Below are positions 1 through 41,489 of a stretch of DNA of 41,489 nt, piece by piece. Each line of letters begins with the position of its first letter. The first letter of the stretch is position 1. The notes below the pieces were generated by a model. It was not told the DNA's origin and did not search any database. It was given only the letters and a program-made list of their open reading frames with translations. Source of the stretch: Cytophagaceae bacterium (GTDB taxonomy: Bacteria > Bacteroidota > Bacteroidia > Cytophagales > Spirosomataceae); NCBI GenBank assembly GCA_024642485.1, contig JAHEAY010000005.1:1-41489 (forward strand), read 5' to 3'. The translations under genes were made by a program, and so were the position numbers.

Positions 1-433
1 AACCTCGATATCCAGCAATCGATGAGATTCCAATGATACCTCCTTTACTTTGTTTTAAATATGGCAGGGCAGCATGTGTCGCATAGACAGTTCCCCAAAA
101 ATTAATGTCCATGACCTGTTTCAGAACTTGAAGGTCGACGGTCTCAAACATCGATCGCATCGATATGCCCGCATTATTAATTAATAGGTCGATTCTGCCA
201 AATCGATCGACCGTCTCTTGTATCATTTTTCGAGTTTGTTCCTCTGAGCTACTATCACAAACAATAGCATATTGTTCGATGTTAGCCGCTTGTAATTCAG
301 CCGCAGCTTTGTTTAGCTTTGTTTGATTACGACCAGTTATGACGACAATCGCTCCTTGTCTGCCATATTCAAATGCCAATGCTTTGCCTATACCCGAGCT
401 CGCTCCTGTGATGATAATAACTTGATTCTTCAT
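1..433 (-). CDS. SDR family NAD(P)-dependent oxidoreductase (C-terminus cut off by window start)
   Basis: Own reverse-strand translation begins MKNQVIIITGASSGIGKALAFEYGRQGAIVVITGRN and contains LLINNAGISMRS; TGxxxGxG and NNAG motifs. ATG at 433, open to the window edge. Confidence 0.9.
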   Translation of the reverse strand, partial: MKNQVIIITGASSGIGKALAFEYGRQGAIVVITGRNQTKLNKAAAELQAANIEQYAIVCDSSSEEQTRKMIQETVDRFGRIDLLINNAGISMRSMFETVDLQVLKQVMDINFWGTVYATHAALPYLKQSKGGIIGISSIAGYRG

Positions 434-477
434 GTAAATTAATTTGCTTGCGAAGTTAAGGTTTTATCTTGAATTGG

Positions 478-507
478 TTGGCTTGCCCACATAAAGCCGT
501 ATTTTTG
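478..507 (+). promoter_or_regulatory. Putative Bacteroidota sigma-A promoter for rlmD (TTG 478-480, N19, TATTTTTG 500-507)
   Basis: Matches the TTG-N19-TAnnTTTG Bacteroidota consensus, about 17 nt before the likely ATG at 525. Confidence 0.5.
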
Positions 508-524
508 TGCACATTTTTAGCAGC

Positions 525-1946
525 ATGAGTAAGAAAAAAGAAAAGAAAGCCCCAGTGGTGTTGGAACAAATCGCCATTTTGGATTTTGCCGCTGAGGCAA
601 AATGCATTGCCAAAGTGAACGATGAAGTAATTTTTGTGCAAGGTGCGGTGGCTCCGGGTGATATCGCCGACTTGCGTATTTTAAAGTCGAAGAAAAGCTT
701 TAAACAAGCGCAAGCAATTAATATTCAGCCACTTTCTAAACATCGTACCGAAGTTGCTTGTAGCCATTTTGGTATTTGCGGTGGTTGTAAATGGCAACAT
801 GTTTCTTATGAATCGCAAACGGCATTTAAGACCCAACAAGTTAAAGATAATTTGACGCGAATTGCGAAGGTGAAATTGCCCGAATTTCAACCCATTTTAG
901 GTTCTGAAGAGACATATTATTACCGAAATAAACTGGAATTTACATTTTCTTGTGCGCGATGGCTGACCGAAGATGAAATTGGAAAAGAAGATTTAGGCAA
1001 CATGAATGCCTTGGGATTCCATGTTCCTGGTCGTTTTGATAAGATTTTACCCGTAGATCATTGTTACCTGCAACCGGATCCATCGAATGCGATACGTAAT
1101 GGTGTGCGTGATTTTGCTAATGCGAATGGTATCTCATATTATGAATTGAAAAACCAACAAGAAGGTGCTTTGCGTAATTTGATTATTCGAAATACGGTTA
1201 CCGACGAATGGATGGTCACTGTTCAATTCGCCTATGCAACAGAGGAAGAAATTAAATTGGTCATGGAATATTTGAAATCGTCATTTCCTATGATTACGTC
1301 GCTAAACTATGTCATTAACCAAAAAGGGAACGATACTTTCCACGATTTAGAAGTTGTCTGCTACCATGGCAAACCATTCATGGTTGAAACGATGGAAGAT
1401 TTGAAATTTCAAATTGGCCCTAAATCCTTCTTCCAAACAAATGCCAAACAAGCCTTGAAATTATACCAGTTGGTGCGCGAATACGCCGACCTCCAAGGCA
1501 ATGAGGTTGTATATGATTTGTACACAGGAACGGGAACGATTGGTCTATTTCTTGCCAAACATGCGACAAAAGTCGTTGGTTTAGAATATGTGGAAATGGC
1601 CGTAGAAGATGCAAAAATTAATGCCGAATTAAATGGGATTACCAATGCAACTTTCTTTGCTGGCGATATGAAAAAGGTGTTAACAGAAGAATTCATCGCG
1701 ATTCATGGTGCACCGGATGTTATCATCACAGATCCTCCGCGTGCGGGAATGGATTTGGATGTAGTCAACCAAATCTTAGCTGTAAAACCGAAGAAAATCG
1801 TTTATGTAAGTTGTAATCCAGCTACGCAAGCGCGCGATTTAGCTTTATTGGATGTAGCCTATGAGGTGGATGTGGTACATCCGGTGGATATGTTCCCACA
1901 GACGCATCATGTGGAGAATATTGTTAGATTGAGAGTTAAGAACTAA
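525..1946 (+). CDS. rlmD: 23S rRNA (uracil-5-)-methyltransferase, RlmD/RumA family
   Basis: ORF 507..1946; the internal Met at 525 (MSKKKEKK) is the more likely start given the promoter. CSHFGICGGCKWQH FeS motif, YDLYTGTGTIGLFLA SAM motif, DPPRAGMD and VSCNPATQARDL. Confidence 0.88.
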   Translation: MSKKKEKKAPVVLEQIAILDFAAEAKCIAKVNDEVIFVQGAVAPGDIADLRILKSKKSFKQAQAINIQPLSKHRTEVACSHFGICGGCKWQHVSYESQTAFKTQQVKDNLTRIAKVKLPEFQPILGSEETYYYRNKLEFTFSCARWLTEDEIGKEDLGNMNALGFHVPGRFDKILPVDHCYLQPDPSNAIRNGVRDFANANGISYYELKNQQEGALRNLIIRNTVTDEWMVTVQFAYATEEEIKLVMEYLKSSFPMITSLNYVINQKGNDTFHDLEVVCYHGKPFMVETMEDLKFQIGPKSFFQTNAKQALKLYQLVREYADLQGNEVVYDLYTGTGTIGLFLAKHATKVVGLEYVEMAVEDAKINAELNGITNATFFAGDMKKVLTEEFIAIHGAPDVIITDPPRAGMDLDVVNQILAVKPKKIVYVSCNPATQARDLALLDVAYEVDVVHPVDMFPQTHHVENIVRLRVKN

Positions 1947-2035
1947 GAACTAAGAGTTAAGAACTATGAGTAAGTTTTGATAAATATATTTAGCCAATTC
2001 TTAACTCTTAATTCTTAACTCTTAACTCCCCACTC
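1932..2035. repeat. Paired heptameric tandem repeats forming an inverted repeat between rlmD and dnaB (copy R1)
   Basis: Left 1932-1973: AGAGTTA AGAACTA AGAACTA AGAGTTA AGAACTA TGAGTAA. Right 1994-2035: CCAATTC TTAACTC TTAATTC TTAACTC TTAACTC CCCACTC. Arms 1932-1963 and 1998-2029 are complementary at about 28/32 positions. Confidence 0.9.
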
Positions 2036-3636
2036 TAAAAAGGGCTATTCAACGGATCAAAATCCTGCTCCGGAGGTAAATTCATTTTACTTCCTTTGAA
2101 TACAGCATCTCCTCCACCCTGTTCAAAATTGGATGTTTGATCACCTAGATTACTTAAGTTAAAGCTTTCGCCTCCCTCAGCACCTCCAAACGGTTGGAAA
2201 TCCAAATCACAATATTTCGTGAATTTACCGATGAACTTCAACCACACGCTGTCCAATGAACCGGAACGGTTTTTGGCCATGATAATTTCTCCCATTCCCG
2301 CTAAGGAATTTCCGTTTTCGTCGGCTGTAATTTGGTAGTACTCTGGTCGGTAAATGAACATAACCTGATCGGCATCTTGCTCAATGGCTCCCGATTCACG
2401 AAGGTCAGATAACTGAGGTTTTTTGTTTCCTCCACGTGTTTCTGTCGAACGGTTCAACTGCGAAAGTGCGATTACCGGTACATCAAGTTCTTTGGCTAAT
2501 TGCTTCAAGGCACGTGAGATTTGTGCAATTTCTTGTTCACGGTTACCACTCGCTCCTTTGCCTCCATTATCTCCGGTCATCAACTGCAAGTAGTCAATGA
2601 CAATTAATTTAATGTCTTTTTGGGCTTTTAAACGTCGGCATTTCGCACGAAGTTCAAGAATAGATAAGGCAGGTGTATCATCAACGAAGATCGGAGCCTC
2701 ATATAAACGCTTGATTTTCGTATGTAATTGTTGCCACTCATGTGGTTCTAATTTTCCTTTACGAATCTTTTCTGCCTCAATTTCAGCTTCTGCTGAAATG
2801 ATACGATTGACCAATTGCACAGCACTCATCTCCAGCGAGAATAAGGCAACAGCATGGCCCCACTCAACGGCAGCGTTCCGACAAGCCGAAACGACAAAGG
2901 CCGTTTTACCCATACCGGGACGTGCTGCGATGATGATTAATTCTTGTTTTTGCCAACCTGATGTCAAACGATCCAAATCTGTGAAACCAGACGGAACTCC
3001 AGTCATACCACTTTTTTGTTGTTGCTTCTCCTCTAATTCCGCAACGGCTTTTAAGAGAATGTCTGACATACTTTCGTAGTTCTTACGAATATTGGATTCA
3101 GCGATCGTAAATAACTCCTGTTCCATGTGGTCCAAAATTTGGAACACATCCGTTGTATCTTCATACGATAAACGTTGGATTTCCGAGGAAACATGAATCA
3201 ATTGGCGTTTGATGTATTGCTCAATGATGATACGTGCATGAAATTCAACGTTTGAAGTTGAACTAACCCTCGATGTTAATTGAGCTAAATAAGCGGTCCC
3301 TCCTGCCTTTTCTAAATCTCCAGTGGACTTTAAATGGTTGTTAACCGTTAATAAGTCGACCGGTTGTGATTGCTGAAAAAGCGCCTGAATGGCACCGAAA
3401 ATTTTGGTATGAGCTTCCTTGTAAAAACTATCTGGTTTAAGTAATTCGATCACGTTCGCCAAAGGCTCCTTTTCAAGCATCAATGCACCTAACAAAGCTT
3501 CCTCTAAATCAACCGCTTGTGGAGGTAATTTGCCTAAACCTAAATCACTCAGCCGTTGTGGCATATTTGACCGATTTGAGCTATTAATCCCCTGTTTGCC
3601 CTTGTTGAAAGTTTGCGATGTGTTATTCGAATCCAT
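2035..3636 (-). CDS. dnaB: Replicative DNA helicase DnaB
   Basis: MPQRLSDLGLGKLPPQAVDLEEALLGALMLE N-domain; Walker A AARPGMGKTAF; VIDYLQLM; ALSQLNRS; DLRESGAIEQDAD. Likely start MDSNNTSQ at 3636; the ORF is open to 3696. Confidence 0.95.
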   Translation of the reverse strand: MDSNNTSQTFNKGKQGINSSNRSNMPQRLSDLGLGKLPPQAVDLEEALLGALMLEKEPLANVIELLKPDSFYKEAHTKIFGAIQALFQQSQPVDLLTVNNHLKSTGDLEKAGGTAYLAQLTSRVSSTSNVEFHARIIIEQYIKRQLIHVSSEIQRLSYEDTTDVFQILDHMEQELFTIAESNIRKNYESMSDILLKAVAELEEKQQQKSGMTGVPSGFTDLDRLTSGWQKQELIIIAARPGMGKTAFVVSACRNAAVEWGHAVALFSLEMSAVQLVNRIISAEAEIEAEKIRKGKLEPHEWQQLHTKIKRLYEAPIFVDDTPALSILELRAKCRRLKAQKDIKLIVIDYLQLMTGDNGGKGASGNREQEIAQISRALKQLAKELDVPVIALSQLNRSTETRGGNKKPQLSDLRESGAIEQDADQVMFIYRPEYYQITADENGNSLAGMGEIIMAKNRSGSLDSVWLKFIGKFTKYCDLDFQPFGGAEGGESFNLSNLGDQTSNFEQGGGDAVFKGSKMNLPPEQDFDPLNSPF

Positions 3637-3743
3637 AAGTACAATTTTACAATTTTTTATCAAAAATATCACCCTGTTGGTGAGATAAAATTTCAATCTT
3701 TCTCTATTTTAGTACTTTCATTCCACATTAAAATCTTGCCTAC

Positions 3744-4703
3744 TTGTTAGAGAAAATTATTTCCTTGTCGGACATCTCCCTAATTGAATTTTTAGGGGTT
3801 TCGAATTCCAATTTTCAGCTTTTGACAGAAGCTTTTCCACAAACTAAAATCATTGCACGCGGTGACCAATTAATCATTCGTGGTTCTGATGATCAAATGG
3901 CCTTGGTCGAGGCGATCGTTAATCAATGTATTCAGCATTTGAACAAGCACAATGCTTTTACGGCCGTTCACATGAAGGCTTACATTGAGTCTATTTTGAA
4001 TCCTACGGGGGAAGAAATGGAGACACCGTGGGTGGAAGATAAAGATGTGCTTTTGTTCGGAAATAAGGGGATTGTGATCAAGGCCAAAACGCCTAACCAA
4101 CGCAAGCTGGTTGACGCTGCAGCTAGCAATGACATCGTTTTTGCAATTGGACCAGCGGGAACAGGAAAAACGTATACAGCTGTTGCGCTAGCAGTTAAAG
4201 CCTTAAAAAACAAAGAAGTAAAGAAGATTATTATTACCAGACCCGCAGTAGAGGCCGGAGAGAATTTAGGCTTTTTACCAGGGGATTTAAAAGAAAAAAT
4301 TGATCCCTATTTAAGGCCGATTTATGATGCATTGGATGATATGATTCCAGCAGAGAAATTGAAGTTCTATTTAGAAAATCGGACGATTGAAATTGCTCCT
4401 TTGGCGTATATGCGAGGTAGAACGTTGAATAAGGCATTTATTCTATTGGATGAGGCGCAAAATACAACTTCTATGCAAATGAAGATGTTTTTAACTCGGA
4501 TGGGCATCCAATCGAAAACGATTATTACGGGCGATAAATCGCAAGTCGACTTACCCAAAAATCAAACGTCTGGTTTGGGTGAAGCGGAACGTATTTTAGG
4601 AGGTATTAATGGTATCGCTTTTGTTGAGTTGGACGGTTCAGATGTCGTTCGTCACCGTTTGGTTCGCAAAATCATTGAAGCTTATGGAAAGCAAGACAAG
4701 TAA
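3744..4703 (+). CDS. PhoH family ATPase (TTG start)
   Basis: GPAGTGKTYTAVALAVKAL Walker A, ITRPAVEAGENLGFLPGDL, LDEAQNTT, ITGDKSQVDLP. In-frame stop at 3729 with no ATG between, so TTG 3744 is the start. Confidence 0.92.
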   Translation: MLEKIISLSDISLIEFLGVSNSNFQLLTEAFPQTKIIARGDQLIIRGSDDQMALVEAIVNQCIQHLNKHNAFTAVHMKAYIESILNPTGEEMETPWVEDKDVLLFGNKGIVIKAKTPNQRKLVDAAASNDIVFAIGPAGTGKTYTAVALAVKALKNKEVKKIIITRPAVEAGENLGFLPGDLKEKIDPYLRPIYDALDDMIPAEKLKFYLENRTIEIAPLAYMRGRTLNKAFILLDEAQNTTSMQMKMFLTRMGIQSKTIITGDKSQVDLPKNQTSGLGEAERILGGINGIAFVELDGSDVVRHRLVRKIIEAYGKQDK

Positions 4704-5130
4704 AATCATTCAGGCTGATTCAGATGCGCTCATCGCAGCGGTATTTGATATACGAACAGAAGTATTTGTTCATGAACAAAAATGCTTGCCTTCCGAAGAG
4801 TTTGATGAATTGGATGCGCAAGCAATTCATTTTTTATTGTTTGACAATCAGCGTCCTGTTTCCACCGGACGTATACGTAAAACGAATAAAGGAATTAAAA
4901 TTGAGCGCATTGCTACTTTAAAGAACTTTCGGGGAAAAGGTTTTGCGAGTGAAATGATCCGACATTTAATTCAAGAAGCTCAGCAACGCTATCCGGAGCA
5001 AACATATTTCTATTTACATGCTCAGGTGGATGTGATGCCTTTGTATCGTTCATTAGGCTTTGTTCCTTATGGGGGAACTTTTATCGAAGCAGATATTGTT
5101 CATCAAGCCATGGAACTTCAATTAAACTAA
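4684..5130 (+). CDS. GNAT family N-acetyltransferase
   Basis: FLLFDNQRPVSTGRIR..KGIKIERIATLKNFRGKGFASEMIRHL..YFYLHAQVDVMPLYRSLGFVPYG. Likely start 4684, overlapping the phoH 3' end by 20 nt. Confidence 0.82.
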   Translation: MESKTSKIIQADSDALIAAVFDIRTEVFVHEQKCLPSEEFDELDAQAIHFLLFDNQRPVSTGRIRKTNKGIKIERIATLKNFRGKGFASEMIRHLIQEAQQRYPEQTYFYLHAQVDVMPLYRSLGFVPYGGTFIEADIVHQAMELQLN

Positions 5131-5136
5131 AATCAA

Positions 5137-6009
5137 ATGGCTATTAAAGCGATTGAGGCAGTATATCCTCCTGGTCCCGCACATTTTGTTGGGGATGGTT
5201 TTCGAGTACATAATTTTATACCGAGTCGACATGGTTTAGACATGCATCGCATGACTCCATTTATCATGATGGATTATGGTGCCAAATTTCATTTCCCTCC
5301 ATCTGATTCATTGAAAGGTGTAGGTGTACATCCGCATAGAGGATTTGAGACAGTCACGATTGCCTATAAAGGCCGCGTAGCACACCATGACAGTGCCGGT
5401 GGTGGTGGAGTCATTGGTGAAGGCGATGTCCAATGGATGACGGCGGCATCAGGTGTATTGCACAAAGAATATCACGAAGAGTCGTTCAGTAAAACGGGTG
5501 GTGATTTTCAAATGGTGCAATTGTGGGTGAATTTACCTGCCAAAGATAAAATGTCGGCACCCAAATACCAGGCAATTGAAAATGCTAGCATTCCTAAAGT
5601 GCCTGTTGAAAATGGTTATGTGGAGGTCATTGCTGGTGAATTTCAAGGTACTAAAGGCAAAGCTTCAACTTTCACTCCGGTGCATCTATTTAACGCACAT
5701 TTGCAATCAGGAGCTAAGGCAGAATTTTCCTTCCCTGCATCTTATAATACTTGTTTAATCGTTGTAGAAGGAGAAATTCGAATCAATGATGCTGATGAAC
5801 TTGTGCCTGTAGATCATTTTGTGCTCTTCGAAAATGAAGGCGAAACCTTTCACATCGAAGCAACTGAGCATTCCAAAATATTAATCCTGAGCGGCGAACC
5901 TATTCGCGAACCGATTGCTTCACATGGGCCTTTTGTGATGAATACCCGACAAGAAATCATGCAAGCGTTTCATGATTTTGAGGCTGGAAAATTTGGAACA
6001 CTTAACTAA
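5137..6009 (+). CDS. Pirin family protein
   Basis: HRMTPFIMMDYG, HPHRGFETVTIAYKGRVAHHDSAGGGGVIGEGDVQWMTAASGVLHKEYH: pirin cupin signature. Confidence 0.93.
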   Translation: MAIKAIEAVYPPGPAHFVGDGFRVHNFIPSRHGLDMHRMTPFIMMDYGAKFHFPPSDSLKGVGVHPHRGFETVTIAYKGRVAHHDSAGGGGVIGEGDVQWMTAASGVLHKEYHEESFSKTGGDFQMVQLWVNLPAKDKMSAPKYQAIENASIPKVPVENGYVEVIAGEFQGTKGKASTFTPVHLFNAHLQSGAKAEFSFPASYNTCLIVVEGEIRINDADELVPVDHFVLFENEGETFHIEATEHSKILILSGEPIREPIASHGPFVMNTRQEIMQAFHDFEAGKFGTLN

Positions 6010-6145
6010 GAGGTAAGAGTGAAGAACTAAGAGGTTGGTGGTAAATTTAGCTATTAATATAAATTCTAAAGCATAAAAAAGAGGTAAAAGATTGGCTGTC
6101 AAACAACCAAACTTTTACCTCTTAATTCTTATCTCTTACCTCTTA
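6007..6145. repeat. Paired heptameric tandem repeats forming an inverted repeat between pirin and ssb (copy R2)
   Basis: Left from 6008: AAGAGGT AAGAGTG AAGAACT AAGAGGT. Right from 6115: TTACCTC TTAATTC TTATCTC TTACCTC TTA. The outer ends are the two stop codons. Confidence 0.88.
6075..6123 (-). terminator. Hairpin plus U-tract, likely ssb terminator
   Basis: Reverse strand AAGAGGTAAAAGTTTGG-loop-CCAATCTTTTACCTCTT followed by TTTTAT; 16/17 bp stem (6079-6095 with 6107-6123). Confidence 0.7.
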
Positions 6146-6553
6146 AAAAGGTAAATCATCCCCACTCTCCGCCGCTAATGGAGGAAAGTTGTTTGCAGGA
6201 GCTGCACTTGTAGCAGCAGCTGCTGGAGCTGAAGGTGCCCATCCAGCATTATCTTGAGCTGGTGAAGGCGCAGACGCACCAGAACGATCTAAACGGTAGG
6301 CACGAATCTCTGTGTACCAGCGCTCATTATATTCTCTTGATTCCACATTGAATTGCACTTTCACGATTTCACCTTCTTGGATAGGTGCTAAATCTTGGGT
6401 CTTATCGCCCCATACCGACATGCAAACTTTTTTAGGATATTGATCTTGTGTCTCTAAAACAAACTCTTGTTTGATCCAGTTTGTTCCGTTTCTGCCTGTT
6501 CCCGTAACCTCAGACATTTTCTTAATAAGTTTTCCGCTTAGTTCTAAAGCCAT
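6143..6553 (-). CDS. ssb: Single-stranded DNA-binding protein
   Basis: ALELSGKLIKKMSEVTGTGRNGTNWIKQEFVLETQDQYPKKVCMSVWGDK, Ala/Pro-rich linker, acidic tip GDDLPF. True start is ATG 6553; the longer ORF runs antisense through a tRNA. Confidence 0.85.
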   Translation of the reverse strand: MALELSGKLIKKMSEVTGTGRNGTNWIKQEFVLETQDQYPKKVCMSVWGDKTQDLAPIQEGEIVKVQFNVESREYNERWYTEIRAYRLDRSGASAPSPAQDNAGWAPSAPAAAATSAAPANNFPPLAAESGDDLPF

Positions 6554-6624
6554 TACTTGATATTTTTGAATGATTGAATTGTTGGCAAGTAAGTAAATAT
6601 TTGGTAATTTTACTAACCGTTTTT

Positions 6625-6708
6625 GGCGATGTGGTGAAATTGGTAGACACGCTACTTTGAGGTGGTAGTGCCGCTTTAGGTATGGGAGTTCGAATCTCCC
6701 CATCGTCA
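6625..6708 (+). tRNA. tRNA-Leu(GAG)
   Basis: Acceptor GGCGATG/CATCGTC, D-arm TGGTGAAATTGGTAGACAC, anticodon arm CTACT-TTGAGGT-GGTAG with GAG at 6659-6661, variable arm, T-arm GGGAGTTCGAATCTCCC; CCA not encoded. Confidence 0.95.
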
Positions 6709-6735
6709 CGAAATTTTTTGTTTAATCTGTAAATC

Positions 6736-7734
6736 ATGTTGAAGATGAAGCCTTACAGTGTGTTACTTTACTATAACTATACTCCTATTTCGAATCCTGA
6801 GGAGTATCGTATCAAACATCACCTTTTTTGCATCGAAAACAATCTGCTTGGACGTGTCATCGTGGCTGCAGAAGGTTTAAATGGAACAGTTTCGGGATTG
6901 AAAGCCGACTGTGATGCTTACATGGCTTGGTTAGAACAGGATCCCATTTTTGCTGGATCCGATTTTGATTTCAAAATTGAATCTTCTGAAGCTCACACGT
7001 TCAATAAACTTCATGTTCGCGTGAAAGCTGAAATCGTGCACTCCGACCTGCCTGTTGACCCTCGTGTGAAAACAGGTAAACACCTCAAACCTAAAGAATT
7101 CAAGGAGATGTTGAAAAACGATCCTGATGTCGTTTTGGTAGATATGCGTTCCAATTATGAACATGAATTAGGTCGTTTTAAAGGTGCTTATACCTTTGAC
7201 ATGGAGAACTTACGTGATTTGCCCAATCATGTTCAAGAAATCGAACATCTGAAAGGGAAAAAGGTTATTACGTATTGTACCGGTGGTATCAAATGTGAAA
7301 AGGCTTCTGCCTATTTGTTAGATCAAGGATTTGAAAATGTATATCAATTGCACGGAGGAATCATCAAATATGGCCTAGAAGAAGGCGGTGAGGATTTTGA
7401 TGGATCTTGTTATGTATTTGATAATCGCGTGGCAACTCCGGTTAATTCAGTCAATCCTGAGGTAATTTCTAAATGTCATGTATGTAATGAACGCTCAGAC
7501 CATATGGTCAATTGTGCTAATCCAGAATGTAATGAGCATTTAGCGATTTGCCCAAATTGCTTGAAGGAAATGGAAGGTGCTTGTTCTAAGGAATGCAAAG
7601 AACATCCGCGCAAACGCCCTTACAACGAAAAAGGATATTATTCCAAAAACTCGGTTGGATACTCGCCAGAACTGGGTTTTAAATCCTTTGGTAGAAATGA
7701 AAAAATCGAAAAGAAAAAAATGGCTCAATCTTGA
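6736..7734 (+). CDS. trhO: tRNA uridine(34) hydroxylase, TrhO/YceA rhodanese family
   Basis: RVIVAAEGLNGTVSG, LVDMRSNYEHELGRFKGA, VITYCTGGIKCEKASAYLLDQGFENVYQLHGGIIKY active site. Confidence 0.9.
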   Translation: MLKMKPYSVLLYYNYTPISNPEEYRIKHHLFCIENNLLGRVIVAAEGLNGTVSGLKADCDAYMAWLEQDPIFAGSDFDFKIESSEAHTFNKLHVRVKAEIVHSDLPVDPRVKTGKHLKPKEFKEMLKNDPDVVLVDMRSNYEHELGRFKGAYTFDMENLRDLPNHVQEIEHLKGKKVITYCTGGIKCEKASAYLLDQGFENVYQLHGGIIKYGLEEGGEDFDGSCYVFDNRVATPVNSVNPEVISKCHVCNERSDHMVNCANPECNEHLAICPNCLKEMEGACSKECKEHPRKRPYNEKGYYSKNSVGYSPELGFKSFGRNEKIEKKKMAQS

Positions 7735-7743
7735 GCCATTTTT
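7716..7743. terminator. Bidirectional terminator palindrome shared by trhO and the convergent DUF1801 gene
   Basis: AAAAATGGCTCAA-TC-TTGAGCCATTTTT, perfect 13-bp arms. Confidence 0.88.
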
Positions 7744-8074
7744 ATTTACTGACTTCTTCCACACGAAAACGTGTGATATCCTTGATTAATTCAATTGGCA
7801 TGGGTAAATGATAAGGGAACTTAACTGCCCCTTTGGATCCTTCAAAGGCATTTAATCGTTCTTGAAAAACGACCAAGGGTTTTGGCGTTGGATAAAACCC
7901 CAAGTGATTATTCCACGCAGCAAAGTGAACCAAATTCTTCTTGTATTTAAACGTAGGCATCCCATAGGCCATTGTTTCCTCGGTACCTTCTGGAACGACT
8001 GAACGAATTGCATCACGCACCTCGCGCAAGATTTTCTGTGTGGCTTCTGGGAATGTATTGATGTATTCTTCCAT
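7742..8074 (-). CDS. DUF1801/YdhG-like protein
   Basis: EYINTFPEATQKILREVRDAIRSVVPEGTEETMAYGMPTFKYKKNLVHFAAWNNHLGFYPT. Confidence 0.85.
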   Translation of the reverse strand: MEEYINTFPEATQKILREVRDAIRSVVPEGTEETMAYGMPTFKYKKNLVHFAAWNNHLGFYPTPKPLVVFQERLNAFEGSKGAVKFPYHLPMPIELIKDITRFRVEEVSK

Positions 8075-8078
8075 AATT

Positions 8079-8405
8079 TTAAGCTAATTGTCGATGTCTA
8101 ACGAATAGAAATAAGGGAAAAGCAAATGCAAACCCAATTAAAACGGTAGCGGCTAAATATAGGTAAAGGTATTTCATTTTGATTCGAATACCTTCCACCA
8201 ACATAAATAAAGTCCCTGTGATGGCACCTGTCCAAAAATCGAAGGTCAAACTTTTGGCATATGGATTGGAAGTCCACGTACTTTGGATGAAATTCATGAC
8301 ATCAAAATGACCATGATTCGCTTGCATGCCCATAAATACGTAATAAGCCGTGATTGATCCTCCTACGATTGAAAGAACTAAATATAGGTAATGTGCATTT
8401 TTCAT
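8079..8405 (-). CDS. DUF2834-like small membrane protein
   Basis: Three hydrophobic segments; MKNAHYLYLVLSIVGGSITAYYVF...FDFWTGAITGTLFMLVEGIRIKM...FPLFLFVRHRQL. Confidence 0.7.
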   Translation of the reverse strand: MKNAHYLYLVLSIVGGSITAYYVFMGMQANHGHFDVMNFIQSTWTSNPYAKSLTFDFWTGAITGTLFMLVEGIRIKMKYLYLYLAATVLIGFAFAFPLFLFVRHRQLA

Positions 8406-8854
8406 GATAGTTGCTTAATGTTGATTTGCCGACCTCGTAATTCGACAGTATCTCCTACCCTTTTTCCCATCAATAAGGCACCTAGGGGCGATTCCGGTGA
8501 AATAACATAGATTGTTTCTGAAGCGATCTGCATCTGCCCCATCCCAATGGTCATATAATACGTTTCGAAATTTGTTTCAATTAATGAGCCTTGTGTGACA
8601 AAATCAGTAGATTTAAGTGGATCTAAGGCTTTTAATTTCAATAATTGTTGTTGGGAAATATCCACACTTGCGCTCAACTTATCCATTTCGCGTTGCATCA
8701 TTTCTCGTCCCGTTTCATACTTATCTCCTGCACTACTTTTCGTATCAGAGTCCCGTGATTCTTTGGCTAGACTCCAATCGTGTTTTGCTTGTTGAATCTG
8801 GACAGCCAATTGCTCCATGAGCTTTTGATGTATTTCTTTTTTGTTACAATTCAT
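8402..8854 (-). CDS. GreA/GreB-like transcription elongation factor family protein
   Basis: Coiled N-half (DTKSSAGDKYETGREMMQREMDKL) and C-terminal GreA-like domain (ISPESPLGALLMGKRVGDTVELRGRQINIKQLS). Confidence 0.65.
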   Translation of the reverse strand: MNCNKKEIHQKLMEQLAVQIQQAKHDWSLAKESRDSDTKSSAGDKYETGREMMQREMDKLSASVDISQQQLLKLKALDPLKSTDFVTQGSLIETNFETYYMTIGMGQMQIASETIYVISPESPLGALLMGKRVGDTVELRGRQINIKQLS

Positions 8855-8894
8855 GTGAAGGATATGAATTCGAAAATTATCGATAATTTCGCGA

Positions 8895-9758
8895 ATGACC
8901 TATTTCTCACCCACCGACTTAATTATTAATCCCGACGGAAGTTCCTATCATTTGGCTATTCGGCCGGATCAAGTGACTGACCAAATTATATTAGTGGGTG
9001 ATCCGGAACGTGTGCCTAAAGTATCTCAGTATTTTGATCGAATCGATACGAAAATACATAAGAGGGAGTTTGTGAGTCATTTTGGGGTATTGAATGGAAA
9101 ACGAATTGGTGTAATTTCTTCAGGCATAGGTGCGGATAATGTGGAAATTGTATTGAATGAATTGGACGCACTTGTCAATATCGATTTTGAAACGCGTCTT
9201 GAAAAAGCGACAAAAAAATCGCTGGAATTCATTCGAATTGGTACTTCAGGAAGCATTCAAGCAAATATACCCGTTGATTCGTTCTTAGTTTCAGAAGCTG
9301 CGATTGGATTTGATAATTTAGCACAGTTTTATGGTTTTACGGGTGAAAATATGTTGGAAGCTGATGCATTAAACCAATGGGGGAATTTAATTCATTATCC
9401 ACTCCCGCTTTATGGGGCAAGAGCGAGTTCCAAACTTTTGAATAAATTCACAGTTATTCCACTTCGGGGCTATACGCTCACTGCACCAGGTTTTTATGCC
9501 CCACAAGGCAGAACTGTTCGAATGAAGTCTTTGTTGCCTAATTTCTTGCAGGATGTTTCTGCGCAGCCATTTCACGGGAATCAAATAACCAATATCGAAA
9601 TGGAAACGGCAGCATATTATGCATTTGCTTCATCCATGGGGCATGACATGATTTCTTTGAATGCGATTTTAGCTAACCGAATCACGCATGAATTTTCAAA
9701 TAATCCGGAAGGTCAAATACAAGCTCTTATTGAGTTGGCGCTAGATTCAATTGCATAA
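8895..9758 (+). CDS. Nucleoside phosphorylase (uridine/purine phosphorylase family)
   Basis: VGDPERVPKVSQYFD, GVISSGIGADNVEIVLNELDAL, FIRIGTSGSIQ, TNIEMETAAYYAFA. Confidence 0.88.
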   Translation: MTYFSPTDLIINPDGSSYHLAIRPDQVTDQIILVGDPERVPKVSQYFDRIDTKIHKREFVSHFGVLNGKRIGVISSGIGADNVEIVLNELDALVNIDFETRLEKATKKSLEFIRIGTSGSIQANIPVDSFLVSEAAIGFDNLAQFYGFTGENMLEADALNQWGNLIHYPLPLYGARASSKLLNKFTVIPLRGYTLTAPGFYAPQGRTVRMKSLLPNFLQDVSAQPFHGNQITNIEMETAAYYAFASSMGHDMISLNAILANRITHEFSNNPEGQIQALIELALDSIA

Positions 9759-10224
9759 CATAATCATCCATCACATAGCCATGCCCGATGTCTAAAACCA
9801 TTTCTTTGGCCCGAATGAAACCTAGTTTTTCATAAAATTGAACCGCTGAATTGTATTTGTTTACATTTAATTCAACATGCTTCACTCCTGCCTGCAAGGC
9901 ATTCTCTTTTACAAACTGAATGATTTGTCTGCCCGTACCTTTTGATTTTTGGTCAGGATCCAAATAGATTTTATGCAATTTCATTCGATCGGGTTCCGTT
10001 ATTTCAAATGAAAAATAACCGAGAGGCTGCTGTGCATTAACTACCAAATAAAAGGCTATCGAAGAATTTATTTGTTTCTGTAGTACCTCACTTGAATACA
10101 TCATGTCCAACATGTACAAGGTCTGTTCCTCAGATAAAATATGTCCATAGGTTGGACGCCAAGCTTTTTCAGCGATTTGTTGGATCACAGGAATATCAGA
10201 AATGTCGGCTTTTCGGAATTGCAT
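9727..10224 (-). CDS. GNAT family N-acetyltransferase
   Basis: MQFRKADISDIPVIQQIAEKAWRPTYG...KIYLDPDQKSKGTGRQIIQFVKENALQAGVKHVELNVNKYNSAVQFYEKLGF. Confidence 0.9.
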   Translation of the reverse strand: MQFRKADISDIPVIQQIAEKAWRPTYGHILSEEQTLYMLDMMYSSEVLQKQINSSIAFYLVVNAQQPLGYFSFEITEPDRMKLHKIYLDPDQKSKGTGRQIIQFVKENALQAGVKHVELNVNKYNSAVQFYEKLGFIRAKEMVLDIGHGYVMDDYVMQLNLAPTQ

Positions 10225-10275
10225 AGGCTAAATTTGTGCGTTCAAATTTGTAAATTGCTTACAAATATACAATCT

Positions 10276-11043
10276 ATGAAGCCACTTATTTTAATTGCCA
10301 ACGATGATTCTATTTCTTCCAAAGGAATTCGGGTTTTAACCGAAATTATGTCGGAAATGGGTGAAGTAGTCGTGATTGCGCCTGATTCACATCAATCAGG
10401 TATGGGCCACGCCATTACCATGGGAGTCCCATTACGTGTGACTGAAACGCATGATTTTGGACCGAATGTGAAGTCATATAAGTGTTCAGGTACTCCTGCA
10501 GATTGTGTGAAAATAGGAAAACACTTGATTTTAAAGGATCGCAACATTGATTTAGTTGTATCTGGAATCAACCATGGTTCTAATGCTTCTATATCCGTTT
10601 TGTATTCTGGAACGATGTCGGCTGCCATTGAAGCAGCCATGGAAGGCATTCCGGCGATTGGTTTTTCTTTGTGTGACTTTAAATCAGATGCAGATTTTAG
10701 CCATTGCCATGATTACATAATAAAGATAAGCCAACAAGTATTAGTGCATGGTTTACCCAAAGGATTGACCTTAAATGTAAACTTTCCTGCTAAATCAGAT
10801 GTCGCACCTAAAGGAATTAAAGTAGTAAAACAGGCCGATGCGGTATATAGAGAGCGTTTTGCTGAACGCAAAGACCCTTATGGCCAATCTTACTATTGGA
10901 TGGACGGTGATATCGAGCATTTTGATAAAGGCAATAATACCGACTTAGACGCTTTGGAGGAAAATTACGTGAGTATCGTTCCAATCAAATACGATCTAAC
11001 CGACTACGATGAATTAAAGGAGATGCAATCCTGGGACCTTTAA
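10276..11043 (+). CDS. surE: 5'/3'-nucleotidase SurE
   Basis: MKPLILIANDDSISSKGIRVL, VVIAPDSHQSGMGHAIT, CSGTPADCVKIG, VVSGINHGSN, YSGTMSAAIEA. Start at 10276 rather than the ORF-track 10141. Confidence 0.95.
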   Translation: MKPLILIANDDSISSKGIRVLTEIMSEMGEVVVIAPDSHQSGMGHAITMGVPLRVTETHDFGPNVKSYKCSGTPADCVKIGKHLILKDRNIDLVVSGINHGSNASISVLYSGTMSAAIEAAMEGIPAIGFSLCDFKSDADFSHCHDYIIKISQQVLVHGLPKGLTLNVNFPAKSDVAPKGIKVVKQADAVYRERFAERKDPYGQSYYWMDGDIEHFDKGNNTDLDALEENYVSIVPIKYDLTDYDELKEMQSWDL

Positions 11044-11571
11044 TGCATAGGTTAACAAAGTCGTAATTGATAATACATCCTTTATTTCCCCGTTGAGTGC
11101 CATCTGGATGGCTTCTTGAACGGGGATTTTTTTAATCTGCAATTGTTCCGTGTCTTCCGGTTCTGCTTCAGTGAATTGTAAATTGGTCGCCAAAAACATC
11201 ATCGCTTTTTCATCCGTCACGGAATTGGACAAATAATTTTCTCCTAATAGAGTCCATTGTGACGCCATTAAACCCGTTTCTTCTTTCAGCTCTCTTTTCG
11301 CTGCATCTAAAGGTGATTCGTCTTGGCATCCTCCCTCTGGTAACTCCCATGAATAGGCATTAATTGTATAGCGAAATTGGCCTACAAGGTATGTATTTCC
11401 TTCAGCGTCAATAGGTAAAACAGCAATTGCTTGGTTTTTGAAATGTACTTTACCATAAATTCCGGGTTCGCCATTCGGTTTAATGACATCATGATGCTCT
11501 ACACGGATCCAATCGTTTTCGTATGGCGTACTGATTTGTATTGTTTTCCAAGGGTTTGCTTCCTGTTCCAT
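11014..11571 (-). CDS. NUDIX hydrolase (ADP-ribose pyrophosphatase-like)
   Basis: Nudix box GGCQDESPLDAAKRELKEETGLMASQW. Confidence 0.92.
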   Translation of the reverse strand: MEQEANPWKTIQISTPYENDWIRVEHHDVIKPNGEPGIYGKVHFKNQAIAVLPIDAEGNTYLVGQFRYTINAYSWELPEGGCQDESPLDAAKRELKEETGLMASQWTLLGENYLSNSVTDEKAMMFLATNLQFTEAEPEDTEQLQIKKIPVQEAIQMALNGEIKDVLSITTLLTYALKVPGLHLL

Positions 11572-11608
11572 CCAACAAAAATACTATCTTTGTTATGATT
11601 TTACGCGC

Positions 11609-12583
11609 ATGAAACAAAGGCTTATTATTTTTTCGTTTGTATTGAGTTTGCTCATCATGGCGGCAAAGTTTTATGTCTATTATCTTAGCGGTTCCACGGC
11701 GATTTTGACAGATGCGCTAGAATCCATCATCAACGTGGTTGCTGCAGCCTTTGCGTATTATTCTGTGTATTTAGCTTCCTTGCCACGCGATTTAAACCAT
11801 CCTTATGGGCATGGTAAAATTGAATTTTTCGCTTCTGGTTTAGAAGGGGTGCTTATTCTATTAGCATCTGCTTACATATTTCTACATGCATCCCAACATT
11901 TAATTTCCACACCTACGTTAACTCGCCTTGATTTAGGTATGTACGTTTCTTTAGGTTCGGCTTTATTGAATGGCCTCATGGGATTTTATTTGGTGCGTAT
12001 AGGTAAATCGTCTCATTCACCAGCGCTTATTGCGGATGGGAAACATTTGACCTTAGATGCTTATAATGGGTTATTAATCGTATTTGCATTAGGATTAACT
12101 TTCTTCACCCAGTGGATTTGGGTGGATGCAGTGGCTTCAATCGTTTTTGCCCTGTTGATGTGTTGGCAAGGTATCCGACTAATTCGAGAATCGGTAGCAG
12201 CTTTGATGGACGAAGCCAATCCCGCTGTTTTTAATAAGGTGATTGATTGGATCATGCAACACCAGAAGGCCACTTGGATTGATCTACACAATCTGCGTAT
12301 TCAACAATATGGTGGAGATTTACACATTGACTGCCATCTAACACTTCCACGTTATTGGGATTTAAGTCGCGTTCACGATGAAATACATGATTTTGAAATG
12401 ACGATAGGTAAAGTTTTACCTACTGAGATAGAAATTTTTGTACATGTAGACCCTTGCCTAGATGCTTGTTGCTCACATTGCGAAATTTCAGATTGCCCGA
12501 TTCGTACAAAAGAATTCTCCAAGAAAATAGAATGGACTGCCAAAAACATGGCCATGAATCAAAAGCACTTTAACGAGCTTTAA
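11609..12583 (+). CDS. Cation diffusion facilitator family transporter
   Basis: GSTAILTDALESIINVVAAAFAYYS, LPRDLNHPYGHGKIEFFASGLEG, SPALIADGKHLTLDA; C-terminal cysteine-rich tail ACCSHCEISDCPIR. Confidence 0.9.
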   Translation: MKQRLIIFSFVLSLLIMAAKFYVYYLSGSTAILTDALESIINVVAAAFAYYSVYLASLPRDLNHPYGHGKIEFFASGLEGVLILLASAYIFLHASQHLISTPTLTRLDLGMYVSLGSALLNGLMGFYLVRIGKSSHSPALIADGKHLTLDAYNGLLIVFALGLTFFTQWIWVDAVASIVFALLMCWQGIRLIRESVAALMDEANPAVFNKVIDWIMQHQKATWIDLHNLRIQQYGGDLHIDCHLTLPRYWDLSRVHDEIHDFEMTIGKVLPTEIEIFVHVDPCLDACCSHCEISDCPIRTKEFSKKIEWTAKNMAMNQKHFNEL

Positions 12584-13266
12584 GCAGGTTTTAAGCTACT
12601 CATTCCTCCGTCAACTCCGATAACTTGACCTGTAATCCAAGTGTTTTCTGGGCTTAATAAAAAGGCTGATAAATTGGCTACGTCACTCGACTCTCCTACC
12701 CGACCTAATGGATGGCGTTTTCCTCCTGCCTCAATTTTTTCAGGACTATTTAATAAGCCTGCGGCTAAAGGCGTATTTGTTAGGGATGGTGCGATTGCAT
12801 TCACACGAATTTGTTGGCTTGCTAATTCAGCGGCTAACGAGCGTGTTAATCCTTCGATGGCCCCTTTGGAACTCGCAATGGATGCATGAAATCCCATACC
12901 CGTTTGAACGGCAACGGTACTATATAAAACGATGGATCCGCCCCCATTTTGTTTTAGATTAGGTAAATATGCTTGAATGACTTTAACTGCACCCAGAACA
13001 TTGAGTTGGAAATCAGCTTTAAAATCCTCTTGACTCAAACGGTGAAAAGGTTTTAAAACAATACTCCCGGGACTATATACGATTCCAGCTATGGGACCTT
13101 CAATTGTGGGTAAAGCCTCATTAGAATTAGCATCCCATGTATGATTTTCACAAGAAGGGTTTGCAGTACGCGCAATATTCACTACCTGATGTCCTTCCGA
13201 TATAAGTTTAGCTGCGGTTGCTTCTCCTATTCCATGGCTTGCGCCCACGATGATAAATGTTCCCAC
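12580..13266 (-). CDS. SDR family oxidoreductase
   Basis: FIIVGASHGIGEATAAKLISEGHQVVNIAR, SIVLYSTVAV, IASSKGAIEGLTRSLAAELA, RVNAIAPSLTNTPL, ITGQVIGVDGG. Confidence 0.92.
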   Translation of the reverse strand: MGTFIIVGASHGIGEATAAKLISEGHQVVNIARTANPSCENHTWDANSNEALPTIEGPIAGIVYSPGSIVLKPFHRLSQEDFKADFQLNVLGAVKVIQAYLPNLKQNGGGSIVLYSTVAVQTGMGFHASIASSKGAIEGLTRSLAAELASQQIRVNAIAPSLTNTPLAAGLLNSPEKIEAGGKRHPLGRVGESSDVANLSAFLLSPENTWITGQVIGVDGGMSSLKPA

Positions 13267-13272
13267 AGTTTC

Positions 13273-13974
13273 TTAGTTATGAAGTGAATCTAAAAACTCA
13301 CGTTTAGTCGTTTCCTCTTGGAATTTACCACCATAAAATGAAGTAATGGTTGATGTTGCATCATCTTTAACACCGCGCGAGGAAACACACAAGTGTTTTG
13401 CGTCGATGAATACCGCAACGTGCTCGGTCTTCAATACCTTTTGCAAGTATTTTGCAATTTGCATCGTTAATCGCTCTTGCACCTGTGGGCGTTTAGCAAA
13501 ATACTGCACGATTCGGTTTAATTTGGACAAACCAATCACCTGGCCAGATGAGATGTAAGCAATGTGCGTACGTCCCACGATGGGTACAAAGTGATGTTCG
13601 CAATTCGAATAAAAACTAATGTTTTTCTCGATCAACATTTCATTGTAGCCAAATTTGTTCTCAAACAAGGCGATTTTAGGTTCGTTGGCTGGATTTAAGC
13701 CACTGAAGATTTCCTCGATGTACATTTTAGCCACACGCTTAGGTGTGCCACGTAATGAATCATCTGTCAAATCTAGACCTAAGGTCAACATGATTTCACG
13801 GAAGTGAGATTCTATTTTAGTGATTTTTTCTGCATCAGAAAGAACAAAAGCATCCTCCCTCATCGGTGTTTCGATCGAGGTGGCTACGTGATTGTCTCCA
13901 ATTTCTTCGTCGGTCAACAAGAAACGGTCAGTATCAATTAGCAGGGAATTCAACGAAATTTCTTTCTGTTTCAT
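13273..13974 (-). CDS. folE: GTP cyclohydrolase I
   Basis: GTPKRVAKMYIEEIFSGL, FYSNCEHHFVPIVGRTHIAYIS, GLSKLNRIVQYFAKRPQVQERLTMQIA. Confidence 0.95.
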   Translation of the reverse strand: MKQKEISLNSLLIDTDRFLLTDEEIGDNHVATSIETPMREDAFVLSDAEKITKIESHFREIMLTLGLDLTDDSLRGTPKRVAKMYIEEIFSGLNPANEPKIALFENKFGYNEMLIEKNISFYSNCEHHFVPIVGRTHIAYISSGQVIGLSKLNRIVQYFAKRPQVQERLTMQIAKYLQKVLKTEHVAVFIDAKHLCVSSRGVKDDATSTITSFYGGKFQEETTKREFLDSLHN

Positions 13975-14356
13975 ATAATTTGATTTTTAAATCTAATTCA
14001 GTGGCAATGTTTGGTCTTAACTTATTGTAAATCACTAGAGCGATATTCTCGGCTGTAGGATTTAAACTGGCGAACTCAGGTACATCTAAATTTAAATTTC
14101 GATGATCAAATTTCTTACAAACTTCACGTTGTACTAAATCCGATAAAACTTTTGTATCGATGACATAACCCGTTTCGGGATTAATTGTTCCCGTAACTTG
14201 AATAATTAATTCATAATTATGTCCATGATAGTTCGGATTGTTACACAAACCGAAAATTTCTTTGTTTTTTTCTTCGCTCCATGCGGCATTGTGCAAGCGG
14301 TGTGCTGCATTAAAATGCTCTTTTCGAAAGATGCTTACTTTGGGTGATTCGCTCAT
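13934..14356 (-). CDS. 6-pyruvoyl tetrahydropterin synthase / 6-carboxytetrahydropterin synthase family
   Basis: FRKEHFNAAHRLHNAAWSEEKNKEIFGLCNNPNYHGHNYELIIQVTG...FDHRNLNLDVPEFASLNPTAENIALVIYNKLR. Confidence 0.92.
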   Translation of the reverse strand: MSESPKVSIFRKEHFNAAHRLHNAAWSEEKNKEIFGLCNNPNYHGHNYELIIQVTGTINPETGYVIDTKVLSDLVQREVCKKFDHRNLNLDVPEFASLNPTAENIALVIYNKLRPNIATELDLKIKLYETERNFVEFPAN

Positions 14357-14437
14357 TTTTTTATAATTCTTATAAATTTACAAGAGTAATTTCATTAAAT
14401 TTCAATTTCAACATCTAATAACCTATTTAATCATACT

Positions 14438-15790
14438 ATGAAGCGAAGAAATTTTATCGCTAAATCACTCATTTATTCTTCAGGAGCAGCAATACTGCCC
14501 CATTTAGCTCAAGCGCAAAATATACAACAAACGAAAGTACGTTTAGGTTTCATAGGCGTTGGACTTCGTGGACGAAATCATTTAGAAATGGCCTTGTATC
14601 GTGATGATGTTGAGGTGGTTGCTATTTGTGATGTTGATCCTCAAGCCATTCAGATTGCACAAAAGATGATTACCGACAAAGGTCGCAAGCCTGCAGTTGC
14701 TTATCAGAAAGGAGATCATGATTTTGAAAATTTGGCGAAACGTGCTGACATCGATGGTGTTGTGATTGCGACACCTTGGGAATGGCATGTTCCCATGGCT
14801 TTGGAAGTCATGAAACAAGGGAAATATGCTGGAGTTGAAGTATCTGCTACGGTAACGCTACAAGAATCTTGGGATTTAGTCAACATGTACGAAAAGACTG
14901 GATCACATTGCATGATTTTGGAAAACGTATGTTATCGTCGGGATGTGATGGCAACCCTAAATATGGTTCGACAAGGAATGTTCGGATCTCTTTCTCACGT
15001 ACAATGTGGATACCAACATGATTTACGCGAGGTGAAATTTAATGATGGAAAACAAGCCTATGGCGGTGGAGTAGAATTTGGGGATAAAGGGTTTTCTGAG
15101 GCCAAATGGCGCACGCAACATTCCATCGATCGGAATGGAGATCTTTATCCTACGCATGGTTTAGGACCTGTTGCGGAAATGTTGAACATTAACCGAGGAA
15201 ATCAATTTGCGTATTTGACATCGATGGCCTCTCCTGCGATGGGCTTACATCAATACATCGAGGAAAAAGGTGGTAAAGATCATCCCAATGCGAAGGTCAA
15301 CTTCAAATGCGGAGATGTGGTTCAAACGATGATTAAATGTCACAATGGTGAAACTATTTTAATTACCCATGATACGAATTTGCCTCGCCCTTATTCATTA
15401 GGTTTCCGTGTTCAAGGGACCAAAGGGATTTGGATGGATGATAATAAATCCATTTACCTGGAAGGAGTTTCTCCAAAACCGCATCGCTGGGAGGATTTCA
15501 AGCCTTATCAAGAGAAATATGACCACCCATTATGGAAAGCTCATGCTGCCGATGCAGAAAATGCTGGACACGGGGGGATCGATTATTTTGTTTTGAGAGC
15601 CTTTATTGAATCAGTGAAAGCAAAAGTTGCTCCACCGATCGATGTATATGATGCTGCTGCTTGGTCAGCGATTTCGCCACTCTCAGAAGAGTCGATTGCG
15701 AAGGGCTCCGCTCCTATTCAAATTCCGGATTTCACGCGTGGAAAATGGAAAACTAATAAACCTATTTTTGCATTAAACGATCAATACTAA
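14438..15790 (+). CDS. Gfo/Idh/MocA family oxidoreductase, GH109-like, with Tat-type leader
   Basis: MKRRNFIAKSLIYSSGAAILPHLAQA leader; VRLGFIGVGLRGRNHLEMAL Rossmann motif; ADIDGVVIATPWEWHVPMALEVMKQGKYAGVEV. Confidence 0.88.
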   Translation: MKRRNFIAKSLIYSSGAAILPHLAQAQNIQQTKVRLGFIGVGLRGRNHLEMALYRDDVEVVAICDVDPQAIQIAQKMITDKGRKPAVAYQKGDHDFENLAKRADIDGVVIATPWEWHVPMALEVMKQGKYAGVEVSATVTLQESWDLVNMYEKTGSHCMILENVCYRRDVMATLNMVRQGMFGSLSHVQCGYQHDLREVKFNDGKQAYGGGVEFGDKGFSEAKWRTQHSIDRNGDLYPTHGLGPVAEMLNINRGNQFAYLTSMASPAMGLHQYIEEKGGKDHPNAKVNFKCGDVVQTMIKCHNGETILITHDTNLPRPYSLGFRVQGTKGIWMDDNKSIYLEGVSPKPHRWEDFKPYQEKYDHPLWKAHAADAENAGHGGIDYFVLRAFIESVKAKVAPPIDVYDAAAWSAISPLSEESIAKGSAPIQIPDFTRGKWKTNKPIFALNDQY

Positions 15791-15794
15791 ATCT

Positions 15795-16991
15795 ATGACA
15801 AACGCTAAACAATCCAATGGCCCATTAATCATGATCGGAATACTCTTTTTTGTATTCGGATTTGTTACTTGGGTCAATTCAGTTCTGATTGCTTTTTTTA
15901 AGGAGGCATTCCAACTAAATAATTTTCAATCTTTACTCGTTACGTCTGCCTTTTTCATTTCCTATTTCGTAATGGCAATCCCATCTTCTTGGGTTTTGGC
16001 CAAAACAGGTTTCAAAAATGGCATGTCATTCGGTCTTTTGGCCATGGCGATGGGTACTTTGTTATTTATTCCAGCAGCTAAGGCAGAGAATTATCCACTA
16101 TTTTTATTAGGACTTTTTGTCATTGGAACAGGTTTAGCCTTACTTCAAACAGCATCCAATCCTTATGTGACCATATTAGGTCCTTCTGAATCTGCGGCAC
16201 AAAGGATTTCGGTCATGGGAATTTGCAATAAAGTGGCAGGTATTTTGAGCCAAGTAATTTTTGGTGGATTATTGTTATCATCTGCAGCTGGTGCAGCCAA
16301 ATTGGAAACAGTTATTTTGCCTTACGGAATCATGACGGTTATTCTAATTGCATTAGCTGTATGGGTACGCTTATCTAGTTTGCCTGAAATGGAAGCTGAA
16401 GAATCAGAAGCTGAAAATAGTGCATCTAAATCAAGTGTATGGGCTTATCCTAATTTAGTTTTGGGATTGGTTGCTTTCTTCCTCTATGTAGGTGTTGAAG
16501 TTATGGCGGGTGATACAATCATTAATTATGGTGTTTCTAAAGGTTTTAGCATGGATATCGCTAAGTCCTTTACTAGTTATACACTCTATGGAATGTTGGC
16601 TGGATATGTCGTTGGTATTTTATTTATCCCAAAATACTTAAGCCAACAAAAAGCCTTAAACTATTCAGCCTTATTGGGTATTTTATTTTCGATCGGTGCC
16701 GTTGTATTAGATGGTTATTTGTCAGTTTTATGTATCGCCATGTTGGGTCTGGCCAATGCGCTAATGTGGCCTGCTTTATGGCCTTTAGCGCTTCAAGGAT
16801 TAGGTAAGTTTACCAAAATTGGCTCCGCTTTGATTATCATGATGATTTCAGGTGGAGCGTTGATTCCTTTGGTTTATGGTTCGATTGCTGACCGTTTAGG
16901 CGATACGCAACTCGCTTATTCAATTATGATTCCATGCTATTTATTTATTCTTTATTATGCAACAATTGGGCATAAAAAGAGTTCATGGTAG
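15795..16991 (+). CDS. MFS sugar transporter, FucP/GluP-like
   Basis: Multi-TM; FFVFGFVTWVNSVLIAFFKEAFQLNNFQSLLVTSAFFISYFVMAIPSSW; LGLFVIGTGLALLQTASNPYVTILGP. Confidence 0.88.
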   Translation: MTNAKQSNGPLIMIGILFFVFGFVTWVNSVLIAFFKEAFQLNNFQSLLVTSAFFISYFVMAIPSSWVLAKTGFKNGMSFGLLAMAMGTLLFIPAAKAENYPLFLLGLFVIGTGLALLQTASNPYVTILGPSESAAQRISVMGICNKVAGILSQVIFGGLLLSSAAGAAKLETVILPYGIMTVILIALAVWVRLSSLPEMEAEESEAENSASKSSVWAYPNLVLGLVAFFLYVGVEVMAGDTIINYGVSKGFSMDIAKSFTSYTLYGMLAGYVVGILFIPKYLSQQKALNYSALLGILFSIGAVVLDGYLSVLCIAMLGLANALMWPALWPLALQGLGKFTKIGSALIIMMISGGALIPLVYGSIADRLGDTQLAYSIMIPCYLFILYYATIGHKKSSW

Positions 16992-17010
16992 AGAAAGATA
17001 AGTTTGAAGC

Positions 17011-17048
17011 AGCCCCATCTTTCCATTGGTAGATGGGGCTTTTCTTTG
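17011..17048 (+). terminator. Rho-independent terminator after MFS gene
   Basis: AGCCCCATCT-loop-AGATGGGGCT followed by TTTCTTTG. Confidence 0.85.
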
Positions 17049-17056
17049 TAATTTTG
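17026..17056 (+). promoter_or_regulatory. Putative ispG promoter (TTG 17026-17028, N20, TAATTTTG 17049-17056)
   Basis: Matches TTG-N19/20-TAnnTTTG; ATG follows at 17061. Confidence 0.45.
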
Positions 17057-17060
17057 TTTT

Positions 17061-19046
17061 ATGGCGCGACTCCTCGATTCTCCAAATGCTCATTTGATTG
17101 CCGATGGCAATCAGTATGCTCCCTCCCTTTGGTCTTATCAACGGCGGGAAACAATTCCGGTACAAATTGGTGATTTGTACATGGGATCTGATTTCCCGAT
17201 TCGGATTCAATCGATGACGACAGTTGATACGATGGATACGCAAGGTTCTATCGAACAAGCCATTCGGATGATTGATGCCGGTTGCGAGTTGGTTCGTATC
17301 ACTGCACCATCCGTTAAAGAAGCACAAAATTTAGAGAACATTCGGAAAGGCCTTCGAGATAGAGGTTATACGACGCCTTTAGTTGCAGATATCCATTTTA
17401 CGCCTAATGCGGCAGAATTAGCTGCACGAATTGTTGAAAAAGTTCGAATTAATCCGGGTAACTACGCGGACAAAAAACGCTTTGAAACCATTGATTATAC
17501 AGATGTCTCTTATCAATCGGAATTAGACCGTATTCGTGATAAATTTTTGCCTTTGGTGAAAATTTGCAAAGAATATGGAACTGCAATGCGTATCGGAACT
17601 AATCATGGATCATTATCGGATCGTATTTTAAGCCGCTATGGCGATACTCCGCTTGGGATGGTCGAATCTGCTTTGGAGTTTTTGCGTATTTGTGAAGATG
17701 AAAAGTATTCGAATATCGTACTTTCTATGAAATCTTCGAATACGCAAGTGATGGTAGAGGCGTATCGTTTGCTGAGTAAGAAATTAGCAGACGGAGGTTT
17801 TAAAGCTTACCCGATGCATTTAGGTGTGACGGAAGCGGGCGAAGGCGAAGATGGCCGTATTAAATCGGCGGTCGGTATTGGAACCTTACTGGAAGATGGT
17901 TTAGGCGATACGATTCGAGTTTCATTAACTGAAGATCCTGAATTTGAAATTCCTGTCGCACAAGAATTAGTTCGTCGGTATGAATTCCGTAGTGCTCAAA
18001 GTTCGCCAATTCCGCCTATAGCGATTGAAAAACCCTTTGTTTCGCCGATAAACCCGTTTGCGCATGATCGTAGACAAACCAACGAGTTATTGAATTTTGG
18101 TGGACATCAAGTTCCTCGTGTTATTGCTGATTTTTCTCAAATGACACGCATTCACATGGAAGATTTGAAGGCCATAGGCCACTTTTATCTACCTGAGCCT
18201 GATAAATGGGCAATGAACGATTTAGGAGCTGATTATATTTATACGGGTAAGCATTCGGTGGATTTTATGTTGCCAAATGGATTAAAGCAAATCGTTAATT
18301 CAGAATCTTGGAATGGGAATCCTCAAGTTTTTCCCTTATTTACAATGGAGGATTGGAATTCAGCGAATGAAAAACACGCTGAATTGAATTTCGTCTCGAT
18401 CGAAGCAGAGGAACTAACTAATGTCCAATTTGAAGGTTTGACTAATGTTGTGTTGGTCTTACATAGTAGTAACGCGCACCAAATGGCAGCTATGCGCCGA
18501 GGATTTTTTGAACTCGTGCAAAGAAACTTACCTATTCCTGTTGTCCTTAAAATGTCTTATCCCAATGTGGATGAGAATCAATTGCAATTATTTGCGCCTA
18601 CTGATGCTGGTGGATTATTAATTGATGGTTTTGGTGATGGCATCATGTTGTCGATGCCTTACATGACTGACAAAAATGCATTATTAAATGCAACAGCCTT
18701 TGGAATCTTACAGGCTAGTCGGGTTCGAATTTCTAAAACAGAATATATCTCCTGCCCTTCTTGCGGTCGTACTTTATTTGATTTACAAGAAACGACGGCG
18801 AAGATACGCCAAGTGACAGATCACCTAAAAGGAATTAAAATTGGCATCATGGGTTGTATTGTCAATGGCCCTGGTGAAATGGCCGATGCGGATTATGGCT
18901 ATGTAGGAATAGGAAAAGATAAGATCGCCTTGTACAAAGGGCAAGAAGTTGTTAAAAAGTCTGTCCCAGCTGATTCTGCTGTGGATGAATTAATTACCTT
19001 GATTAAAGAAAATGGAGATTGGCGTGAACCGTCTATAAAGGAATAA
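17061..19046 (+). CDS. ispG: 4-hydroxy-3-methylbut-2-en-1-yl diphosphate synthase, long form
   Basis: GSDFPIRIQSMTTVDTMDTQGSIEQAIRMIDAGCELVRIT, PLVADIHFTPNAAELAA, C-terminal YISCPSCGRTLFDLQE and GIMGCIVNGPGEMADADYGYVG; large central insertion. Confidence 0.96.
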   Translation: MARLLDSPNAHLIADGNQYAPSLWSYQRRETIPVQIGDLYMGSDFPIRIQSMTTVDTMDTQGSIEQAIRMIDAGCELVRITAPSVKEAQNLENIRKGLRDRGYTTPLVADIHFTPNAAELAARIVEKVRINPGNYADKKRFETIDYTDVSYQSELDRIRDKFLPLVKICKEYGTAMRIGTNHGSLSDRILSRYGDTPLGMVESALEFLRICEDEKYSNIVLSMKSSNTQVMVEAYRLLSKKLADGGFKAYPMHLGVTEAGEGEDGRIKSAVGIGTLLEDGLGDTIRVSLTEDPEFEIPVAQELVRRYEFRSAQSSPIPPIAIEKPFVSPINPFAHDRRQTNELLNFGGHQVPRVIADFSQMTRIHMEDLKAIGHFYLPEPDKWAMNDLGADYIYTGKHSVDFMLPNGLKQIVNSESWNGNPQVFPLFTMEDWNSANEKHAELNFVSIEAEELTNVQFEGLTNVVLVLHSSNAHQMAAMRRGFFELVQRNLPIPVVLKMSYPNVDENQLQLFAPTDAGGLLIDGFGDGIMLSMPYMTDKNALLNATAFGILQASRVRISKTEYISCPSCGRTLFDLQETTAKIRQVTDHLKGIKIGIMGCIVNGPGEMADADYGYVGIGKDKIALYKGQEVVKKSVPADSAVDELITLIKENGDWREPSIKE

Positions 19047-19048
19047 TT

Positions 19049-19237
19049 ATGAGCAGATTAACAGAACTTTTTAAAATTGGCGAAGTTTTCACATACTTTG
19101 TTCGTGTATTTCAAAAGCCAAAACCAGGTGCTCCTACCAACTTTAATATTCGTACGATGCACACAATTAACAAAATCTCCATTGTGATGTTTTTGTTTTG
19201 TGTTTTGGTTATGCTGTATCGAGCATTCCTTCGCTAA
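19049..19237 (+). CDS. Small single-TM protein, DUF6728-like
   Basis: 62 aa, starts 2 nt after ispG stop; C-terminal TM helix INKISIVMFLFCVLVMLYRAFLR. Family name recalled, not searched. Confidence 0.65.
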   Translation: MSRLTELFKIGEVFTYFVRVFQKPKPGAPTNFNIRTMHTINKISIVMFLFCVLVMLYRAFLR

Positions 19238-20284
19238 TTATTTCAAGCCAAATTTACACCAATTCGTCTGTGCGAATTTTAGTGCCGCTTTGTCCTTGGT
19301 CTTTGATTTAACAAAATCACATAGATATTGATATTCCTTTGGCCCAGGAGCACTAGGTAATTCATTGATTAGGTTCTCAATAACCTTAATCGCAGCCATC
19401 GCCTTCTTTTGTTTAAATAAGAGCGTGCTTTCTGCCATCCAAGTTCTTCTAATGATGGATCCTTTATCGATCTCGCATTTAGCCATTTGGTCTTTCATGC
19501 GTTTGAGATCGGCACTTGATATTTTATTGATCTGTGAGCTTGTCATCACGATTTGAAAGACATTTTCATAAATCATTTTAACTAAGCCAGGATCAGCAAT
19601 ACGATTATATTGGGCTAAATGCCCGACGAAATAATCAAATAAGGCATTGTTATTGTTCATCATCACCATTTGAATGATGTTCAAAGCGCTCTGACTGACA
19701 TATTGATTCGTAGGCATTACTTTCACTAATTCATTAACAACCTTGATGTTAGTTGCCGTGTCAGCTGTTAGGCGAGCATATTGTGCATAGTTTAAAAGGA
19801 AAGCGAAACCTCTGTCGCCCGTCTTGAATTTTGTGGCAAAATTGTTTGCTTGTTCTGCCGGGTTTGCAGCCTTCTGAGCAATACTATTCACATTTAATAT
19901 CGAATTTTCGCGTTCTCCAAAAGCTTTAGCCTGAACGAGTTTCATCGTTTTTGGTTCAAAAAACAAGAAAGTTGGTGTTGCATTGATAATCACCTTCAAT
20001 TGTTGGAGGATACGTTGGCTTTCAGGTTTACGAATATCTAATTGAAAATTGACAAAATTCGTGTTGTATAATGTCCCTACTTGCGGTTGGGCAAACGTAC
20101 CTTTGAACGAATTGCAAATGTGGCAATCGGGTGCGTAAACTTCCACAAACAACAATTTATTTTGTTGCTTTGCTGTAGCGATTGCTGAATTTAAATTGCT
20201 GGTTTTAAGGAAGTTAATTCCTTTTTGTGCGAATCCGCTTGAAGCAATGAAGGATAATAAAACAATGAATTTGAATGAACGCAT
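19238..20284 (-). CDS. Secreted/periplasmic thioredoxin-like protein
   Basis: Signal peptide MRSFKFIVLLSFIASSGFAQ; KLLFVEVYAPDCHICNSFKGTF (CxxC), NATPTFLFFEPKTMKLV. Confidence 0.82.
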   Translation of the reverse strand: MRSFKFIVLLSFIASSGFAQKGINFLKTSNLNSAIATAKQQNKLLFVEVYAPDCHICNSFKGTFAQPQVGTLYNTNFVNFQLDIRKPESQRILQQLKVIINATPTFLFFEPKTMKLVQAKAFGERENSILNVNSIAQKAANPAEQANNFATKFKTGDRGFAFLLNYAQYARLTADTATNIKVVNELVKVMPTNQYVSQSALNIIQMVMMNNNNALFDYFVGHLAQYNRIADPGLVKMIYENVFQIVMTSSQINKISSADLKRMKDQMAKCEIDKGSIIRRTWMAESTLLFKQKKAMAAIKVIENLINELPSAPGPKEYQYLCDFVKSKTKDKAALKFAQTNWCKFGLK

Positions 20285-20293
20285 GCGCTTGGA

Positions 20294-20644
20294 TTATTGG
20301 CCTTTTGAGGCCGCTGTAATTTCTTTCTTTAAGTTTTGAGATAGTTTTTTACACACTTGTTCCACTTCGAGTGCAAACTCTGAATCTCCAGTAGCTTGCA
20401 ATGCGGCATCGCCTACTGTTCCCATGATTTCAATGAAGAATCGCTTCATATCCAACACTTCCATGTCTTTTGTCCACAATGGCAAGGTTAAAGTTCCCTT
20501 GTGGTAGGGATCCCATGTTGCCACCAATATCGCTTTGGTTTCTTCGATTCCTTCGTTGGGGTTATCCGTCGCTGACCAAGAGATTTGTTCAGGAATGCTG
20601 TTATCGTCTAATTGTATTTTGAAATTGATTTCAGAATGTTTCAT
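20294..20644 (-). CDS. gldC: Gliding motility protein GldC
   Basis: SEINFKIQLDDNSIPEQISWSATDNPNEGIEETKAILVATWDPYHKGTLTLPLWTKDMEVLDMKRFFIE: characteristic GldC sequence. Confidence 0.88.
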   Translation of the reverse strand: MKHSEINFKIQLDDNSIPEQISWSATDNPNEGIEETKAILVATWDPYHKGTLTLPLWTKDMEVLDMKRFFIEIMGTVGDAALQATGDSEFALEVEQVCKKLSQNLKKEITAASKGQ

Positions 20645-20698
20645 TCGGGCTATTTGTTTTTCGATTCATCCGTGTGTTTCCAAACGAATTAAATCGTA

Positions 20699-20714
20699 TT
20701 TTCGTACAAAAGTA
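20699..20714. promoter_or_regulatory. TTTTCGTACAAAAGTA motif between gldC and cinA (copy 1)
   Basis: Identical 16-mer at 27844-27859; its reverse strand contains TACTTTTG (TAnnTTTG). Confidence 0.5.
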
Positions 20715-20724
20715 AGAAAACTAA

Positions 20725-21978
20725 ATGGTTCGAGCAGAAATAATTACCATTGGCGATGAGATTCTCTACGGTCAAATCCTGGATACGAATACCCAATGGA
20801 TTAGTTTAGAACTCGATAAAATCGGTATCAAAACCGTGCGGAAGTCCTCCGTAGGTGATCAGCGCGATGAGATTGTTCAAATTCTACAAGAAGCACAAAA
20901 GCGCGCCGATATCGTATTTATTACAGGCGGACTTGGACCTACCAAAGATGATTTGACGAAAAAAATATTAGCTGATTTTTTCAATTGCCCCCTCGCCTAT
21001 CATCCTGAGGCCTTACAAGATGTGACGGATTTCTTTGCCAAAAGAGGGCGTGAATTAAGTGATATAAATCGTGATCAGGCGCTTTTACCCACGAAATGCA
21101 CCTTTATTCCAAATAAACAAGGAACTGCGCCAGCGATGTGGTTCAACGAACAAGATACAATATGGGTTTCTATGCCAGGAGTTCCTTTCGAAATGAAAGC
21201 CATCATGGAAACGGAGGTTTTGCCACGAATTACCACGCATTTTAAACTCCCTGTCATTGTTCATCAAATCAGAAAAGTAGTTGGGATCGGTGAATCCTAT
21301 TTGTCTGATTTAATTCAGGACTGGGAATTACAATTACCCTCCCATTTGAAATTAGCTTATTTGCCTTCTTTGGGCATTGTAAAACTCCGATTAACTGGTT
21401 TTGGGCAAGATAAAGTTCAATTACATGCCGATATTGAGGCCGAGTTTGAAAAGGTTATGCCATTGATCAAAGGCTATATTTTTGGAAGGGAAAAAGATGA
21501 ATTGGCAAGTGTGGTGGGTCAGTTGCTCGTAGACCAACAAGCAACATTGGCGGTTGCCGAGAGTTGTACCGGAGGGTATTTAGCGCATCAATTTACCCAG
21601 CATGCGGGAAGTTCCGCTTATTTTCAAGGGGGTATTATCAGTTATGCGAATGAGGTAAAGGTGAAACAATTAGGTGTTTCTCAAGATATTTTAGATACCG
21701 AAGGAGCCGTAAGTGATACTTGTGTGATGGCTATGGCTGCAGGCGCGCGGAAGCATTTAGGTACGACCTATGCGCTAGCCACTTCGGGGATTGCAGGACC
21801 TGATGGCGGAACGGACGAAAAGCCTGTTGGAACTATTTGGATAGCATTAGCACATCCGAACGGTGTTATTGCTCGCAAATTAACGCAAGGTGGCACACGT
21901 ATTCAAAACATACATTTGAGTTCTTTAACAGCAATTAATTTGTTGCGCAGATATTTATTAAACGATTTGGCAGAATAA
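20725..21978 (+). CDS. cinA: CinA family protein (competence/damage-inducible; nicotinamide-nucleotide amidase domain)
   Basis: EIITIGDEILYGQILDTNTQWIS, FITGGLGPTKDDLTKK, GVPFEMKAIM; C-terminal AVAESCTGGYLAHQFTQHAGSSAYFQGGIISYANEVK, TSGIAGPDGGTDEKPVGTIWIA. Confidence 0.95.
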   Translation: MVRAEIITIGDEILYGQILDTNTQWISLELDKIGIKTVRKSSVGDQRDEIVQILQEAQKRADIVFITGGLGPTKDDLTKKILADFFNCPLAYHPEALQDVTDFFAKRGRELSDINRDQALLPTKCTFIPNKQGTAPAMWFNEQDTIWVSMPGVPFEMKAIMETEVLPRITTHFKLPVIVHQIRKVVGIGESYLSDLIQDWELQLPSHLKLAYLPSLGIVKLRLTGFGQDKVQLHADIEAEFEKVMPLIKGYIFGREKDELASVVGQLLVDQQATLAVAESCTGGYLAHQFTQHAGSSAYFQGGIISYANEVKVKQLGVSQDILDTEGAVSDTCVMAMAAGARKHLGTTYALATSGIAGPDGGTDEKPVGTIWIALAHPNGVIARKLTQGGTRIQNIHLSSLTAINLLRRYLLNDLAE

Positions 21979-21979
21979 T

Positions 21980-23251
21980 ATGGCAATCACAGAAATCACG
22001 ATGCCCAAAATGGGAGAAAGTATCATGGAAGCGACCGTTTTAAACTGGTTAAAACAACCAGGTGATTACGTGGAAGCCGATGAATTTATTCTAGAGGTTG
22101 CGACCGATAAAATAGATACAGAAGTTCCATCTCCAGTGGCAGGATATTTGAAACAGATTCTCATTCCTGTAGGTCAAGTGGCTACTATTGGAAAAGCCAT
22201 CTGCATCATTGATGCCAACGATGATGTGCCTGTTGAGAAAAAGTCATTTGAAGCATCCGATGTTTTTCACCCCGAACCTGAGTTGGCGGCATTGACCGAC
22301 TTAAGTTTAGGTCAAAACATCGACACGAGCACTGATAAGTCTAATCCGTGGGTTTCTCCGTTGATTAAGCAGATATGCCAACAAGAGAAGGTGTCCCAAA
22401 GGGAATTGAGTGAAATTCGGGGTTCGGGCATGGACGGTCGGGTTACAAAAAAGGACGTGTTGAATTTTATTGCCGTTCGAAATTCCAAGCGGATGGTGGC
22501 CTCAGGTACCTTGAGTCAAGGTCCCGGTTTACGTTTACCTGGTGATGAAGTTATTGAAATGGATCGTATGCGTAAGATGATTTCTGAACGTATGTCGGAT
22601 TCAAAACGTATTTCTCCCCATGTTACATCGTTTTTAGAAGCTGATATTACCGCTTTGGTTCAATGGCGTGAGAAAAACAAGGCGAAGTTTTTGGAGAAAT
22701 ATAAAGAGCCCATAACCTATACGCCACTCTTATTTATGGCCACTGCGCAGGCGATTAAGGATTTCCCTGAGATTAATATTTCTGTCGAGGGAAATTACAT
22801 CGTGCAGCATAAGCAAATTAATATTGGAATGGCAGTTGCTTTACCTAATGGTAATTTAATTGTGCCCGTAATTCATAATGTTGACGAGTTGTCATTAGTC
22901 GAATTGACGAAAAAGGTTAACGATTTATCAAATCGTGCCCGGAAAAATAAATTAACACCTGCTGATTTAGAAGGAGGAACTTATACGATTTCAAATATAG
23001 GTGGATTTGGGAATTTGATGGGTACACCAATTATTGTTCAACCGCAAGTAGCGATTATGGCTTTTGGGGTGATTGAAAAGAAACCTGCCGTTATTACTGG
23101 ACCGAATGGTGAAGATCAAATTGCCATCCGTCAAAAGATGTTCATCTCACATTCGTACGATCACCGCGTTGTAGATGGATCTTTAGGCGGAGGATTTGTC
23201 AAACGCGTTTCTGATTATTTGGAGCGTTTTCAAATCGACTTAGATCTATAA
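21980..23251 (+). CDS. 2-oxo acid dehydrogenase E2 (dihydrolipoamide acyltransferase)
   Basis: Lipoyl domain EVATDKIDTEVPSPVAGYL, peripheral subunit-binding domain SPLIKQICQQEKVSQRELSEIRGSGMDGRVTKKDVL, catalytic HSYDHRVVDGSLGG. Confidence 0.94.
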   Translation: MAITEITMPKMGESIMEATVLNWLKQPGDYVEADEFILEVATDKIDTEVPSPVAGYLKQILIPVGQVATIGKAICIIDANDDVPVEKKSFEASDVFHPEPELAALTDLSLGQNIDTSTDKSNPWVSPLIKQICQQEKVSQRELSEIRGSGMDGRVTKKDVLNFIAVRNSKRMVASGTLSQGPGLRLPGDEVIEMDRMRKMISERMSDSKRISPHVTSFLEADITALVQWREKNKAKFLEKYKEPITYTPLLFMATAQAIKDFPEINISVEGNYIVQHKQINIGMAVALPNGNLIVPVIHNVDELSLVELTKKVNDLSNRARKNKLTPADLEGGTYTISNIGGFGNLMGTPIIVQPQVAIMAFGVIEKKPAVITGPNGEDQIAIRQKMFISHSYDHRVVDGSLGGGFVKRVSDYLERFQIDLDL

Positions 23252-23253
23252 AT

Positions 23254-23288
23254 AAAAAAAGGCTATCATTTCGATAGCCTTTTTTTAT
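23254..23288. terminator. Bidirectional terminator between E2 gene and desaturase
   Basis: AAAAAAAGGCTATC-ATTTC-GATAGCCTTTTTTT. Confidence 0.9.
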
Positions 23289-23293
23289 TTATG

Positions 23294-24055
23294 CTAGAAT
23301 TTAGCATTCGGATCTTTTACGTTTGGACGAATAATATGTAGCCAAGTCAATAATTTGATTAATGGATATGTAGGGTCAAATTCAAACCATTTGGTTGCAA
23401 AATTTACTCGATTTGGTAATTTATGGTGATTGTTTTGGAACAACTCTCCCATCATGACCACATCAAAAACCAATGAATTTCTTGAGTGATCGTGGTTGTC
23501 ATAATTTTGATAACCATATTTATGTCCAGACCAATTGACAATTGCTCCATGTACAGGTCCCATTAAGAAATGAACAGGTAATAAAAAGAAAAATGCCCAA
23601 TGCATATCAAAATAGATGAATGCAACGATGTATAATGAGGCATAAGCGACACCCCAACCAATACGTGAAATCCAAGAATCACCGATGCGTTCAATCGTTT
23701 TAGATACAGGGTAATCATGTTCAAAGCGTTCTTCTACTTTTTGCTTACGATTTAATACAGCATTATAGATATCCTTCGTTTTCCACATCATCGTGAAAAC
23801 ATTACTTGAGAACATGGGTGAATGCGGATCTTTTGGAGTATCTGAAAAAGCATGGTGCATGCGGTGTAAAATCGCATAGGCACGCGGACTTAAGAAGGAA
23901 GAACCTTGAGATAAATATGTCAAGAAGTAGAAAAATTTCTCCCAAAACTTACTCATCAAAAACATTTTGTGAGCTGAATATCGATGTAAAAAGAATGTCT
24001 GACTAAATAAGGATACGTACCAATGAATAACAAATGCGGGAAGTACTAATTGCAT
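23294..24055 (-). CDS. Acyl-CoA/fatty acid desaturase
   Basis: His boxes HRYSAH, HRMHH, NNHH; membrane segments; WGVAYASLYIVAFIYF. Confidence 0.9.
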   Translation of the reverse strand: MQLVLPAFVIHWYVSLFSQTFFLHRYSAHKMFLMSKFWEKFFYFLTYLSQGSSFLSPRAYAILHRMHHAFSDTPKDPHSPMFSSNVFTMMWKTKDIYNAVLNRKQKVEERFEHDYPVSKTIERIGDSWISRIGWGVAYASLYIVAFIYFDMHWAFFFLLPVHFLMGPVHGAIVNWSGHKYGYQNYDNHDHSRNSLVFDVVMMGELFQNNHHKLPNRVNFATKWFEFDPTYPLIKLLTWLHIIRPNVKDPNAKF

Positions 24056-24153
24056 AAATTTTAATTAAAGTTTCAGGCTGCAAATTTACACATGAAAATC
24101 TCCACTTCGCACAATTCAATCGAATACTTTTCTGATTTTAGTCACTTTCGTAT

Positions 24154-24867
24154 TTACTCGTGAGCTAGGTGAATGGCGTGTGTCGTAGCAATACAAGCCG
24201 TTTCTGTCCGGAGTATAGCTTTTCCTAAACTAAAGGGTATATAATTCTTGCTAAAGAACATGTTTGTCTCTTCGCCCGAAAAATCTCCCTCGGGGCCAAC
24301 AAATAAATAATAGGACTTATTTAACTCGATTTGCTTACTTAAAGTTGGCAAAGGAGGGTCACTAATGTGTGCAAACAAAGCTTGATCATCAGAACCTAAT
24401 TGAATCGAATCTATGACTTGCTTCAAAGGTGCTAATGCCTGAATTTTAGGTAAAAATAGGTTTTTAGATTGCTTTAATGCAGCAATGGCAATTTTCTCTA
24501 AGCGAATTACCTTCATTTCTTTGCGCTCGGAGTTTTTGGAAACAAAAAATCCAATACTGTGAATGCCAAATTCACAACATTTCTCAACCATCCATTCCAT
24601 GCGTTCCATTTGCTTAGTTGGAGCCACAAATAAATGGATTTGATAGGCTGGTTTTTCTTGTTTTTCGATTAACTGGAGCTTAATAAAGCTTGTCTTTTTT
24701 GAATCGATTGAATCAACAATTGCTTCGTAAAGCCCTCCTACTCCATCTAAAATTCGAATAGCATCACCACTACGTAAACGCAAAACCCGACAAGCATGGA
24801 AGGATTCTTCTTCATTTAAGAAACCTATGCTAGTCGGGTTAGGCGCATAAAATACATATTTGCTCAT
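24154..24867 (-). CDS. rsmE: 16S rRNA (uracil(1498)-N(3))-methyltransferase
   Basis: EESFHACRVLRLRSGDAIRILDGVGGLYEA, APTKQMERMEWMVEKCCEFGIHSIGFF, YYLFVGPEGDFSGEE, SLGKAILRTETA. Confidence 0.92.
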   Translation of the reverse strand: MSKYVFYAPNPTSIGFLNEEESFHACRVLRLRSGDAIRILDGVGGLYEAIVDSIDSKKTSFIKLQLIEKQEKPAYQIHLFVAPTKQMERMEWMVEKCCEFGIHSIGFFVSKNSERKEMKVIRLEKIAIAALKQSKNLFLPKIQALAPLKQVIDSIQLGSDDQALFAHISDPPLPTLSKQIELNKSYYLFVGPEGDFSGEETNMFFSKNYIPFSLGKAILRTETACIATTHAIHLAHE

Positions 24868-24870
24868 GTA

Positions 24871-25431
24871 TTACTCTGGATCTTCAGAACGAAATGAAAA
24901 ACGAGATGGATCTAATGAAAGGGTTCCACCATTGAAATCTGAAATGAATTTTTCGATAACATCATCTTCTAAAGAAGGAACATAAAGTGCTACTTCAAGA
25001 CCGATTCCATATTCAAACTCCTCATCGATCTCAATATATTCATTGACTTTGATTTCGTCATTTTCTTCAAGTTCGTCGATGATTTCAAGAATCATTACTT
25101 CAACTTCTTCGTCCAATGATTCATTTTCAACGTATGTTTCATCTCTATTTTCAATAGGAACGTACAATGGAAAATGATGGATCGCTTCTTGTTCTGCAGC
25201 CTCATAAATTGCACTTGCATAATGTAGTTGCAAAGTGCAAAGGATTGCATCGTAAATCACTTCTTGTTTGTTGAATTGGCCCACAAACTGTATGTGGACC
25301 ATTTCTTTCTCATTTCCTGTTGGTAAATCGTCATCCTCAATAACGATAAAGGGCTTGTTAGCCTGTTTGCACTGGTCTTTTAGTTGTTGGATTTCCTCCT
25401 TCGAGAAGCCAGGGTTTGCGTTCGTTGTCAT
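24871..25431 (-). CDS. Uncharacterised highly acidic protein
   Basis: 186 aa ORF between rsmE (3 nt) and glnN (6 nt) on the same strand; DE-rich (DELEENDEIKVNEYIEIDEEFEYG). Confidence 0.75.
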   Translation of the reverse strand: MTTNANPGFSKEEIQQLKDQCKQANKPFIVIEDDDLPTGNEKEMVHIQFVGQFNKQEVIYDAILCTLQLHYASAIYEAAEQEAIHHFPLYVPIENRDETYVENESLDEEVEVMILEIIDELEENDEIKVNEYIEIDEEFEYGIGLEVALYVPSLEDDVIEKFISDFNGGTLSLDPSRFSFRSEDPE

Positions 25432-25437
25432 GTAGGA

Positions 25438-27645
25438 TTATTTGATTAATAATAATTCGCGGTATTTTGGTAGCGGCCACTCGTCGTCGTCAACGATTAA
25501 TTCAAGTTTATCCACAGCATAGCGAATCTCCTCGAAATAACCTTTAACCTTAGTTCCATATAATGTTGCTCTTGCTTCCAACTCTTCTACGTTATTCGCT
25601 TCCTTCCGAGCTTCAGTCATTTCACTTTGTAAGCGAACAATGCTTGACGTATATTCAGAGATTTTCTTAATCATTTCGATTGTTGGGGCAAAATAATGCG
25701 GATCAATACCGATTTCTTTTTGACCTTTCACGTTTTCAACCAATTGTGTTTGGTATTTCAAAGATGTGGAAACAATGTGATTGATTGCCATATCTCCAAT
25801 GACACGTGATTCGATTTGAATTTTCTTCACATAGTTTTCTAATTCAATTTCGTGACGCGCGTGCATCTCTTCTTTTGAATAGATTCCATGTTTGGTAAAT
25901 AAATCAATGGATTCTGGTCGAGCATATACAGCTAAAGCCTCTGGAGTTGTTTTTAAATTAGACAAACCTCTTTTTTCTGCCTCAACGACCCATTCATCAG
26001 AATATCCATTACCCTCAAAGCGAATTTTCTTCGATTCTTTCACATATTGTTTAAGAACTTCCATGATTGCTAATTCCTTTTTCACTCCTTTTTCAAGGAT
26101 TACCTCAACTTCCTTGCGGAATTTGATTAATTGATCCGCAACGATTGTATTTAAGACAGTCATCGGAGCAGCTGAATTCGCAGATGAACCTACGGCACGG
26201 AATTCGAATTTATTTCCTGTAAATGCAAATGGAGAAGTTCTATTGCGGTCCGTGTTATCTAAAATCAATGAAGGTATTTTATTGATACCTAACTTAAGAT
26301 ATACGTTATCTCCTTTTTCTAATGTGATATCATCGATATCACTCATGTTTTCTAAATCGTCCAATACCTGGCTCATTGTTGAACCTAAGAATGCTGAAAC
26401 AATCGCTGGTGGAGCCTCATTAGCTCCTAAACGATGTTCATTTCCTGCAGATGCAATTGAAGCACGTAATAAATCAGCACGGTCATGTACTGCTTTCAAC
26501 GTGTTTACAAAGAATGTTAAGAAACGTAAGTTTTCTTTCGGTTTCGAAGATGGTCCTAATAAGTTAACTCCGGTATCCGTAGCCAATGCCCAGTTATTGT
26601 GTTTACCAGATCCATTGATGCCCGCGAAAGGCTTTTCGTGGAATAATACTTTGAGTTTATGTTTTGATGCTACTTTATTCATCAAGTCCATCAAAAGCGC
26701 GTTGTGATCGCATGCTAAGTTGGCCTCTTCAAATGTTGGCGCCACCTCGAATTGAGCCGGTGCAACTTCATTATGACGCGTACGAACTGGCATACCCAAT
26801 TTCAAGGCTTCTATTTCGAAATCTACCATGAATGCATTCGCGCGATTTGGAATAGATCCAAAATAATGATCTTCTAATTGTTGGCCTTTAGCTGGTGCAT
26901 GTCCAAATACTGTTCTGCCCGACATAACTAAATCTGGGCGCGCGTTGAATAATGCTTCGTCTACCAAGAAATATTCTTGCTCTGCTCCGAGTGTTGGGAT
27001 AACTTTACTTACATCACGGTTAAAGAATTCTTTGACTACAGCCGTAGCAGCTTTATCAATTAATTCAATGGATTTCAATAAAGGTGTTTTATAGTCTAGG
27101 GCTTCTCCTGTGTAAGAAACAAATACGGACGGAATACAAAGTGTCGCAGTTCCTGCCGCATTTTCCATAATGAAAGCTGGAGATGAAGGATCCCAACCTG
27201 TGTAACCACGAGCCTCAAAAGTTGAACGAATACCACCATTAGGGAATGATGATGCATCAGGTTCTTGTTGTACTAATGCGGATCCTTTGAATTTCTCAAC
27301 AGCCTTCCCGTTGCTTAGATCAATATCGAAAAACGAATCATGTTTCTCTGCGGTTGTACCCGTTAAGGGCTGGAACCAGTGCGTGTAGTGCGTAGCTCCT
27401 TTGGATATAGCCCAAGATTTCATCGCTGCTGCTACTTCATCTGCTGCGTCACGATCTATTTTTGAGCCTGTTTGAATGGCAGTATTGATTTTTAAATAAG
27501 CTTCAGGTGACAATAATGATCGCATGACTTCATCGCTAAAGGTCATACTACCATAGTAATCACTTACTTTTTCGGTAGGTAGTTTAACAGGTGTTCCTGC
27601 GCGCATTTGAGCTAATTCAAGTGCTTTAAATCGAGTTATAGCCAT
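25438..27645 (-). CDS. glnN: Glutamine synthetase type III
   Basis: 735 aa; FPNGGIRSTFEARGYTGWDPSSPAFI, LGAEQEYFLVD, HNEVAPAQFEVAP, LFHEKPFAGINGSGKHNNWAL, NRTSPFAFTGNKFEFRAVGSSANSAAPM. Confidence 0.95.
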   Translation of the reverse strand: MAITRFKALELAQMRAGTPVKLPTEKVSDYYGSMTFSDEVMRSLLSPEAYLKINTAIQTGSKIDRDAADEVAAAMKSWAISKGATHYTHWFQPLTGTTAEKHDSFFDIDLSNGKAVEKFKGSALVQQEPDASSFPNGGIRSTFEARGYTGWDPSSPAFIMENAAGTATLCIPSVFVSYTGEALDYKTPLLKSIELIDKAATAVVKEFFNRDVSKVIPTLGAEQEYFLVDEALFNARPDLVMSGRTVFGHAPAKGQQLEDHYFGSIPNRANAFMVDFEIEALKLGMPVRTRHNEVAPAQFEVAPTFEEANLACDHNALLMDLMNKVASKHKLKVLFHEKPFAGINGSGKHNNWALATDTGVNLLGPSSKPKENLRFLTFFVNTLKAVHDRADLLRASIASAGNEHRLGANEAPPAIVSAFLGSTMSQVLDDLENMSDIDDITLEKGDNVYLKLGINKIPSLILDNTDRNRTSPFAFTGNKFEFRAVGSSANSAAPMTVLNTIVADQLIKFRKEVEVILEKGVKKELAIMEVLKQYVKESKKIRFEGNGYSDEWVVEAEKRGLSNLKTTPEALAVYARPESIDLFTKHGIYSKEEMHARHEIELENYVKKIQIESRVIGDMAINHIVSTSLKYQTQLVENVKGQKEIGIDPHYFAPTIEMIKKISEYTSSIVRLQSEMTEARKEANNVEELEARATLYGTKVKGYFEEIRYAVDKLELIVDDDEWPLPKYRELLLIK

Positions 27646-27806
27646 AATTAATCTAGATGAATTGAAGTTTAAAACTAACCAATATTGTCTGAATTTCCAT
27701 AGCTGTCAGAACTGTTTTTAAATTGTATTTGGGTAGGTATAAATTTGATTTTTTGCGGATTTTGCAAATAGTCGTTTGATTTTCTGTGTTTTTTCGAAAT
27801 TTTCTG

Positions 27807-27836
27807 TTGTTTTTCATTAAATCTCGTTTAAATTTG
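27807..27836 (+). promoter_or_regulatory. Putative GSII promoter (TTG 27807-27809, N19, TAAATTTG 27829-27836)
   Basis: Exact TTG-N19-TAnnTTTG arrangement upstream of the ATG at 27888. Confidence 0.6.
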
Positions 27837-27843
27837 TATCAAG

Positions 27844-27859
27844 TTTTCGTACAAAAGTA
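27844..27859. promoter_or_regulatory. TTTTCGTACAAAAGTA motif between glnN and GSII gene (copy 2)
   Basis: Identical 16-mer to 20699-20714. Confidence 0.5.
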
Positions 27860-27887
27860 TTTTTATTATCATATTAAGTATAAAATC

Positions 27888-28901
27888 ATGGCTAAATCAA
27901 AATTGGAGTACATTTGGTTGGATGGCAATAAGCCAACACAGAGTTTACGTTCTAAGACAAAGATCGAGAACAATTTCAGTGGAAAATTAGAAGACTTGGA
28001 TATGTGGTCTTTCGATGGTTCTTCTACGCAACAAGCTGAAGGTGGTTCTTCTGATTGTTTGTTGAAGCCCGTTTACGTTTGTCCAGATCCAGCACGCCGT
28101 GATGGTTTTTTAGTTATGTGCGAAGTTTTGAATGCTGATGGTACGCCACACGTAACAAACGGTCGTGCAACAATTGAAGATGATGATAATGATTTCTGGT
28201 TCGGTTTTGAACAAGAATATTTCCTTTGGGATCCAGAAACAAATAAGCCTTTAGGATTTCCAGCAAATGGTTTTCCTGAGCCTCAAGGACCTTACTACTG
28301 TTCAGTAGGTGCTAAAAATGCATATGGACGTGAGATTATTGAAGAGCATATGGACTTGTGTATTGACGCAGGTTTGAATATTGAAGGTATTAACGCGGAG
28401 GTAGCTGCTGGTCAGTGGGAATTCCAAATGTTTGCCAAAGGTGCGAAACAAGCAGGTGATGAAATCTGGTTAGGTCGTTATTTGTTAGAGCGTTTAGGTG
28501 AGAAATATGGTGTAGCAATTAACTGGCACTGTAAGCCTCTAGGAGAGTTGGATTGGAATGGTTCTGGAATGCATGCGAACTTCTCGAATACAGCTTTGCG
28601 TACAGCAGGTAAAAAAGAGACATATGATGCTATTTGTAATTCATTTGCCCCGTTTGTTAAGGAGCACATTGAAGTTTATGGAGCAGATAACCATATGCGT
28701 TTAACAGGAAAGCACGAAACTGCTTCGATTCATGATTTCTCTTATGGGGTTTCTGATCGTGGAGCATCAATTCGTATTCCGATTGCAGTTGTAGAAAAAG
28801 GATGGAAAGGTTGGTTAGAAGATCGTCGTCCAAATTCGGCGGCAGATCCATACAAAGTAGCAGCTCGTATCATCAAAACGGTGAAAACTGCGAAAGTTTA
28901 A
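27888..28901 (+). CDS. Glutamine synthetase, eukaryotic-type (GSII, beta-grasp)
   Basis: MAKSKLEYIWLDGNKPTQSLRSKTK, WSFDGSSTQQAEGGSSDCLLKPV, WFGFEQEYFL, WHCKPLGELDWNGSGMHANFS, RLTGKHETASIHDFSYGVSDRGASIRIP. Start 27888, not 27786. Confidence 0.95.
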   Translation: MAKSKLEYIWLDGNKPTQSLRSKTKIENNFSGKLEDLDMWSFDGSSTQQAEGGSSDCLLKPVYVCPDPARRDGFLVMCEVLNADGTPHVTNGRATIEDDDNDFWFGFEQEYFLWDPETNKPLGFPANGFPEPQGPYYCSVGAKNAYGREIIEEHMDLCIDAGLNIEGINAEVAAGQWEFQMFAKGAKQAGDEIWLGRYLLERLGEKYGVAINWHCKPLGELDWNGSGMHANFSNTALRTAGKKETYDAICNSFAPFVKEHIEVYGADNHMRLTGKHETASIHDFSYGVSDRGASIRIPIAVVEKGWKGWLEDRRPNSAADPYKVAARIIKTVKTAKV

Positions 28902-28936
28902 TATGTTTTAATCTTGCATTTATATACTTTATGATT

Positions 28937-28970
28937 AAAAATGGCGGGTTTTCCCGCCATTTTTGTTTTA
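28937..28970 (+). terminator. Terminator downstream of GSII gene
   Basis: AAAAATGGCGGG-TTTT-CCCGCCATTTTTG. Confidence 0.9.
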
Positions 28971-28992
28971 TTTTGTGTCCTGAATTGGTTAG

Positions 28993-30315
28993 ATGAAAAA
29001 GGTTGCTTTTTATACACTCGGTTGTAAGTTGAATTTTGCTGAATCAAGCTCCATCGCACGGTCTTTAGAACCTGTTGGTTTTGTACGTGCGGAATTTCAA
29101 GATAGTCCTGATTTATTTGTAATCAATACATGTAGTGTTACTGAACAAGCGGATAAGAAATGTAAAAAAGTAGTTCGTGAAGCAAAAAAAATCAATCCAG
29201 CGGCTGCCGTAGTCATCATTGGTTGTTATGCACAATTGAAGCCCGAAGAAATTGCTGCAATTCCTGGGGTGGATTTGGTACTTGGGGCAAATGAAAAATT
29301 TCAGTTGCCGGAATTGATTCTCCCCTATCTCGACAATACTGTTCAGGACTTACCCAAATTAATTGCCTCTGAAATTCGATATGATTTAGATTATCATGCT
29401 TCTTACAGTGTAAATGATCGTACAAGGACATTTTTGAAGGTTCAAGACGGCTGTGATTACCCTTGCTCCTATTGTACGATTCCATTAGCTCGAGGACAAT
29501 CTCGTTCGGATTCAATTGCGAAAGTATTAGGGCTGATTGAGGAAATTGCGGCGAATGGAGTAAAAGAAATCGTATTAACAGGTGTTAATATTGGAGATTT
29601 TGGAATCCAACAAGGTAAGCGTGTAGAAACATTTTTTGATTTGGTTCAAGCCATTGAGGAAAAGTCTTCGATTGAACGTTTTCGTATCTCGAGTATTGAG
29701 CCCAATTTATTGACGCCTGAAATGATTTCATTTTTGGCTACTTCTAAGCGCTTTGTTCCACATTTTCATATTCCTTTGCAATCTGGGTCAAATTCAGTGT
29801 TACGTTTGATGAAGCGTAGATATCAACGAGAGTTATACCAAGATCGGGTTGCTCTGATTCGTTCCGTTATGCCAAATGCATGTATTGGAGTGGATGTTAT
29901 TGTTGGGCATCCGGGCGAAACACCTGAATTATTTTTGGAAACCTATCAGTTTTTGACTGAACTTGATATTTCATACTTACACGTTTTTCCTTATTCAGAA
30001 CGCGCGAATACCTATGCTGTCGACATAAAACCGAAAGTTGATGGTATGCAAAAGGCTGAACGCTCTAAGATGCTTCACATTTTGTCTGATAAAAAGCGTC
30101 ATTCCTACTATGAAAGTCAATTGGGAAATACTGGACTTGTGTTGTTTGAGGAGTCATCTGAAAATGGCCAAATGGAAGGTTTCTCAGAGAATTATGTGCG
30201 TGTTTCTGTTCCATATGATCCATTGTTGATCAATACGATTCAGCCTGTCCGTTATAAATCATTGACTGAATCTGGTGATGTAAAGGGGGAAGTGATGTTA
30301 GTCGTCAGTCGCTAG
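28993..30315 (+). CDS. mtaB: tRNA (N6-L-threonylcarbamoyladenosine(37)-C2)-methylthiotransferase MtaB
   Basis: YTLGCKLNFAESSSI, DLFVINTCSVTEQADKKCKK, VVIIGCYAQLKPEEI, radical SAM VQDGCDYPCSYCTIPLARGQSRS, PLQSGSNSVLRLMKRRY. Confidence 0.94.
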   Translation: MKKVAFYTLGCKLNFAESSSIARSLEPVGFVRAEFQDSPDLFVINTCSVTEQADKKCKKVVREAKKINPAAAVVIIGCYAQLKPEEIAAIPGVDLVLGANEKFQLPELILPYLDNTVQDLPKLIASEIRYDLDYHASYSVNDRTRTFLKVQDGCDYPCSYCTIPLARGQSRSDSIAKVLGLIEEIAANGVKEIVLTGVNIGDFGIQQGKRVETFFDLVQAIEEKSSIERFRISSIEPNLLTPEMISFLATSKRFVPHFHIPLQSGSNSVLRLMKRRYQRELYQDRVALIRSVMPNACIGVDVIVGHPGETPELFLETYQFLTELDISYLHVFPYSERANTYAVDIKPKVDGMQKAERSKMLHILSDKKRHSYYESQLGNTGLVLFEESSENGQMEGFSENYVRVSVPYDPLLINTIQPVRYKSLTESGDVKGEVMLVVSR

Positions 30316-30355
30316 TCGCTAGTCGTTAGTAATTAGTCCGAAGTCCGGAGTTTAT
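30307..30355. repeat. Left heptameric tandem array at mtaB 3' end (copy R3, left)
   Basis: AGTCGCT AGTCGCT AGTCGTT AGTAATT AGTCCGA AGTCCGG AGTTTAT. Confidence 0.85.
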
Positions 30356-30511
30356 GTAAGTTTTGCTAGAACTTTTTTCCAACTTTATTCCTTATTTCTA
30401 TCTGCAAATTAGGAATTATGTTAATTAGGTAAGAATTGTTATTTCTTTGAAATTGTTCGCATAAATAATATTCCCTAAAGACTCGTTGATAAAGTTATTG
30501 CTTCATAACTT

Positions 30512-30560
30512 ACTCTTCACTCTTCACTCTTCACTCTCAGCTAACGTCTAACGTCCATCA
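30512..30560. repeat. Right heptameric tandem array before amt terminator (copy R3, right)
   Basis: ACTCTTC ACTCTTC ACTCTTC ACTCTCA GCTAACG TCTAACG TCCATCA. Confidence 0.85.
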
Positions 30561-30562
30561 AA

Positions 30563-30595
30563 CAAAAAAGCCAGCAACTAAAAGTCGCCGGCTTT
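30563..30595 (-). terminator. Terminator of amt
   Basis: Reverse strand AGCCGGCGACT-TTT-AGTTGCTGGCT then TTTTTTG; 11-bp stem with two G-U pairs. Confidence 0.85.
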
Positions 30596-30646
30596 CCGAT
30601 TGAAACAAAACCACAAGAACCATTACTTGCGGCTCTGTTGTGTGAA

Positions 30647-31993
30647 CTATTCTGCAATCGATTCGTCGTGTTGCGAGATGTCCAATCCTAATCTTTCTTC
30701 TTCTTCGTTAACACGTAATGGGATAATTTTATCCGTGATGATTAACAATAAGTAAGATAAACCGAAAGCAAATGCTGAAACGATTGCTAAGGCTAATAAG
30801 TGCTTAAAGAATAATGCAGTTTCTCCGTAGAATAAACCTTGTTCTGCTACTGCCGAGTTTACTGCTGTCGTTGCGAAAATACCAGTCATCAACATACCTA
30901 CCATACCGCCTAAACCGTGGCAAGGAAATACATCTAACGTATCATCTAAATTTGAACTAGCTCTCCAGTGTGCTGCTATGTTAGAAACAATCGCCGCAAT
31001 TACACCAATAAAGATTGCAACTGGCACTGTAACAAACCCTGAAGCTGGTGTAATAGCTACTAAACCTACTACAGCTCCGATACAGAATCCTAATGCAGAA
31101 ACTTTTTTACCACGAGTTACATCAAATAAGATCCATGATAATCCAGCCGCAGCTGCTGCTACGTGTGTTGTTGCGAAAGCTGTTACGGCTAATCCGTTTG
31201 CTCCTACGGCAGAACCTGCATTAAAGCCGAACCATCCGAACCACAATAAACCTGTTCCTAATAACACATATGGAATGTTTGCTGGAGGCAAAATGTTTGA
31301 CTCGATGTGTGACTTACGGCGACGTAAGTAAAGCGCACCTGCTAAGGCTGCCCATCCTGCCGACATATGTACAACTGTTCCTCCTGCGAAATCCAATACG
31401 CCTAAGTTGAAAAGGAATCCGTCTGGGTGCCATGTCCAGTGTGCTAAAGGTGCATAAACAACCACACAGAATAATACCATAAATAATACAAAAGCACGGA
31501 AGTTGATACGTTCAGCTAATGCACCAGAAATAAGCGCCGGAGTGATTACAGCGAATTTCATTTGGAAGAATGCAAATAGTGCAAATGGAATGGTAAACTT
31601 TAATTGGTCAGATGATCCCAAAGATAGTTTATGATCAAACACGCCGTTGAACATGAAAAATGTTCTAGGGTCTCCAATCCAACCTCCTAAAGAATCTCCG
31701 AATGCCAAAGAGAATCCGAATACAATCCAAATTACGGAAATTACACCCATCGCGATAAACGATTGTAACATCGTTGAAATCACGTTTTTGTGATTTACCA
31801 TACCACCGTAGAAATAAGCTAAGCCTGGAGTCATTAATAGTACTAAGCCTGAGGCTACAATCATCCAGGCCGTATCTCCTGTGTCTAAACCTTCTGTTGG
31901 CATCGCGCCAGGAACAGAAGTCGTAAATAATGCAAGTACTGCGAGTGCTACTAATACAAGTAGCGGGATCCATGTTGGTTTTTGTGAAGTCAT
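30647..31993 (-). CDS. amt: Ammonium transporter
   Basis: DTGDTAWMIVASGLVLLMTPGLAYFYGGMVNHKNVISTM, FAGGTVVHMSAGWAALAGALYLRRR, GLLWFGWFGFNAGSAVGANG, FPCHGLGGMVGMLMTGIFA, GLDISQHDE. Confidence 0.95.
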   Translation of the reverse strand: MTSQKPTWIPLLVLVALAVLALFTTSVPGAMPTEGLDTGDTAWMIVASGLVLLMTPGLAYFYGGMVNHKNVISTMLQSFIAMGVISVIWIVFGFSLAFGDSLGGWIGDPRTFFMFNGVFDHKLSLGSSDQLKFTIPFALFAFFQMKFAVITPALISGALAERINFRAFVLFMVLFCVVVYAPLAHWTWHPDGFLFNLGVLDFAGGTVVHMSAGWAALAGALYLRRRKSHIESNILPPANIPYVLLGTGLLWFGWFGFNAGSAVGANGLAVTAFATTHVAAAAAGLSWILFDVTRGKKVSALGFCIGAVVGLVAITPASGFVTVPVAIFIGVIAAIVSNIAAHWRASSNLDDTLDVFPCHGLGGMVGMLMTGIFATTAVNSAVAEQGLFYGETALFFKHLLALAIVSAFAFGLSYLLLIITDKIIPLRVNEEEERLGLDISQHDESIAE

Positions 31994-32028
31994 GTTCGTA
32001 CTGATTAAAGGGTGAGTAAAGGGGTAAA

Positions 32029-33171
32029 TTAATATTTATAGATGAAGTGTAATCCTAAAGTTGTTTGAGATTTTTGTGCTTTTCCATCGCCATCAACAAA
32101 TTGTGCTGTCTTGTATGAATCAGAACGTAATTCAGGCTTGATTAACAAATGGCCATCAGCAGCTGTAAATGTTGCAGTTAGAGTAAATGAGCTAACATCT
32201 GTTCCTGAGCCATCTGCTGCACGTAAAGCGCGCGCTCCAGATGTGTTGTCGAATACCTCATAGCGGCCACCTACACTAAATTTATCCGTGAATGCATAGT
32301 TGGAATATAGGGCAACTCCTCCCCAAGTTTTACTATTTCCTACATTGCCACCACCTTGATAATCACCTGTTTGTGATCCGTAAGCAGCATTTAATCCTAA
32401 AAGATACTTAGGTGTAACTTGGTATGAAGTTGTTAAATCTAACAAATTGTAGCTACCGGAATCATCTTTGCCAGATGCCAATGGTGCTGATTCGTTTGAT
32501 GTAATTCCATTAACATAAACATTCCAGCCTGCAATTGGGGAAGTAAACACTTGATAGATTAATCCTTTGGACGCATTATTATCGTTTAGATTATCCACAT
32601 TGTTGACCAATCCAACCATGGCAGAAAATTTGTCGCTGAATGCATAATTCGCTTTAGCACCGATGTGATAGAATGGACCATTGTTGAATAAATTAGAAAG
32701 TGAGTAGTTGTAGTTTACTGGGGCGTCAATTACTTCATAGCCAATGTGTGTGCCAAATTGTCCAGCTGTCAACGTTAATTTGTCTGATGCTTTCCAATTA
32801 AAATATGCTTGTTTGATTGCTAGAGCAGTTGTTGCTTTGCCAGCACCTAATGGCCCGATTACGTTACCGTATTGTCCTAAATCTGCATTGGGTCCGAAAG
32901 TTAGGTCAACGACAACATCTGAATTTTTTGTTGCGTAGCCAAATTTCGTTTGAACAAGTCCTAATGAGAATTGATTTGATTTTTGATCAAATGCTCGCTC
33001 ATATCCTGATGCTCCTAAATTGCTTCGATTTGTAGGGTTGTTGAAATTCAACATATAGTACGAATCAATGTAGCCTGAAAAAGTAAACTTAGGTGCTTCG
33101 GATTCTTTTTCTTGGGAAAATCCACAAAATGCTGTCGCTGCTAAAATAGCTGTTAGGATAGATTTCTTCAT
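32029..33171 (-). CDS. Outer-membrane beta-barrel porin-like protein
   Basis: Signal peptide MKKSILTAILAATAFCGFSQ; KFTFSGYIDSYYMLNFNNPTNRS; alternating beta-strands; C-terminal TTLGLHFIYKY ending aromatic-K-Y. Confidence 0.85.
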   Translation of the reverse strand: MKKSILTAILAATAFCGFSQEKESEAPKFTFSGYIDSYYMLNFNNPTNRSNLGASGYERAFDQKSNQFSLGLVQTKFGYATKNSDVVVDLTFGPNADLGQYGNVIGPLGAGKATTALAIKQAYFNWKASDKLTLTAGQFGTHIGYEVIDAPVNYNYSLSNLFNNGPFYHIGAKANYAFSDKFSAMVGLVNNVDNLNDNNASKGLIYQVFTSPIAGWNVYVNGITSNESAPLASGKDDSGSYNLLDLTTSYQVTPKYLLGLNAAYGSQTGDYQGGGNVGNSKTWGGVALYSNYAFTDKFSVGGRYEVFDNTSGARALRAADGSGTDVSSFTLTATFTAADGHLLIKPELRSDSYKTAQFVDGDGKAQKSQTTLGLHFIYKY

Positions 33172-33262
33172 GTGCGGAATTGTTTAAAAGTTTATAAATG
33201 CTTGATTACGATTCAAAGATTGAGGAAAAAATATTACGATGCAAGTCTTTTTGGATATTTTT

Positions 33263-33321
33263 AAACCTATTTTTTAAAATTATTCAAAAATATTTCAAAA
33301 TATAGGTTAAAATTAAACCTG
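33263..33321. promoter_or_regulatory. AT-rich region with three AACCT half-sites upstream of porin-amt
   Basis: AAACCTAT 33263-33270, TATAGGTT 33301-33308 (inverted), AAACCTG 33315-33321. Confidence 0.35.
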
Positions 33322-33435
33322 TTTTTTGTGGTTTTACAAAAATGTTGAAAAAATGAATATAAAATTAAACGAATAAAATTGTTGAATTAGAAAAGTGCAA
33401 TGTTTCTAAATTTAAGTTGAGGTGAATATTTAGGA

Positions 33436-33467
33436 CAAAAAAAAGAGCCCATCATTTGATGAGCTCT
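33436..33467 (-). terminator. Terminator of ferredoxin gene
   Basis: Reverse strand GAGCTCATCA-AA-TGATGGGCTC then TTTTTTTTG. Confidence 0.87.
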
Positions 33468-33492
33468 CTATCGAAATATTATTGAAAGGTTA

Positions 33493-33843
33493 TTACGCTT
33501 CTGCGTGCAACCAAGCCTTTTTTGCTTCTAATGTTTCTTTGTCTTCTTCGTGGTCTGGATCCGGAACGCAGCAATCTACTGGGCAAACCGCCGCACACTG
33601 TGGCTCTTCATGGAAACCTGTACATTCAGTGCACTTATCAGGAACTATGTAATAGAATTCTTCTGAAATGGGCTCAATAGGTGCTTTGGCATCCATACTA
33701 GATCCATCTTCTAATTCTACTTCAGTTAATGCAGTTCCGCCGGCCCAAGTCCATTCTACACCACCTTCATAAATAGCTGTATTTGGGCATTCTGGTTCGC
33801 AAGCCCCACAGTTAATACATTCGTCTGTAATGATAATTGCCAT
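33493..33843 (-). CDS. 4Fe-4S dicluster ferredoxin
   Basis: [24 protein letters not shown] and [26 protein letters not shown] cluster motifs. Confidence 0.93.
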
Positions 33844-33966
33844 AACAAGTATTAAAAATTTTGTGCAATTTACACAAGAAGTTTTGAATAGTATATAATT
33901 TATGCAGAGTATTCTAAAATTTTAAGAACTTTGTAATGTTATTTTATAATAATTAAGCCCTGTAAT

Positions 33967-34965
33967 ATGTTGAATAATCGTTTTATATCCTTGGTTCTAG
34001 GTTTGCAAGCTTTTTTTAAGGATTCATCCAACAAAGAAAAAATTGAACTATTTGTAGAAAAGGCTAAAAATGAGAACGCGTGGTTTTCGGATTATTTAAT
34101 TCGAAATGCCATGGATGCGATTGATCAGCAATTTTTTAATGCCCTTAGTTGGGAAAAGTTTTTTGAAAAGCAGCATGCTTCCTCTCAATCCCCCAAACGT
34201 GTTGGCTTAATTCTTTCAGGCAATCTTCCAGCCGTGGGATTACATGATTTATTAATGGTAATTGCGGCAGGTCACAAACCTGTGCTTAAACTCAGTTCCC
34301 AAGATAAGGCACTGATGATGTTGTATATTGATGCAATTCGTTCCGTTGACGCAAGTGTTGTCATCGAAGTTGTAGATCGCTTACCTTCAGTAGATGCTGT
34401 GATTGCGACGGGTTCCGACTTCTCTTCTTCCTATTTTTCTAATTATTTTGCTAAGATTCCTCATATCATACGTAAGAATCGTAGTTCCGTTGCTGTTTTG
34501 ACAGGAAATGAAACGAAGTCTGATTTTGAAGGTCTTGCTACTGATATCTTTACTTATTATGGTTTGGGTTGTCGGAATGTGTCAACAATCGCCATGCCAG
34601 AATCCTTTGATTTAATTCCTTTATTTGATGTATTAACCCAGGTAGGTTGGGTATTGGATCATACCAAGTATTCGAATAACTATCAATATCACAAGACGTT
34701 GATGCTATTGAATCAAATACCTCACTTTGATTTAGGGAATGTAATTGTTACCGAAAGTGAAGAGCTCGTTTCTCCTGTAGGCGTAATACATGTGCATCGG
34801 TATGATTCAACGGAAGCTTTGGAATCTTGGCTTAATCAACATGCAGAAAAGATTCAATGTGTAGTAGGCCAAAAGGCAATTCCTTTCGGTCAGGCTCAGA
34901 TGCCTGCTTTGGATGATTGGGCAGATGGAATTAATACCTATGAGTTTCTCGTTAATTTGTCGTAA
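33967..34965 (+). CDS. Acyl-CoA reductase (LuxC-like)
   Basis: RVGLILSGNLPAVGLHDLLMVIAAGHKPVLKLSSQD, VIATGSDFSSSYFSNYFAKIPHIIRKNRSSVAVLTG, YYGLGCRNVSTIAMPE. Confidence 0.82.
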   Translation: MLNNRFISLVLGLQAFFKDSSNKEKIELFVEKAKNENAWFSDYLIRNAMDAIDQQFFNALSWEKFFEKQHASSQSPKRVGLILSGNLPAVGLHDLLMVIAAGHKPVLKLSSQDKALMMLYIDAIRSVDASVVIEVVDRLPSVDAVIATGSDFSSSYFSNYFAKIPHIIRKNRSSVAVLTGNETKSDFEGLATDIFTYYGLGCRNVSTIAMPESFDLIPLFDVLTQVGWVLDHTKYSNNYQYHKTLMLLNQIPHFDLGNVIVTESEELVSPVGVIHVHRYDSTEALESWLNQHAEKIQCVVGQKAIPFGQAQMPALDDWADGINTYEFLVNLS

Positions 34966-35486
34966 ACGAGTTTTTTTAAGAAAAATGCACCTGATAAGCC
35001 TACCATGGCTCCTGTAAGTACATCAATAGGATAATGAACACCTAAGTAGATGCGACTGAAGGATACAAGTGTAGCCCAAATAAATAAAGGAATACTAATC
35101 CGTTTGTTCTGAGTTAATAAATAGAAACACATCGCCACGGCAAAGGCATTTGCTGCATGTGAGGAACAAAAACCGTAAAGCCCTCCTGCCCCATTCGGTG
35201 TGTGAATCCATGATTGAAAAGCTTCAACATGGCTAGGCCTGAGGCGTTTAATCCAAGGTTTTAATACGCTAGATGAAATTTGGTCCGCCCAAAGTATAGA
35301 AAAGACAATATAGAGTAATGCAGCTTTGATCGCTTTTTGATTGCTTTGGTATATTTTCCAAATCAAAACCGCATAAAGGGGAATCCAGACATATTTGTCG
35401 GACAGAAAAATCATAAATGTATCACTTGAATCGCTGTGCCATTCATTGATCAATTTAAATAAGCTTTCATCCCAAGCTGGAAACAT
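34938..35486 (-). CDS. PAP2 family phosphatase
   Basis: KPWIKRLRPS, YGFCSSHAANAFAVA, SRIYLGVHYPIDVLTGAMVG. Confidence 0.92.
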   Translation of the reverse strand: MFPAWDESLFKLINEWHSDSSDTFMIFLSDKYVWIPLYAVLIWKIYQSNQKAIKAALLYIVFSILWADQISSSVLKPWIKRLRPSHVEAFQSWIHTPNGAGGLYGFCSSHAANAFAVAMCFYLLTQNKRISIPLFIWATLVSFSRIYLGVHYPIDVLTGAMVGLSGAFFLKKLVYDKLTRNS

Positions 35487-35489
35487 GAT

Positions 35490-36461
35490 TTAAAATTTAA
35501 ATACCTCACGAACACGTGAAAGTGTTGCGGCTGCAATGGGTTCCACTTTACGTTCTCCTATTTCTAATTTTTCTTCAATCAAAACGGGATTATTCATGTA
35601 ATAATCGAATTTTTCACGCGCCTCTTTGAAATATTCGAGCATCAAAGCGTGCAATGCTTGTTTGGCATGTCCATAACCATAACCTCCAGCTAAATAATTT
35701 TGCCGCATTTCTGCCGTTTGTTCAGGCGTCGCAATGAGTTGGTATAATTTGAACGTAATATCGTTATCTGGATCTTTCGGATCTTCCAAGGGCGTTGAAT
35801 CCGATTCGATTTTTTTGATCTGTTTTAATAAATCCTTTTCTGGTAAAAATATATCAATGTAATTATTGAGTGATTTACTCATTTTATTCCCATCAATGCC
35901 CGGAATCGTCATCACGGATTCATTGATTGATGCTTCTGGAATAACAAAAATATCCTTTTCGGCCATCCGATTAAATGTACCTGCAATATCTCGCGTCATT
36001 TCAATGTGCTGGCGCTGGTCTTTTCCCACCGGAATCAATTCTGCATCATATAAAACAATGTCAGCCGCTTGTAAAACGGGATAAGTAAATAGACCTGCGT
36101 TAACATTTGCCATTTGTGTGGATTTATCCTTGAAGCTGTGGGCGTTTGCCAACATCGGATAAGGTGTTACACAGTTCAAATACCACATGATTTCGGTATG
36201 GTAGCTGGCTAATTTCGATTGACGATAGAAATAATTTTTATCTGTATCAAAACCAAATGCTAGCCAAGCGGCTGCTATGGATAAGGTGTTTGCGCGAATT
36301 TGTTCCCCATCACGTAAGCTTGTAAGCGTATGTAAATCGGCTATAAATAAAAAAGATTCATTTCCAGTCTGTTTGGAAAGTTCAATAGCAGGCATGATTG
36401 CTCCTAAAATATTGCCTAAATGGGGTTTTCCTGAAGATTGAATACCAGTTAAAATGCGCAT
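35490..36461 (-). CDS. trpS: Tryptophan--tRNA ligase
   Basis: MRILTGIQSSGKPHLGNILGAI (HIGH-like), ADLHTLTSLRDG, LIPVGKDQRQHIEMTRDIA, GIDGNKMSKSLNN. Start 36461. Confidence 0.95.
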   Translation of the reverse strand: MRILTGIQSSGKPHLGNILGAIMPAIELSKQTGNESFLFIADLHTLTSLRDGEQIRANTLSIAAAWLAFGFDTDKNYFYRQSKLASYHTEIMWYLNCVTPYPMLANAHSFKDKSTQMANVNAGLFTYPVLQAADIVLYDAELIPVGKDQRQHIEMTRDIAGTFNRMAEKDIFVIPEASINESVMTIPGIDGNKMSKSLNNYIDIFLPEKDLLKQIKKIESDSTPLEDPKDPDNDITFKLYQLIATPEQTAEMRQNYLAGGYGYGHAKQALHALMLEYFKEAREKFDYYMNNPVLIEEKLEIGERKVEPIAAATLSRVREVFKF

Positions 36462-36603
36462 ATACGAGATAAAAATTTTACAAAAATCAGGAAATTCATT
36501 CAATTCTCCCAATATATTTTTTGTCACCAAAATGTGAACTTCTCCCCTGTGCTTTCTGCTAATTTTTCGCTAATTTCGTTTACCTAAATTTTAGCGGTTT
36601 CTC

Positions 36604-37278
36604 ATGTCCATCTCCCCGGGTCTTTTAAGCTTTTTGTCTGATTTAAAGGCGAACAATTCACGCGAATGGTTTGCAGCTAATAAATCTTTATATGATGTTG
36701 AAAAAGGGAATTTTGATAAACTAATCGATTCGCTCATCTTATCTTACAGTGAATTTGAAAACATGGTTGGGGTTGAAAGGAAGCATTGCTCCTATCGAAT
36801 TTATCGGGATGTACGATTTTCTAAAAATAAAGAACCTTACAAGACCTGGTTTTCTGCGAGTTTTTCAGAAGGTGGGCGACGCTCAGGATTTATGGATTAT
36901 TACCTTCATATTGAACCAGGTGGTAAGTCTTTTTTAGGAGGCGGAATGTACAGTCCAACACCTGATCAAATGGCTAAATACCGTCAGGAAGTAGATTATA
37001 ATGGAGCGGCACTGCGAAAGATTGTTGAGTCTACCCAATTCGTTTCCACATTTGGAACAGCTGAAGGGGAAATGCTACAAAAAGTTCCCAAGGGATTTGA
37101 TCCTACTCCGGAGGATGCACCTTATTTACGTAGAAAACAATTGTTTTATTGGAAGCATTATACCGACAATGAAATACAATCACCTGATTTTATTTCTCAG
37201 TTAATGAAAGACTCACAGGTGATGAAGCCTTTTCTTGATTTTTTGAATGCAACATTTTTTGATAAAGAACCCTTTTAA
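36604..37278 (+). CDS. DUF2461 family protein
   Basis: LLSFLSDLKANNSREWFAANKSLYDVEK, YRIYRDVRFSKNKEPYKTWFSASF, YYLHIEPGGKSFLGGGMYSPTPDQMAKYRQEV. Confidence 0.92.
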   Translation: MSISPGLLSFLSDLKANNSREWFAANKSLYDVEKGNFDKLIDSLILSYSEFENMVGVERKHCSYRIYRDVRFSKNKEPYKTWFSASFSEGGRRSGFMDYYLHIEPGGKSFLGGGMYSPTPDQMAKYRQEVDYNGAALRKIVESTQFVSTFGTAEGEMLQKVPKGFDPTPEDAPYLRRKQLFYWKHYTDNEIQSPDFISQLMKDSQVMKPFLDFLNATFFDKEPF

Positions 37279-37291
37279 TACCATTTAATAC

Positions 37292-40200
37292 ATGCAATTC
37301 TCGCATTTACATAATCACTCGCAGTTTTCATTATTGGATGGTGCATCGAAGATCTCGTCGATGTTTAAAAAGGCCAAAGCAGATAATATGCCGGCGGTAG
37401 CGATTACCGATCACGGTAATATGTTTGGGGTATTTCAATTTGTTGCTGAAGCAGGTAAACAAGGTGTTAAACCGATTGTGGGTTGTGAATTTTATTTAGT
37501 TACCGACCGACATAAACAGAGTTTTACGAAGGAGCAAAAGGATAAGCGTTACCACCAATTATTTCTTGCCAAGAATCCAGAAGGGTATCAGAACTTAGTC
37601 AAGCTTTGTTCATTGGGTTTTATGGAAGGAATGTATTCCAAATACCCTCGAATTGATAAAGAGCTTGTTTTAAAATACCATAAAGGTCTGATTGCTACCA
37701 CCTGTTGCCTAGGCGCATCAGTACCACAAGCAATTCTTCGATCTGGCGAAGAAGAAGCTGAAAAGGAATTTAAATGGTGGTTGGATCTCTTTGGTGAAGA
37801 TTATTACATCGAAGTGCAGAATCACCATATCCCTGAGCAACAGACGGTTAACGAGGTATTGTTAAAGTTTGCGAAGAAGTATAATGTGAAAGTGATTGCC
37901 TCCAATGACAGTCATTATTTGGACCAAAAAGATGCCAATGCCCACGATATCCTATTGTGTATCAACACAGGCGAAAAGCAGGCCACTCCTACTTACAAGG
38001 ATATCGATGATGGGTCTGAGATGAAAGGCAAGCGTTTTGCTTTTTACAATGACCAGTTCTATTTCAAGACAACGGAAGAAATGACCAAATTGTGGTCACA
38101 TGTTCCTGAGGCCATTGATAATACCAATGAGATTGTTGGCAAAGTAGAAACCTTGAAATTAACCAAGGATGTCATGTTGCCCAATTTCCAGATACCTACG
38201 AATTTCCAATCGCAGGATGATTATTTGGAGCATTTGACCATGGAAGGTGCGAAAAAGCGCTATGTGGATATCGATCAGGTGGTTGAGGAACGTCTTCGCT
38301 TTGAATTATATACAATCCGAACCATGGGTTTTGCGGGTTACTTTTTGATTGTAGCTGATTTTATTCAAGCGGGCCGTGATCTTGGTGTTTACGTAGGGCC
38401 TGGTCGGGGATCTGCCGCAGGTTCTGTGGTAGCTTATTGTTTAGGGATTACCAATATTGATCCCATTAAATACAATCTCCTTTTTGAGCGTTTTTTAAAT
38501 CCAGATCGGAAGTCATTGCCCGATATTGATACGGACTTTGATGATGAAGGCCGACAAAAAGTCATTGATTACGTCGTGGACAAATACGGCAAGAATCAGG
38601 TGGCTCATATTGCGACGTATGGCACGATGGCTGCTAAAATGTCCATTAAAGATGTTGCTCGTGTATTGGATTTACCGTTATCGGAATCAAATGCATTAGC
38701 CAAATTAGTGCCAGAAAAACCGAAAATCACTTTGGAGCGTATTTTTAATGCGCCTTTAAATGGGGATAAAAGTTTAGCTGATAAGGAAGGCTTGAATCCA
38801 GAGGAGATTGAGCAAGTGAAGCAATTGCGTCAAATCAAAGAATCAGGCGGATTACCTGCCACGGTCATTGAAAATGCATTGGTTTTGGAGGGTTCTGTTC
38901 GAGGAACGGGGATTCATGCGGCAGGTATTATCATTGCACCGTCTGATTTAACAGATATTTTACCTGTAGCGGCCTCAAAAGATGTGGCCTTGTTGATTAC
39001 ACAATATGACGGCTCTGTAATTGAGAATGCGGGTGTCATTAAGATGGACTTTTTGGGACTTAAAACCCTATCTATATTAAAGGAGGCTGTTCGCTTAATT
39101 AAGCAAAATCATGGCGTGACGATCGTGTTGGATGATTTGCCTCTGGATGATAAAGCGACTTTCGAATTATACCAACGAGCAGAAACAAATGGGACGTTCC
39201 AATTTGAATCTCCGGGTATGCAAAAGCATTTACGTGACTTAAAGCCCGATCAATTTTCGGATTTAATTGCGATGAATGCCTTGTTCCGTCCAGGTCCAAT
39301 GGTCTATATCCCGAATTACATTGCTCGTAAGCACGGTCGAGAAGCGATTGAATACGATTTGCCTGAGATGGAAGAGTATCTGAATGATACTTATGGGATT
39401 ACGGTTTATCAAGAGCAAGTGATGTTGCTATCGCAGAAATTGGCCAATTTCTCCAAAGGAGATGCCGATGTGTTGCGTAAAGCGATGGGAAAGAAAGATA
39501 AAGCGACAATCGATAAGATGAAAGGCAAGTTCATGGAAGGTGGACAAGCCAATAATCACCCTGCGCCGAAATTGGAGAAGATTTGGACCGACTGGGAAGC
39601 CTTTGCGCAATATGCCTTCAATAAATCTCACTCGACTTGTTATGGATTAGTAGCTTACCAAACAGGATATTTAAAGGCAAATTACCCTTCTGAGTTCATG
39701 GCGGCGGTACTTTCCAATTCTTTGGGAAATATTGAAAAGATTACCTTCTTCATGGATGAGTGTAAACGCATGGGAATTCCTTTGTTGGTCCCTGATGTGA
39801 ACGAATCATCGCGTTCTTTTGCGGTCAATAAGAAAGGCCACATCCGATTTGGATTAGGTGCGATTAAAGGTGTTGGAGAAGCTGCCGTAGATGCTATTGT
39901 GGAGGAAAGGACGCAAAATGGTGAATACAAGGATATCTATGATTTTGTTTCTAGGGTCAATGTTCGTCAAGTAAATAAGCGCAGTATGGAGTCCTTGGCT
40001 TTAGCTGGCGCTTTTGATTGTTTCGAAGAAGTTCAGCGTTCGCATTATTTTGCGATGGAGGATGGTACCTCGTTTATTGATAAAATTGTTCGATATGCTT
40101 CTCGTATGGCAGAGTTAAAAGCTGAGGCAACGCAATCCTTGTTCGGCGATTTAGGTGCAGGAACGGGAAATGATATCGCGAAGCCTCGATTACCTGTCTC

Positions 40201-40852
40201 TGAAACATGGTCTGTGATGGAGCAATTAAAGAATGAGAAGGAAGTTGTGGGCGTTTACATTTCAGGGCATCCTTTGGATGAATATAAAGTTGAGATTCAA
40301 AATTTTACCAATTCAACGGTTGTTCAGTTAGATTCGAAGCCAGGTGCTGTTCAATCAGTGGCTGGGATTGTATCCAAGATGAATGTTCGTACATCTGCCA
40401 ATGGAAATCAATTCATGATTTTCACCTTGGAAGATTATTCAGGGAATTATGAATTTGCTTTGTTTGGGAAAGATTATATTGAATTTGAGCGTTTTATTGG
40501 CCAAGATCGGATGTTATTTATTCAGGGGTCTTATCAACAAAAGAATCGCTACATGGAACAAATGGTCTTTAAGATTCAATCCATTGAGTTATTATCTGAG
40601 GTTTTAGAGGAACGTACCAAAGAAATGAAGCTTTCCTTACATTTAAAGCATTTGAATCCTGCCTTAATGGATAATCTATATGATGTGCTAGAACGAAACA
40701 AAGGCAATAAGAAATTGGTTATTGAGGTATTCGATGAAGATGAACAGATTCAAATGGATTTTTTATCAAGGAAAATGCAGATTCGGATTGGTAAATCTTT
40801 AATCGCGGATTTATTGGGTTTAGAAAAAGTTGGTTTTCGATTAATTTCATAA
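37292..40852 (+). CDS. dnaE: DNA polymerase III subunit alpha
   Basis: PHP domain FSHLHNHSQFSLLDGASKI; GPGRGSAAGSVVAYCLGITNIDPIKYNLLFERFLNPDRKSLPDIDTDFDDEGRQKVIDYV; AMNALFRPGPM; AYNKSHS-like AFNKSHSTCYGLVAYQT; C-terminal OB fold. Confidence 0.97.
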   Translation: MQFSHLHNHSQFSLLDGASKISSMFKKAKADNMPAVAITDHGNMFGVFQFVAEAGKQGVKPIVGCEFYLVTDRHKQSFTKEQKDKRYHQLFLAKNPEGYQNLVKLCSLGFMEGMYSKYPRIDKELVLKYHKGLIATTCCLGASVPQAILRSGEEEAEKEFKWWLDLFGEDYYIEVQNHHIPEQQTVNEVLLKFAKKYNVKVIASNDSHYLDQKDANAHDILLCINTGEKQATPTYKDIDDGSEMKGKRFAFYNDQFYFKTTEEMTKLWSHVPEAIDNTNEIVGKVETLKLTKDVMLPNFQIPTNFQSQDDYLEHLTMEGAKKRYVDIDQVVEERLRFELYTIRTMGFAGYFLIVADFIQAGRDLGVYVGPGRGSAAGSVVAYCLGITNIDPIKYNLLFERFLNPDRKSLPDIDTDFDDEGRQKVIDYVVDKYGKNQVAHIATYGTMAAKMSIKDVARVLDLPLSESNALAKLVPEKPKITLERIFNAPLNGDKSLADKEGLNPEEIEQVKQLRQIKESGGLPATVIENALVLEGSVRGTGIHAAGIIIAPSDLTDILPVAASKDVALLITQYDGSVIENAGVIKMDFLGLKTLSILKEAVRLIKQNHGVTIVLDDLPLDDKATFELYQRAETNGTFQFESPGMQKHLRDLKPDQFSDLIAMNALFRPGPMVYIPNYIARKHGREAIEYDLPEMEEYLNDTYGITVYQEQVMLLSQKLANFSKGDADVLRKAMGKKDKATIDKMKGKFMEGGQANNHPAPKLEKIWTDWEAFAQYAFNKSHSTCYGLVAYQTGYLKANYPSEFMAAVLSNSLGNIEKITFFMDECKRMGIPLLVPDVNESSRSFAVNKKGHIRFGLGAIKGVGEAAVDAIVEERTQNGEYKDIYDFVSRVNVRQVNKRSMESLALAGAFDCFEEVQRSHYFAMEDGTSFIDKIVRYASRMAELKAEATQSLFGDLGAGTGNDIAKPRLPVSETWSVMEQLKNEKEVVGVYISGHPLDEYKVEIQNFTNSTVVQLDSKPGAVQSVAGIVSKMNVRTSANGNQFMIFTLEDYSGNYEFALFGKDYIEFERFIGQDRMLFIQGSYQQKNRYMEQMVFKIQSIELLSEVLEERTKEMKLSLHLKHLNPALMDNLYDVLERNKGNKKLVIEVFDEDEQIQMDFLSRKMQIRIGKSLIADLLGLEKVGFRLIS

Positions 40853-40920
40853 ATAATTTGTCGGGAACTAATTCTTATACCTGAAATGTTATAATTTTGA
40901 ATTTTAAAATAAAATAGAAA

Positions 40921-41244
40921 ATGGGAAAATACGTAGAGGCAACGGATGCCAACTTTCAAGAATTAATTAGTGGACCTACACCAGTATTAGTCGATTTTTG
41001 GGCTGAATGGTGTGGACCTTGTAAAATGATTGGACCAATCGTAGAAGAGTTAGCGGGAGATGTAGAAGGACAAGCGGTTGTAGCTAAAATGAATGTAGAT
41101 GCGAATTCAGCAGTACCTGCATCGTTGGGAATTCGTTCAATTCCTACATTGATGGTATTCAAAAATGGCGAAATGGTTGAGCGTTTAGTTGGTGGAAATA
41201 TTCCAAAATCAGTTTTGGCAGAAACCTTGTTAAAGCACGCTTAA
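40921..41244 (+). CDS. trxA: Thioredoxin
   Basis: PVLVDFWAEWCGPCKMIGPIVEELA, MNVDANSAVPASLGIRSIPTLMVFKNGE; TAATTTTG box at 40892-40899. Confidence 0.97.
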   Translation: MGKYVEATDANFQELISGPTPVLVDFWAEWCGPCKMIGPIVEELAGDVEGQAVVAKMNVDANSAVPASLGIRSIPTLMVFKNGEMVERLVGGNIPKSVLAETLLKHA

Positions 41245-41489
41245 TTAGCTTTTATAGACTTTATCCATGGCTTGTAACAAGATGTTGCAAGCCATTTTTA
41301 TTTCCTCATTTGTGATGACCAAAGGCGGTGCAATGCGTAAGGAGTTGTCGCAAAATAGGAACCAGTCTGTGATTAAGCCATTTAAAATGCATTCATCAAT
41401 TACCGCTTTCACCGTTTTGAAATCTTGCATTTCTACAGCAATCATCAATCCAACCCCTCTAAATTCTTGGATGATTGGGTGAATCAATA
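41245..41489 (-). CDS. Class-III aminotransferase, C-terminal fragment (N-terminus beyond window)
   Basis: EFRGVGLMIAVEMQDFKTVKAVIDECILNGLITDWFLFCDNSLRIAPPLVITNEEIKMACNIL: typical ornithine/acetylornithine aminotransferase-like C-terminus; reading frame continues off the edge. Confidence 0.8.
   Translation of the reverse strand, partial: LIHPIIQEFRGVGLMIAVEMQDFKTVKAVIDECILNGLITDWFLFCDNSLRIAPPLVITNEEIKMACNILLQAMDKVYKS

What the first reader, a model, noticed from the sequence alone, without database searches (positions are those of the whole stretch)
6007..6145. R2: inverted repeat whose two outermost trinucleotides are the stop codons of pirin and ssb
The left arm begins TAAGAGGTAAGAG with pirin's TAA (6007-6009). 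The right arm, read on the reverse strand, begins TAAGAGGTAAGAG with the ssb TAA (6145-6143). The two convergent genes therefore end on identical, oppositely oriented 13-mers, and the repeat fills the gap precisely. This suggests the element formed at, or was selected to sit exactly at, stop codons.
Basis: seen in the sequence. Interest (0 to 1): 0.62.

Follow-up and report, generated by a model that had tools for sequence, protein, structure and literature searches.

The report
Stop-codon-headed heptamer repeats at gene ends
The inverted repeat between these two genes is a pair of short arrays of a 7-base unit that itself begins with a stop codon; related freshwater bacteria carry many such arrays right at gene ends and can swap one unit type, stop codon included, for another, so gene ends here are rewritten quickly up to the last codon.

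Summary
Observation confirmed: both arms start on the genes' TAA stops; 26 of 29 outer bases pair (shuffles: at most 19). The genome is an Aquirufa MAG (Cytophagales). Each arm is a sense-oriented tandem array of the heptamer KAAGARN (TAAGAGG TAAGAGT...), one per convergent gene, around a conserved inner hairpin. The genus holds many such arrays, nearly all intergenic, with 7 nearly the only tandem period. Six unit families all carry a stop codon. Near gene ends 109 arrays run sense and 3 antisense; 62 of 109 are in phase with the gene's stop. At orthologous gene ends the protein ends at the same codon, yet the family can switch, and the stop with it (TAA with TAAGAGN, TAG with TAGACGT). Isolates without heptamers keep pirin's stop position, so the repeat did not move it. 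Best reading: slippage-prone 3'-end arrays, replaced by recombination, that run up to the stop because it is the edge of coding constraint and each unit can supply a new stop. The inverted repeat follows from convergent gene order. Terminator or fail-safe-stop roles are possible but unproven. New variant of a known kind (bacterial intergenic heptamer arrays).

The parts
5137..6009 (+). pirin gene; its stop TAA (6007-6009) is the first trinucleotide of the left array
   Evidence: ORF; Pfam Pirin and Pirin_C
6007..6034 (+). left heptamer array, 4 units: TAAGAGG TAAGAGT GAAGAAC TAAGAGG, sense to pirin
6079..6123 (.). inner inverted repeat (21-nt arms, 3-nt loop); the best-conserved part in four sister species; candidate bidirectional terminator
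   Evidence: weak terminator-like site on the minus strand at 6110-6092
6111..6145 (-). right heptamer array, 5 units: TAAGAGG TAAGAGA TAAGAAT TAAGAGG TAAAAGT, sense to the DUF3127 gene
1930..1971 (+). second example: array overlapping the last codons of the RNA methyltransferase gene 507-1946
1997..2038 (-). array at the stop of dnaB (2035-3696, minus), pairing with 1930-1971
30297..30330 (+). TAGTCRC-family array containing the stop (TAG, ending at 30315) of a radical SAM gene

Best explanation
R2 is two independent, sense-oriented 3'-end arrays of a heptamer whose unit carries a stop codon, one at each of two convergent genes, on either side of a conserved inner hairpin. SHOWN: such arrays occur at many gene ends in this genus, in several unit families, sense to the upstream gene, starting at or close to the stop, often with the stop as their first unit. 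Between sister species an array at the same gene end can be replaced by another family together with the stop codon, while the protein end stays put. INFERRED: arrays grow and shrink by 7-nt slippage and are overwritten by recombination with other arrays or cassettes in the genome. They reach exactly to the stop because codons upstream are under purifying selection while everything from the stop onward is free to change, and because each unit carries a stop, so an array that overwrites the old stop supplies a new one (in all three frames within about 21 nt, as 7 is not a multiple of 3). The inverted repeat follows from convergent orientation. INFERRED, weaker: the inner hairpin is a bidirectional terminator, and the paired arms add a long stem to readthrough RNA.
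For: 197 three-unit matches against 5 for the reversed control in the genome. Period 7 (and its multiple 14) is nearly the only tandem period, almost all intergenic. 24 of 33 KAAGARN arrays start within 14 nt of a sense stop, 10 exactly on it. Anchoring exceeds random placement: 18 against 7.7 in G000, 12 against 5.6 in G023. 109 sense to 3 antisense; 62 of 109 in phase; TAG stops with TAG-bearing families 29/33. Sense strand of anchored arrays twice the background in stops. Family and stop switch together at orthologous ends with unchanged protein ends; at C226e the array's first in-frame TAA serves as stop two residues later. TAA to TGA compensation at unit junctions. Similar arrays at stops in other Bacteroidota.
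Against: Arrays that start a few bases after the stop are also all sense, which coding constraint alone does not explain. Anchoring is weak in G013 (P=0.067) and not seen in G016 (6 arrays). Recombination and slippage are inferred from species comparisons; no strain-level events were seen. Arrays in related species are not independent samples, and some contigs were chosen because they hold arrays.
Confidence: 0.55

Rival explanations
1. Fail-safe stop ladder: arrays are kept because they place stops in all three frames just after the gene's stop, catching readthrough or frameshifted ribosomes.
For: Array gene ends have a further stop in all three frames within 30 nt in 26 of 59 cases against 28 of 413 other ends. 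All families carry a stop in the sense unit. TAA to TGA compensation.
Against: Only a minority of gene ends carry arrays (25 of 356 in the own sample). A broad study found no selection for additional stops in eubacteria (PMC6764699). Extra stops follow automatically from any stop-bearing heptamer. Does not explain why the period is always 7.
Confidence: 0.15
2. Transcript-end element: the inverted arms and inner hairpin are selected as a bidirectional terminator or 3'-end stabiliser.
For: Very strong predicted folding of the junction in all ten species compared (z -4 to -13), with different sequences; inner hairpin conserved. Arrays avoid divergent gaps.
Against: Terminator-like hairpins are equally frequent at gene ends with and without arrays (9/59 and 63/413). 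Many arrays are single, without an inverted partner. Hairpins in general show no preference for starting at the stop.
Confidence: 0.15
3. Mobile cassette: array plus palindrome (for example TAGACGT units followed by GTAGAGACGCGATACTTCGCGTCT) moves as a unit and inserts or is converted at gene ends.
For: The TAGACGT array recurs together with that palindrome at several unrelated gene ends and replaces KAAGARN arrays in sisters.
Against: KAAGARN arrays have no constant partner; no target duplication or transposase was looked for or seen; occupied sites are shared between species more than chance, which favours replacement in place over fresh insertion.
Confidence: 0.1
4. Coincidence: the repeat happens to touch the two stops.
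For: Pirin's stop position is the same in sister genomes without the repeat.
Against: Genus-wide stop association, orientation and phase and recurrence in other Bacteroidota.
Confidence: 0.02

Closest known systems
GGGAATC heptamer arrays of Xanthomonas and GGGGA(C/T)T arrays of Nostoc (Rehm et al. 2015, PMC4692102)
   Same: Period 7, intergenic, rare between divergent genes, close to or overlapping the stop on the coding strand, and in Xanthomonas often in convergent inverted pairs.
   Different: Those units are G-rich, proposed to form quadruplexes, and hold no stop codon; here the units carry a stop, several families coexist, and family and stop codon switch together.
TAACTGA heptamer arrays of marine Beggiatoaceae, cyanobacteria and some Bacteroidetes (MacGregor 2015, PMC4679880)
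   Same: Period 7, intergenic, unit with a stop in all three frames; some overlap the end of an upstream gene by up to 18 nt.
   Different: Most lie just upstream of start codons; unit sequence differs; no family switching at orthologous gene ends is described in the parts read.
Intrinsic bidirectional terminators in convergent gaps
   Same: Inverted repeat in a convergent gap just after both stops.
   Different: Those are GC-rich hairpins with T-tracts; here the outer arms are AT-rich tandem arrays with the stops inside. Only the inner hairpin resembles a terminator.
Fail-safe additional stop codons
   Same: Further stops downstream of the gene's stop.
   Different: Known from some eukaryotes and reported absent as a selected trait in eubacteria (PMC6764699); here the extra stops come with a tandem array.

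Membership tests
Bacterial intergenic heptamer tandem arrays (general kind) | tandem units of 7 nt, mostly intergenic, many loci per genome | tested here: met
TAACTGA arrays (MacGregor 2015) | unit TAACTGA | tested here: not met
   units are KAAGARN, TAGACGT and others
TAACTGA arrays (MacGregor 2015) | location mainly just upstream of start codons | tested here: not met
   few arrays near starts (4/371 in G000); anchored at stops
GGGAATC / GGGGAYT arrays (Rehm 2015) | G-rich unit able to form quadruplexes | tested here: not met
   no G3 tract in the unit consensus
GGGAATC / GGGGAYT arrays (Rehm 2015) | near the stop on the coding strand; convergent pairs | tested here: met
Intrinsic terminator | GC-rich hairpin followed by a T-tract | tested here: inconclusive
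   one weak site on the minus strand within the inner hairpin; termination itself cannot be tested here
REP or MITE | palindromic element linked to a transposase, with target-site duplication | not tested
   no search for a linked transposase or target duplication was made
Rfam RNA family | covariance-model match above the gathering score | tested here: not met
   only sub-threshold chance hits

The most novel reading that the evidence does not exclude
Stop codons themselves seed the arrays: an active, strand-specific process with a fixed 7-nt step (tied to transcription or translation termination, or to a 7-nt polymerase contact) copies the stop plus four bases downstream. That would explain why all families, in several genera, have stop-bearing units, run sense and start at the stop.
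Probability: 0.12. Interest if true: 0.85.

Novelty: new variant of a known kind. Interest (0 to 1): 0.6.

Why it matters
Intergenic heptamer arrays have been noted in several phyla without an agreed origin or role. Here stop codon, orientation, phase and family replacement are linked at orthologous gene ends. That makes two open questions testable by comparing strains: how heptamer arrays arise and spread, and whether bacteria can rewrite gene ends, stop codon included, without touching the protein. It also warns that stop-codon switches and small C-terminal differences in such genomes may reflect repeat turnover rather than selection on the stop itself.

Tried and rejected
(1) That stops in general sit at the foot of a hairpin in this genus: hairpin edges show no peak at the stop over 759 gene ends. 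(2) Known RNA family: nothing above threshold. (3) That arrays replace or accompany canonical terminators: same frequency with and without arrays. (4) Antisense-strand Rho loading by C-rich, G-free reverse complements (ACTCTTA): fits the TAAGAGN and TAGAGAG families but not TAGACGT or TAGTCRC, so not general (reasoning). (5) A first three-unit pattern with wrong spacing gave no match. (6) G035 stretches overlapped few own genes (15 orthologs); a query made of 17 joined gene ends solved this. (8) Literature searches for the palindrome or for Aquirufa repeats found nothing relevant.

Full report
WHAT IS THERE. The gap between pirin (stop TAA 6007-6009) and the convergent gene (stop TAA 6145-6143) is 133 nt without the stops. 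Its outer 29 bases on each side pair at 26 positions, which no shuffle reaches. The convergent gene is a DUF3127 protein with an SSB-like acidic tip, not a Pfam SSB hit. Both arms are tandem arrays of a heptamer, K-A-A-G-A-R-N, read in the sense direction of their own gene; a second inverted repeat lies inside at 6079-6123.

THE GENOME. The window is contig C236 of a 2.5-Mb, 238-contig genome. Its relatives include Aquirufa isolates (Cytophagales); the genus name rests on those record titles. Three-unit KAAGARN matches number 197 against 5 for the reversed pattern. In samples of about 350-460 kb from four genomes, 7 (with its multiple 14) is nearly the only tandem period between 4 and 15, and nearly all arrays are intergenic. 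Other unit families share these genomes: TAGACGT/TGGACGT, TAGTCRC, TAAAGMA, TAGAGAG, TRAATGG.

STOP ASSOCIATION. Of 33 KAAGARN arrays in the own sample, 24 start within 14 nt of the stop of the upstream sense gene and 10 start exactly on it; none ends within 50 nt of an opposing stop. One pair of these (contigs C61 and C156) appears to be the same sequence twice. With all families and random placement in the same gaps, 18 anchored arrays were seen against 7.7 expected in G000 (P=0.001), 12 against 5.6 in G023 (P=0.006), 18 against 12.9 in G013 (P=0.067), and no excess in G016 with 6 arrays. Only 2 of 41 arrays in G000 lie between divergent genes. By family patterns over six genomes there were 109 sense and 3 antisense arrays near stops, with 62 of 109 in phase with the gene's stop. 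The stop type follows the family: TAG in 29 of 33 gene ends with TAGACGT or TAGTCRC units, against about 24% TAG overall. In-phase placement is forced for arrays that overlap the coding end, so phase is not independent evidence there; orientation of the remaining arrays is (47:3). Arrays in related species are not independent.

ORTHOLOGOUS GENE ENDS. At the pirin junction four close species have KAAGARN arrays that start at the same stop position (TAA in three, TGA in G023). G003 has TAGAGAG/TAAAGAG arrays that start at TAG stops on both sides. Five others (G025, G033, G016, G005, G021) have no heptamers there, but TAG at the same codon and short palindromes. Over 17 array-bearing genes compared with three sisters, the protein end was unchanged in nearly all. 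Families switched at dnaB, C17:8269, C31:19128, C36:3865 and C226e. At C31:19128 the stop is TAG with TAGACGT in G000 and G023, but TAA with KAAGARN arrays in G035 and G011. At C226e, G000 and G035 end two residues later than G011 and G023, at the first in-frame TAA of their array. The methyltransferase at 507-1946 ends inside its array in G000 and G035 but not in G023. In G013 the same gene ends often carry TAAAGMA arrays. Site sharing between species exceeds chance (G000/G023 p=0.001, G000/G013 p=0.0006; weaker when only probable transcription-unit ends are used, p=0.015 and 0.04).

UNIT CONTENT. In stop-anchored arrays the sense strand holds 0.12-0.13 stops per nt, twice the background, and the antisense strand fewer (0.016-0.077 in the four genomes with enough arrays). 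At KAAGARN junctions, loss of the T of TAA goes with a T just before it, giving TGA (67/78 against 79/151; counted by arrays p=1.4e-4). Units spread by duplication, so this suggests rather than proves selection for a stop.

BEYOND THE GENUS. In loci from other Bacteroidota, stop-anchored sense heptamer arrays recur (L336, L338, L340, L341, L342, L345, L347, L111). Most of these loci were found by unit patterns, so they show recurrence, not frequency.

STRUCTURE. Predicted RNA folding of the gap is strong in all ten junctions (z -4 to -13), including a 34-bp stem in G003. In R2 the inner hairpin is the best-conserved part. Hairpins in general do not start preferentially at stops, terminator-like hairpins are no commoner at array ends, and Rfam has no match.

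INTERPRETATION. I read R2 as two 3'-end arrays made inverted by convergent gene order. Being able to supply a stop lets an array replace everything from the stop onward, so its edge coincides with the stop. Slippage and recombination between arrays are inferred. Terminator, fail-safe-stop and mobile-cassette readings remain open; the broad negative result on fail-safe stops in bacteria (PMC6764699) counts against the second.

COMPARISON. Xanthomonas GGGAATC arrays (PMC4692102) are nearest in placement and pairing. TAACTGA arrays (PMC4679880) are nearest in carrying stops, but sit mostly at starts. The combination seen here, several families with the stop in the unit, in phase, and switching with the gene's stop, I did not find described in the open-access papers searched.

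Noticed in passing
window 6143-6553 (-): The gene called ssb is DUF3127 (PF11325) with an SSB-like C-terminal tip GDDLPF; if the tip works as in SSB, the exact stop position would matter for function.
   Followed up: partly
window 1929-2038: A second convergent junction of the same build (RNA methyltransferase / dnaB); the methyltransferase's last codons and stop lie inside the array in G000 and G035.
   Followed up: yes
window 30297-30330 and 30512-30539: TAGTCRC-type array containing the stop of a radical SAM gene, with a KAAGARN array in the same gap.
   Followed up: partly
G000, G011 and G023 gene ends (L194-L205, L305-L334): Palindrome GTAGAGACGCGATACTTCGCGTCT with a T-run recurs just after TAGACGT arrays at unrelated genes; looks like an array-plus-hairpin cassette.
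   Followed up: partly
L028 (G005), pirin-DUF3127 gap: The 283-nt gap holds several tandem copies of a longer unit with CCCTTGC(A)ACGCAAGGG palindromes instead of heptamers.
   Followed up: no
L305-L334, G035 contigs: Runs of N in the G035 assembly fall inside heptamer arrays, so draft genomes under-count them.
   Followed up: no
window 6625-6709 (+): tRNA-Leu (gag) lies just upstream of the DUF3127 gene on the opposite strand.
   Followed up: no
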